NCBI GenBank assembly: GCA_030535915.1
Contig: JAUNQZ010000003.1
Coordinates: forward strand, 1-46,461
DNA from: a bacterium
Lineage (GTDB): Bacteria > Verrucomicrobiota > Kiritimatiellia > RFP12 > DVOR01
Reading direction: 5' to 3'
DNA: 46,461 nt
A model generated the notes under the pieces. That model was not told the DNA's origin and searched no databases. It saw nothing but the letters and a program-made list of their open reading frames with translations. Of the stretch, positions 1-46,461 are shown in pieces (position 1 is the first letter of the stretch; each line of letters starts with the position of its first letter). The position numbers and the translations under genes were made by a program.

Positions 1-2
1 GC

Positions 3-530
3 ATTGGGATTGGTGAGGTTTATCAATACTTTTCAAAACAAACGGTAGAAGAAGTTCTTGTACATTATCAAGCCAAAACACTAATGACAAGCACCATGCG
101 TATCAATGGCGTGGATGTCATTGGAAAGACATGGCAATTACCTGCCATCGTTAGTCCGAGTGTTTTAAAAGATGCAAAAGGGCGAGCACTTGTTGTTCCC
201 CAAGGCGACAAGGGACATCTCATTTATACATTTGACCAAACGGTTGTGCCAGATTCTCGCGGAACATTTTATCCGCAGCAATTACCACGCATTGATGGTT
301 TTGAATGCCAATATGTCATTGATATGACCAATACTCGAACCGTTATCATGGGGAATACGAAATTCTCTGCAAACGACATACAACAGCGTGTGGATGCAAG
401 CTTGAGGGGCGCAGGTTGGATTTATCAGCCCGCCACCCTTTCATGGAGTAAAGCCTCGTCCACCGTACAAACGCTCTTTACATCTCGCGACAATGGATGC
501 TCTGGCATCTTACTTTTGGAGACTCGATAA
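3..530 (+). CDS. Unrecognised protein, 5' end cut by window edge, upstream of Tad genes
   Basis: The frame is open from base 3 to a TAA at 528-530, so the first ATG at 84 is probably internal and the true start lies left of the window. The visible C-terminal part is about 175 residues, soluble-looking, with no membrane segment and no motif I recognise. The stop overlaps the start of cpaB by one base (TAATG), so the two are co-transcribed and probably translationally coupled. Position suggests a Tad-secretion or envelope accessory role, but this is guilt by association only. It does not look like a secretin, prepilin peptidase or TadZ. Confidence 0.6.
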   Translation: MGIGEVYQYFSKQTVEEVLVHYQAKTLMTSTMRINGVDVIGKTWQLPAIVSPSVLKDAKGRALVVPQGDKGHLIYTFDQTVVPDSRGTFYPQQLPRIDGFECQYVIDMTNTRTVIMGNTKFSANDIQQRVDASLRGAGWIYQPATLSWSKASSTVQTLFTSRDNGCSGILLLETR

Positions 531-1336
531 TGAAACAAAAAATCATCTTATTTATCGCTGTTATCTCAGGTTTACTTGCAGTCTTCTTGTCTGCAACCAT
601 TATCGCTCGTAAAAAAGCTGCCCTTGAAGAAGAACGCTTAAAGCTTAACCAACGCGAAATGATTAGTGTTGTCGTTTTACGCGAAAGTCGTCCCGCGGGG
701 TCGCGCATTCAAGAAAGTTTACTTGCTAAAAAATCATTCCCCGCGGAAGCCATTAGCCGTCGTGCAATTATTGTCACGAAAGAGAATCAAGAGCTTATCA
801 TTGCTCGACTCACGGGGCGCATTCTCACTGCAGGTGTCGAAAAAGGAAAGCCAATGATGTGGAATGATATTCAAGGTGGCTCTGTAGAAGATGGAGGATT
901 AGCCTCTTCATTGCGGAGTCGCATGCGTGCGCTTTCCATTTCCGTCAGTGGGGCAGCCAGTGTTTCCAATATGGTTCGTCCATCAGATCGCGTAGATGTA
1001 TTGGGCACATTCACCTTGCCAAGTAAAACAATCGCGGGAGAAACAGAACTCGTAACATTAACCATTTTGCAGAATGTTGTTGTGCTCGCAACAGGGCAAG
1101 AAACGACCGAAACCTACAATGGTATCGCCTCCAACTATGGACTTGTTACACTTGAGGTCACGCCCTCCGAAGCCGAAGTCCTTACATTTGCAGAACAAAT
1201 GCGTGGGCGTTTGACATTGACATTAAGAAGTCCCACAGACACCTCTTATGAAAGTTCTTTGCCTTCGGTAAACTTTGAAGAGGTGCGTAGCAAGCTTGAA
1301 GAAATGAACCGAGAACGGCAAAACAAGAAGCGTTAA
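530..1336 (+). CDS. cpaB: Flp pilus assembly protein CpaB/RcpC
   Basis: This 268-residue protein starts at ATG 530, preceded by TGGAGA about 8 nt upstream; an earlier in-frame start at 497 lies inside the upstream gene and is less likely. It has an N-terminal membrane anchor (about residues 4-24), then a SAF-like region and the RcpC/CpaB periplasmic domain (for example SVSGAASVSNMVRPSDRVDVLGTF split over residues about 140-165). CpaB proteins are periplasmic parts of the Tad/Flp pilus machine and work near the outer-membrane secretin. The C-terminus is a charged helix (EEMNRERQNKKR). Neighbours are an unknown gene (1-bp overlap) and the CpaF ATPase 20 nt downstream. No secretin, prepilin or prepilin peptidase gene is visible here. 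Confidence 0.85.
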   Translation: MKQKIILFIAVISGLLAVFLSATIIARKKAALEEERLKLNQREMISVVVLRESRPAGSRIQESLLAKKSFPAEAISRRAIIVTKENQELIIARLTGRILTAGVEKGKPMMWNDIQGGSVEDGGLASSLRSRMRALSISVSGAASVSNMVRPSDRVDVLGTFTLPSKTIAGETELVTLTILQNVVVLATGQETTETYNGIASNYGLVTLEVTPSEAEVLTFAEQMRGRLTLTLRSPTDTSYESSLPSVNFEEVRSKLEEMNRERQNKKR

Positions 1337-1356
1337 TCTAAACAAAGTGGCATCCT

Positions 1357-3060
1357 ATGGAATATCTTTTAACACTTGCAATGCCGGGACAACCCGTTCG
1401 ACAGACCATTTTACCAGAAGGGTCTTATCTTGTTGGACGCGGCGAAAGTTGTATTATCTCTCTTGCAGATGGCAGTGTTAGCGAACGCCATGCACGATTT
1501 ATTCTTGAGCAGGATAAAGCTTGGGTTGAAGATTTAAATTCTTCCAATGGGACCTTTGTAAATTCACGTCCAATTTCTAAATGCACGCCCTTAACGGCAA
1601 GCGATATCGTAGCCATTGGAGGGACTGTTTTTCGATTACAACCACGCGTTGCCACGCCGGCCAAAGCCACTTCCCCCACTCCATCTACAACGCCATCTCC
1701 TGTTACACAAGCGTCCATCCCTTCTCAAACGCGACAACCATTACCCACGCTTTCTCCTGCTGAGCGGGCCCGTCAAGAACGCCATCGTCAAATAAAGACG
1801 CAACTTCATGCAGAGCTCATCAAACGACTCGGCCTCAAACGCTTGGCAACGCAAGCCGTCTCCTCCGAAGAGTTGGAATCTCGTGTTAAGTCAACACTTA
1901 AAACCATTTTAGATGAACTTCAACAGCGCGATGCCATTCCGTCGGAATTTTCCATCCAAGAACTCATGGATGAAATCTATGATGAAGCGGTACGCTTGGG
2001 GCCAATTGAAAAATTCCTCGCGGATGATTCCATTACGGAAGTCATGGTAAATGGCCCCACAAATGTTTATGTTGAACGCCATGGTAAACTTGAGTTAACA
2101 GGGCAAACCTTTATGGATGATGATAGTGTGATGGCTGTCATTGAGCGTATTGTTGCACCTTTAGGTCGTCGTATAGATGAAAGTCAACCCTATGTTGATG
2201 CGCGTTTGTCCGATGGTTCACGTGTTAATGCAATTATCCCCCCACTCTCGCTTATTGGTCCTTGTATTACGATTCGTAAATTTGCGAAACGCGTTTTGAC
2301 TGAAGCGGACTTCGTTCAATTTGGCACATGGACACCTGCCATTGCAGGATTCCTTAGAGTTTGCGTTCAATTGCGTAAGAATATTGTTGTTGCTGGTGGT
2401 ACTGGCTCTGGTAAAACAACCTTACTTAATGTCCTCTCTAATTTCATTCCACCGAACGATCGTATTTTGACTATTGAAGACGCTGCGGAATTACGCCTTA
2501 ACCAGCCCCATGTCGTACGCCTTGAAGCTCGACCTGCAAACATTGAAGGTAAAGGTGCTATTACCATTCGAGATCTTGTTCGTAATGCATTGCGTATGCG
2601 TCCTGATCGTATTATTGTAGGTGAATGTCGTGGAGGCGAATCGCTTGACATGTTGCAAGCAATGAACACGGGGCATGATGGCTCTTTAACAACTGTCCAC
2701 GCAAACTCTCCTCGCGATGTTATTAGCCGTCTAGAGACAATGGTTTTGATGTCAGGTGTTGACTTGCCAAGCCGAGCCATTCGAGAGCAAATTGCAAGTG
2801 CAATTAATATCATTGTTCAGGAAGCGCGTCTTGCCGATGGGTCTCGTCGCATTGTTGCTGTTACCGAAATTACAGGCATGGAGGGGCAACAAATTGTCAT
2901 GCAAGACCTCTTTGTGTTTAAACAAACGGGAATTGACCCAAAGGGGCGCGTCCTTGGCTATCTTACAGCAACAGGAGCAATGCCATCATTCTACGATACG
3001 CTCTCCTCTCGAGGCATTGAACTTGACCCAGCCCTCTTTACCCCTAAGGAGCAGTTATGA
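1357..3060 (+). CDS. tadA: FHA domain-CpaF/TadA fusion, Tad pilus secretion ATPase
   Basis: This 567-residue protein has three parts. Residues about 23-96 are a forkhead-associated domain with GRGE, SERHARF, W.EDLNSSNGTFVN and an IGGTVFRL end. Residues 97-132 are a Ser/Thr/Pro-rich linker. Residues about 133-567 are a CpaF/TadA type II/IV secretion ATPase. Walker A is GGTGSGKTT at 347-355, followed by an Asp/Glu box (TIEDAAEL), RPDRIIVGECRGGE and the His box GSLTTVHANSP. It should power Flp pilus assembly as a cytoplasmic hexamer. FHA domains bind phosphothreonine, so regulation by Ser/Thr phosphorylation is a reasonable inference. The stop overlaps tadB by ATGA. No clear Shine-Dalgarno precedes the ATG. 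Confidence 0.93.
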   Translation: MEYLLTLAMPGQPVRQTILPEGSYLVGRGESCIISLADGSVSERHARFILEQDKAWVEDLNSSNGTFVNSRPISKCTPLTASDIVAIGGTVFRLQPRVATPAKATSPTPSTTPSPVTQASIPSQTRQPLPTLSPAERARQERHRQIKTQLHAELIKRLGLKRLATQAVSSEELESRVKSTLKTILDELQQRDAIPSEFSIQELMDEIYDEAVRLGPIEKFLADDSITEVMVNGPTNVYVERHGKLELTGQTFMDDDSVMAVIERIVAPLGRRIDESQPYVDARLSDGSRVNAIIPPLSLIGPCITIRKFAKRVLTEADFVQFGTWTPAIAGFLRVCVQLRKNIVVAGGTGSGKTTLLNVLSNFIPPNDRILTIEDAAELRLNQPHVVRLEARPANIEGKGAITIRDLVRNALRMRPDRIIVGECRGGESLDMLQAMNTGHDGSLTTVHANSPRDVISRLETMVLMSGVDLPSRAIREQIASAINIIVQEARLADGSRRIVAVTEITGMEGQQIVMQDLFVFKQTGIDPKGRVLGYLTATGAMPSFYDTLSSRGIELDPALFTPKEQL

Positions 3061-3947
3061 GTGAATCTCTCCTTTTTATCCTCTCGTCGCTTTTGATTGG
3101 GCTCTCAACCATGGGGCTTATATGGGCGCTTGTCTCAACCTTCGCGGATAGTGCAAAAACTGCCTCAAGCATTTATGAAAAAGAAATGTCGCGTTCACTT
3201 GAAGCAATGTTTTTATTTGTTCCGGCGCGGCGTCTAGTTGATTTAGGATGGATGTCTGCAACCGTTGTTTTTATGATTTGCATGCTTCCCTTTTGTTCTC
3301 TTGACCCGCTTTATCTACCAATCATTGGACTTGTTTTTGCCTCTCTCGTTGGATTTGCAGCTTTTCATCTCCCGACTTTAGCCGTCAACATTCTAAAAAA
3401 GCGTCGCCTTGAACGCTTTAATTTACAACTCCTTGAGGTTTTGCCAATGATGTCCAATGCGCTTCGAGCAGGATTCTCCATTATGCAAGCCTTTGAAAAT
3501 GTCGCTGAAGGTACGGATGGTCCGATGCGTCAAGAGGTGAATCTCTTCCTTCAACAAACACGCGTAGGCGTTTCGTTTAGTGATGCCTTACAAGAGTTTG
3601 ACCATCGTGTAGGAAGCGAAGATTTAACACTTATTTGCACCTCCATTGAGATTGCGCGTCGAGCTGGCGGAAATCTCACAGAAATTTTTGACACCATTGC
3701 GGCAACGATTCGTGCACGGTTACGCATTCATCGTCATGTTAAAACGTTGACCGCACAAGGACGCTTACAAGGTATCGTCATTGGTACAATGCCTTTTGTA
3801 CTTGGGATTGGATTGGCTATTTTTAAACCTGATTTAATGATTCCCTTTGCTTGTTCCATGATTGGTGCAATCTTATTAGGTGTGATGACGCTGTTGGTGA
3901 TTTGTGGCGGGTTAATGATTCGCAAAATCGTCACCATTGATGTCTAA
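3057..3947 (+). CDS. tadB: Tad pilus inner-membrane platform protein TadB
   Basis: This 296-residue integral membrane protein has the type II secretion GspF fold. Membrane segments lie near residues 1-25 and 65-110 and there is a C-terminal pair at about 235-290. Between them is the cytoplasmic F domain with LLEVLPMMSNALRAGFSIMQAFENVA and SLEIARRAGGN-like text (CTSIEIARRAGGNLTEIFDTIA). TadB pairs with TadC as the membrane platform on which the TadA/CpaF ATPase acts. AAGGAG lies 5 nt before the ATG, and the start overlaps the ATPase stop (ATGA). tadC follows after 18 nt. Confidence 0.92.
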   Translation: MSESLLFILSSLLIGLSTMGLIWALVSTFADSAKTASSIYEKEMSRSLEAMFLFVPARRLVDLGWMSATVVFMICMLPFCSLDPLYLPIIGLVFASLVGFAAFHLPTLAVNILKKRRLERFNLQLLEVLPMMSNALRAGFSIMQAFENVAEGTDGPMRQEVNLFLQQTRVGVSFSDALQEFDHRVGSEDLTLICTSIEIARRAGGNLTEIFDTIAATIRARLRIHRHVKTLTAQGRLQGIVIGTMPFVLGIGLAIFKPDLMIPFACSMIGAILLGVMTLLVICGGLMIRKIVTIDV

Positions 3948-3965
3948 TAGGAAAGGATGCTTGAT

Positions 3966-4859
3966 ATGAACAATCTCCTTTTTTATATTACAATTAGTTG
4001 TTGGGGGCTCACAATTATGGCGCTCATTTGGTGGGTTTTACATGTTGCCTCCCAAATCACATATGTTACGCTTGCTGATGGTCGCCAAGAAGTTCGCACT
4101 TTACCCTTACTTTTCCGCCTTATTCTTCCTTTAACACACAACTTTGATAAACTGTTGCGTAAGCCCTCCTTTCAGGGCGCAATTCAAGAAGCTTCATGGC
4201 AACTTACGGCTGCAGGATTTGAAGGGCTTCTTTCCGCACGAGAATTTATTGCTATTAAATTCCTCATGCCATTATGTGCAGGAATTGCCTTTTCGCCATT
4301 TCTTTTGATTATGGGGAGTGATGGTTTTATGCCATGGGTAATGATTGTGCTTATCTTTTGGATTTGGCCATTGCGTTGGCTTCGTTCCTCTCGTGCAAAA
4401 CGCGCGAAGGAAATTCTAAGAGCGCTTCCGTTTGTCTTAGATTTACTTACGCTTTCTGTTGAAGCGGGACTTGATTTCATGGGAGCCGTTCAACGCAACT
4501 GTGAGCGCCGAAAAATAGATGCTCTCAATGAAGAGCTCTTACGCATGCAACGCGAGATTCAAATTGGAACAACGCGTCGTGTAGCCTTACAGAACTTAAG
4601 CGAACGCGTTCGTATCCCTCAAATGCGCACCTTATGTACCGCATTAATTCAAGCGGACGAACTCGGTGTCAGCATCGGCACAATTTTACGCATTCAATCC
4701 GAACAACTTCGCCAAGAGCGGTTTGAACGGGCAGAAAAACAGGCGAATGAAGCCCCGACGAAAATCCTCTTTCCTCTCTTGCTCTTTATTTTTCCTGCAA
4801 CATTAGTCGTCCTTGTAGGACCAGTTCTCACTGCCGCAATGAAAGACTTCCTCGCTTAA
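3966..4859 (+). CDS. tadC: Tad pilus inner-membrane platform protein TadC
   Basis: This 297-residue T2SF-type membrane protein is the second platform subunit. The start at 3966 (MNNLLFYIT) is preferred because AGGAAAGG at 3949-3956 sits at good distance; the ATG at 3957 lies directly after that ribosome-binding site. Membrane segments lie at about 5-25, 85-130 and 265-292. The F domain includes ILRALPFVLDLLTLSVEAGLDFMGA and TALIQADELGVSIGTILR, close to the TadC signature. It is co-directional with tadB (18-nt gap) and with a von Willebrand A gene 11 nt downstream. Confidence 0.92.
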   Translation: MNNLLFYITISCWGLTIMALIWWVLHVASQITYVTLADGRQEVRTLPLLFRLILPLTHNFDKLLRKPSFQGAIQEASWQLTAAGFEGLLSAREFIAIKFLMPLCAGIAFSPFLLIMGSDGFMPWVMIVLIFWIWPLRWLRSSRAKRAKEILRALPFVLDLLTLSVEAGLDFMGAVQRNCERRKIDALNEELLRMQREIQIGTTRRVALQNLSERVRIPQMRTLCTALIQADELGVSIGTILRIQSEQLRQERFERAEKQANEAPTKILFPLLLFIFPATLVVLVGPVLTAAMKDFLA

Positions 4860-4870
4860 TTATCCTAGCC

Positions 4871-5731
4871 ATGCGTTTAAAACTTCTCCTTTGTCTCATC
4901 TTCGTTTTGTCGTTCCCTCTTTTAGCCGAGGTAACGATGGATGAAGCAATGTTGGCAGAAATAAAAGCAATGAAAGAAGAACGTTATGGGCCCTCCTTTT
5001 ATGGCATAGAAATTCCAAAAACAGGTGCGCGCGTACTCCTTATTGTAGACGCATCCAAATCTATGCGTCGAAAAGATGCTATGCGTTCTGATGGTGGGAG
5101 TCGTTGGGATACGCTTGTTGACGAAGTTGACACAATGACAACGCAAATGCAAGCATTAATAGAAACAAATCCCTCACTTTGTTTCACGGTTACACTGCTT
5201 TACGAAGTTGGCGGTAAACCGCATGCGGGAACAATGCCTTATGACATTACCCAACCCATTGGAAAAACATTGCTCATGAAAGAACTCCGCTCTAAAACCT
5301 TTGGAAACGGAGGTAATTTTGAGATAACTTTTTGCGAGACGCTTTGGCCACTTGTTGCGAAACAACACATTACGCACATCTTCTTTCTTGGAGATAATGA
5401 CATCGCAACCTATGCCTCTACGATTGAGCCAATATTCAATCAATGGTTCACAATTAAGTCAAAAAAGCCCACAGAGGCAAATCTCCAAAAGTTGTGGAAA
5501 CTTAAATGTGCTTGGTGGGAACCATGGAAGCGTTGGCGTCCACCATCCAAACGAAAATCTCTTTCGTTTAAAAAGGAAACCGCCATTCCCCTCCCTCCAC
5601 CACCAAAGGATGTTATCTTTTCTGCAATTGTTATTGGACAGTCCTCTCCACTTTTAGAGCGACTTACACAAGTCGCAAATGGTACATATATTGAGCGAAA
5701 GAAAAACAAAAAGAAATCCACAAAGGAATAA
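4871..5731 (+). CDS. Secreted von Willebrand factor A-like protein
   Basis: This 286-residue protein has a Sec signal peptide (MRLKLLLCLIFVLSFPLLAE) and a VWA-type core beginning ARVLLIVDASKSM, whose DxSxS metal-site motif is intact. A long strand-helix region follows, with a second hydrophobic strand (ITHIFFLGDND) and a third (VIFSAIVIGQSSPLLERL). Residues about 195-245 are rich in Trp, Lys and Pro, and the C-terminus is very basic (ERKKNKKKSTKE). VWA proteins are common next to tad genes in several phyla and may act at the cell surface or in pilus assembly; the exact role is unknown. No Shine-Dalgarno precedes the ATG, which lies 11 nt after tadC. Confidence 0.75.
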   Translation: MRLKLLLCLIFVLSFPLLAEVTMDEAMLAEIKAMKEERYGPSFYGIEIPKTGARVLLIVDASKSMRRKDAMRSDGGSRWDTLVDEVDTMTTQMQALIETNPSLCFTVTLLYEVGGKPHAGTMPYDITQPIGKTLLMKELRSKTFGNGGNFEITFCETLWPLVAKQHITHIFFLGDNDIATYASTIEPIFNQWFTIKSKKPTEANLQKLWKLKCAWWEPWKRWRPPSKRKSLSFKKETAIPLPPPPKDVIFSAIVIGQSSPLLERLTQVANGTYIERKKNKKKSTKE

Positions 5732-5738
5732 CATAAAT

Positions 5739-6107
5739 ATGTCAAAAAAAGAACCCTTTAATCCTTTTATACGACTTGATGGATGTGATCCTCAAGCCCT
5801 CGTAGAGATTTCGAGCCAATTCACAACACTTAATCTTGATTTCGCTCAACCTACGCCTCCTATGACCGAGGCCAAACATGCTCAAGTTTCCGATCGATCC
5901 GATTGGAATGCTGTTGCGAATGCGCTCGGAAATATCTATCAAGCACTTTGTAATAACGAGTGTAATGCTGCGCTCAATGCTATGCGATCAATCGAACGCA
6001 TCCTTACAAAACGAGGAATTGCAGTCCCGCAACCTTCGATAACAATGCGTCCCCCAACAGTAGAAGAAGAGCTTCCCATTGAAACGGAGTTTGATTATGG
6101 CGAATAA
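5739..6107 (+). CDS. Unrecognised small acidic protein
   Basis: This 122-residue protein starts at ATG 5739, about 10 nt after AAAGGA. It has no signal peptide or membrane segment. The central part (about residues 50-90) reads as two amphipathic helices with a regular Ala/Leu pattern, resembling a single TPR-like helix pair, and the C-terminus is acidic (EEELPIETEFDYGE). I recognise no family. It overlaps the next gene by 11 bases, so expression is probably coupled to it. Its place between the VWA and TPR genes suggests a cytoplasmic accessory of the Tad locus; this is inference. Confidence 0.6.
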   Translation: MSKKEPFNPFIRLDGCDPQALVEISSQFTTLNLDFAQPTPPMTEAKHAQVSDRSDWNAVANALGNIYQALCNNECNAALNAMRSIERILTKRGIAVPQPSITMRPPTVEEELPIETEFDYGE

Positions 6108-6714
6108 TTATCAAAGCTCTACACTTTTACTTTGTGCCTATACTTTAGCGAAAGCAAAACGCTATGCTGAAGCGGAAGCGATGATTCTCTCAAATGCAGA
6201 AATCTCAAAAACTGCACCTGCCATCGACTTACTTGCACGTTTAAGAATTGAGCAAGGAGACATTATTGAAGCCCGCCGGTTGTGGGAAGAACTTACGGCC
6301 ACTCATCCAGACTATCTTCCTGCGCGTAATGCACTCAAACACTTTGAAACAAAATCAACCTGCTTTACAAAAAAGCGTTGTGTAGTTATTGCAATGTTTC
6401 TTCTCTTAGGGCTTGGTATTTTCATTGGGCATATGCTTAATTCTCAGCCAAAAATTCCTACACCCCAGGTCTATACTTGGGCAACACTTCCTCGCTATGT
6501 TGATTTACAATATTTAAACTCTCATAAGGGAAATGTTAAACGCCTCTCAATTACGTCCAATCTCTTTGCAGATCCAACAGCTCTTGCAAGACGACAGAAT
6601 TTAATCGATACACTCACATATCTCTTGAAGATTGAACCCCATCAAATTTATTTTGCCCAAAACACCCCGGAGGCCTCCGCGGATGTAGTTGTGATTACAA
6701 TTGAAAACAACTAA
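6097..6714 (+). CDS. TPR-like single-pass membrane protein
   Basis: This 205-residue protein starts at ATG 6097, 7 nt after GGAG inside the preceding gene. Residues about 5-85 form TPR-type helix pairs (YTLAKAKRYAEAEAMI, LARLRIEQGDIIEARRLWEEL, HPDYLPARNAL). After a basic stretch there is one membrane segment (VVIAMFLLLGLGIFIGHML, about 96-116), then a roughly 90-residue outer part of no recognised family ending in a hydrophobic strand (ADVVVITIEN). Helix-repeat TPR proteins called TadD or Pcp occur in many tad loci; this may be a diverged relative, but the topology (TPR domain before the membrane segment) differs from the usual TadD lipoprotein. Confidence 0.65.
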   Translation: MANNYQSSTLLLCAYTLAKAKRYAEAEAMILSNAEISKTAPAIDLLARLRIEQGDIIEARRLWEELTATHPDYLPARNALKHFETKSTCFTKKRCVVIAMFLLLGLGIFIGHMLNSQPKIPTPQVYTWATLPRYVDLQYLNSHKGNVKRLSITSNLFADPTALARRQNLIDTLTYLLKIEPHQIYFAQNTPEASADVVVITIENN

Positions 6715-6722
6715 AGGACCCT

Positions 6723-7883
6723 ATGTTTACACACATTTATCGATTTTTAACACTTCGAAAAGCACGCAAAGCGCTTAACTCTATGCGTGGAGACTATCGT
6801 CTCTATGCAGATATCTTGTCAGTAGAAGTTCGTAATTCCCTAGAAGAACGCTTTACAGATATTAAACAAGCGATTCGTGAGCGAGAGATTGAAGATCTTC
6901 CAAATCTTATCAAAACAGTACAAAATGAAGTCCAAGAAGCTCTTCCTCCGCGCCGTTTTGGAATTGCAGCCGAATGGTTTGATATCCTTGTTTCTGCTCT
7001 TGCCGTTGCTTTTTGTTTCCGTGCGTATTTTTATGAGCCTTTTCGAATTCCTACGGGCTCAATGCAACCCACACTTTATGGAATTCATGCGGAAACATGG
7101 TCAGATGATCGAAAAGCGGGAACCTTTGATGCTCCAGGTTTGAGTGTTCTCAAATGGCTTGTGACAGGTGAAACGCTCACTGATATTACAATTCAAAACT
7201 CAGGTGTTGTAATTGAATGGCGAAATAATCTTTTACCAGGATACGCAACATTAATTGTCTCCTCCCCTTTAAAACGAACTCCAGACCTCTATCATATTCC
7301 TGACAGCGTTATCGATTTTTCTTCTCCCGATAATCTTGTTCATCGTTATCCTCCAGGCAAGGGCGTTAGTCGTGGGCAACGCATTTGGCGAGGAGTTATC
7401 ACAAGTGGAGACTTTGTCTTCGTTAACCGATGGATTTGGAATTTCCGCCATCCAAGGCTTGGAGAAACGATTGTTTTTTCCACGCACAATATTGAGGGCC
7501 TTCCCGACAATCAACACTACATAAAACGCCTTTGTGGACGCCCCGGCGATTTTGTAGAGATTAAACCCAACGACAAACATCTTTGGGTTAATGGCGAACC
7601 CCGTATGCAACCTTCTCGTTTTGCAGATATTGCACAAGGCTTCCCCCCTTGGGATGGCGCACCAAGTTATGCTGGCTATCAAGCTGCTCCGCCATCGCCT
7701 GGAACATCGCAAACATTTAACACTTGGAATCTTGGCCCAACCGAATATCTCGCACTCGGAGACAATTCCGAGAATAGTCTTGATAGTCGCTATTGGGGGG
7801 CCGTTCCCGAACGCAATCTTCTTGGGCCAGCGACCTTTATTCATTGGCCATTTACATCTCCTCGATGGGGACATATCCGTTAA
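6723..7883 (+). CDS. lepB: Signal peptidase I
   Basis: This 386-residue enzyme cleaves Sec signal peptides at the outer face of the inner membrane. A roughly 80-residue N-terminal cytoplasmic helical extension precedes the membrane anchor (about 84-104). The nucleophile Ser113 is in IPTGSMQPTL and the general-base Lys268 is in HYIKRLCGRPGDFV. The closing box LALGDNSENSLDSRYWG is at about 343-359. It is longer than E. coli LepB (324), mainly through the N-terminal extension and an insertion between Ser113 and Lys268. AAAGGA lies 5 nt before the ATG. Location in the Tad run suggests it serves secreted components, but it is probably the general enzyme. Confidence 0.95.
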   Translation: MFTHIYRFLTLRKARKALNSMRGDYRLYADILSVEVRNSLEERFTDIKQAIREREIEDLPNLIKTVQNEVQEALPPRRFGIAAEWFDILVSALAVAFCFRAYFYEPFRIPTGSMQPTLYGIHAETWSDDRKAGTFDAPGLSVLKWLVTGETLTDITIQNSGVVIEWRNNLLPGYATLIVSSPLKRTPDLYHIPDSVIDFSSPDNLVHRYPPGKGVSRGQRIWRGVITSGDFVFVNRWIWNFRHPRLGETIVFSTHNIEGLPDNQHYIKRLCGRPGDFVEIKPNDKHLWVNGEPRMQPSRFADIAQGFPPWDGAPSYAGYQAAPPSPGTSQTFNTWNLGPTEYLALGDNSENSLDSRYWGAVPERNLLGPATFIHWPFTSPRWGHIR

Positions 7884-7912
7884 TCATTTTAATTCACGAA
7901 AGGATTCTCACC

Positions 7913-9082
7913 ATGTCTAACATTGCTATTCTCGCACAAGAAACAGACGCAATCATTGTCGGCGCAGGTCTTTGGGGATGCGTCGTTGCACGCGAACTTG
8001 CAGAAGCTGGCTATCGAGTTCTCGTTCTTGAATCACGTGCCCTCCCTGGTGGAAATGCACGTAGTGCTATTGACCCTAAAACAGGTATTGAATGCCACTG
8101 TTATGGCGCACACATTTTCCACACTTCCGACGAACGCGTATGGGAATATGCTAATCGATTCGCCACCTTTACAGATTATCGTCATAGTGTCCTTACCAAA
8201 CATAAGGGCAAGGTCTATTTCATGCCTCTTGGCCTTACACTTATTAATGCTTTCTATGGGACCGATTTAACCCCAGCAGAAGTTCCAGGCTTCATTGCTC
8301 AAGAAGTTGCAAAGGCTGGTTTAACAGGCGAACCCCAAAATCTTGAAGAGCAAGCAATTTCGCTTATTGGTCGCCCTCTCTACGAAGCATTCATTAAAGG
8401 GTACACCCAAAAACAGTGGAATACAGACCCTAAAAATCTTCCAGCCTTTATCATTCGTCGTCTTCCCGTTCGAGCAAATTATAACACCTCTTACTTCAAC
8501 GATACGCATCAAGGCGTTCCTCGCGATGGTTATTTTGCCATCTTTGAAAAACTTCTTGACCACCCTAACATTACACTCAAGTGCAATGTTGATTATTTCT
8601 CTGTTCGCGAAGAACTTCCAACCGACAAACCCCTCTTCTACAGTGGTGCAATTGATGCCTATTTTAACTACTGTCATGGCGAACTCCCTTGGCGTGGATT
8701 AAAATTTGAATGGGAAACGCTTCCTGTTCAAGATGCACAAGGCACAACCGTTATGAATTACGCCGATAGCGATATCCCCTATACTCGTATCCACGAATTC
8801 AAACACTTCCACCCTGAACGCAAAGAAATCTTTACGTCTAATAAAACCATTATTTGCCGTGAATATCCCGCTGATTGGAAGCGTGGCGACATCCCCTACT
8901 ATCCTGTTAACGCCGATACAACCGCCGCAACGCTTGAAAAGTACCAAGCAGAAGCAGCCAAGTGTAACAATGTTATCTTCGGCGGTCGCCTCGGTGAATA
9001 TAAGTACTATGACATGGATAAAATCATCGCACGAGCACTTGATCAAGTCCATGCATGGCTTGATTCTCAACCCTCCAAATAA
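7913..9082 (+). CDS. glf: UDP-galactopyranose mutase
   Basis: This 389-residue flavoenzyme converts UDP-galactopyranose to UDP-galactofuranose for surface glycans. The start at 7913 is chosen for GAAAGGA about 9 nt upstream; an in-frame ATG at 7793 lies inside lepB. The N-terminal FAD-binding motif is IIVGAGLWGCVVARELAEAGYRV split around residues 14-36 with LESRALPGGNA after it. Characteristic GLF text follows: YGAHIFHTSDERVW, FIKGYTQKQWNTDP, RLPVRANYNTSYFNDTHQG, PRDGYF and a C-terminal FGGRLGEYKYYDMD. All core motifs look intact. It lies 29 nt after lepB. Confidence 0.96.
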   Translation: MSNIAILAQETDAIIVGAGLWGCVVARELAEAGYRVLVLESRALPGGNARSAIDPKTGIECHCYGAHIFHTSDERVWEYANRFATFTDYRHSVLTKHKGKVYFMPLGLTLINAFYGTDLTPAEVPGFIAQEVAKAGLTGEPQNLEEQAISLIGRPLYEAFIKGYTQKQWNTDPKNLPAFIIRRLPVRANYNTSYFNDTHQGVPRDGYFAIFEKLLDHPNITLKCNVDYFSVREELPTDKPLFYSGAIDAYFNYCHGELPWRGLKFEWETLPVQDAQGTTVMNYADSDIPYTRIHEFKHFHPERKEIFTSNKTIICREYPADWKRGDIPYYPVNADTTAATLEKYQAEAAKCNNVIFGGRLGEYKYYDMDKIIARALDQVHAWLDSQPSK

Positions 9083-9100
9083 TTGCTAGGAAGTTCTCCG

Positions 9101-9907
9101 ATGGACGCCATCAAACAGATTACACTTACGCTTCTAACGACACTTCTTCCGTTTACTTTGACGGCTGCAGTAGAAGATTTTATGATTTCTCCACTTGAGT
9201 TGCCATCTGCAGAAATAGCGGGGGATCCCATGGGAGCTCTTCCTCGATTAGAACATGACAGTTATGATTGGTATAAACGCCACGCGCTTATTTGTCATAC
9301 CCTTTCCGAAAGTGAACCTGAAATTCTTCTTCTTGGAGATTCAATTACTCACTTTTGGGGCCCTCACAATGATGGTACACCTCAACGAGGTTTAAACGCA
9401 TGGGAAAAGACCTTTTCTAACTATAAGGTCCTCAATGCCGGGTTTGGCTGGGATCGTGTTCAAAATCTTCGATGGCGACTTGAGAATGGTGAAGCGCCAA
9501 AAAAAGACCCAAAACTCATCATTCTCCACATCGGCACAAACAATTCTTCGCAAACTAAAAATGCTCGCCAAAGTACGCCTGAAGAAACTGCAAAAGCTAT
9601 TTATATGCTCACGGAGGAGCTCCTCCAACGCTATCCGTCTACACGTATTCTCCTCTTTGAAATTTTCCCTCGAGATGCTAAAAATAGCCCTACTCGTCAG
9701 TGGATTGACGCTACCAATAAATACTTTGACAAACTCCCCTTAGATTCTCGCGTTACATTAATCTCCCTTTACCATGTCCTTACACAACCCGATGGAGAAC
9801 GTATCCCTTCGGCTTATGCCGATCGAGTCCATCTCTCTGATAAAGGATATGATATTTGGGCTCGTGCGATTCAGCGACACCTTCCACCAAAGAAGTCTAT
9901 AAAATGA
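9101..9907 (+). CDS. Secreted SGNH/GDSL hydrolase (PAF-acetylhydrolase-like)
   Basis: This 268-residue protein starts at ATG 9101, 7 nt after AGGAAG. It has a signal peptide (about residues 1-23) and an SGNH esterase fold. Nucleophile Ser81 is in LLLGDSITHFWG, the oxyanion Gly/Asn are in the regions around AGFGWDR and HIGTNNS (N147), and the Asp241/His244 pair is in DRVHLSDKGY. The family deacylates lipids, glycans or peptidoglycan; the substrate here is unknown, and its place next to glf hints at envelope glycan O-deacetylation (inference). The stop overlaps the next gene by ATGA. Confidence 0.88.
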   Translation: MDAIKQITLTLLTTLLPFTLTAAVEDFMISPLELPSAEIAGDPMGALPRLEHDSYDWYKRHALICHTLSESEPEILLLGDSITHFWGPHNDGTPQRGLNAWEKTFSNYKVLNAGFGWDRVQNLRWRLENGEAPKKDPKLIILHIGTNNSSQTKNARQSTPEETAKAIYMLTEELLQRYPSTRILLFEIFPRDAKNSPTRQWIDATNKYFDKLPLDSRVTLISLYHVLTQPDGERIPSAYADRVHLSDKGYDIWARAIQRHLPPKKSIK

Positions 9908-10365
9908 AGACCACCTCCCCTTGGCAACATTTTATCATGCGATTTTGGCATTGGTGGGATAAACGCAAAGGTCGCGTTGACGAAAAACTTGGGCCTTGGG
10001 GAGAGCGTTGGGCTACGCGTTTTCTCCGTCTTCATGGGTGTCGTATCCTTGCGATGAATGTACATCCTATTCGTCATGGTGAAGTTGATATCATTGCACG
10101 AAAAAGAGGAATGACCCTCTTTATTGAAGTTAAAACGCGTCGAAATGAAATCATTGGGCGTCCAATTGATGCTATCACGACACAAAAACGAGAACATCTC
10201 CGTCGTTGTGCAACTGCGTGGCTTGCACAACAACGGCTTCTTGGAACTTCTCATCTCTACCGGTTTGATGCTATTGAAGTTATTGGCACTCCAAAGAAAG
10301 GGATTCCAACTATCCGTTGGATTCCGTCAATTAACATGGAAATGACCCGCTTCCCTGATATTTAA
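9904..10365 (+). CDS. YraN/UPF0102 nuclease-fold protein
   Basis: This 153-residue protein of the UPF0102 family has a restriction-endonuclease-like fold. It starts at ATG 9904, overlapping the esterase stop. After a roughly 30-residue basic N-terminal extension come GERWATRFLRLHGCRIL, HGEVDIIARK (E60, D62) and TLFIEVKTRR (E75, K77), which form the PD-(D/E)xK-type site. The molecular function is unproven; links to recombination and natural competence have been suggested for homologues. It closes the left + strand run. Confidence 0.9.
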   Translation: MKTTSPWQHFIMRFWHWWDKRKGRVDEKLGPWGERWATRFLRLHGCRILAMNVHPIRHGEVDIIARKRGMTLFIEVKTRRNEIIGRPIDAITTQKREHLRRCATAWLAQQRLLGTSHLYRFDAIEVIGTPKKGIPTIRWIPSINMEMTRFPDI

Positions 10366-10481
10366 ACTTTAAATGAAATTCGTTCTTTCAAATTTAATTA
10401 TACAATATCTATTTTAATTCAAGCGATGCCGTTATTCCTTCAATTTTAATCACAACCATTTTATGTTATAATACACACGCT
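10366..10481 (+). other. AT-rich intergenic region with promoter
   Basis: This 116-bp gap between the YraN gene and the M42 peptidase gene is strongly AT-rich. A loose AT hairpin can be drawn around 10366-10410 but there is no T-run, so no convincing terminator. The only clear signal is an extended -10 promoter at 10464-10472. Confidence 0.5.
10464..10472 (+). promoter_or_regulatory. Extended -10 promoter of the M42 peptidase gene, probably leaderless
   Basis: TGT followed by TATAAT (10467-10472) is an extended -10 element. No good -35 hexamer is seen at 16-18 nt. The ATG at 10482 begins 9 nt after the box, so transcription should start at or within a few bases of the start codon. No Shine-Dalgarno sequence lies between. 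Confidence 0.65.
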
Positions 10482-11444
10482 ATGGAAACGTTCAACACAT
10501 TACATCAATTATGTTCCCTTCACTCCACTCCGGGAGATGAAGAAGAAGTCTTTCAATTTCTTGAAAAAACATGGCAAGAACAAAATCTTGACATCATACA
10601 CTTAGGTAAATATGCCATTATTGCACAACCTGGAGAACGCCGAAAAACAGACACGATTCTTCTTGTAGCGCATGCTGACAGCCCAGGTTTTACAGTTTCA
10701 AGCATTCAATCAGCAACGGAACTTGAGGTCCTTGTTCTCGGAGGGATTCATCCCGAAGAGACTGACCTTCAACTCAAACTTCCAAATGGAGAACGTATTC
10801 TAGCACACCTTCATGCTCCCGATGAAAATTGGACTCGTTCGATGCCACTCAAAGTAACACTTTCAAAGTCTTGCACAACAGTACAAAAAGGCGACCGCCT
10901 TTGTTGGGCTCCTCGTTGGGAAAAAGATGAAATTGGAAATATTCATTCACCTTTTCTTGACAATCGCATTGCTTGTGCCCTCATTGCTGACTGGTATCGC
11001 TTTTATAGTCATTTACTTCCGTCCTATAATGTCGTACTTGCGGCAACTGCGATGGAAGAAATTAATGGATTTGGCGCAAATGTTCTCGCGCGTCATGTTC
11101 AAGCCGACCTTGCGATTGCTCTTGATGTCACTTATGAGAATGAAAAGCAAGAGGTTCGTATGGGACAAGGTCCTGTAATTACACTCTCCGATGCCTCCGT
11201 TATTCTTTCTCCATTAGAACGCGACAAACTCCTCGCCTCTCATATCCCTCTTCAAACTGAAGTCTATAACACTTCTGGAACAGATGCTCGAGCCTTCCCT
11301 GTACTCGGCAATACGCTTCCTGTTATAGCACTTCTCCTTGCAACACGCGGGAATCACTCTCCTCTTGAATCCATTAGTACGAATGATCTTATACATTGGC
11401 CCACCGCCATTGCGACCCTCGCAGAATGTCTACTCAAGCGTTAA
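10482..11444 (+). CDS. M42 family metallo-aminopeptidase
   Basis: This 320-residue cytosolic peptidase has the M42 layout of a catalytic domain with an inserted PDZ-like dimerisation domain. Metal and catalytic residues are visible: H64 and D66 (AHAD), D160 (LDNR), the E192-E193 pair (TAMEEI), D215 (ALDV) and H292 (NHSPLE). Family members are tetrahedral-particle aminopeptidases that trim peptides, and some annotated as endoglucanases belong here. It is monocistronic, with its own promoter and an apparently leaderless start, and is followed 16 nt later by a strong terminator hairpin. Confidence 0.92.
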   Translation: METFNTLHQLCSLHSTPGDEEEVFQFLEKTWQEQNLDIIHLGKYAIIAQPGERRKTDTILLVAHADSPGFTVSSIQSATELEVLVLGGIHPEETDLQLKLPNGERILAHLHAPDENWTRSMPLKVTLSKSCTTVQKGDRLCWAPRWEKDEIGNIHSPFLDNRIACALIADWYRFYSHLLPSYNVVLAATAMEEINGFGANVLARHVQADLAIALDVTYENEKQEVRMGQGPVITLSDASVILSPLERDKLLASHIPLQTEVYNTSGTDARAFPVLGNTLPVIALLLATRGNHSPLESISTNDLIHWPTAIATLAECLLKR

Positions 11445-11460
11445 TTCAAAAATCAATAAA

Positions 11461-11504
11461 ATTAAATAAAAAAGTTCTCGCTATCGAGAACTTTTTTATT
11501 TAAT
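11461..11504. terminator. Bidirectional terminator, perfect 20-bp stem
   Basis: Bases 11461-11480 and 11485-11504 are exact reverse complements around the 4-nt loop CTAT, with AGTTCTCG/CGAGAACT at the core and A-runs and T-runs forming the outer stem. It sits between the convergent M42 peptidase and RNA methyltransferase genes and can end transcription from both sides. Confidence 0.93.
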
Positions 11505-11508
11505 CATT

Positions 11509-12267
11509 TTATTTATGTGGATTTTCCTTCCCCTCTGGCGAGGTATGATTTCCTGCCCAAGAGGCTTGACGAGCAACACCCATCATAATGCGTGCATCAG
11601 GATCACTCTTAATCCCTCGAGAGAAGACACGTTGAAATCCTTGCATCATGTGATCAGCCTTTTGTTCATCCATAAAACCAATGTCTAGCATAGCCTGACG
11701 CCAACGCGTCATAAATGCATCCTTCGTCGCTTGACTTGCAAGTGAAACGGCTTCTTCAACAGGACTTACATAAGTTCCCGTTGCAGTATAAAGTTCATAC
11801 GCAACAATGAGAAGCGCTTGAGAGAGATTAAGGCTCTGGTAATTCTCATCTACAGGAATACGAATCAAATGCGTACATTGTGCAACTTCATCGTTGTGTA
11901 AACCTTGATCTTCTCGTCCAAAAACAATCGCGACTGGAGCATGCGCAGCAATACGAAGAATTTCTGGAGCGAGGATTCGAGGTGTTTGAACGGTTGCACG
12001 ATAGAGACCGCCGCGTGCCGTTGTGCCAATGACCGCAGCACAATCTGCAATCGCCTCCTGAAATGTCGCAACTTCTTTACGCGCATCCATAATATCCGTG
12101 GCGTGTACGGCCATCTTCCGACCATCACTCCAATCATCATGGATACGAGAGGCTGCGAGCGTTAAATGACGAAGCCCCATATTGGCCATGGCGCGACAAA
12201 TGCTACCCACATTTCCAGAATAGAGTGTACCAACAAGAACAATGCGAATATTATCTAAGGGATTCAT
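11509..12267 (-). CDS. TrmJ/TrmH-like SPOUT RNA 2'-O-methyltransferase
   Basis: This 252-residue protein starts at the ATG overlapping the hisA stop (TGATG); GAGGAG lies about 8 nt upstream. It shows the SpoU/TrmH fold: NIRIVLVGTLYSGNVGSICRAMANMG at the N-terminus, then AAVIGTTARGG, and the knot motifs VFGREDQGL and YQSLNLSQALLIVAYEL. The length and C-terminal helical region match TrmJ, which methylates position 32 of tRNAs, but rRNA substrates cannot be ruled out. It is the last gene of the long - strand operon and ends next to the shared terminator. Confidence 0.9.
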   Translation of the reverse strand: MNPLDNIRIVLVGTLYSGNVGSICRAMANMGLRHLTLAASRIHDDWSDGRKMAVHATDIMDARKEVATFQEAIADCAAVIGTTARGGLYRATVQTPRILAPEILRIAAHAPVAIVFGREDQGLHNDEVAQCTHLIRIPVDENYQSLNLSQALLIVAYELYTATGTYVSPVEEAVSLASQATKDAFMTRWRQAMLDIGFMDEQKADHMMQGFQRVFSRGIKSDPDARIMMGVARQASWAGNHTSPEGKENPHK

Positions 12268-13007
12268 CACAAAGACTCCTCTTTATTTGTCGCGGCAATC
12301 ATTTCAGGGAGGGAGGTGATGCCTTCGTAAAGTGCTTTACCAACAATTGCTCCTGCGATGTTGGGTCGTTGGAGGGCTACGAGGGCTTTCACATGTTCGG
12401 GTAATGAAACGCCTCCCGAAGCGATAATATTGACCTGCGGAACGGCATCGGCCATTTCTGCCATCGCGGAAAGATTTGTGCCCGCAAGCATACCGTCTGT
12501 TGCTGTGTCGGTGTAGATTATCGTTTGTACGCCACAATCGGCCACGCGTTTAGCAAGGTCTGTCGCACGTACGGTTGAGGTTTCCACCCAACCGCGGGTT
12601 TGTACAAAGCCTCCTCGTGCATCAATGCCAACGGCAATACGCGAGCCATATTGTTCCACCCAACGTTTGAGGATGGTGGTATCTTCGAGTGCACGCGTAC
12701 CGATAATGGCTCGTGTCACTCCAGCCTCCATCAATGGAAGCAATGCTTCATCTGAACGCAACCCACCACCGACCTCAACCTTTAATCCGCAGTGCTGAAT
12801 AATTTGTGCAATGACATCTGCATGTTTTGGCTGTCCATGAAATGCACCATCTAAGTCAACAACATGAAGCCATTCTGCGCCAGCGTCTCGGAAGGTCTGT
12901 GCTTGTGCCACAGGATTGTCAGAATAAATTGTCTTTTGATTAGCATCGCCTTGTTTAAGACGAACACAACAGTGATCCATTAAATCAATTGCAGGAAGAA
13001 TATACAT
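12267..13007 (-). CDS. hisA: Phosphoribosylformimino-5-aminoimidazole carboxamide ribotide isomerase (HisA)
   Basis: This 246-residue (beta/alpha)8-barrel catalyses the fourth step of histidine synthesis. Catalytic Asp8 (LPAIDLM) and the second Asp in AVGIDARGG are present, as are phosphate-binding VEVGGGLR, IIGTRAL and IIASGGVS. The gene lies 39 nt after hisB and overlaps the methyltransferase gene. No Shine-Dalgarno is obvious before the ATG. The remaining his genes (hisG, D, F, H, I/E) are not in the window. Confidence 0.96.
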   Translation of the reverse strand: MYILPAIDLMDHCCVRLKQGDANQKTIYSDNPVAQAQTFRDAGAEWLHVVDLDGAFHGQPKHADVIAQIIQHCGLKVEVGGGLRSDEALLPLMEAGVTRAIIGTRALEDTTILKRWVEQYGSRIAVGIDARGGFVQTRGWVETSTVRATDLAKRVADCGVQTIIYTDTATDGMLAGTNLSAMAEMADAVPQVNIIASGGVSLPEHVKALVALQRPNIAGAIVGKALYEGITSLPEMIAATNKEESL

Positions 13008-13046
13008 GGGGAAGAATGAATTATGAATGACGAATATGACAGTGGA

Positions 13047-13637
13047 TTATAAATCAAGTTTGCCTTTGCTAGAGGGGATGCCTGTTTCGCGGGGGTCGTC
13101 TTCGAGTGCCATGCGGAGGGCGCGTGCGAGACCTTTAAAGACCGCTTCGTAAGCGTGGTGGACTTCGGCGCCGTAGGGTTGAATGACATGCAGATTCATC
13201 TTGGCATGGGTAACGAACGCACGCATGAATTCTTCAAGTAATTGAACATTGAAATCGCGAATGTGCTGCTCGGGGTGGGAAATTTTCCAGACGAGATAAG
13301 CTCGACCACCAAGATCTACAAGTACATCTGCACGAGCCTCATCCATCGGGAGCATCATTGAGCCATAACGACGGATTCCACGGCGCTCACCTAATGCTTG
13401 ATCAAAAGCTTGGCCAAGAACGAGGCCGATATCTTCCACCGTGTGGTGATAGTCCACATGTAGATCGCCCACGCAGGTAAGGTCTAAGTCGATTAATGCG
13501 TGGCGCGAGAAGAGTTCAAGCATGTGGTCAAAGAAACCAATGCCCGTTGCAATGTTATGTTTTCCCGTACCATCGAGATTGAGCGTGAGCGTGATATCGG
13601 TTTCACGCGTCTTTCGAGTTAATGTTGCTGTACGCAT
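13047..13637 (-). CDS. hisB: Imidazoleglycerol-phosphate dehydratase (HisB)
   Basis: This 196-residue protein is the monofunctional bacterial form, without the histidinol-phosphatase domain of enterobacteria. The duplicated manganese-binding His motifs are present: GIGFFDHMLELFSRH, DYHHTVEDIGLVLGQA, VTHAKMNLH and HHAYEAVFKGLARAL. The start is supported by AAGGA 6 nt upstream. It sits between hisC (9-nt gap) and hisA, the expected partners in histidine synthesis. Confidence 0.97.
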   Translation of the reverse strand: MRTATLTRKTRETDITLTLNLDGTGKHNIATGIGFFDHMLELFSRHALIDLDLTCVGDLHVDYHHTVEDIGLVLGQAFDQALGERRGIRRYGSMMLPMDEARADVLVDLGGRAYLVWKISHPEQHIRDFNVQLLEEFMRAFVTHAKMNLHVIQPYGAEVHHAYEAVFKGLARALRMALEDDPRETGIPSSKGKLDL

Positions 13638-13646
13638 AGGGAGTCC

Positions 13647-14681
13647 TTATAAGTGTTGAAGCAATTGATCCATTTGTTCGTCTGTACCAATGGTAATACG
13701 TAACCATTGCCCCGTTGTTGGGCCTGGGAAATAACGCACATAGAGATGTTTTTCACGTAAGGCGGCAAACATCTCCGCAGCTTCCATTGGCGCTGGTGGC
13801 TTAGCAAAGAGGAAATTCGTTGCGGAAGGAAGGATTGTCCATCCACGCGTTTCAAGCATATGGGTGACACGCTCACGAGTAGCTTGGATTTTCTTTACAT
13901 TCGCTTGCATGTAGGAGAGATCTTCCAAAGCAGCCGTACCGATACATTGCGCAAGGGCGTCCATATTGTAGGAGTCCTTAATTTTGTACAATGCATCAAT
14001 CAATGGCTTCGGACCTACACAATAGCCAAAGCGAACACCCGCAAGCGAAAAGCTCTTAGAGAGGGTTCGCATAACCAACATATTGGTATTTTCAGGCGAA
14101 ACGGCATACGCCATACAATTGGCTGGCGCAAAATCTGCATAAGCTTCATCGACAAGTACAACGCCTTGGAAGGTCTTTGCAAATGTTGCGATTACCTCGG
14201 GGTCTACCATCCGCGAGGTTGGTGCATTGGGATTGGTCCACACAAAGAGATCTGCAAAATCCGCGGGTGGCGTTGGGCAAGTAAAATCATCATTTAATGG
14301 TAATGTCTTCACTTGTGCGTCACGAATCGCAGCAAGCACACTGTACAATGAATAGGTCGGATGGAAAAATCCAATGGTTCCATTCACTTCAACAAATGCA
14401 CGGGTAAAGAGCGCAAGTATTTCATCCGATCCATTTCCAACAAAAACATTGTCCACCGAGCAACCATTATTCTTTGCAATGACTTCGCGGGCACGCATAA
14501 AATTGGGATCGGGATAAAGGCGTAGGGTTCGCCAATCAAACGCAGCCAATGCCTCCCCTACCCTTGGTGTGGGTGGATAAGGGTTTTCATTCGTATTGAG
14601 TTTAACCATTCCCTCAAAGTGAGGTTGCTCTCCAGGCGTATAGCCATCCAAGGCCTCAACATGTTTACAAATATAGCTCAT
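13647..14681 (-). CDS. hisC: Histidinol-phosphate aminotransferase (HisC)
   Basis: This 344-residue fold-type I PLP aminotransferase has KLNTNENPYPP, VGNGSDEIL, FFHPTYSLY, NPNAPTSR, VDEAYADFA and the PLP-binding Lys209 in MRTLSKSFSLAGVRFGY. The order and spacing are typical of HisC. GAGG lies 4-5 nt before the ATG. The direct partners hisB and hisA follow, while pdxB, an enzyme of PLP cofactor synthesis, lies 9 nt upstream; this links cofactor and user in one transcript. Confidence 0.95.
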   Translation of the reverse strand: MSYICKHVEALDGYTPGEQPHFEGMVKLNTNENPYPPTPRVGEALAAFDWRTLRLYPDPNFMRAREVIAKNNGCSVDNVFVGNGSDEILALFTRAFVEVNGTIGFFHPTYSLYSVLAAIRDAQVKTLPLNDDFTCPTPPADFADLFVWTNPNAPTSRMVDPEVIATFAKTFQGVVLVDEAYADFAPANCMAYAVSPENTNMLVMRTLSKSFSLAGVRFGYCVGPKPLIDALYKIKDSYNMDALAQCIGTAALEDLSYMQANVKKIQATRERVTHMLETRGWTILPSATNFLFAKPPAPMEAAEMFAALREKHLYVRYFPGPTTGQWLRITIGTDEQMDQLLQHL

Positions 14682-14690
14682 AATGCCTCG

Positions 14691-15947
14691 TTATGCTTTT
14701 TTACGAGAAGTTTTTACAACTGTTTTTTTCTTGGTCATTGTTTTCGTTGCTTTTGTTTTTGCAACAGGCGCTTTTGCTCTTGGAACAACGGGTTTCACTT
14801 GAAACCCAAGCGCTGCTAACTTTTGCAACAATTCCTGCGACGCATTTTTAATCGCAACCGTTGTTGCATCAAAGTGCCGACGGAAGGGATAATTCTTACG
14901 CAACGCATCAAAGTTCGCTTTGCGTTTCTCAACATTCCCATCAAACGCTTGACGGAAACGTTGCGTATCCCCCTCGATATCACAGGTTTTTTTCACAATC
15001 GCACGCAAACACGCATCATCGTGAGGAAACTTCGCGGCATCAAGGGTTACCTTTGCAACCAAGGCTGGAGGAAAGGGTGGATCTTCTCCAGGATCAACAT
15101 TAAGAAATTCACACGCACGCTTATAGACCATCAAAGTACCATTGGCCTTGCCTTCGTAAGCGTGTCCTGCGATATGTGGCGTTGCAAGGCAAGCAAGCGC
15201 TGCTAAATCAGGAGAATAATCAGGTTCACCCTCCCAACAATCAATCGCCACATCAGAAAGAAGACCTGCTCCCAACATCGTTGCGAGTAATGCATTATCA
15301 CAAATGGGTCCCCGTGCAAAATTAATCAACACAGCTCCAGGCTTAACCTTACGCACGAGCGGTCCTGAGAAAAGCCCTCGCGTCTTATGGGGCCCCTCAT
15401 TTGTTAAGGGCGTATGAAAGGTAATCACATCCGCTTGAGGGAGAAGTTCTTCCAATGAAATAAACGATTGTGCTTCACGGTCAAATTCATTCTCTTTCCG
15501 CGGCGGATCACAGCAAATGACCTTCATCCCAAGCGCTTCACGAGCGAAGCGGCAAACGATTTTACCAACATTACCAACGCCAACAACACCAAGCGTTGCA
15601 CCTTCCCAAGTGCGACCTTGCCGTTCACCAATCATCAACATAGCAGCGATGAAATAATTCGCCACGCTCTCTGCATTACAGCCAGGCGCATTGGTAAAAG
15701 GAATCCCCATTTGTTGCATCGCGGGGATATCAATATGGTCGGTTCCTACGACACCCGAACCAACAAAACGAACCTTTGAACCTTGCAAGAGATCAGCATT
15801 CACCTTACAGGTTGACCGCACAAACAAGAGATCCGCTCGCTTCACCTCTTTCGCCGTTAAGGTTCGACCATCAATGGCTTTTGCCTTTCCCAAACGAGGA
15901 AAAAGCGCATCGCCCAATTCCATATTACGATCGTAGAGAATATTCAT
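14691..15947 (-). CDS. pdxB: 4-phosphoerythronate dehydrogenase-like protein (PdxB) with lysine-rich tail
   Basis: This 418-residue NAD-dependent D-2-hydroxyacid dehydrogenase has the PdxB hallmarks VRSTCKVNADLL, FVGSGVVGTDHID and APGCNAESVANYF, Rossmann motif GVVGVGNVGKIV, catalytic Arg in NFARGP, a Glu in WEGEPD and His in TPHIAGHAYEGK. A PdxB-type C-terminal domain follows. It oxidises 4-phosphoerythronate in DXP-dependent PLP synthesis. About 35 extra residues at the C-terminus are rich in Lys, Ala and Thr and look like a histone-tail-like extension; this is unusual for the family. The start overlaps the hslO stop (TAATG). Confidence 0.87.
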   Translation of the reverse strand: MNILYDRNMELGDALFPRLGKAKAIDGRTLTAKEVKRADLLFVRSTCKVNADLLQGSKVRFVGSGVVGTDHIDIPAMQQMGIPFTNAPGCNAESVANYFIAAMLMIGERQGRTWEGATLGVVGVGNVGKIVCRFAREALGMKVICCDPPRKENEFDREAQSFISLEELLPQADVITFHTPLTNEGPHKTRGLFSGPLVRKVKPGAVLINFARGPICDNALLATMLGAGLLSDVAIDCWEGEPDYSPDLAALACLATPHIAGHAYEGKANGTLMVYKRACEFLNVDPGEDPPFPPALVAKVTLDAAKFPHDDACLRAIVKKTCDIEGDTQRFRQAFDGNVEKRKANFDALRKNYPFRRHFDATTVAIKNASQELLQKLAALGFQVKPVVPRAKAPVAKTKATKTMTKKKTVVKTSRKKA

Positions 15948-16858
15948 TATTTATCCAAAAGCGATTGGAGTTGTTCAACAGTAATCGTAAAACCTTTACC
16001 ACACATATGGCAATAAATATCAGATGAACGACCTTGTTCAATCATCGCCTCAATATCTTCACGCGGCAACGTCTTCAACATTGCAATTACGCGATCGGAC
16101 GAACAATGACATGCGAACTTCACTGGCATTTCTTCTGGTGCTGCCGTTGGCGTATCGAGATTAAAGAATTCAACGAGTTCTTGGATAGTCATTCCTCGAT
16201 CAAGTGCGTCTTGAACTTCACCCGAAGCAAAGCGTTGTTCAATGCGTTGATAAGTTTCCGTGGAAGCTTCCGGTAAGAAGTCGCACAAAAGCGCATGCGA
16301 ACACGCGACATAATTTTGTTTACTCGCAGCGGACAATTGCACCAATGCACGCCGTTGGAGGGACGAACAAAAGTATTCTTCAATGATATCCGTTACCGTG
16401 AGACGATCTTTGAAATTTAAATCAAAGACCGCATCCGTCTTCCCTCCATGTGCATCCGAACGGATCACACCGCAATGTGCGCTTCGACCCATTGCACGAT
16501 CAAAGAGTTCTTCCGTTGGTGCATCGGAATCATCCAAATCGGGCAAGACTTTACGACGCATATAACCACGAATCGTATGTCCATAAGAGCACTCGAGTAA
16601 GCCCCCGCCAATTTGACCATTCGGCAAATCCACACGTAATGAAATGCGTTGACCAGGAGCATCGAGAAGCGTTCCCAATAATGCCATCCCTCCAACGAAT
16701 TCTGCTTGCACAATCCCTGCGATAGGACCACAAAGATGATTACGCTCAAGCGTTTTCGAAGTATCGGTCACATTAGCGAGCACCAGCTTCACATGCGACT
16801 GAGGGCAATAGACCGAAAGCATTTTATCTAACGATTGTAACATCATTGTAAGGGTCAT
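15947..16858 (-). CDS. hslO: Redox-regulated chaperone Hsp33
   Basis: This protein of up to 303 residues has the Hsp33 substrate-binding fold with GPIAGIVQAEFVGGMALLG and the C-terminal zinc redox switch C250-H-C252 ... C283-HM-C286. In reduced cells the four Cys hold zinc; oxidation and unfolding activate the holdase. The start is uncertain: ATG 16858 directly follows AAAGG, whereas ATG 16846 lies 12 nt after it. It is 3 nt from the glycosyltransferase stop and overlaps pdxB. Confidence 0.93.
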   Translation of the reverse strand: MTLTMMLQSLDKMLSVYCPQSHVKLVLANVTDTSKTLERNHLCGPIAGIVQAEFVGGMALLGTLLDAPGQRISLRVDLPNGQIGGGLLECSYGHTIRGYMRRKVLPDLDDSDAPTEELFDRAMGRSAHCGVIRSDAHGGKTDAVFDLNFKDRLTVTDIIEEYFCSSLQRRALVQLSAASKQNYVACSHALLCDFLPEASTETYQRIEQRFASGEVQDALDRGMTIQELVEFFNLDTPTAAPEEMPVKFACHCSSDRVIAMLKTLPREDIEAMIEQGRSSDIYCHMCGKGFTITVEQLQSLLDK

Positions 16859-16861
16859 CCT

Positions 16862-17899
16862 TTAGCGATAGATTTCTTCTTGCCATTCGTAATTTTCAGA
16901 ATAGGGCATTCCCATTAAAGTTTCAACCATAAAGCGCAATGTGCGAGCGCCCGAGAAGAGTTGATCATACTTCTTCCGACCTGCGGCTGCAACTCGCTGG
17001 CGGTCTTCATCATGCGCATTAAACCATTCAAGGCGTTCAACGAGATCCTCTACATCATGATAAAAAACGACTTCATCATCCGTAAAGAAGCGCTGCATTT
17101 GGTCGCCATCATAAACCGCCGTAAGGATACCCGAAGCCATTAAATGCGCAATACGATCCGAAGAATACCACTTCATTCCAAAGAAACGATTAATATTCAT
17201 CGCCATCTTTGCACTTGCAAGTAACTGATCATAATCAGCGCCACCGACAACCGCAGGGCGACCATACATACCAACAATATCAAAACGAATCTTTGAATCT
17301 TTCAAGGCTTCACGAAGTCGTTCAATAAACGCCAAGCGAGGATCCCCCTCACGCGGTTGACCGGCATAGAAGAGATCGCAAGCGAAATCACTTGCGGGGC
17401 GTTGACTATTATCCAATGTTTCCAACGCTGTATCCGACGGATTCGGCATATACGCAACAACATTCTTTCCTGTTACAAAGGGTGTGAGATATTCTGCACC
17501 CGCTGTTGTTGCAAAGAGAGCATCGCAGCTATACATACGATCGCGCATTTGTTGTTGTGTATGTGGTTGACACATTGGATCCACATTAAAGTGACCAATG
17601 CGTACATTAGGAACGACTTTACGAATCTTGTCCAAAGCATCATTCGTAATAAAGTCACAATGCCCCAATAAGACCACATCTGGTTGGAAATTCTTTGCCG
17701 TTTTAACGAGTGCTTTATTCACCAAGTGACGACCGAGCGCATTGATACCAAATCCCATATAACGGGCAAGGTCACGATCAGAGAATTCGCACAAACGATA
17801 ATTATTTCGAACAGCTCCACAGGCCAACGCACGCCCAGGACCCATTCGCAACTTGCCGTGGCGACGAATCAAGAGATTATCAACGAGAAGAATACGCAT
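16862..17899 (-). CDS. CgeB-like glycosyltransferase
   Basis: This 345-residue protein starts at ATG 17899 (MRILLVDN), 7 nt after AAAGGA; an upstream in-frame ATG would put that site inside the gene. It has a GT-B layout: an N-terminal Rossmann half ending with VVLLGHCDFI and IGHFNVDP, and a C-terminal half of the glycosyl-transferase family 1_2 type with LFYAGQPREGDPR, INRFFGMKWYSSDRIAHLMASG, DDEVVFYHDVEDLVERLEWF and a final RVAAAGRKKYDQLFS helix. Donor and acceptor are unknown. Its neighbours (M23 peptidase, Hsp33) give no strong hint; surface glycan synthesis is likely. Confidence 0.83.
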   Translation of the reverse strand: MRILLVDNLLIRRHGKLRMGPGRALACGAVRNNYRLCEFSDRDLARYMGFGINALGRHLVNKALVKTAKNFQPDVVLLGHCDFITNDALDKIRKVVPNVRIGHFNVDPMCQPHTQQQMRDRMYSCDALFATTAGAEYLTPFVTGKNVVAYMPNPSDTALETLDNSQRPASDFACDLFYAGQPREGDPRLAFIERLREALKDSKIRFDIVGMYGRPAVVGGADYDQLLASAKMAMNINRFFGMKWYSSDRIAHLMASGILTAVYDGDQMQRFFTDDEVVFYHDVEDLVERLEWFNAHDEDRQRVAAAGRKKYDQLFSGARTLRFMVETLMGMPYSENYEWQEEIYR

Positions 17900-17913
17900 C
17901 TGTTTGTCCTTTC

Positions 17914-18954
17914 TCATCCAACTTCACCCTGAGCCTTCTTTGACTCAGGTAAATGTGTAGGGGAAACGAATAAATTATCAATCAATGTCTGACCACGCTT
18001 CGTGAGGCCTTTCGAATTCGCGAAGGGTCGACCTTTGGCAACTTCCTTGGCATTATAAAAAAGCACTCTGTTCGGCGGCGATTCAGGTTCAGGCTGTGGC
18101 ACTGCATGAAGCGAGGTCGGAATGCCTTCCGAAGAGAAGGTGATAATGTAACGCTCACCTTCGGGCACAGCTTCCTTCAACGAGGGATAACGTTTCGTGA
18201 AATACTGTGGCATCGGCTTATTCGTAAGATACGAAAACGCAATGGGACGTTGACGAATATAACGAGCGATATCAAAGTAACCCTTTTGTGCTTGCTCTGC
18301 GAAGGCATCGCAAGGATCAATGCCATAGAGGTTCGCACCATTCCAAACGCCATGGTCATCATCAATGAGCGGATAAAAATCATTCATGATAATGCCAATC
18401 TCAAAATGCAAATGTGAGCGTGCGATAGGAATGTCAGGAATGTTTCCCATCGTACCTAAAGGCGTGCCCGCCGCAATCTCCATGCCGAGTCGTAAGCGCT
18501 TATCTAAAGCTCTTAAGTGTCCATATAGGGTATAGATTTGACCGAAGCCTGGCACCTCATGAGCAAGCACGACATAGTTCCCATAAAGCGATTTGTTTTT
18601 ATGGTAAACATTCATATACATCACACGACCTGCTGCAGCTGCACAAACGACATCCGCTGGCAAGCGTTTGCGATTCCACGGCGGGAAAGGTGCGATATCA
18701 ATCCCCTCATGAAAACGCGGAGCGCCATTCGCATACTTTCGTGTATTGCCAAACATACCACTTTCAGGGCGACCCGTACCGGTATCCATAAAGACGCTCT
18801 TGTCTGAGCCATCCAAAACTGTAAACCTCGTCGGTGGCTGGAGGACAATCGCACCTACTGGGCAACGCGGTTGTGCTGCCCATGCAAGCGGTGTTGCAAC
18901 ACTTGTTACAGCTGCAATTCCAAGTCCTAAAAAGTTTCGACGCGAAAGATTCAT
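17914..18954 (-). CDS. Tat-signal M23/LytM-type peptidase
   Basis: This 346-residue protein has a twin-arginine signal (SRRNFLG followed by a hydrophobic stretch and AWAAQ), so it is probably exported folded. The M23 zinc site is present: HEGID at about residue 79-83 and HLHFE after IARSH. The central text (AAAGRVMYMNVYHKNKSLYGNYVVLAHE, YTLYGHL) is typical lysostaphin-type. M23 enzymes cut peptidoglycan cross-bridges or act as LytM regulators. The C-terminal 120 residues are of unknown type. AGGA lies about 5 nt before the ATG. It is 18 nt from nadE. Confidence 0.88.
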   Translation of the reverse strand: MNLSRRNFLGLGIAAVTSVATPLAWAAQPRCPVGAIVLQPPTRFTVLDGSDKSVFMDTGTGRPESGMFGNTRKYANGAPRFHEGIDIAPFPPWNRKRLPADVVCAAAAGRVMYMNVYHKNKSLYGNYVVLAHEVPGFGQIYTLYGHLRALDKRLRLGMEIAAGTPLGTMGNIPDIPIARSHLHFEIGIIMNDFYPLIDDDHGVWNGANLYGIDPCDAFAEQAQKGYFDIARYIRQRPIAFSYLTNKPMPQYFTKRYPSLKEAVPEGERYIITFSSEGIPTSLHAVPQPEPESPPNRVLFYNAKEVAKGRPFANSKGLTKRGQTLIDNLFVSPTHLPESKKAQGEVG

Positions 18955-18972
18955 TCCATTCCTATCGGTTGA

Positions 18973-20820
18973 TTACCACTGAAAAGCTGCATCTGAAGGC
19001 ATATGCCAATCGCCTCGCGGAGAGAGCGCAACCGTTCCAACCTTTGGACCATCCGGACTCGCCGAACGTTTAAACTGCTGTTGCACAAAGCGACGACAGA
19101 AAATCTCCAATGTCCGCGTACGTACTTCTTCAGAATACGTCTCTCCATGTAACAGCGTTGCAAGACTTGCAAGTTCCTCTTGGTCACAACCATACTTGAA
19201 GAAGTAATACAAGAAGAAGTCGTGCAATTCATACGACCCAACGATTGATTCAGTATGCTGTTCTCCAGGGAGCAATTCTGGTGAGACTGGCGTATCACAA
19301 ATATCTTGCAAAGCTTTTGCCAATGCCGGCTGCGAATGCTGTGCGACCCATTGCACACAATGACGCACTAAAAGTTTCGGCACATCACAATTCACCGAAT
19401 ACATACTCATGTGGTCGCCATTATAGGTGCTCCAACCCAACGCAATTTCAGAGAGGTCGCCCGTCCCCACAAGCAAACCATTCTCTTGGTTGGCAAGATC
19501 CATGAGGAGATAGGTCCGCGCACGGGCTTGTGCATTTTCGTATGTGACATCTTTCACGTCTGGGTCGTGACCGATATCCTTGAAATGTTGCTCGACACCA
19601 GGCGCAATGGGGATCTCACGCAATTCAATACCGAGCTCTTCTGCAAGCACATCGACATTTGAGCGGGTTCGCTTGGACGTTCCAAAGCCTGGCATTGTCA
19701 CACCCAAGATAGCGGTCGGTGGTAAACCACAAACTTCTGCCATCCGTGCACAAACAAGCAATGCGAGGGTTGAATCTAAGCCTCCACTTAACCCAATAAC
19801 CAATCGTTTCGCATGCGTATGCTCAAAGCGCTTTCGTAAAGCTGCGGTTTGCAATAAGAGAATTTCATTACACCGCTGAGCTAAGGTTTGTGCATCTTGT
19901 GGCACAAAGGGATTCGCCTCTAAACCTGCGTATGCGCCATCTGAGGCTTCCATCGCTAACTCCAAGCATTCGCACACGAGGAGTTGTTCTGTCGGGAGAT
20001 TCGCGAAATCACTTTCACGCATACGAACATAATCGACCCAACGCGGATTGAAATCCATCAACTGTACATCCGTTGTCCACTGCGAAGTAACAAGGAGGCG
20101 ACCATTGTTTGCCATCACCACCTGTCCACTGTAGACATTATCAGTCGTTGATTCTCCAAGACCGGCATTACAGTAAACATACGGGCAAGCCCAACGCGCA
20201 GCATTCGCTTGAACCATTGTCTCTACAGCAGCGGCGCGTCCGATCACCATCGGCGAAGCATCGAGATGAAGCAAAAGTTGCGCACGACCAGCTGCAAGCA
20301 TCGTTGCTGTCGGTTGTGTCGACCAAAGATCCGACAAATCTACGGCAAAAGTAAACGAGCCCACCGAAAAGAGTTGATGTGCATCAACTAGCGCCGTTTC
20401 AAACAGTGTCACATTGGGAGCAAGTGTACCCGGTGTAAAGTAACGTGCCTCTTCACTCTCTGCACGTTGTGAGAGTTGTTGCTTAGGGACAATTCCAAGG
20501 ATTTCGTTTTGCGTTAAAACCGCAGCACAATTGTAGAGACGATCATGAATGCGGAGGGGTAACCCCACCACACAAACTTCAGATTCTAATAGCGTTTGCG
20601 TAATCATCTCTATCGCTGTCAGAATGTGACGCTCAAGCGATGCTACACGGAAAAGGTCACCACATGTTGCACCCGTCAACGAAAGTGCAGGTGTCACATA
20701 GAGTTTCGCCCCCTTTGCGCGTGCCACTTCAATCCCATCAATAATTGCTTTTGCATTTGCAATGGGATTCGCCAGCGTAACGGTTGGAGTAAACGCTGCT
20801 ACACGATAAAAGGAACTCAT
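18973..20820 (-). CDS. nadE: NAD synthetase, two-domain form with degenerate glutaminase domain
   Basis: This 615-residue protein aligns along its length with M. tuberculosis-type glutamine-dependent NAD synthetase. The C-terminal synthetase domain is intact: SGGLDST at 345-351, PGFGTSKRT and VGTGDLSEIALGWSTY. In the N-terminal nitrilase domain the catalytic Glu position (usually FPEL.L.GY) is Ala45 (TPALSLTG), the Lys is kept (K113, VPKQQL), and the catalytic Cys position (usually EICEDLW) is Leu162 (VDLSDLW). Glutamine hydrolysis is therefore predicted lost and free ammonia is the likely nitrogen donor. AAAGGAGGT precedes the ATG. The start overlaps the small membrane gene (ATGA). Confidence 0.93.
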   Translation of the reverse strand: MSSFYRVAAFTPTVTLANPIANAKAIIDGIEVARAKGAKLYVTPALSLTGATCGDLFRVASLERHILTAIEMITQTLLESEVCVVGLPLRIHDRLYNCAAVLTQNEILGIVPKQQLSQRAESEEARYFTPGTLAPNVTLFETALVDAHQLFSVGSFTFAVDLSDLWSTQPTATMLAAGRAQLLLHLDASPMVIGRAAAVETMVQANAARWACPYVYCNAGLGESTTDNVYSGQVVMANNGRLLVTSQWTTDVQLMDFNPRWVDYVRMRESDFANLPTEQLLVCECLELAMEASDGAYAGLEANPFVPQDAQTLAQRCNEILLLQTAALRKRFEHTHAKRLVIGLSGGLDSTLALLVCARMAEVCGLPPTAILGVTMPGFGTSKRTRSNVDVLAEELGIELREIPIAPGVEQHFKDIGHDPDVKDVTYENAQARARTYLLMDLANQENGLLVGTGDLSEIALGWSTYNGDHMSMYSVNCDVPKLLVRHCVQWVAQHSQPALAKALQDICDTPVSPELLPGEQHTESIVGSYELHDFFLYYFFKYGCDQEELASLATLLHGETYSEEVRTRTLEIFCRRFVQQQFKRSASPDGPKVGTVALSPRGDWHMPSDAAFQW

Positions 20821-21017
20821 TTTTTACCTCCTTTACCCATTAATGCTAGCGCTCCTAATGGAATTGAGAGTGCTCCAAGAATCCATGCACTCATCATCGC
20901 CCACTGCGGTAATAACGCATCCGGCGCTAAAAAACAAAACATCCACACGATGACACTCAATAAGAGTACCTCATTGACAATAAAAGCAATTGCGCCTATC
21001 TTCTGCCATGATTTCAT
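20817..21017 (-). CDS. Small two-helix membrane protein, unrecognised
   Basis: This 66-residue protein starts at ATG 21017 with AGGA about 6 nt upstream; a longer version would begin at 21044 but has no ribosome-binding site. Two hydrophobic helices (about residues 8-30 and 41-60) are joined by a short loop, and the end is GKGGKK. No family is recognised. It lies 23 nt after ligA and overlaps nadE (ATGA), so it is surely co-transcribed. Confidence 0.6.
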   Translation of the reverse strand: MKSWQKIGAIAFIVNEVLLLSVIVWMFCFLAPDALLPQWAMMSAWILGALSIPLGALALMGKGGKK

Positions 21018-21040
21018 CGTTAATCCTCGCTCCTCGTGTC

Positions 21041-23335
21041 TCAAAAAAGTGAATCCTGTACATATGTTTCCGAAGCAACCGCAACCGTTGGTAGAGGGTG
21101 GGCCTCAGGGGTTGGCGTTGCCGACGCGACAACTTCAGGTACGACTGTCGATACGACTGGCACCACGGGTTCACCTGCAATTAAAGCCATAAAGTCCGCT
21201 TCTTGCAACAAGGGTGTCCCAAGGGCTTGTGCTTTTGTAAACTTACTTCCGCCCGGATTGGCTCCAACAAGAACATACGATGTCTTCTTTGAAACAGAAG
21301 AAGCAAGCACTCCGCCATGTTCACGAATCAAAGCCTCAAAGGTTTCACGCGATTGAGAAAGCGTGCCTGTAATCACAAAGGAGAGCCCCGCCAATGTTGT
21401 CGCCGTCGTTTGCTTCGCGGGCGTGGGATTAATCCCCAATGCTTCCATCCGCGCAAAGAAATCTCGGGCATAATCCGTCTTTAAGAAAGCCAAGACACTC
21501 TTAACCATGTCGGGCTTAATCGCAAGTAAATAGCGTTGCTGGATGCCTTTTGTTGGATCATCTCGTAAAACCATCCCGGGATAACTTTGTGCCAACATCT
21601 CTGCTCGACCTACAATCGTATCACGCGTTGCATCATCCATTGGGCGTTTATTCAATGCCGCATAGAAATCTGCAACCGATTGCATCATTGTTGTTGTTTG
21701 CAACGACATAAAATCTGGATAAAATGTCGCTAATGTTCGCGCATTCGTTTCACCAATCCCCGGAATGCCAAGAGCATAAATCCAACGATGCAAGGGGAAG
21801 GTTCGCGCACGCTCTAAAGCCATTCCAACATCAGCAGCTTTCTTGCCAAAGCGGCGTTCACTCCCATCTTCTGAAATCAAACGAAACTCCGCTAAGGCTT
21901 CTAAGTCTAATTCATAAAGGTCCAGTGGACGCTTCACGCGTTGGGTTTCAACCAACGCCTCTGCCATGCGTCCACCAATAGCTGCAATATCCAACGCACT
22001 ACGCGAAACAAAGAGTTGCAAATGTCCCACACGTTGAGCTGGACAATCCGGAGAAACGCATCGCCAAGCGACTTCTTCTTCCAACCGTTGTACAGCACCT
22101 CCACACACAGGGCATTGTGTTGGCAAGGTAAAGGGAATTTCATCTCCCGTGCGTTGATTCAACTCGACACGATCCACTGCCGGAATCACATCGCCATGCT
22201 TTGAAATCACAACGGCATCACCGATGCGAATATCTTTCTTATCGATGTAATCTTGGTTATGCAAGGTTGCGCGTGCAATAACAGAACCCGCCAAAGGCAC
22301 GGGTTGAAGTTCTGCAACAGGGGTCAACACACCGGTTCGTCCCACTTGCACCGTAATCCCGAGCAAACGCGTGGTAGCTTCTTCTGCGGCATACTTGTAA
22401 GCGCGTGCAAAACGGGGCGCGTGTGCCGTACTTCCAAGTTGACGATAGAGGGCTCGCTGATTAATCTTAATCACAGCACCATCCATCTCGAAAGGAAAAC
22501 GATGACGCTGAGCCTCAAGTTCATCCAATGCTCCAAAGACTTGCTCCATGTCCATGCAGAGGCGTTGCCACATTGGGACTTTAAACCCCCATTGTGCAAA
22601 GGTTCGCATCATTGCCGTATGCGAATCAAATTCAACGCCTTTCAATGCACCTGCAGCATAAATGATAGCATCCAATGGACGCTTTGCGACTTCCCGTGGG
22701 TCTAACAATTTAATGGAACCCGCCGCAGCATTACGGGGATTCGCAAAGGGTTCACGACCAGCTTCTTCTTCCTCGCGGTTCAACGCAGCGAAACCTTCAC
22801 GCGACATGTAAATTTCGCCACGCACTTCAACCAACGGTGCATCTGTTGGAATTGACAAAGGAATCGAGCGAATCGTTCGTACATTGGCGGTGATATCATC
22901 ACCCACTTCACCATTGCCTCGCGTAGCTGCTCGAACCAATTGTCCATTACGATACAACAATGACAACGAGAGACCGTCAATCTTGGGTTCAACAACATAG
23001 TCCCACGAAGCATCTGCAAGATTTGAACGCAAGAATTTATCAAAATCCAAGAGGTCCTTACGATCATACGTCTTATCCAAGCTCTTCATCGGCGGATCAT
23101 GGCGAACCTTTGCGAAGCCTTCAATGGGAGCTCCACTCACGCGTTGCGTTGGTGAATCTGCCGTCAACCATTGTGGATTTTCATGTTCAAGGCGAACGAG
23201 TTCATCCCACAATGCATCATACTGCACATCCGAAATCTCAGGTCGTGCATCAACATAATACAATCGATCGTGACGCGAAATCTCCGTCCGCAACCAATTC
23301 ATCCGTTCTTGAATCTCTGATGCTTCCACCGTCAT
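21041..23335 (-). CDS. ligA: NAD-dependent DNA ligase
   Basis: This 764-residue LigA seals nicks in replication and repair. Domain order is standard: domain Ia (YYVDARPEISDVQYDALW), adenylation domain with Lys118 in VEPKIDG, OB fold (VGRTGVLTPVAEL), a Cys4 zinc finger (CPVCGG ... CVSPDCPAQ), helix-hairpin-helix repeats and a BRCT domain (FVITGTLSQSRE, VLVGANPGGSK). It is about 90 residues longer than E. coli LigA, partly through a Pro/Val/Thr-rich tail after the BRCT domain. It is 3 nt from the pseudokinase gene. GAGG lies only 1 nt from the ATG, so coupling to the upstream gene is likely. Confidence 0.97.
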   Translation of the reverse strand: MTVEASEIQERMNWLRTEISRHDRLYYVDARPEISDVQYDALWDELVRLEHENPQWLTADSPTQRVSGAPIEGFAKVRHDPPMKSLDKTYDRKDLLDFDKFLRSNLADASWDYVVEPKIDGLSLSLLYRNGQLVRAATRGNGEVGDDITANVRTIRSIPLSIPTDAPLVEVRGEIYMSREGFAALNREEEEAGREPFANPRNAAAGSIKLLDPREVAKRPLDAIIYAAGALKGVEFDSHTAMMRTFAQWGFKVPMWQRLCMDMEQVFGALDELEAQRHRFPFEMDGAVIKINQRALYRQLGSTAHAPRFARAYKYAAEEATTRLLGITVQVGRTGVLTPVAELQPVPLAGSVIARATLHNQDYIDKKDIRIGDAVVISKHGDVIPAVDRVELNQRTGDEIPFTLPTQCPVCGGAVQRLEEEVAWRCVSPDCPAQRVGHLQLFVSRSALDIAAIGGRMAEALVETQRVKRPLDLYELDLEALAEFRLISEDGSERRFGKKAADVGMALERARTFPLHRWIYALGIPGIGETNARTLATFYPDFMSLQTTTMMQSVADFYAALNKRPMDDATRDTIVGRAEMLAQSYPGMVLRDDPTKGIQQRYLLAIKPDMVKSVLAFLKTDYARDFFARMEALGINPTPAKQTTATTLAGLSFVITGTLSQSRETFEALIREHGGVLASSVSKKTSYVLVGANPGGSKFTKAQALGTPLLQEADFMALIAGEPVVPVVSTVVPEVVASATPTPEAHPLPTVAVASETYVQDSLF

Positions 23336-23338
23336 GCC

Positions 23339-24394
23339 TCAACGAAACTTTGCAAATAAAACGAACGCCACTGCTAACAGTAAAAATCCAACCACAAAAA
23401 CGAGCGTCACAATCCAATGCATCCATGTAAGTGTCTTTCGACGAAAGGCCTCCTTGCGACGCGTCCGTTGCGTTGTCCGTCGATACGATCGCGTTTGCCG
23501 CATGTATGAGCGCGTTCCTGTGGGGGGCGCAATCGTTGATCCTGCCGGATTGGGGCATTCAATCTCTACGCCGATTGAGAGCTGATGCAAATCAAATCGC
23601 ACCGCATCCCAATTGGGATAACGGTCATCAGGATTACGCTGCGCCATACGCATCAAGATTTGCGCAAAGGAGGGAGAAAATCCTTTGACGATATCCTGCG
23701 GCGAAGGCAAGGACTGTCGCATCTTCGCCTCTAAAATATCATGCGGGGATAACGCACCATACGGCACCTGACCCGTTGTCAACGCATACATCGTCATCGC
23801 AAGCGAATACATATCCGTTCGCGAATCAAGCATATCAATCGTGTCATTATATTGCTCGGGAGCGAGATACGGCACCATCCCTTCCGAAAATTCCATCGGC
23901 GGATTATGCCCATAGCCCGCTTCAAAACGAGCCAGCGTCACATCTGGGAAAAAGGGCGTTTGATCTTCAGTCAAATACAACATTTTTGGACGCACACAAC
24001 CATACACCACATGGATGCGTTCAAGCTCTGTAAAGCCATTGACCGCCGCGGTCATCAAACGAATCGCTTGTGAAACCTCAAGTTGACGCCCTTGAAGCAA
24101 ACTCAAGACACTCGTTGCATTGGAGTCTTCCAAAATAACATGGGCCTCTTGCGTTGTACGAATAATGTCAATCACATCGGGAAACATTGACACACGCAAA
24201 TTAGCTAACGCACGAATCACATTCAAACAAGCATTTAGCACCGAAGGATTCGCTTTTGCATCGTCATTAAAGACAATGACCAAAACATCACGCTCCAATG
24301 CCGTTTGTTCGGCACGCCACAATGAACAATAAAGCGCTTGCATCAAGCACTTTTTAAAAACAAAACCACGGATTGTAGGAGAATTTAATAACAT
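23339..24394 (-). CDS. Hanks-type Ser/Thr pseudokinase with C-terminal membrane anchor
   Basis: This 351-residue protein has a protein-kinase C-lobe: PYLAPEQYN (APE-type, about 175-183), DSRTDMYSLAMTMYALTTGQVPY and the final Arg of subdomain XI (NPDDRYPNW). The N-lobe has no Gly-rich loop and no VAIK Lys (VLVIVF at 37-42). The HRDxKPxN loop reads YGCVRPKML, so catalytic Asp is Cys133 and Asn is Met138; the DFG motif reads DVT (151-153). Catalysis is therefore unlikely. A Ser/Thr/Arg-rich basic linker (about 290-320) leads to one membrane helix (about 325-348). It heads the ligA operon and appears leaderless. Confidence 0.83.
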   Translation of the reverse strand: MLLNSPTIRGFVFKKCLMQALYCSLWRAEQTALERDVLVIVFNDDAKANPSVLNACLNVIRALANLRVSMFPDVIDIIRTTQEAHVILEDSNATSVLSLLQGRQLEVSQAIRLMTAAVNGFTELERIHVVYGCVRPKMLYLTEDQTPFFPDVTLARFEAGYGHNPPMEFSEGMVPYLAPEQYNDTIDMLDSRTDMYSLAMTMYALTTGQVPYGALSPHDILEAKMRQSLPSPQDIVKGFSPSFAQILMRMAQRNPDDRYPNWDAVRFDLHQLSIGVEIECPNPAGSTIAPPTGTRSYMRQTRSYRRTTQRTRRKEAFRRKTLTWMHWIVTLVFVVGFLLLAVAFVLFAKFR

Positions 24395-24401
24395 ATCGTA
24401 T

Positions 24402-24410
24402 ATTATACCA
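24402..24410 (-). promoter_or_regulatory. Extended -10 promoter of the pseudokinase-ligA-his operon, probably leaderless
   Basis: On the - strand TGG is followed by TATAAT (24407 to 24402); a weak -35 TATGAA lies 17 nt further upstream. The ATG at 24394 begins 7 nt after the box, so the transcript should start at or next to the start codon, with no room for a Shine-Dalgarno. An inverted repeat ATAGTA/TACTAT (24428-24444) just upstream could be an operator. Confidence 0.65.
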
Positions 24411-24499
24411 AAAATAAAATCATATTCATAGTAAAATATACTATATTATGTCACGCGCGAGAAACACAACAGAAAAAACCTCGAAGCCATTCCCCAAAA

Positions 24500-24530
24500 C
24501 AAAAAAACGCACAGGTAAAAACCTATGCGT
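24500..24530 (-). terminator. Rho-independent terminator of the tRNA operon
   Basis: Read on the - strand, a 10-bp stem (24530-24521 with 24516-24507, one G-T pair) closes a 4-nt TTTT loop and is followed by a run of seven T. It begins 4 nt after the encoded CCA of the last tRNA. Confidence 0.88.
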
Positions 24531-24533
24531 AAA

Positions 24534-24608
24534 TGGCTCCGAAGGCAGGATTCGAACCTGCGACCAAGTGATTAACAGTCACCTGCGCTACCACTGCGCC
24601 ACTTCGGA
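24534..24608 (-). tRNA. tRNA-Asn (GTT), second copy
   Basis: This 75-nt cloverleaf has acceptor arm TCCGAAG/CTTCGGA, discriminator G and an encoded CCA. The anticodon loop is CTGTTAA (anticodon GTT) and the T-loop is the standard TTCGAAT. It is identical over all 75 bases to the copy at 24631-24705. Confidence 0.97.
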
Positions 24609-24630
24609 TTAAAAATCACTGAAGAGGAAT

Positions 24631-24705
24631 TGGCTCCGAAGGCAGGATTCGAACCTGCGACCAAGTGATTAACAGTCACCTGCGCTACCACTGCGCCACT
24701 TCGGA
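24631..24705 (-). tRNA. tRNA-Asn (GTT), first copy
   Basis: This is the same 75-nt tRNA as the downstream copy, with encoded CCA. The spacer between the copies is 22 nt. It follows the CAT tRNA by 26 nt in the same operon. Confidence 0.97.
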
Positions 24706-24731
24706 ACGTGGTTGATGTTTCCTCAAAAAAA

Positions 24732-24807
24732 TGGTGGCGGGTGAGGGTCACGATCCCCCGACACGCGGATTATGATTCCGCTGCTCTACCAACTGAGCTA
24801 ACCCGCC
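24732..24807 (-). tRNA. tRNA-Met (CAT), elongator type, with unusual T-loop
   Basis: This 76-nt cloverleaf has a perfect 7-bp acceptor (GGCGGGT/ACCCGCC), discriminator A and an encoded CCA. The anticodon arm is GCGGA-ATCATAA-TCCGC, anticodon CAT. It lacks the initiator features (mismatched 1-72 pair, three G-C pairs in the anticodon stem), so it is elongator Met or a lysidine-modified tRNA-Ile2. The T-loop reads ATCGTGA instead of TTCRANN, exchanging the usual T54-A58 pair for A54-T58. Confidence 0.9.
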
Positions 24808-24825
24808 ATTTGGAAAACGCCGTCT

Positions 24826-24855
24826 ATAATAACAAATCCCCCCTCCTCCCGTCAA
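24826..24855 (-). promoter_or_regulatory. Promoter of the tRNA operon
   Basis: On the - strand TTGACG (24855-24850) and TATTAT (24831-24826) are separated by 18 nt. Transcription would start about 12 nt before the 5' end of the CAT tRNA. Confidence 0.75.
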
Positions 24856-24930
24856 GCACTTTTTTCAAAAAAAATAAAATTTTTATCATTTCCTTTCTCC
24901 TTCTTATCTCCCTTTTATCGAGTCATTTTT

Positions 24931-25018
24931 TCAAGACCACCGAAACGCATCGTCAAAGTCGCCCATTTTGCTCGTCAAAACAGCCGACTTTGAGCTTCAA
25001 AATGGGCGACTTTGAAAA
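24931..25018. repeat. Array A: four units of an exact 22-bp period repeat
   Basis: Units begin with TCAA at 24931, 24953, 24975 and 24997, exactly 22 bp apart. The form is TCAAR, nine variable bases, TTTGA (units 3 and 4; TTTGC in unit 2; lost in unit 1), then a 3-base spacer. Bases 24954-24970 and 24998-25014 (units 2 and 4) are exact 17-bp reverse complements, so unit 3 would sit in the loop. Unit 3 is a diverged direct copy of unit 4. The ends of each unit are themselves complementary (TCAAA/TTTGA). Confidence 0.85.
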
Positions 25019-25035
25019 CCCTTGAAAAATCAGGC

Positions 25036-25065
25036 TTTTAAGACCCTCCCCAAAAAGTCTTAAAA
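25036..25065. other. Hairpin next to array A
   Basis: TTTTAAGAC (25036-25044) and GTCTTAAAA (25057-25065) are reverse complements around a 12-nt C/A-rich loop. It resembles a terminator but no gene on either strand points into it closely. A similar AGAC/GTCT hairpin with an AAAAAG loop lies beside array B. Confidence 0.5.
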
Positions 25066-25221
25066 AACTTCAAAAAAAGCACTTTTTATTTTTAGAAAAA
25101 CGCACCCAAACACCCTTTATGCATCTAAAAAAAGAAGACGTTGCGTAACCTTGTTAAAACACAAAATGAAGGCTCATGGAAAGAAAGCCATCTTAATTTT
25201 CGTGCTTTTTCATCCTTTTCA

Positions 25222-25250
25222 TGCTATAATATACGGAAAGAAAGAAAGGA
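25222..25250 (+). promoter_or_regulatory. Promoter and ribosome-binding site of the DJ-1/rpoN operon
   Basis: TGC plus TATAAT (25225-25230) is an extended -10 element. The predicted 5' leader is about 23 nt and holds AAAGGA (25245-25250), 9 nt before the ATG at 25260. This is a normal leadered start, in contrast to the leaderless promoters in the window. Confidence 0.75.
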
Positions 25251-25259
25251 CGCATCATT

Positions 25260-25883
25260 ATGGCTTACTTAATGTTATTGGCAAATGGCTTTGAAGAAAT
25301 TGAAGCCTTAGGAACATTGGATTTATTACGCCGTGGAGGTGTAGAGGTCACGACCTGTACCCTCAATCAAACACCTCTTGTATTAGGCGCACATGGCATT
25401 GCCGTAGAAGCAGAGCTCGTTTTAGGAGAACTCGACAGCACACTTTTTGATGGCGTCATTTTACCCGGCGGTTTAGGCGGTTCTCAAGCCTTGGCATCAA
25501 CCGAGGGCGTTCTCCAATTATTGCGTGAATATAATGAACAAAAGAAGCTTATCGCCGCTATTTGCGCAGCGCCAGCATTGGTTTTAACCGCCGCCAATAT
25601 CATTGACAATCGCCAAGTGACCTGTTATCCTGCAGATGAATTTATTGACCTTTTGGGTGAAAATTATGAACCCGCCGTGGTCGTCTGCTGTGAAAATTTA
25701 ATCACAGGTAATGGTCCTGGGAGCTTCGTTGATTTCGCTGAAGCGATCCTCTGCACAGCAAAAGATGTCGAAACGGCTGAAAATGTCTTGCGTGATGCCC
25801 TTTTCCTCGGCGAAGAAGAAGAGGACGAAACCGATGCATTAGAGGATTATCTCGATTGCGTCCTTGAAAAGCGTGACGAATAA
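25260..25883 (+). CDS. DJ-1/PfpI family protein
   Basis: This 207-residue protein has the DJ-1/ThiJ fold: conserved Glu15 (FEEIEAL), VILPGGLGGSQAL, nucleophile Cys102 in AAICAAPALVL and GNGPGSFVDFAEAIL. Homologues (YajL, DJ-1) act in protein and nucleotide deglycation or oxidative-stress protection, with debate over activity. The last 30 residues or so are highly acidic (LGEEEEDETDALEDYLD), an addition beyond the usual family length. It is the first gene of the rpoN operon, 8 nt before rpoN. Confidence 0.92.
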   Translation: MAYLMLLANGFEEIEALGTLDLLRRGGVEVTTCTLNQTPLVLGAHGIAVEAELVLGELDSTLFDGVILPGGLGGSQALASTEGVLQLLREYNEQKKLIAAICAAPALVLTAANIIDNRQVTCYPADEFIDLLGENYEPAVVVCCENLITGNGPGSFVDFAEAILCTAKDVETAENVLRDALFLGEEEEDETDALEDYLDCVLEKRDE

Positions 25884-25891
25884 ACACCCCC

Positions 25892-27373
25892 ATGAAAGCC
25901 GCATTAACGCCATCTTCGCAACAGCAACAACAGCAACAACAACGGCAAGAGGTCACCCTCTCACGGTTGGCTCAGCAACGATTGGCGTTTTTGCAGCTTC
26001 CCCTTCCCCAACTCACGCACGACCTGCGAACAAAAGCGGAAAAAAATCCCTTCCTCATCTACGAATCTAAAGAACAAATGGATTCCATTGAAGCCTCGCA
26101 AGAGCGTGTATTAACAAGGGAATCTGAAGAACAAAACAGACCCGAAGCATTCACCGATGGCTTTGAGGAAAATGAAGCGCCACAACAAGTCGATGCCATT
26201 CAAAAGCACGACCGAATGATTTCCTCTTACAGTGCACCAAAGACCTTAACAGAGCATTTGGAGGAACAAATCCTCTCACAATTTGAACCCGGCATCACAC
26301 GAGATTTTCTCCTCTATCTCGCTGGGTCTCTAGATGAAAAAGGTTATCTCTCAACGCCACAAGACGAACTCATCGAAGCCTATCGACAACTCCAAGGCGG
26401 CGGGAAAACAACCGCACTCACGCAAACCTTAATGAAAGCTATCCAACAGCTCCAAAGCCTTGACCCTGTAGGCGTTGGAGCGCGTTCGCTCGAGGAATGC
26501 CTCGCGCTTCAAGTCCGTGCCGACCCAACCTATAGCGAAGCGCGTGGATTGCGTTTGAAACTATGTAATCATCTACATCGACTCTTAACCGATACACCCG
26601 AACAACTCGCAAAACGGCTCCAATGTTCCGTTGATGAATTTCTCGCTGCGCGCAACTATTTGCGAACACTCAATCCGGCGCCAGGCTTAACCTTTGCGCC
26701 ACCCAAAAATCTTGAGCCACCAGAAATTATCGCAACGCAAGATGCCACGGGTCGATGGATGGCAACTTGTGATGATGCACAACTCCCTATTTTTACCCTC
26801 AATGAAGCACTCTTAAAAGAAACCAAGCACGCCCATTTGTCTACAACTGAAAAAGAACAAATGACGCTATTTGAAGCAGAAGCGCGATTGCTCGTAAATG
26901 CCTTTCACAATCGTAATACTACCCTCTGCTTTATTGCTCAAGCCATCTTTGATCGACAACAAGACTTTCTCTCAAGCACAGGAAATCCCGTTGCGTTAAA
27001 ACCCTTGCATCAAAAAGACATCGCAACAGCACTCAACTTTGACGAAAGCACGATTTCGCGTGCTGTAAATGGAAAATTTGTAAGGCTTCCTCATCGTTCA
27101 AAACCCTTACCATTAAAGGCTTTCTTTAGTAAATCAGCCTTACAGCATGCAACGCAACATGGGATGGAATCCATCTCAGACCAACAAGTCAAAGCAACCT
27201 TGCGTGCGCTCATTGCGAAAGAAGATCCCGTACACCCGCTGTCCGATCAAGCCATCGTCAATTATTTACATCAAAAAGGTCTTCAAATTGCACGCCGAAC
27301 CATTGCAAAATACCGCGATCTTCTCGGTATTCCCTCCACCCGTGAACGACGTCAACGCAGTACACACATTTAA
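25892..27373 (+). CDS. rpoN: RNA polymerase sigma-54 factor
   Basis: This 493-residue sigma-54 directs transcription from -24/-12 promoters that need enhancer-binding ATPases. Region I is at the N-terminus and is preceded by a tract of eight consecutive Gln. The core-binding region contains TLTEHLEEQIL-like text (KTLTEHLEEQI) and LDPVGVGARSLEECLALQ. The DNA-binding region carries the HTH DIATALNFDESTISRAVNGK and the RpoN box ARRTIAKYRD at 467-476. No Shine-Dalgarno precedes the ATG, suggesting coupling with the DJ-1 gene. It lacks the usual neighbours (hpf, ptsN, lptB). Confidence 0.97.
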   Translation: MKAALTPSSQQQQQQQQRQEVTLSRLAQQRLAFLQLPLPQLTHDLRTKAEKNPFLIYESKEQMDSIEASQERVLTRESEEQNRPEAFTDGFEENEAPQQVDAIQKHDRMISSYSAPKTLTEHLEEQILSQFEPGITRDFLLYLAGSLDEKGYLSTPQDELIEAYRQLQGGGKTTALTQTLMKAIQQLQSLDPVGVGARSLEECLALQVRADPTYSEARGLRLKLCNHLHRLLTDTPEQLAKRLQCSVDEFLAARNYLRTLNPAPGLTFAPPKNLEPPEIIATQDATGRWMATCDDAQLPIFTLNEALLKETKHAHLSTTEKEQMTLFEAEARLLVNAFHNRNTTLCFIAQAIFDRQQDFLSSTGNPVALKPLHQKDIATALNFDESTISRAVNGKFVRLPHRSKPLPLKAFFSKSALQHATQHGMESISDQQVKATLRALIAKEDPVHPLSDQAIVNYLHQKGLQIARRTIAKYRDLLGIPSTRERRQRSTHI

Positions 27374-27418
27374 CAAATGTGACACAAACACATTTCGTTT
27401 TATTTAGAGGAGTCTCTT

Positions 27419-28324
27419 ATGAATAAGCCCATCCTACTCATTTGGCTCACCCTTCGCGAAGTGGATGAATTCACAGCAACCGAGGCACAAGTTCAACGCT
27501 GGACACAAAGCGTTCCTGAGCTTGAAGTCATCTATGCCAAAACACAAGAGGAATTCATTCGTAATCTCTCCAAGGCAACCTATATCTTTTGCTTCAAATT
27601 CTCCGAAGCTTGGCTCGGACTCACTTATCGTGCAAAATGGATTGCAACACCTGGAGCAGGAAAAGAACTCCTTGGTCCCATACCCGATCGTCTCAATCCC
27701 ACCTTTGGAACCTTCCACGGGGACATTATGGCAGAAACAGTCGTCGGCATGCTACTTGCGATTCGACGCGGACTGCTACCTGGACTTGGGTTAGGAGATG
27801 CAAACAATCCATGGCCCGTACATCTTCCTGGGCGAACAACCATTGCGGGAAGCCATGCGGTGATTCTTGGTTATGGTAATATTGGTCAATGCATCGGTCA
27901 AAAATTAAGCGCTTTAGGCGTACAAGTCACAGGCATTCGTCACGCCAACTTTAACCAATTAGACGAACTCCTTCCAACCGCGGATGCACTCATTCTTGCC
28001 TTGCCACAAACGCCCGAAACAGATCATTTACTCAATGCCACGCGCATCGCTAAACTTTCCAAACAGAGTGTGGTTATCAATGTTGGCAGAGGAAATGCAA
28101 TTGATGAAAAAGCGCTCTGCAAAGCATTAAAGGAAGGACAACTTTGGGCAGCCTTCCTAGATGTAATGCATGAAGAACCCTACCCTGGCGGGTTGTTAAC
28201 CGAAACCCCTCGCTGTTATATTTTACCCCATGCCTCCGCCTTTGCCCCGGACTATCTTGACCGAGCCTTTGACGAATGGCTTCACATCTATCGCACCACT
28301 TACGCAACCCCCAATAATCCTTGA
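27419..28324 (+). CDS. D-isomer-specific 2-hydroxyacid dehydrogenase
   Basis: This 301-residue NAD(P)-dependent oxidoreductase has Rossmann motif VILGYGNIGQCIG (G151, G153, G156), catalytic Arg224 in NVGRGNAID, Glu253 in HEEPYPGG and His271 in LPHASAF. The catalytic domain is short, like glyoxylate/hydroxypyruvate reductase A relatives. The substrate is not predictable from sequence. GAGGAG lies 7 nt before the ATG. It sits in the rpoN-recO run without a clear functional link. Confidence 0.88.
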   Translation: MNKPILLIWLTLREVDEFTATEAQVQRWTQSVPELEVIYAKTQEEFIRNLSKATYIFCFKFSEAWLGLTYRAKWIATPGAGKELLGPIPDRLNPTFGTFHGDIMAETVVGMLLAIRRGLLPGLGLGDANNPWPVHLPGRTTIAGSHAVILGYGNIGQCIGQKLSALGVQVTGIRHANFNQLDELLPTADALILALPQTPETDHLLNATRIAKLSKQSVVINVGRGNAIDEKALCKALKEGQLWAAFLDVMHEEPYPGGLLTETPRCYILPHASAFAPDYLDRAFDEWLHIYRTTYATPNNP

Positions 28325-28339
28325 GTCGTAGCACCTTTG

Positions 28340-29140
28340 ATGCAAACTATCAACTTCATTAAAACCACCGGCATCTGCCTCAACATTCGACCCTTCTCAA
28401 AGACGTCGCAAATGGTCACGTGGCTCACCCCCAATGTTGGCCGACTCACAACCCCCATCAAAGGAGCTCAACGTCCCAAAAGTGCGTTTCTTGGCAAATG
28501 TGACATCGGTTATACGTGTGAAATCATTTTTTATGCAAAAGACCATAATGGCGTTCACCACATCAAAGAATGCCATCCCATTAATTTTAGGGAAGGTCTT
28601 CACACCCATTGGCGTGTTGCCTCTGTCGCCAATTATGTTTGTGACCTTGCGATGCGAACAGCTCAGCCCAACCTCGCGAATCCAGCGCTTTATAACATCC
28701 TTGTTGCGATGCTTGACACACTTCACACCTGTCAACGCCATGAACTCTCGCTTGCACTTTTATGGTTTGAAAGTCGTGTATTACATGCGATTGGTGTACA
28801 GCCCGATTTTACTATCTGTCCACATTGTCCTCCACAAGCACTCCACGCCTTCTCAACAGAAGAAGGTCGCTTCTATTGCGAGCATCGTCCCTCTCGACTA
28901 ACACATCCTCCGACACTTACGCTTCATGACGATCTTCCAACACTCTTCTTTACCTTCCTCAAAATGAGTCTAGATGAAGTTCTTCAACAAGCACGAGCCA
29001 CAAATCGAACTGATGATTTAGGACGTCCTGAACCTTTCCCTGGCATTTTTGGGCTTCGCCGTTTTCTTGGAGTCTTTATCAACACGCACCTTGATCTTGC
29101 GCCTGGACCTCGCCGAACGGTGCTTGATTTAATTATTTAA
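28340..29140 (+). CDS. recO: DNA repair protein RecO
   Basis: This 266-residue RecO-like protein helps RecFOR load RecA onto SSB-coated DNA. ATG 28340 is used in preference to the TTG just before it. An N-terminal OB fold (KTTGICLNIRPFSKTSQMVTWLTPNVGRLTTPIKGAQ) is followed by the helical domain with LLWFESRVLHAIGVQPDFTICPHC and FYCEH, a partial zinc-ribbon-like Cys set, and the final LRRFLGVFINTHLD. Divergence is high but the domain plan is RecO. It ends the + strand operon. Confidence 0.85.
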   Translation: MQTINFIKTTGICLNIRPFSKTSQMVTWLTPNVGRLTTPIKGAQRPKSAFLGKCDIGYTCEIIFYAKDHNGVHHIKECHPINFREGLHTHWRVASVANYVCDLAMRTAQPNLANPALYNILVAMLDTLHTCQRHELSLALLWFESRVLHAIGVQPDFTICPHCPPQALHAFSTEEGRFYCEHRPSRLTHPPTLTLHDDLPTLFFTFLKMSLDEVLQQARATNRTDDLGRPEPFPGIFGLRRFLGVFINTHLDLAPGPRRTVLDLII

Positions 29141-29276
29141 ATCTTCTTAACAAAACACCGCGTCCATTTATTCAAGATAAAAATCAAGATTACAAGCGCA
29201 TCCTTTGACATTAGAAATATAACAAAACAATAGATGCGTGATTAGATAAAGAGATATCATTATAAACGAAGTAAAA
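29141..29276. other. Intergenic region between convergent recO and efflux genes
   Basis: This 136-bp AT-rich gap holds no open frame of note and no repeat unit. It leads into the shared terminator at 29277-29308. Confidence 0.5.
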
Positions 29277-29308
29277 TAAAAGAGGCTCAGTTTCCCAAGC
29301 CTCTTTTA
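29277..29308. terminator. Bidirectional terminator between recO and the efflux operon
   Basis: An 11-bp perfect stem (29277-29287 with 29298-29308, TAAAAGAGGCT/AGCCTCTTTTA) encloses a 10-nt loop. A-rich and T-rich flanks serve both convergent operons. Confidence 0.9.
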
Positions 29309-29328
29309 GCATTTAAGCAACTTCTCTT

Positions 29329-30906
29329 TTATTCCGTCTCAATTGGAGCAAGAAGAGGCTCTTCAGAAACATTTTCACCGAAGAAATAAGCGGCGAGCTC
29401 TTCATCTGATTGATCCGCAGTCCAACCACCACAAAGAGCCTTGTAGAGATTCACCTGTGCTTGTGCCATGGCGCCTTCGCTAATTACACGCGATTCGTCA
29501 AGATTGAAGAGACGACGCTGAGCATCAAGCACTTCAAAGAAACGAAGCTTACCTGCAGTATACGCATTATATGCAATCGTATAGGCCATCGCAGCATCAT
29601 TTACACCTTCACGCAAATGGCCAAGGCGTTCTTCTTCATAAGCATAACCCGAAAGTGCCGTACGGATATCTGCCAATGCCGTGAGAACGGTTTCCTCATA
29701 CTGAGCGAGTGCAGCTTTTTGTTGTTCTGTCTTAATATTGATATTGGCATTAATTTGACCACCGTGGAAAATTGGCAAAGAAATACCAGGACCAAAATTA
29801 TAGAAGTGACTATCCCAATCAACAAGATCACCCAAATGGAGCGAATTGATGCCAATCGATCCAGAGATGAAAATGCGAGGATAGCGTTCTGCCTCTGCAG
29901 AGCCAAGAACATCGACCGAAGCCTTTAAGGTACGTTCTGCAGCAACGACATCTGGGCGTTGAGAAATTGCATTTGCAGGGATGCCCTCTTCCATCGGCAA
30001 ACGGATTGGACGCGGGATATTGGTCATTCGCAAAGCAGAGACTTGGGGTGCTCCCTTCTCATCAATTGTTGAGGTTTCGTGCACTGGCAGTTTGGGCGTA
30101 ACAATTTCTGCAGGCAAAGTACCAGGTGTCACCCCACACAAGAGTGCGATTACATTTTCTGTTGCTGCAATTTGAGCTTTAAGGGCAGGAATTGCGGCGG
30201 CCGTGGTCTTGAGGTCATATTCAGCTTGGATGCGTTCAAGATCGGTTGAAATACCACCTGCGCTACGATCCACAAGCAACTTAACATTGGCTTCTTGAAC
30301 GCCGAGCGTATCTTCTGCAATCATCAAACGACCTTGCAGCGTGCGAAGTTCAATATAACGCAATGCAACTTCTGCCGAGAGAGAGACCCATGCGGCCTGA
30401 AGATTCGCTTCTGCAGCTTCGGCTTCCGCTTCCGCTGCATTCACAAGATGTTGCGTACGACCAAAGAAGTCAATTTCCCATGTCGCATCGCCACCAATGC
30501 GGTAATCGGTATATGTATTCTTACCCGAAAGACCATTTTTAGAGGTTCGATTACGCGTGATTCCTCCCGTTGCATCAAGCGAAGGGAAGAGTGCTCCTTG
30601 CTGATACTTCCAAGCTTCACGCGCAGCACGCAAGTTTGCGCGTGAAGCTTCAAGCGTACGATTAGCTGCGAAGGACTTAGCGATAAGGCGCGTAAGTGCT
30701 TCATCATTAAAGCGTTCCCACCACTTATCAATTTGAGGCATCTCAGCCTCAACAACGGTCGGCAAGGCGCCTTTACGGGTATCCTCAGCAATCGTTGCAT
30801 CGGTAAGAATTTCAGCGACAGGGCGTTCCTCATACTTCGGGCCGACCAATGTGCAACCCGCAACGAGAGTGAAAAAGGCAGAGAGTGTTAAGATACGAGG
30901 ACTCAT
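29329..30906 (-). CDS. RND efflux outer-membrane lipoprotein (OprM/NodT family)
   Basis: This 525-residue TolC-type channel has a lipoprotein signal with lipobox LVAGC (Cys18) followed by [11 protein letters not shown], as in NodT/OprM. Two repeated coiled-coil/beta halves follow, with typical text such as [37 protein letters not shown]-like ([15 protein letters not shown]), [12 protein letters not shown] and [18 protein letters not shown]. The C-terminus is extended and acidic. It overlaps acrB by 4 nt and ends 20 nt before the terminator. It completes a tripartite drug efflux pump. Confidence 0.95.
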
Positions 30907-33900
30907 TGTGTAGCCTCTTCTTTCTTTTCTTTACGATGCGTTGTACCAAAGATGTAATAGGTTCCTTCACGCATCTTTTCAAACATTGCAAACAACGAGG
31001 GAATCATAATAAGACCAGCGGTTGTAGCCACAATCATGCCCCAGTAAACCGTTGTACCGATATGACGACGGCTCGCAGCACCGGCACCTTCTGCATAAAC
31101 CATGGGAAGCACACCCAAAACGAAGGTCAACGCCGTCATCAATACCGCACGGAGACGCTCGCCAGCACCTTCACCTGCAGCATCCACAATCGTAAGGCCT
31201 TGTTCTCGGCGTTGTGCAGCAAATTCAACAATAAGAATTGCATTCTTTGCGGCGAGACCAACAAGAAGTAGCAAACCAAGCTGTGCGTAAATTGAAAGCG
31301 AAAGCCCCGTATAAATGATACCGAGCAATGCACCCACGCAAGCGACCGAAATAGAGGTCATCACAGGGAGTGGCAAGGTCCAGCTTTCATACTGAGCCAC
31401 GAGGAAGAGATAACCAAAGAGGAAGGCCGCCAAAACGATAATCGCGGTTTGCCCCTGGACGGCATTTTCTTGATAGGCCAATCCTGTCCATTCGAAACCG
31501 AAGTCCGTAGAGATGGTATCATCAATCACACTCTTCACTGCAGCCATTGCTTCACCCGAGGAAATATTAGGCTTTGCATTCGCCGTAATATTTGCAGACG
31601 GGAACATGTTATAACGTGTATACGAACGCGGAGCACCCACTGTCTTAAGGCTCACCAAAGCACTAATAGGTACCATCGCTCCCGTATCACTCATCACATA
31701 CAAGTCATAGATGGATTCTTCGTTCAAACGCTGAGCACCCTCTGCCATTACCACCACTTGGTTCACTTGTGTACCATAGTTGATGTCGTTCACATAGGAC
31801 GAGCCCAAATAGTTTTGAAGCGTTCCAAAGAGGCGCGAGACCGGCACTTGATAACTTTCGCACTTCACGCGATCAAGTTCAAGATGCAAGTGAGGTGTAC
31901 CTGCGGTATAAGGCGAAAATGCCATCGCGAGGGTTGGTTCTTGGTTCAAGGCAATAATGAGCGGTAAAAGGTTCCGTTCAATTTCCGCCGGATCCGTTGT
32001 TTTATACGACTGGAAGCGAATATCGAGACCACCAGTTTGACCTAAACCCATAATCGCAGGCGGAACAAAGGAGGTAATGCGTGCTTCATGATAACGCATA
32101 CCGATTTCCTTGATTTTACCCAAGATAGCAGTCGCCGTTTGGTCTTCACGCGGGCGTTCTTCCCATGTTTTGAGAGCGACGACAATCATGCTACAGTTCT
32201 CCGCATCCCCCGAAACCATACCATGACCCACGACTGAAAGGATATCTTTCACACCATCAATTTGACTAATTTCTGCGCTGATTTTCTTTATGTAATCATC
32301 CGTAACATTGCGGTTCGTGCCTTCACGCAAAAGCACATCCACGAAAACCACGCCTTGGTCTTCTTCAGGCAAGAAGGAGGTCGGTGTATGCATCAACGAG
32401 GTATATACCCCCATGCATGTCAACACCAACAATAGGAAAACAATCAATGTACGACGCGCGAAGAACTTTGCAATGGTTGCATACCGCTTACGCAACCAAT
32501 CCAATCCACGATTAAACCATGTAAAGGGGTTGAGCAGGCTCTTTGCTTCCTTCGGCACGCCCATAATTGAGCCACAAATTGCCGGCGAGAGCGTCAATGC
32601 ATTCACCGTAGAGAAGCAAATAGCGGTCGACATTGTCACTGCAAACTGCGAGTAAATACGCCCCGTAATACCTCCCACAAAGCCTACTGGCACAAAGATT
32701 GCGAGCAACACCAATGTCGTTGCAATCACAGCACCCGTCACTTCATGCATCGTAAGCAATGTTGCCGTCTTACGGTCAAGTTTATTCTTACTCATGTGAT
32801 ACTGAACACGCTCCACCACCACGATTGCATCGTCCACCACAGAGCCAATCGCCAGCACCAACGCAAAGAGCGTAAGCGTGTTAATCGTCATACCAAAGAC
32901 TTGCAATGCCGCAAAGGTACACAGCAAGGAGACTGGAATTGCACACACGGGCACCAATGTTGCACGCAAATCTTGCAAGAAGATAAAGCACACGAGCACC
33001 ACGAGAATAAAGGTCTCAATCAATGTTGTGATAATTTCATCAATTGAAACACGCACATATTCCGTAGCATCATACGCAAAGACACACTCGAGATCTTCTG
33101 GGAAACTGGCCTCAAGACGAGCCAACTCCGCACGCATCGCATCCACAGCATCAATTGCATTCGTACCCGGCGTCTGCTGCACCAAGACAGAGACCGCCTC
33201 TGCACCATTGAAAAAGCCCGTGTTGGCATAAGACTGTTCACCAAACTCAACCCGTGCAACATCCTTCAAACGAACCACACCGCCAAAGGCATCTGTACGA
33301 ATCACGATATCGCCAAATTCTTCAGGTGTCTTCAAACGACCATCGGTTGTAATTGAATAGCAATTTTTTATCTTTGGATCAGGGATAGGTGCAGAACCCA
33401 CCGAACCTAATGCCGCTTGAATGTTTTGTGAAGAAATCGCAGCAATTACTTCATCTGCTGTCATCCCTTGAGCTGTCATACGCTCAGGATCAAGCCACAC
33501 ACGCATCGCAAGCTTTGCACCGAAAACCATAACGCCACCCACACCATGAACACGCAAAAGCGGGTCGCGAATGTTGGAGTAGACATAGTTCGAAATGTCC
33601 AATTTTGAATGTGTACCATTTGGCGAACGGAACGACACAAAGCCGAGAATTGACTCTGCACGCGCCGTCACCGAAACACCCTGTTTCGTCACTTCTGCAG
33701 GAAGTTTCGGTTCTGCACGCGCCACTCGGTTTTGCACACGGACCATGTTCATATCACGATCCGAACCCACCGCAAAGGTACATGTCAACGAATATTGACC
33801 ATTATCCGAGCACGAGCTCTCCATATAGAGGAGGTCTTCAACACCATTGATTTCCGATTCAATCGGAATTGCAACAGTATTGGCTAAGTCAACAGCATTT

Positions 33901-34151
33901 GCCCCAGGATAAGTACACGAAACATTCACTGTTGGAGGTGCAATTTCCGGATACTGTTGCACAGGCAAAGTACTAATAGAAAGAACACCCACAATCGACA
34001 TCACGATTGCAATCACAATTGCCAAACGCGGACGATTAATAAAGATACGAGAGAGAATTGAGGCCTTTGGCAAATCAGCGAGTTGTTGTTTCACAATACG
34101 CTGTTCGTTTTCCTCAATCTCCTTAAGGGTCATTGATTTATCTTGTGCCAT
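30903..34151 (-). CDS. acrB: RND multidrug efflux inner-membrane transporter (AcrB/MexB family)
   Basis: This protein of about 1082 residues exports drugs using the proton gradient. ATG 34151 is chosen because AGGA lies 8 nt upstream; a GTG at 34166 is in frame but lacks a site. Hallmarks of the HAE1 family are present: [19 protein letters not shown] at the first membrane segment, SAPP-like porter text, the proton-relay pair in [16 protein letters not shown], the second-half relay Lys in [15 protein letters not shown] and a repeated 12-TM plan. It sits between acrA (81-nt gap) and the outer-membrane gene (4-nt overlap). Substrate range cannot be read from sequence. Confidence 0.96.
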
Positions 34152-34232
34152 AAAGCAGTCCTTCACTTCTTAATAAAAGGAGCTCATGCGAAGCCCCAAT
34201 CGATGAATAGGGCCGTCCATGAATAAAATCGC

Positions 34233-35474
34233 TTACTTCTGGGCGGCGGGCTGTTCAGTCTTAATCACGGTAACAGGAATGCCAGGACGGACATTCACAA
34301 CACCTTGCGTAATGACCTCTTCACCTTCTTCTAAACCACTCGCGATGACCACATAGCCATCGACTTCAGCACCCAGCGTAACAGGACGAGCGGCAACAAT
34401 TTGTTCCTTGGTAAGGACATAAACATAAGAACCTTTAGCATTTGAAAGCAATGCTGTGGTAGGAATTGTAAGTGCTTCTTCAGGATTTGCATTCGAGAGA
34501 AGAACCGTCACATACGCATTCGCTACCAAATATTCATTCGGGTTCGCAAAGGTATAACGCACTGGCACAGAAGCCGTATCCTTAGACATTTCGTTACCCA
34601 CAAAGTCAATCGAGCCTGTATGCTCATAAATCGTATTATCCGCGAGCAACAACTCTGCACGAATAAGCGCATCGGCCGATTCTACCGCTTTGTCACTTCC
34701 CTTAATCTTACGCGCATTTTCAAGCAACTGCTTATCCGGGAGAGAGAAAACTACACGCACAGGATCCGTTTGAACAATACGCGCCAACGATGCCATATTT
34801 GGAGAGACATAGTCACCCTTCTTCAACAACGAAGCTCCGATACGACCCGAAATAGGAGCCGTAATACGCGTGTAACCCAAATTAATCTTTGCATTTGTCA
34901 AGTCCGCCTCGCACTGAGCAATCGCCGCACGAGCCTCCAACATGTCTGCATAAGCCTGATCAATTTCAGCTTCAGTCACAGCACGCTTGTCAACTTTTTC
35001 CATACGCGCATAATAACGATCTGCATTCACACTCGCCGCTTTCGCACGATCCAATGCCGCCTGCGCTTGAGCCACACGAGCCTCATAAATTTCAGGATCA
35101 ATTTGGAAAAGCAAATCACCTTCCTTCACCATCGAACCTTCATCAAACGCAACCTCTGCAATCGTACCCGAAATTTGTGCACGCAAATCAGTCGCTTCAA
35201 TCGACTCGACATGACCGATGTAACGCTTTGGAGGATTCAACACACGCTTTGTGACCAGCGCTGTTTCAACTGCCGGCGGGAGTTGCATACGAGCAGCCTT
35301 TTCTGCTGCTGCCTTTTCTGCAGCCACGCGATCAGCATTCTTCTCAATATACATTGCAGAAGCATACCAACCAACCGCCACCGAAGTCACGATACAAATC
35401 AATGTACCAATAACACTCCCAATGACACTTTTACCCGTTGATGCTTTTACAGGTGTTTCATTCTGTTCGTCCAT
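34233..35474 (-). CDS. acrA: RND efflux periplasmic adaptor (AcrA/MexA family)
   Basis: This 413-residue membrane-fusion protein starts at ATG 35474 with AAAGGA about 7 nt upstream. The N-terminus has a membrane anchor (about 15-37) rather than a lipobox. An Ala/Glu-rich linker leads to the lipoyl halves (AQISGTIAEVAFDEGSMVKEGDLLFQIDP and ITAPISGRIG), an alpha-hairpin (about 120-185), a beta-barrel and a membrane-proximal domain. It bridges AcrB and the outer-membrane channel. The start lies 1 nt from the tetR stop. Confidence 0.95.
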   Translation of the reverse strand: MDEQNETPVKASTGKSVIGSVIGTLICIVTSVAVGWYASAMYIEKNADRVAAEKAAAEKAARMQLPPAVETALVTKRVLNPPKRYIGHVESIEATDLRAQISGTIAEVAFDEGSMVKEGDLLFQIDPEIYEARVAQAQAALDRAKAASVNADRYYARMEKVDKRAVTEAEIDQAYADMLEARAAIAQCEADLTNAKINLGYTRITAPISGRIGASLLKKGDYVSPNMASLARIVQTDPVRVVFSLPDKQLLENARKIKGSDKAVESADALIRAELLLADNTIYEHTGSIDFVGNEMSKDTASVPVRYTFANPNEYLVANAYVTVLLSNANPEEALTIPTTALLSNAKGSYVYVLTKEQIVAARPVTLGAEVDGYVVIASGLEEGEEVITQGVVNVRPGIPVTVIKTEQPAAQK

Positions 35475-35475
35475 A

Positions 35476-36084
35476 TCATTTCCTTTCAATTTGATTTAAA
35501 ATCATATCCAAACCAGCCTCAATCGTTGACAAAATATCAATCTCTGAGTGATTCAGCCAAACCTCTCGATGCGTCCCCATAAAGGTCACACGCAAGAGTA
35601 CCAAAAGTTGTTCATCCGAGAGTGGTGTCTCAATCAATTCCGCTGCACGCAACCGCTGCAAGCAGTGCAACAAACGCGTCCAAGGGTCACCCGTTAAAAC
35701 GGATCTTAATTTTCCAGCAAGCGTTTTCTTCAACGTCTCACTCCACTCAATGCGACTCACCGCAAAAGTCATAAACTGACGCAATTCGCGATTCTTCAAG
35801 AGCACTTCCGCCCAATCCATAAATGCCGCCTTAAGGTCTGCTACCGTCTGCGCATCATCCAATTTCTTCAACGGATCGTAGGTCTGACACTCCTGCAAAA
35901 TGAGCTCTGCAAGCAAATCTTCTTTACTCTTAAAATGCCAAAAGACCGCCCCTTTCGAGAACTTAATCCGTTTAGCAATATCGGTAATTGTTGTCAACGC
36001 ATACCCTTGCTTTGAAAAACATTTCAAAGCCGCCTTTAAAATTGCTTTACGCGTTGCAAGCGCTTCTTCTTTTGTTCGTCTCAT
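35476..36084 (-). CDS. TetR/AcrR-family repressor of the efflux operon
   Basis: This 202-residue regulator has an N-terminal helix-turn-helix (about 29-52, TTITDIAKRIKFSKGAVFWHFKSKEDLL) and a helical ligand-binding domain of no assigned ligand. It is the first gene of the operon it probably controls, so autoregulation from the shared promoter region is expected. No Shine-Dalgarno precedes the ATG, and a TATAAT box ends only 5 nt before it. Confidence 0.92.
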   Translation of the reverse strand: MRRTKEEALATRKAILKAALKCFSKQGYALTTITDIAKRIKFSKGAVFWHFKSKEDLLAELILQECQTYDPLKKLDDAQTVADLKAAFMDWAEVLLKNRELRQFMTFAVSRIEWSETLKKTLAGKLRSVLTGDPWTRLLHCLQRLRAAELIETPLSDEQLLVLLRVTFMGTHREVWLNHSEIDILSTIEAGLDMILNQIERK

Positions 36085-36089
36085 ACCAT

Positions 36090-36095
36090 ATTATA
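36090..36095 (-). promoter_or_regulatory. Proximal -10 box of the tetR-acr operon, probably leaderless
   Basis: TATAAT on the - strand at 36095-36090 ends 5 nt before the tetR ATG (36084). Transcription 6-7 nt downstream of the box would start at the A of the ATG. No convincing -35 hexamer is at 17 nt. Confidence 0.5.
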
Positions 36096-36118
36096 CAGTA
36101 GTAATAAAAAACACCATT

Positions 36119-36147
36119 ATTATACAAACCTATCGGTAAGTATGCAA
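36119..36147 (-). promoter_or_regulatory. Distal promoter and possible TetR operator of the acr operon
   Basis: On the - strand TTGCAT (36147-36142) and TATAAT (36124-36119) are 17 nt apart. The spacer holds ACCGATAGGT (36128-36137), an imperfect dyad of the ACC-N4-GGT kind bound by many TetR repressors. Its place between the hexamers would let the repressor block polymerase. The resulting leader of about 28 nt has no Shine-Dalgarno. Confidence 0.55.
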
Positions 36148-36208
36148 GTAAAAAAATTAAAAAAATTACACCTGCATATCACAGTCAACAACGCAATTAA
36201 CACACCAT

Positions 36209-36234
36209 GAGACAGCTCTAAAAAGCGTCTCAAA
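36209..36234. other. Hairpin next to array B
   Basis: TGAGAC and GTCTCA with inner GCT/AGC pairs form an interrupted stem around a short A-rich loop. It resembles the hairpin next to array A in having an AGAC/GTCT stem, an AAAAAG segment in the loop region and an A-run after it on the + strand. Confidence 0.45.
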
Positions 36235-36259
36235 AACATGCCTCTAAAAACCTTTAAAA

Positions 36260-36347
36260 TCAAGGCTTATGGTTTTGACATTCAAAACCACTGATATTGA
36301 ACGTCAAAGTCAATGGTTTTGCGCTTCAATTTCAGCGGTTTTGATTT
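36260..36347. repeat. Array B: four units of an exact 22-bp period repeat
   Basis: TCAA begins units at 36260, 36282, 36304 and 36326, exactly 22 bp apart. TTTGA, ATTGA, TTTGC and TTTGA fill positions 15-19 of the units. Units 2 and 4 are reverse complements over 17 of 19 bases, matching the unit 2/unit 4 relation of array A. Units 1 and 3 are direct copies at 14 of 18 bases. Unit 2 matches unit 3 of array A at 14 of 19 bases, so the arrays are one family. Confidence 0.85.
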
Positions 36348-36357
36348 TAAGGAAAAA

Positions 36358-37638
36358 TTAACACTGATTAAAAATAGGACAAGTTGCACAAAAGACATGG
36401 TCATTGTGACAAAAGTCATGATAAATTTGAAGAAGACCTTGCTGCCGAAGTGAATCTTTGGGAAGGCCTTTAAGCGTTCCCGTAAGATGCATCCAAACTT
36501 CTCGCATGGGTGCTGAAATAGATTCGCCTGGCAAATCATTCAAAAGTGTTGGTGAGAGCGTCCCTGTTGCAAGCCGATAGGGAATAAAGAGGTTATTCAC
36601 GAGAGCATTTGCACGGGTAGTGCCAATTAACATTCCTTTGAGTTGGAGGTCATCCGCGAGAGTCATCGAAGCTTCTTGAATAGCATCTGACAACACATGT
36701 AAAGACAACTCAAATAGGTGTGAAATCGCATTTAAAACCCCTACCCCTCCTGCAAGCCGACGATAAGGATGATTTTGAGGTCGTAAAGCTCTCATATCCC
36801 ACTTAAAGGGTTCCAATGGAGGTTGACATCCACTTTGCCACCATAAATCCCACAATTCGCGTTGTTCAGGTTGCAACAGACCTGCGATACCAGCAAGCAC
36901 GGCAAAGCGTTGTTTCACAGGGAAATCCACAAGCGTTTCAAAGGGAACTTCCTGAGCCAATCGCATAAAGGCATCGGCATTGCGTTGATACCCCATCGCA
37001 CGAAGGAGCCCTTCATAAAAAACTTGAAAAGGAGCTGTTCGATGCGTTTTTTCGAGAAATTGTTTAGCTTTTTGAAGGAAACGATGATACCCCGCACTTG
37101 TCAAAAGACGATCCGTGACTCCCGGTTTTGTTGAGAGACATTGGCAAGGCGCTGAGGCGTCTCGTGTTGTTGAAAATGTAATTTTTGAGAAATCAAAGGG
37201 GGCACCTTTTTGCTCAAGAAGTGGTTTCAACGCGAGTGTAGCAATCTGTGAGGGAAGCGTCTTTGCGGGAGGTGTCTCCTCCCATGTCACATGCAAAACA
37301 ACAGCATTGTAATCGGGATTTTTATGGTGTTGATGCGTATCCCAATCGCGTGGTTGACGATGAATCTCTATATCCCCTCTTTGGAGGCATCCGTTAATCG
37401 CAAAAAGTGCATTCTTAAAATCTGGTCCATCGCCATGATTCCATAGACCTTTTTCAAGGAGAACAATCGGTGTACCATCTGTGAGAGTAAGAAATTCGGG
37501 TCGCAACGAATCATCATTCCAAAGGGCTTGTAGATGTGCCTCGGATGGACAAACTGGTGCTTCTAAACAACGCACCTCACCTCGCACTGAAAGCATTTCA
37601 GTGTAAGGTGAAGCGAACCGCTCAAGTTGCGTTAACAT
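36358..37638 (-). CDS. DUF2851 family protein
   Basis: This 426-residue protein matches DUF2851: LWNHGDGPDFKNALFAINGCLQRGDIEIHRQPRDW followed by H.HHKNPDYNAVVLHVTWE in the N-terminal part, which resembles a nuclease-like core with conserved Asp, Glu and His. The C-terminal helical part ends in a Cys cluster (CHNDHVFCATCPIFNQC), a possible metal site. Function is unknown. No Shine-Dalgarno is seen; the ATG lies 8 nt after the corA stop, so coupling is likely. Confidence 0.88.
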   Translation of the reverse strand: MLTQLERFASPYTEMLSVRGEVRCLEAPVCPSEAHLQALWNDDSLRPEFLTLTDGTPIVLLEKGLWNHGDGPDFKNALFAINGCLQRGDIEIHRQPRDWDTHQHHKNPDYNAVVLHVTWEETPPAKTLPSQIATLALKPLLEQKGAPFDFSKITFSTTRDASAPCQCLSTKPGVTDRLLTSAGYHRFLQKAKQFLEKTHRTAPFQVFYEGLLRAMGYQRNADAFMRLAQEVPFETLVDFPVKQRFAVLAGIAGLLQPEQRELWDLWWQSGCQPPLEPFKWDMRALRPQNHPYRRLAGGVGVLNAISHLFELSLHVLSDAIQEASMTLADDLQLKGMLIGTTRANALVNNLFIPYRLATGTLSPTLLNDLPGESISAPMREVWMHLTGTLKGLPKDSLRQQGLLQIYHDFCHNDHVFCATCPIFNQC

Positions 37639-37646
37639 AGATGTAT

Positions 37647-38585
37647 TTAGAAAAAGCGCCTACGAGAGAAGAAAATCACAGTCAACAGGACAAATAGCAT
37701 TGCAATGCCAAGAATGACAAAGAAGCCAAGCGATCCTGCTCCAGAGAAAGGCAACCATGTATTCATCCCAAAGACCGATGCAATCAACATTGGAACCGTC
37801 AACACAATGGTCATGGAGGTTAAGAACTTCATGACATTGTTGAGGTTATTGCTAATAATGGAGGCAAACGCATCCAATGTGCCCGTCAAAATGTTACTAT
37901 GAATCGTTGCCATCTCAAGCGCTTGTTGATATTCAATGCGAACATCTTCAAGGACATCAAGATCGTCTTCGTCAATATCCAATTGACGCGTAGTGCGAAT
38001 ACGGCCAAGCAAAATGTCGTCTGCTTTCAAAGAGGTCGTAAAGTAAACGAGCGATTTCTCAATATTCAGCAAACGCATGAGGCCTTCATTCGAAATCGAC
38101 TCATGAAGTTCTTGTTCCACCATATCTGCACGCGAACGAATATCACGAAGATAACGCAAGTAGAGAATCGCCGCATGCCAAAGCAAATGGAAGGTAAAGC
38201 GAAACTTTTGTTCGGGTGGACAAACGCGTCGGATTTGATCCAAGAAGGAGGCCGCAATCGGTGTTGAGCGGTTACACACCGTAATCACAGCATTGGAGGT
38301 ATGCACCACACCGAGCGGGAGCGTATTAAAGGGATGAAGATTTTCATTGGGCTCATGATACGGTACATGGACAACGATAAGAATGGTCCCATCGTCGTCA
38401 ATGTCCATACGTGGCCGTTCGTCTCGGTCGAGCGGATCAGAGAGGAATTCACGCGAAACACCCGTGAGGGTTTGCACACGCAAGATTTCTTCTGTCGATG
38501 GGTCGGAGAGATTAATCCAACATGGCCCATCGGGTGTAACAACTTCACGCAAGCTGCCATTGACCCACTGGTAGATTGAAAGCAT
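37647..38585 (-). CDS. corA: CorA-family divalent cation transporter
   Basis: This 312-residue protein has the CorA plan: a large N-terminal cytoplasmic domain, a long pore helix and two C-terminal membrane helices. The signature GMN is at 273-275 (SVFGMNTWLPF) before the last helix. The expected substrate is magnesium, cobalt or nickel. AAAGGAGG lies about 9 nt before the ATG, just after the stop of the kinase-like gene. The end is basic (FSRRRFF), as is common. Confidence 0.94.
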   Translation of the reverse strand: MLSIYQWVNGSLREVVTPDGPCWINLSDPSTEEILRVQTLTGVSREFLSDPLDRDERPRMDIDDDGTILIVVHVPYHEPNENLHPFNTLPLGVVHTSNAVITVCNRSTPIAASFLDQIRRVCPPEQKFRFTFHLLWHAAILYLRYLRDIRSRADMVEQELHESISNEGLMRLLNIEKSLVYFTTSLKADDILLGRIRTTRQLDIDEDDLDVLEDVRIEYQQALEMATIHSNILTGTLDAFASIISNNLNNVMKFLTSMTIVLTVPMLIASVFGMNTWLPFSGAGSLGFFVILGIAMLFVLLTVIFFSRRRFF

Positions 38586-38587
38586 GT

Positions 38588-39313
38588 TTAACGCCCTCCT
38601 TTACCATCCTCACCAAAGAGGTAAATTTCAATCCCTTTCGGCTTGCGACGCTTAAACCAAGAGTAACCCTTTAAAACCCACAAACGCCGCAATTTAAAAT
38701 GCTTACGAAGCAATTCTTTACGCTCTTCTGTAAGTTCCTCTCGCACACGATACCAATGTTTATAAACACCTGAAATATCGGCCATCTTAAGAATTCGCTT
38801 GATAAAGGGAAAAATCCACCAACGCAATGTCACACCAGCCTGAAAATCTAAAAGACCCGGACGACCATCTTCCAAAATCAAAACATTTTTAGAATTACGA
38901 TTGTCCAAATGCGTCACCTTACGACGATGCATTTCATGAACCATTGCCTCGAGTTCTTCAAAATAAGCCTCTGGAAGCGGAGGAATGGTAGGATCCAATT
39001 GACAGCGATCATTATAGGCGCTCAAGGTTTCCCCGGGGAGCAATTCCATCGCGAAGGAATAAGCATCAATGCGTTGTAATTTTTGTGGAATACCATGCAT
39101 GCCATCAAGACGTTTCATCAAGGCATATTCATGAGCAATCATCCAACGTCCCCAGGTCCAACGAATCCACCACGGACTCTTACGGAAATCTTTAACAACG
39201 CGTGGACCATCAGGCGTTTCAATACGATAAACACGCGCATTACCAGCACGCCCTTTGCTCAAGCAAACGACATCCTTCTCTTCCCAATCTTTTCGTGTTA
39301 TCACATATGCCAT
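38588..39313 (-). CDS. Kdo/RIO-type lipopolysaccharide kinase-like protein
   Basis: This 241-residue protein has an atypical but complete kinase core: Lys41 (RVVKDF), an alpha-C Glu62 (HEYALMKRL), HLDNRNSKNVL with catalytic Asp137 and Asn143, and metal-binding Asp156 in LLDFQAG. This pattern fits the LPS core heptose/Kdo kinase (WaaP/KdkA) and RIO-like group, which phosphorylates lipid A core sugars at the inner-membrane face. The C-terminus is very basic. GAGGTG lies about 6 nt before the ATG. It stands first in a small operon with corA and DUF2851. Confidence 0.78.
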   Translation of the reverse strand: MAYVITRKDWEEKDVVCLSKGRAGNARVYRIETPDGPRVVKDFRKSPWWIRWTWGRWMIAHEYALMKRLDGMHGIPQKLQRIDAYSFAMELLPGETLSAYNDRCQLDPTIPPLPEAYFEELEAMVHEMHRRKVTHLDNRNSKNVLILEDGRPGLLDFQAGVTLRWWIFPFIKRILKMADISGVYKHWYRVREELTEERKELLRKHFKLRRLWVLKGYSWFKRRKPKGIEIYLFGEDGKGGR

Positions 39314-39340
39314 AACGCACCTCGTAAAAATGTTTCATCT

Positions 39341-39370
39341 ATTTTATCACAAGAGAAGAAGAAAAATCAA
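39341..39370 (-). promoter_or_regulatory. Promoter of the kinase-like/corA/DUF2851 operon
   Basis: On the - strand TTGATT (39370-39365) and TAAAAT (39346-39341), the latter preceded by TGA as an extended -10, are 18 nt apart. The predicted leader of about 20 nt contains GAGGTG before the ATG at 39313. Confidence 0.65.
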
Positions 39371-39382
39371 ACAAAAACACCG

Positions 39383-40276
39383 TTAGACACGCTCCTTCAA
39401 ACGCTCAATAAGTTGTAGAAATAACGCCTCCGGGGTAGAGGCCCCTGAGGTTACTCCAATGCGTTTGATCTGTGAAATGTCTAATCCATCGACGCCTTCT
39501 GGTTTATCAATTAAAAAGGCTTGGCAACCTTCCTTTTGAGCGACTTCCACGAGACGACGAGAATTGGAAGAATTGGGCGAACCCAAAACAAGGACGCAAT
39601 CAACATTTCGGGCGAGTTGAGATACCGCGCGTTGCCGTTCTCGCGTAGCATAGCAAATGTCTTTGAAATTTGGATGAATCAATGTATACCCAGCAGATTC
39701 AAGCGCGGTTTGACATTCCACAAACATTTCATCACTAATCGTCGTTTGGCTAAGAAGTACAAGCATGCGTTCATTTGGCCAACGCGTTTTAAGGATTTCA
39801 ACATCTGCTTTGGATTCAATCACTTCAATTTGTTCAGGGGCTTCACCAATAACCCCAACGACCTCATCATGCCCTTTGTGTCCAACAAGTGCAATATGAC
39901 AATGGCGTGAAGCAAAATCACGCGCCTCTCCATGTACCTTTGCAACAAAAGGACAGGTCGCATCAACAATATCCAACTTACGGGCACGTGCTTCTTCCCA
40001 AATCTGTGGAGAAACCCCATGTGCCGAAAACAGCACACGCGCCCCCTCTGGAATCGTTGCAATCGCATCCACAAAAATCGCACCTCGTGACTTCATCTCT
40101 GCAACCACATGTTGATTATGTACAATTTCATGAAAACACCAAAGCGTCTCATTCGGATATTCATCAAGAATGCGATTGGCGATTTTCAACGCACGATCAA
40201 CACCCGTACACATGCCATGGGGTTGAGCAATTTCAATTCGTAGCCCACCCTTAGAATATAAGCTTTCGGTCGTCAT
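39383..40276 (-). CDS. ispH: 4-hydroxy-3-methylbut-2-enyl diphosphate reductase (IspH)
   Basis: This 297-residue iron-sulfur enzyme catalyses the last step of the MEP isoprenoid pathway. First cluster Cys23 is in HGMCTGVDRAL; further Cys lie in DATCPFVAKVH and the YATRERQ region (DICYATRERQRA). HEIVHNQHVV and FSAHGVSP supply the His ligands, and SSNSRRLVEVA is conserved. ATG 40276 is preferred over a GTG at 40294. It ends the operon led by the DUF2723 gene. Confidence 0.96.
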   Translation of the reverse strand: MTTESLYSKGGLRIEIAQPHGMCTGVDRALKIANRILDEYPNETLWCFHEIVHNQHVVAEMKSRGAIFVDAIATIPEGARVLFSAHGVSPQIWEEARARKLDIVDATCPFVAKVHGEARDFASRHCHIALVGHKGHDEVVGVIGEAPEQIEVIESKADVEILKTRWPNERMLVLLSQTTISDEMFVECQTALESAGYTLIHPNFKDICYATRERQRAVSQLARNVDCVLVLGSPNSSNSRRLVEVAQKEGCQAFLIDKPEGVDGLDISQIKRIGVTSGASTPEALFLQLIERLKERV

Positions 40277-40296
40277 AGTTTCCACGATGAGCACCT

Positions 40297-41988
40297 TTAG
40301 GGATTATGTCCTAAAACTTCCGAGAGTTGTTCTAAGAGGAGTGGCAAAAGTTGTTTCTTACGCGACATAATCCCCTTGCAGAGGTAAAGCCCCGAACGCG
40401 TATGCTTGGGGAAAGGAATCTTCTCCAAGAAACGCGTATCCCCAACCACAAGGAGCAAGGAGTTCAACGCTGTAATATCCGTCACCATTAGTGCCGCAAA
40501 GAAGAGCTTCTCATGTTTGCACTTTTCTTCGAGTGCATGTCGCAAGGCCGGCAAACGAGGTTCAAGTTCTGCAAACGAACTACTTTCAAGCTGAGCCACA
40601 GAGAAGGTCACCCCCGCCTCATGATAGAGTTTTGCATCAAGATTAAGGAGTTTTTCTTCAGAGAGATCAATAATACGAGCCCCATGTGCAAAGATATCAC
40701 TTGCAAGTTCCGAAACCTCAAGATTGAGTAAGCCGGCGAGATATTCTGCCATTGCACGATCAACATCGGTTGTTGTCGGCGATTGCAATGCAAGTGTATC
40801 GGTGATAATTGCCGACAACAACAACCCTGCAATTGCAGGCGTAAGAATAGCCTTTTGCTCCTGATAAAGGCAAGCCACAATCGTTGAGGTTGAACCAACG
40901 ACACGATTAATAAAGTTAATCGGTTCTCGCGTAGGGAAGTTCCCAAGTTTATGATGGTCAATAATCTCAATGATGTGGAATTGGTCTAAACCTTCAGCAC
41001 CGAGCGAGAGTTCATTATGGTCCACCATAATAATATCCACATTCGGTTGCTTATAAAGGTCGCGTTCATTAATCACTCCAACCACTTTACCCTCACGATT
41101 CACAACGGGTAATGAACGCGTTGGAGAGGTTTGAACCATCGGCAAAATGGTTCGTACAGCATCATTGGTCGAAATCGGTTTTACAGCATTCTTGGCACTG
41201 GTCATTGCACTTACTGGCATAGAATAAAGTGCCAAATAAATCGTGCTTGCGATATCATAAGGCGAGCTCAACACCGAAATATGGGCCTCCTTCGCCAATG
41301 CATAAAGATCCTTGGAAAGCGACTGACCATTTGTCAAAACAATGGCGCGCACCTTATATTGCAAGCAGAGTCGCACAATCGACTCACGATTCTCAACAAT
41401 CGCAATCGCATTGGTCGGCATCTCAATTTTGAGCACTTCCTCAAAGGTCTCCTTCGTAGAGCCCGCCACAAGAATACGACTCTTAATCACCGTTTCCGCA
41501 TTAAACGAAAGCAACACTTGTGCACGCAATGTATGTGCAAGCAAGTTAATACTCGCAGGAATAATAACCTTACGGTGAGGATCCGTTTTATGAACAATAT
41601 TTTCCGTAAAGGTATGGTGCGAAAGATACGCTTGGTAATGCCCCTCAATATCAACCACCGGAATTGCAGGCACACGATTCTTATCCATAATTAGAAGCGC
41701 ATCCCACAAGGCACTCTTGGCTTGCACCGTCACCGGTGTTTTCTCAAGAAAATGCTCTACTTTCGGATACATATCAGGAATAAAAATCGGCGCCTCCACA
41801 CCAAAGCGACGAAGGATATATTCCGTTTGAGGGGTCAACTTACCCGCACGCGCAGGGAGACAATTCGTATACCCTTGTTGACGCTTCAACTCCGCATAAG
41901 CAATTGCAGAAACAATCGAGTCCGTGTCAGGATTACGATGACCAATAACAATGATTTTTTTCTTTAAAGGATCTTCGGGTTGCATCAT
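40297..41988 (-). CDS. CBS-domain manganese-dependent inorganic pyrophosphatase
   Basis: This 563-residue protein is a family II (DHH) pyrophosphatase with a regulatory insert. The N-terminal metal site is GHRNPDTDS (H17, D21, D23). A first CBS segment (about 75-135), a DRTGG-like region and a second CBS segment (about 255-320) follow, then DHHKLGNF and the DHHA2 domain. CBS-PPases are controlled by adenine nucleotides and hydrolyse pyrophosphate to phosphate. AGGAGGA lies 6 nt before the ATG. It is 12 nt from fmt. Confidence 0.93.
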   Translation of the reverse strand: MMQPEDPLKKKIIVIGHRNPDTDSIVSAIAYAELKRQQGYTNCLPARAGKLTPQTEYILRRFGVEAPIFIPDMYPKVEHFLEKTPVTVQAKSALWDALLIMDKNRVPAIPVVDIEGHYQAYLSHHTFTENIVHKTDPHRKVIIPASINLLAHTLRAQVLLSFNAETVIKSRILVAGSTKETFEEVLKIEMPTNAIAIVENRESIVRLCLQYKVRAIVLTNGQSLSKDLYALAKEAHISVLSSPYDIASTIYLALYSMPVSAMTSAKNAVKPISTNDAVRTILPMVQTSPTRSLPVVNREGKVVGVINERDLYKQPNVDIIMVDHNELSLGAEGLDQFHIIEIIDHHKLGNFPTREPINFINRVVGSTSTIVACLYQEQKAILTPAIAGLLLSAIITDTLALQSPTTTDVDRAMAEYLAGLLNLEVSELASDIFAHGARIIDLSEEKLLNLDAKLYHEAGVTFSVAQLESSSFAELEPRLPALRHALEEKCKHEKLFFAALMVTDITALNSLLLVVGDTRFLEKIPFPKHTRSGLYLCKGIMSRKKQLLPLLLEQLSEVLGHNP

Positions 41989-42000
41989 ACAAGTCCTCCT

Positions 42001-43014
42001 TTAAGTACGACGATAAGCTTCAATCGGTTTATGTTCTGGAGCAGGTGGTGTAACAAAGCACATGCCCTTTTCGACCGCATTACCACACATCCACGCAGCC
42101 ACATCCATAGGCTTACCACCTTCTGGCTGAACTTTTATCAAACGCAAAGCACCATCCACCGTTCTTACAACAACCGCTGTCTTTGAGGCTTGAAGCACCG
42201 TCCCAGGCGCAAGCTTCGTCTCCGCAACAGAAACAGGATACGCCTCCGCCGCAAGAATTTTCAACATCTTCCCCGCAGATTTATGATTCTCGGGCATAAA
42301 TGTGTAACACGAGGGCCACGGTGTATAAGCACGAATTTTACGCAAAGAAAACTCCGTTGCATCACTCCAATGAAGCAATCCATCACTCTTCTTAATTTTG
42401 TAAGCCGTTGTGACAAGCGCGGGGTCTTGGCGAACCGGCTTCACCTTGAAATACGCCCATAATGGCAAGACCTTTGCCAAAAGATCCGCCCCCATATCCG
42501 CAAGGCGATCATGGAGACTCTCAAGCGTATCTTCAGGCGTAATGGCAGTTTCAGAAGTCATTAAGACAGGCCCCGAATCCATCCCTTCATCCATCAACAT
42601 CGCAGAGGCACCTGTAACCTTATCTCCCGCCAGTAATGCCGCATGAATTGGCGACGCACCTCGATAACGAGGTAATAACGAAAGATGAATGTTAATACAT
42701 CCCATCGTGGGAATATCTAACAAGCGCTTCGATAAAAATTGTCCATAAGCAACCACCACAATAACATCCGGCAACCAAGCCGCAATGCGTGCAAGACTCT
42801 CAGGTGCATTCACACGCTCCGGGGTCAAACAAGGAATGCCCGCCTGATCCACAAATGCTTTACATGCACACGGCGTCAATTTTTTACTGCGTCCTGCGGG
42901 TTTATCGGGTTGCGTTACACAACCAACGACTTGAATCGTATCGGTCTCACGAACAAGGCGCTGAAGCATCGTTGCAGAGAGGTCGGCGGACCCCATAAAA
43001 ACAACTCGTATCAT
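42001..43014 (-). CDS. fmt: Methionyl-tRNA formyltransferase
   Basis: This 337-residue enzyme formylates initiator Met-tRNA. The formyltransferase core has N108, H110 (INIHLSLLPRYRGASPI) and D146 (MDEGMDSGPV), and a C-terminal OB fold (AYTPWPSCYTFM and after). The last residues are somewhat diverged. AAAGGA lies 8 nt before the ATG, which overlaps the DUF2723 stop (ATGA). The usual partner def (peptide deformylase) is not in the window. Confidence 0.96.
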   Translation of the reverse strand: MIRVVFMGSADLSATMLQRLVRETDTIQVVGCVTQPDKPAGRSKKLTPCACKAFVDQAGIPCLTPERVNAPESLARIAAWLPDVIVVVAYGQFLSKRLLDIPTMGCINIHLSLLPRYRGASPIHAALLAGDKVTGASAMLMDEGMDSGPVLMTSETAITPEDTLESLHDRLADMGADLLAKVLPLWAYFKVKPVRQDPALVTTAYKIKKSDGLLHWSDATEFSLRKIRAYTPWPSCYTFMPENHKSAGKMLKILAAEAYPVSVAETKLAPGTVLQASKTAVVVRTVDGALRLIKVQPEGGKPMDVAAWMCGNAVEKGMCFVTPPAPEHKPIEAYRRT

Positions 43015-46000
43015 AGTCTCGTTCCTTTCTCTTGTAGCCGTTGGTAGCGGTCTTCAATCTCTTGACAAAGCGTCTTCTCATCCTCCGAACAAGCGTCCAT
43101 AAGCAGAGGCGAAATCTCCCTTGCCAAACATAAATGATGATAGGCGAGCGATGGATCTTCATACACATGATAATAGCAAGCCTTCATCCAATGGAGAGCC
43201 GCCGAAGTACTAAAACGCTCTTCGCCTTCTGCAAGAAGGCTTTTAGCGAGCGGACGATGCTGATAGTCCAAGGCGACTTTTACAATCTCTAAAAGTTCTC
43301 TCTCCGTAAAGTGTTTGTACATCTCTGCAGGCATCTTTGCAGCGATCTCATAAAGCAATTCCGGAGTCTCCAATCGCATCACCAAACGAATTACCTCCAT
43401 AAGGTGTGTCGGCGGGATGAATCGCTCCGCAAAACCCCATGCCACTTCGCGTGCCTCATCCAAGGCATGCAATTGCAAGCAAGCTTCAATATACAAACAG
43501 CGTTCGTTGATGGAAATTGTACCGCGATTAAGCGAAAGTTGCAAGCATTTACAACATTCAAGCGCTTTTTTCTCTTCTTGGATTGTAGCCAACAATTGCA
43601 CCAAGGCTTTATTTTCAGGGTCATTTTCTTCTGCCGCACGCAACATCCGCAAGGCGTTTTCATAATTTGAAAGTGGCATCTTCGTCCCCTCAAGCGCAAG
43701 CGCTCGCAAGAGAAAAACTTCTACATAATCAATTGTAGAATCAATAGGATACGCAGACATTGCAGTGATTAAAGAACAGTACGACCAATGAATCTCTCCT
43801 TGCTGTCGATAGAGGGAAGCAAGGGCGCGTTGCAATGCCGTAAACTGCTTTCGCGCAGGCGCATCACGGAGATAAGCGGAATGTTGACTGAGATAGCGTG
43901 AATACCAATCCCAAAAGTCAACATCGCGCATTCCAACAGCACGCGTCTGCGGCGTCTGAGTCGCAACTTTAAGTGCCAATCCTGAGGGCTCCAATTGACG
44001 ATAAAGCGCTGGATAAGGTGCCCGCGATTCTAAATAAAAAGGAACCGATGCATTCTTTTCGAGAACCCAATGTAACAACAAGGCCTCTAACTTCTCCTGA
44101 TCCGTTGTCGCCTCCGCCGTCAACCACGCATACTCCTTAAAATGAAGGCGATGTTGCAAACCTTCCACCGTCTCCTCCGAAGGCAACTGAATTCCCGCAT
44201 AAGCAGGCCACCGCTCACGAGCCGCTTGTGCAAGTTCATCCGCCCAATGTGCATGCGCAAGCACCCGCACATCCGGTCGCACATCAATGACTTGCGTCAT
44301 GTAATACGGCACAAAAGAAGAGGTCAACATCACCGCATCGCGTTCAATAGGCGGCGGCCAAAAGGGATCCGGCAGAGGTTCATCATCTTCCGTCAAAAAA
44401 CGCTCCAAACGCGAAGCCCCCTCCAACGCAACCGCCCCCCATTGCCAAGCAAAAAAGTGTCCTCGAGCCTCCGGAGCCAGACGCATTGTTCCTTGTCCAG
44501 CCCCCACATAAGTACGAAAAACACCCCACCCTAAAAAGAGCACCAACCCACTCACCAAGCAAAGATACCCCCATCCCCACGGAGGCCCCTCTAAGCGTCG
44601 TAACAACTGCACCGAAGGTATCGCAACAAGACCCCCTATCCCAAAAATAAACAATGCCTCTAATCGATGTTGCAAAAGATTCGGCTGCAACAGCGGCTCC
44701 TCTGGAAGCAACAAAAAGACAAGACAACAACAAAGCACCCACACCATCAAAAAGACAAGCCACCGCACGCGATACCGACCCACACCATAGAGTCCCATGA
44801 CCACAAATCCAACACTCCCCCAAAAGAGCACCCCTAACCCATCCCCAAAACACAACTGACCAAACATTTCAAAAATGGCGACAAAAGTTGCCCGTGTGGG
44901 CAATCCCAAGCCTACGCCATCAGCAAACAAACGATGAAATCCAACCCACGAAAAAGGCGCCCCCCACTGTTCAGGCGACACCCCTAAACAACTCACCAAC
45001 GGCACATAAAGATAAAAGAGACAACCCGCCAAAAGCAAAAGAATACACATCATCGCCCCACGTCCACACAACAACCACCGACGCCCCATCACCAATAAAC
45101 ACCCCACCCAAACCAACGGCCACCAAAACCACCACAACCGTGGATGCGTCAACCCAACCATAAACCCATGCTGATATAAAAATAATAACCCCACCTGTAC
45201 AAATGTCACCGCAAGCGCATAACGCCGAGAACGATGAAACCGAAGACACATCCCCCACAACACCACAAGCGCAAACAAATGAATCCCCCATGTCGACACA
45301 AAAGAATACAACGTCCCCTTAAATGACGGCGAAAGAACATACGACACCGTTGTAATCGCATGTAGCAAAACACCAAAAAAAACAACCCCCGACAATAAAA
45401 CACCCAACCACCAATGCCCCGTTACCCTACGCGAAATAACCGCAGAACGATGCAACCGAGGCCACAAAAAAAGACTCCCCACACCAACAACAAACAGCCC
45501 CCAAAAAGCAAAATAATACCCCCTCGGCAAAAACGCCAACGGTAACACCCCATGCATCGCACATGCCATCGGCCGCGCCAAAGCAACCCCCTCCACCAAA
45601 TGCCCCTCATACGCAGAAGGCAACGCCCCAATAAGCAACAAATGAGCCGTCAAACCAAGAGGAATTAAAAACGACAACAACGCCTTCGCCAAAGGACGAT
45701 GCGCCACAAACACCATCCCCCACAACGGCACCCCAAACCATAAAAACGACATCCCATTCGTTAACCCAATCCCAAACAAAAATAATAAGACACCCAAAAC
45801 ACTCGCCGTTGGACACCTCAAAAACCGATAACTCCAAAAAAGAATCCCCACAAATAGCAACATCTCCCACGCATCAACACTAGCCCGTACCGCACAAGAC
45901 CACATCAATGGAGAAAACGCAAACAACAACGCCACACAACAACTCACAAAACAAACATACGACGGCAACCATCCCTCATCCCCCTCACGCTGCCGCACAA

Positions 46001-46346
46001 ACAAACAATCCATCAACACCAACCAAGCCAACCGAGCAAAAAGCCCAACCGCCCAAGCACCACAAAAAGCAGAAAACACCCCCAACGACCATGCAGGATT
46101 CACCTCACCCCCCCACGACACCCATCCAAAAAGCATCGTAAAAAGATTCCCAATAATCGTCCAAACAGGATAACCCGGAGGCGCCGAAATCCCCCATGTA
46201 CTCGCAGCTACAACCGAATGATTCGAAAATCCAAACCCAACCCCATTCCCCAAAGTCACCACATACACCAACAATGCCACCACACTACTCACCCAAAAAG
46301 CGAGCCCTTCAAAACGACATCCACCCGTTGATATACCCTCTCTCAT
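43011..46346 (-). CDS. Giant DUF2723 GT-C-like membrane protein with C-terminal helical repeats
   Basis: This protein of about 1111 residues starts at ATG 46346 (MREGIS); a start at 46352 is in frame but lies too close to the -10 box. Residues 1 to about 630 form a polytopic membrane domain with at least 13 hydrophobic helices and the DUF2723 motif SAPPGYPVWTIIGNLF, typical of GT-C-like (protein O-mannosyltransferase-type) enzymes of Bacteroidota and PVC bacteria. Residues about 640-1110 are soluble, including a conserved-looking MLTSSFVPYYMTQVIDVRPDV region and then TPR-like helices. The coding strand of the first half is strongly depleted in C. Donor and acceptor are unknown. Confidence 0.85.
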   Translation of the reverse strand: MREGISTGGCRFEGLAFWVSSVVALLVYVVTLGNGVGFGFSNHSVVAASTWGISAPPGYPVWTIIGNLFTMLFGWVSWGGEVNPAWSLGVFSAFCGAWAVGLFARLAWLVLMDCLFVRQREGDEGWLPSYVCFVSCCVALLFAFSPLMWSCAVRASVDAWEMLLFVGILFWSYRFLRCPTASVLGVLLFLFGIGLTNGMSFLWFGVPLWGMVFVAHRPLAKALLSFLIPLGLTAHLLLIGALPSAYEGHLVEGVALARPMACAMHGVLPLAFLPRGYYFAFWGLFVVGVGSLFLWPRLHRSAVISRRVTGHWWLGVLLSGVVFFGVLLHAITTVSYVLSPSFKGTLYSFVSTWGIHLFALVVLWGMCLRFHRSRRYALAVTFVQVGLLFLYQHGFMVGLTHPRLWWFWWPLVWVGCLLVMGRRWLLCGRGAMMCILLLLAGCLFYLYVPLVSCLGVSPEQWGAPFSWVGFHRLFADGVGLGLPTRATFVAIFEMFGQLCFGDGLGVLFWGSVGFVVMGLYGVGRYRVRWLVFLMVWVLCCCLVFLLLPEEPLLQPNLLQHRLEALFIFGIGGLVAIPSVQLLRRLEGPPWGWGYLCLVSGLVLFLGWGVFRTYVGAGQGTMRLAPEARGHFFAWQWGAVALEGASRLERFLTEDDEPLPDPFWPPPIERDAVMLTSSFVPYYMTQVIDVRPDVRVLAHAHWADELAQAARERWPAYAGIQLPSEETVEGLQHRLHFKEYAWLTAEATTDQEKLEALLLHWVLEKNASVPFYLESRAPYPALYRQLEPSGLALKVATQTPQTRAVGMRDVDFWDWYSRYLSQHSAYLRDAPARKQFTALQRALASLYRQQGEIHWSYCSLITAMSAYPIDSTIDYVEVFLLRALALEGTKMPLSNYENALRMLRAAEENDPENKALVQLLATIQEEKKALECCKCLQLSLNRGTISINERCLYIEACLQLHALDEAREVAWGFAERFIPPTHLMEVIRLVMRLETPELLYEIAAKMPAEMYKHFTERELLEIVKVALDYQHRPLAKSLLAEGEERFSTSAALHWMKACYYHVYEDPSLAYHHLCLAREISPLLMDACSEDEKTLCQEIEDRYQRLQEKGTRL

Positions 46347-46353
46347 TACCATA

Positions 46354-46382
46354 AGTATATCACAAATCAACCCACATTACAA
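46354..46382 (-). promoter_or_regulatory. Promoter of the DUF2723-fmt-ispH operon, probably leaderless
   Basis: On the - strand TTGTAA (46382-46377) and TGA-TATACT (box at 46359-46354) are 17 nt apart. The ATG at 46346 begins 7 nt after the box with no Shine-Dalgarno between. Confidence 0.6.
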
Positions 46383-46414
46383 GCCACCCTTATCCCGGAT
46401 TTTTCCGTGAATCT

Positions 46415-46433
46415 TGCACAATGTAATTGCGCA
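46415..46433. promoter_or_regulatory. Dyad-symmetric candidate operator
   Basis: TGC-N-CAAT-N3-ATTG-N-GCA is a 19-bp interrupted palindrome with all seven outer pairs matched. It lies between the DUF2723 promoter and a possible + strand gene starting just past the window, since the window ends in AAAAGGA (46455-46461), which looks like a ribosome-binding site. Confidence 0.45.
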
Positions 46434-46461
46434 GGTAAGAAAAGAAGAAAATCTAAAAGGA

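What the first reader, a model, noticed from the sequence alone, without database searches (positions are those of the whole stretch)
24931..25018. Intergenic array with an exact 22-bp period and internal palindromes (array A)
Four TCAA-initiated units start exactly 22 bp apart. Each follows TCAAR-N9-TTTGA-N3, with unit 1 degenerate at its end. The variable centres differ between units, yet units 2 and 4 are perfect 17-bp reverse complements, so two unrelated-looking centres are maintained as a complementary pair with unit 3 between them. The 22-bp step is close to two helical turns, so proteins could bind all units on one DNA face; as RNA it could switch between small TCAAA/TTTGA hairpins and the long unit 2/unit 4 stem. 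It is not a CRISPR, simple tandem repeat or standard terminator, and I know of no described family like it.
Basis: seen in the sequence. Interest (0 to 1): 0.85.

Follow-up and report, generated by a model that had tools for sequence, protein, structure and literature searches.

The report
Evenly spaced four-unit 22-bp DNA arrays
This intergenic stretch is one of dozens of copies of a short DNA element, built from about four 22-base units, that is scattered between genes in a few uncultured gut bacteria of one genus; in one relative every copy has exactly four units and no two copies lie closer than 3.4 kb, which suggests a job in organising the chromosome.

Summary
The array is real. It is one of about 40 places in this genome that carry a ~100-bp intergenic element: a head (AAAAGCCTTTAAAATCAAGGC...) plus three more units, CAA-N11-TTG every 22 bp. 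A second copy lies at 36246-36353. Among 162 genomes of the order, 22-bp-phased arrays occur only in some members of one Kiritimatiellae genus.

I read one relative in full (G010, 1.40 Mb). It has 137 such arrays: four units each at steps of 22, 22 and 22 or 23 bp, with no partial or decayed copies. They lie between genes and favour divergent gene pairs (odds ratio 4.6). None lies within 3.4 kb of another; about 30 such close pairs are expected. Units 0-1 and 2-3 co-vary as inverted pairs. No strand or G-U bias was seen, which points to DNA rather than RNA.

The elements are not CRISPRs, terminators, Rfam RNAs or RAYT-linked REPs. The nearest known kind is the E. coli BIME, which impedes supercoil diffusion. 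My reading is a phased binding or hairpin module acting as a BIME-like chromosome-domain element (about 45%). The main rival is a miniature mobile element with target immunity. No protein partner was found; positions are not conserved between species; spacing is inconclusive in the window's own genome.

The parts
24917..25020 (+). element A: one full copy of the interspersed element (degenerate head plus three units)
   Evidence: profile match; model R1 match 24924-25020, E=1.2e-22
24931..24952 (+). unit 0 (head unit) of element A, TCAAGACCACCGAAACGCATCG
24953..24974 (+). unit 1 of element A, TCAAAGTCGCCCATTTTGCTCG
24975..24996 (+). unit 2 of element A, TCAAAACAGCCGACTTTGAGCT
24997..25018 (+). 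unit 3 of element A, TCAAAATGGGCGACTTTGA plus AAA; complementary to unit 1
36246..36353 (+). element B: second copy in the window, complete head AAAAACCTTTAAAATCAAGG and three units with other cores
   Evidence: model R1 match 36247-36348, E=1.5e-20
36260..36344 (+). four units of element B, starting at 36260, 36282, 36304 and 36326
24826..24855 (-). promoter-like site of the tRNA operon (TTGACG-18-TATTAT); element A lies upstream of it
   Evidence: consensus match only
24732..24807 (-). tRNA-Met, nearest gene to the left of element A, transcribed away from it
25260..25883 (+). DJ-1/PfpI family gene to the right of element A, transcribed away from it

Best explanation
The array is one copy of a clade-specific, intergenic, interspersed DNA element made of about four 22-bp-phased, partly complementary units. 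It most likely works as DNA. An unidentified DNA-binding protein, or a supercoil-driven pair of hairpins or cruciforms, occupies successive units two helical turns apart. Copies spread along the chromosome mark or insulate chromosome or supercoil domains, in the way E. coli BIMEs are thought to. Shown: the family, its exact phasing and its intergenic location; and, in relative G010, the fixed four-unit module, the lack of decayed copies, the pair covariation and the even spacing (even spacing also in G016). Inferred: protein or cruciform occupancy, the insulating role, and that the window's genome uses its copies in the same way.
For: Period 22 and its multiples only. 137 four-unit arrays in G010, all-or-none, with no partial copies although non-core positions share only 43% identity. 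No pair closer than 3.4 kb, about 29-31 expected; G016 P about 1e-4. Divergent regions enriched, odds ratio 4.6, p=1.8e-8. Inverted covariation of units 0-1 and 2-3 and better folding than unit-permuted chimeras, z=-6.1. No strand or G-U signal. BIMEs are candidate supercoil barriers (PMC6907758) and measured domains are about 10 kb (PMC3820752), close to the 10.1-kb mean interval.
Against: No partner protein or in vivo data. Array positions are not shared between G000 and G010 above background (6 of 36). Host (G000) copies include two-unit forms and a few side-by-side copies, and its spacing test is weak. The main G016 subfamily has direct repeats and folds poorly, so hairpins are not universal. 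Eleven of the 17 genomes of the genus show no clear arrays.
Confidence: 0.45

Rival explanations
1. Miniature mobile elements: the arrays are non-autonomous transposon-like repeats carrying phased transposase-binding sites or hairpins, and their even spacing comes from target immunity during insertion rather than from function.
For: Species-specific amplification with conserved ends in G000; 75-95% identical copies of about 500 bp in G016; positions not conserved; patchy presence within one genus. Tn7-type ends hold multiple 22-bp TnsB sites (PMC9371665); target immunity would give an exclusion zone.
Against: No partial or decayed copies in G010 although copies are very diverged. No RAYT/Y1 transposase in G000, G003, G010 or G014. 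No two arrays bound a gene cassette in G010. The Mu/Tn7-type transposase search was uninformative.
Confidence: 0.3
2. Operator arrays: sites of a transcription regulator placed upstream of promoters.
For: Enrichment in divergent regions in G010; in G016 and G003 the array precedes a sigma70-type promoter and the gene to the right is in the same direction in 13 of 14 cases.
Against: Convergent regions carry arrays as often as tandem ones; no orientation relative to genes in G010; a 3.4-kb exclusion zone is not expected of operators; in G016 the fixed promoter distance follows from copying of one long repeat.
Confidence: 0.15
3. Functional RNA: the arrays are transcribed hairpins such as terminators, attenuators or mRNA stabilisers.
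For: Arrays fold better than shuffles (mean z -3.8 in G010, -4.3 in G000); the host head read on the other strand resembles a short terminator.
Against: Equal folding of both strands, no G-U preference or gene orientation, enrichment between divergent genes, no terminator-like site in element A or B, no Rfam match.
Confidence: 0.05
4. Mutational by-product: complementarity comes from template switching or local gene conversion between units, without selection on structure.
For: Within-array similarity is both direct and inverted in G000, as local homogenisation would give.
Against: In G010 only the inverted pairs 0-1 and 2-3 co-vary, with no direct excess for those pairs. It does not explain the fixed unit number, the absence of decay or the even spacing.
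Confidence: 0.04

Closest known systems
BIME (bacterial interspersed mosaic element; REP arrays of E. coli)
   Same: Intergenic mosaics of partly palindromic units in inverted order, many copies, proposed supercoil-diffusion barriers (PMC6907758)
   Different: Here exact 22-bp phasing, a fixed four-unit module, even spacing and divergent-region enrichment (G010); no RAYT found in four of the array-bearing genomes; the sequence is unrelated to what I recall of REP
REPIN/REP with RAYT (GTAG and CGTC superfamilies)
   Same: Small dispersed palindromic intergenic repeats that can form inverted pairs (PMC3116915, PMC3733652)
   Different: No RAYT in G000, G003, G010, G014; no GTAG or CGTC tag in the aligned consensus; four phased units
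Tn7-like/CAST transposon ends (TnsB sites)
   Same: Several 22-bp binding sites in a row (PMC9371665); target immunity could give spacing
   Different: No cargo or transposase linked; units in inverted pairs with changing cores; transposase search inconclusive
Plasmid iterons
   Same: From general knowledge: short repeats at about 22 bp on one side of the helix near DnaA boxes; G003/G016 copies have TTATCAACA next to the array
   Different: Tens to over a hundred dispersed chromosomal copies; inverted pairs in G010; no linked rep gene looked for or seen

Membership tests
REPIN/REP-RAYT | a RAYT (Y1_Tnp, PF01797) gene in the genome | tested here: not met
   none in G000, G003, G010, G014; two hits in G016 (one over cut-off), one weak hit in array-less G012
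REPIN/REP-RAYT | GTAG or CGTC tag next to the palindrome | tested here: not met
   no such tag in the host alignment or G010 consensus
BIME | intergenic mosaic of inverted palindromic units | tested here: met
   G010 arrays intergenic, units 0-1 and 2-3 inverted
BIME | made of REP sequences | tested here: not met
   unit consensus CAA-N2-TCGSCGA-N2-TTG; compared with REP from general knowledge, no REP sequence was aligned here
BIME | binds gyrase/IHF or blocks supercoil diffusion | not testable with these tools
   needs experiment
CRISPR | identical direct repeats with unique spacers | tested here: not met
   units differ, 5-nt joints, inverted pairs
Intrinsic terminator | GC-rich hairpin followed by a T run, 3' of a gene | tested here: not met
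   no site at element A, none within element B; A lies between divergent genes
Known RNA family | match to an Rfam model | tested here: not met
   only tRNAs in the window; none in five relative loci
Tn7/Mu-like element ends | cognate transposase with Mu-transpos_C domain | tested here: inconclusive
   no hit in 17 genomes, but controls gave none either
MITE | target-site duplication and empty sites | not testable with these tools
   no strain-level relatives available

The most novel reading that the evidence does not exclude
A dedicated chromosome-wide architectural code: quantised four-site DNA arrays, phased at two helical turns and set at near-regular intervals (about 10 kb in one species, about 30 kb in another), recognised by geometry or hairpin structure rather than fixed sequence, whose cores turn over between species while the geometry is kept.
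Probability: 0.3. Interest if true: 0.92.

Novelty: new variant of a known kind. Interest (0 to 1): 0.72.

Why it matters
Bacterial chromosomes are thought to be divided into supercoil domains of about 10 kb, but the barriers are mostly unidentified and appear randomly placed (PMC6907758, PMC3820752). A sequence element that occurs in one exact form, has no decayed copies and never lies within 3.4 kb of another would be a concrete candidate for a genetically encoded barrier, or else a clear natural record of target immunity by a small mobile element. Either reading can be tested with contact maps, footprints or strain comparisons. Fixed geometry with changing core sequences also raises the question of how a partner recognises the arrays.

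Tried and rejected
Exact two-unit pattern in 39 relatives: only the host has it; cores differ between species, so a model and a generic three-unit pattern were used. Viral contigs: seven hits, none a comparable array; one is a simple tandem repeat. RAYT link rejected. Mu/Tn7-type transposase search uninformative. Gene cassettes bounded by two nearby arrays in G010: none, as no two arrays are closer than 3.4 kb. Covarying terminal repeats outside the array: none. Single units as selected palindromes in G010: rejected, self-complementarity is below expectation (z -3.7 to -7.0). Orientation relative to the replication fork: an early impression became non-significant with all arrays (68 of 115, p=0.06). 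Conserved positions between G000 and G010: not above background. Papers on Kiritimatiellae repeats: none relevant.

Full report
Observation. The window has four TCAA-initiated units at 24931, 24953, 24975 and 24997, exactly 22 bp apart; the second and fourth are reverse complements over 18 nt. The two-unit pattern occurs 16 times in the 1.67-Mb host genome (both strands) and never as the reversed control. A sequence-only model built from 14 host copies finds about 40 distinct places at E<=1.4e-4; many lie at contig ends, so some may be two halves of one copy. A second full copy lies in the window at 36246-36353.

Anatomy in the host (G000). The element is about 100 bp: AAAAGCCTTTAAAAT, a head unit like CAAGGCYGATGATTTTG, then three units CAA-N11-TTG with 5-nt joints, ending TTTGAAAA. 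Cores are mostly GTCGCCCA/T or its complement, in either orientation, with rarer ones (ACAACCGAC, CCACTGA). The head reads GCCTTGATTTTAAAGGCTTTT on the other strand, a weak terminator-like sequence. Some copies have only two units. Complementarity between units 1 and 3 exceeds expectation (p=0.0013), but direct similarity does too. Copies average 69% identity, 92% at most.

Distribution. Among 59 relatives the model finds matches in G000, G003, G009, G010, G014 and G016 of the same genus and one marginal match elsewhere (G058, E=0.006). The G009 matches look like a different AT-rich element. A generic CAA-N11-TTG x3 pattern at 22 bp, searched in 162 genomes of the order, is found only in G000, G010, G014 and G016, plus one simple tandem repeat in G099. 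A core-based pattern stands clearly above its control in G010 and G000, with a modest excess in G013 that I did not follow up. The closest named relatives are Kiritimatiellae gut genomes, including Candidatus Spyradenecus. In G003, G014 and G016 arrays sit inside a longer shared repeat with CTACAGCGGCTTC on the left (27, 7 and 25 copies) and, on the right, a sigma70-type promoter ahead of genes such as phosphoglycerate kinase, as I read its N-terminus. G014 has quite different, often perfectly palindromic cores in the same geometry.

Whole-genome test in G010. All 1.40 Mb were read. Without assuming the motif, the most over-represented intergenic 7-mers in the first 400 kb are TCGCCGA and TCGCCCA, with ATGGGCG among the next. 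Triples of cores occur only at 22 bp and its multiples among all periods 10-59. A unit profile gives 137 four-unit arrays. They are all-or-none: 134 score at least 25 and only 138 score at least -4, against 0-2 for a 24-bp control. Two-unit pairs outside arrays are no commoner at 22 bp than at other periods, and a fifth unit follows in about 5% on either side. Outside the cores, arrays share only 43% identity, so they are not recent copies, yet spacing and unit number are kept. The profile was trained on the chained arrays, so the counts describe arrays of this core type only.

Spacing. No two G010 arrays lie closer than 3.4 kb. Random intergenic placement gives 31 such pairs on average; placement weighted for divergent regions and length gives 29, with a minimum of 15 in 3000 draws. 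The coefficient of variation is 0.60 against 0.87, the mean interval 10.1 kb, and both contigs behave alike. In G016, within-contig intervals are 17.6 kb or more; on eight contigs of known length the chance is about 1e-4. In the host the test is weak (p=0.03 on four contigs), and a few copies lie side by side (C166, C54, C145).

Location and strand. In G010, 47 of 78 divergent regions of at least 150 bp carry an array, against 51 of 210 tandem and 16 of 60 convergent ones (odds ratio 4.6, p=1.8e-8; genes called by a simple ORF method). Arrays have no orientation relative to neighbouring genes. In the host, the copies with both neighbours known are 14 tandem, 3 convergent and 3 divergent, so this preference is not seen there. 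Element A lies between a tRNA operon and a DJ-1 family gene transcribed in opposite directions.

Structure. In G010 only unit pairs 0-1 and 2-3 co-vary as inverted repeats (z=3.9 and 3.8; no other pair shows an excess), over the outer 11 positions. Arrays with units permuted between copies fold less well (z=-6.1); keeping the pairs restores most of the energy, keeping units 1-2 restores none. Single units are less self-complementary than expected. RNA folding is equal on both strands and G-U pairs are not favoured. This points to DNA hairpins or dyad-symmetric binding rather than RNA. It is not universal: the main G016 subfamily has direct repeats and folds poorly.

Interpretation. Fixed geometry, no decayed copies, covariation and even spacing argue for a maintained DNA-level module. 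The nearest functional analogue is the BIME, proposed as a supercoil-diffusion barrier (PMC6907758); 10 kb is close to measured supercoil domain sizes (PMC3820752). The main rival is a small mobile element with target immunity; Tn7-type ends have multiple 22-bp sites (PMC9371665). That rival is favoured by species-specific amplification, long similar G016 copies and non-conserved positions, and opposed by the absence of partial or decayed copies in G010 and of a RAYT transposase. An operator array is possible for the G016-type repeats but does not explain convergent locations or the exclusion zone. The function is inferred, not shown, and the strongest evidence comes from a relative rather than from the window's own genome.

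Noticed in passing
G016, G003, G014 (e.g. L154, L162, L365): A 250-520-bp interspersed repeat with CTACAGCGGCTTC, GTTATCAACA/GTTGATAAC motifs (clearest in G003 and G016), the 22-bp array and a sigma70-type promoter precedes unrelated genes, like a copied promoter.
   Followed up: partly
G016 C1:49028-49132, C10:21284, C36:63265-63369: A second 22-bp-period family in G016, direct repeats of CAATGGATTTGACTTTGAAATC, with different cores.
   Followed up: no
G009 (L164-L166): Model matches belong to a different AT-rich repeat, preceded by AATATGGTACCATATT palindromes.
   Followed up: no
G010 contigs C1 and C2: Cumulative GC skew of the two contigs fits one circular chromosome with replichores of about 711 and 693 kb, although completeness is listed as 50%.
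   Followed up: no
G013: The core-based 22-bp pattern gives 22 hits against 1 in the control, an excess that may mean a further array-bearing species or coding repeats.
   Followed up: no
window 24534-24705: Two near-identical tRNA-Asn genes in tandem, 97 bp apart, next to tRNA-Met.
   Followed up: no
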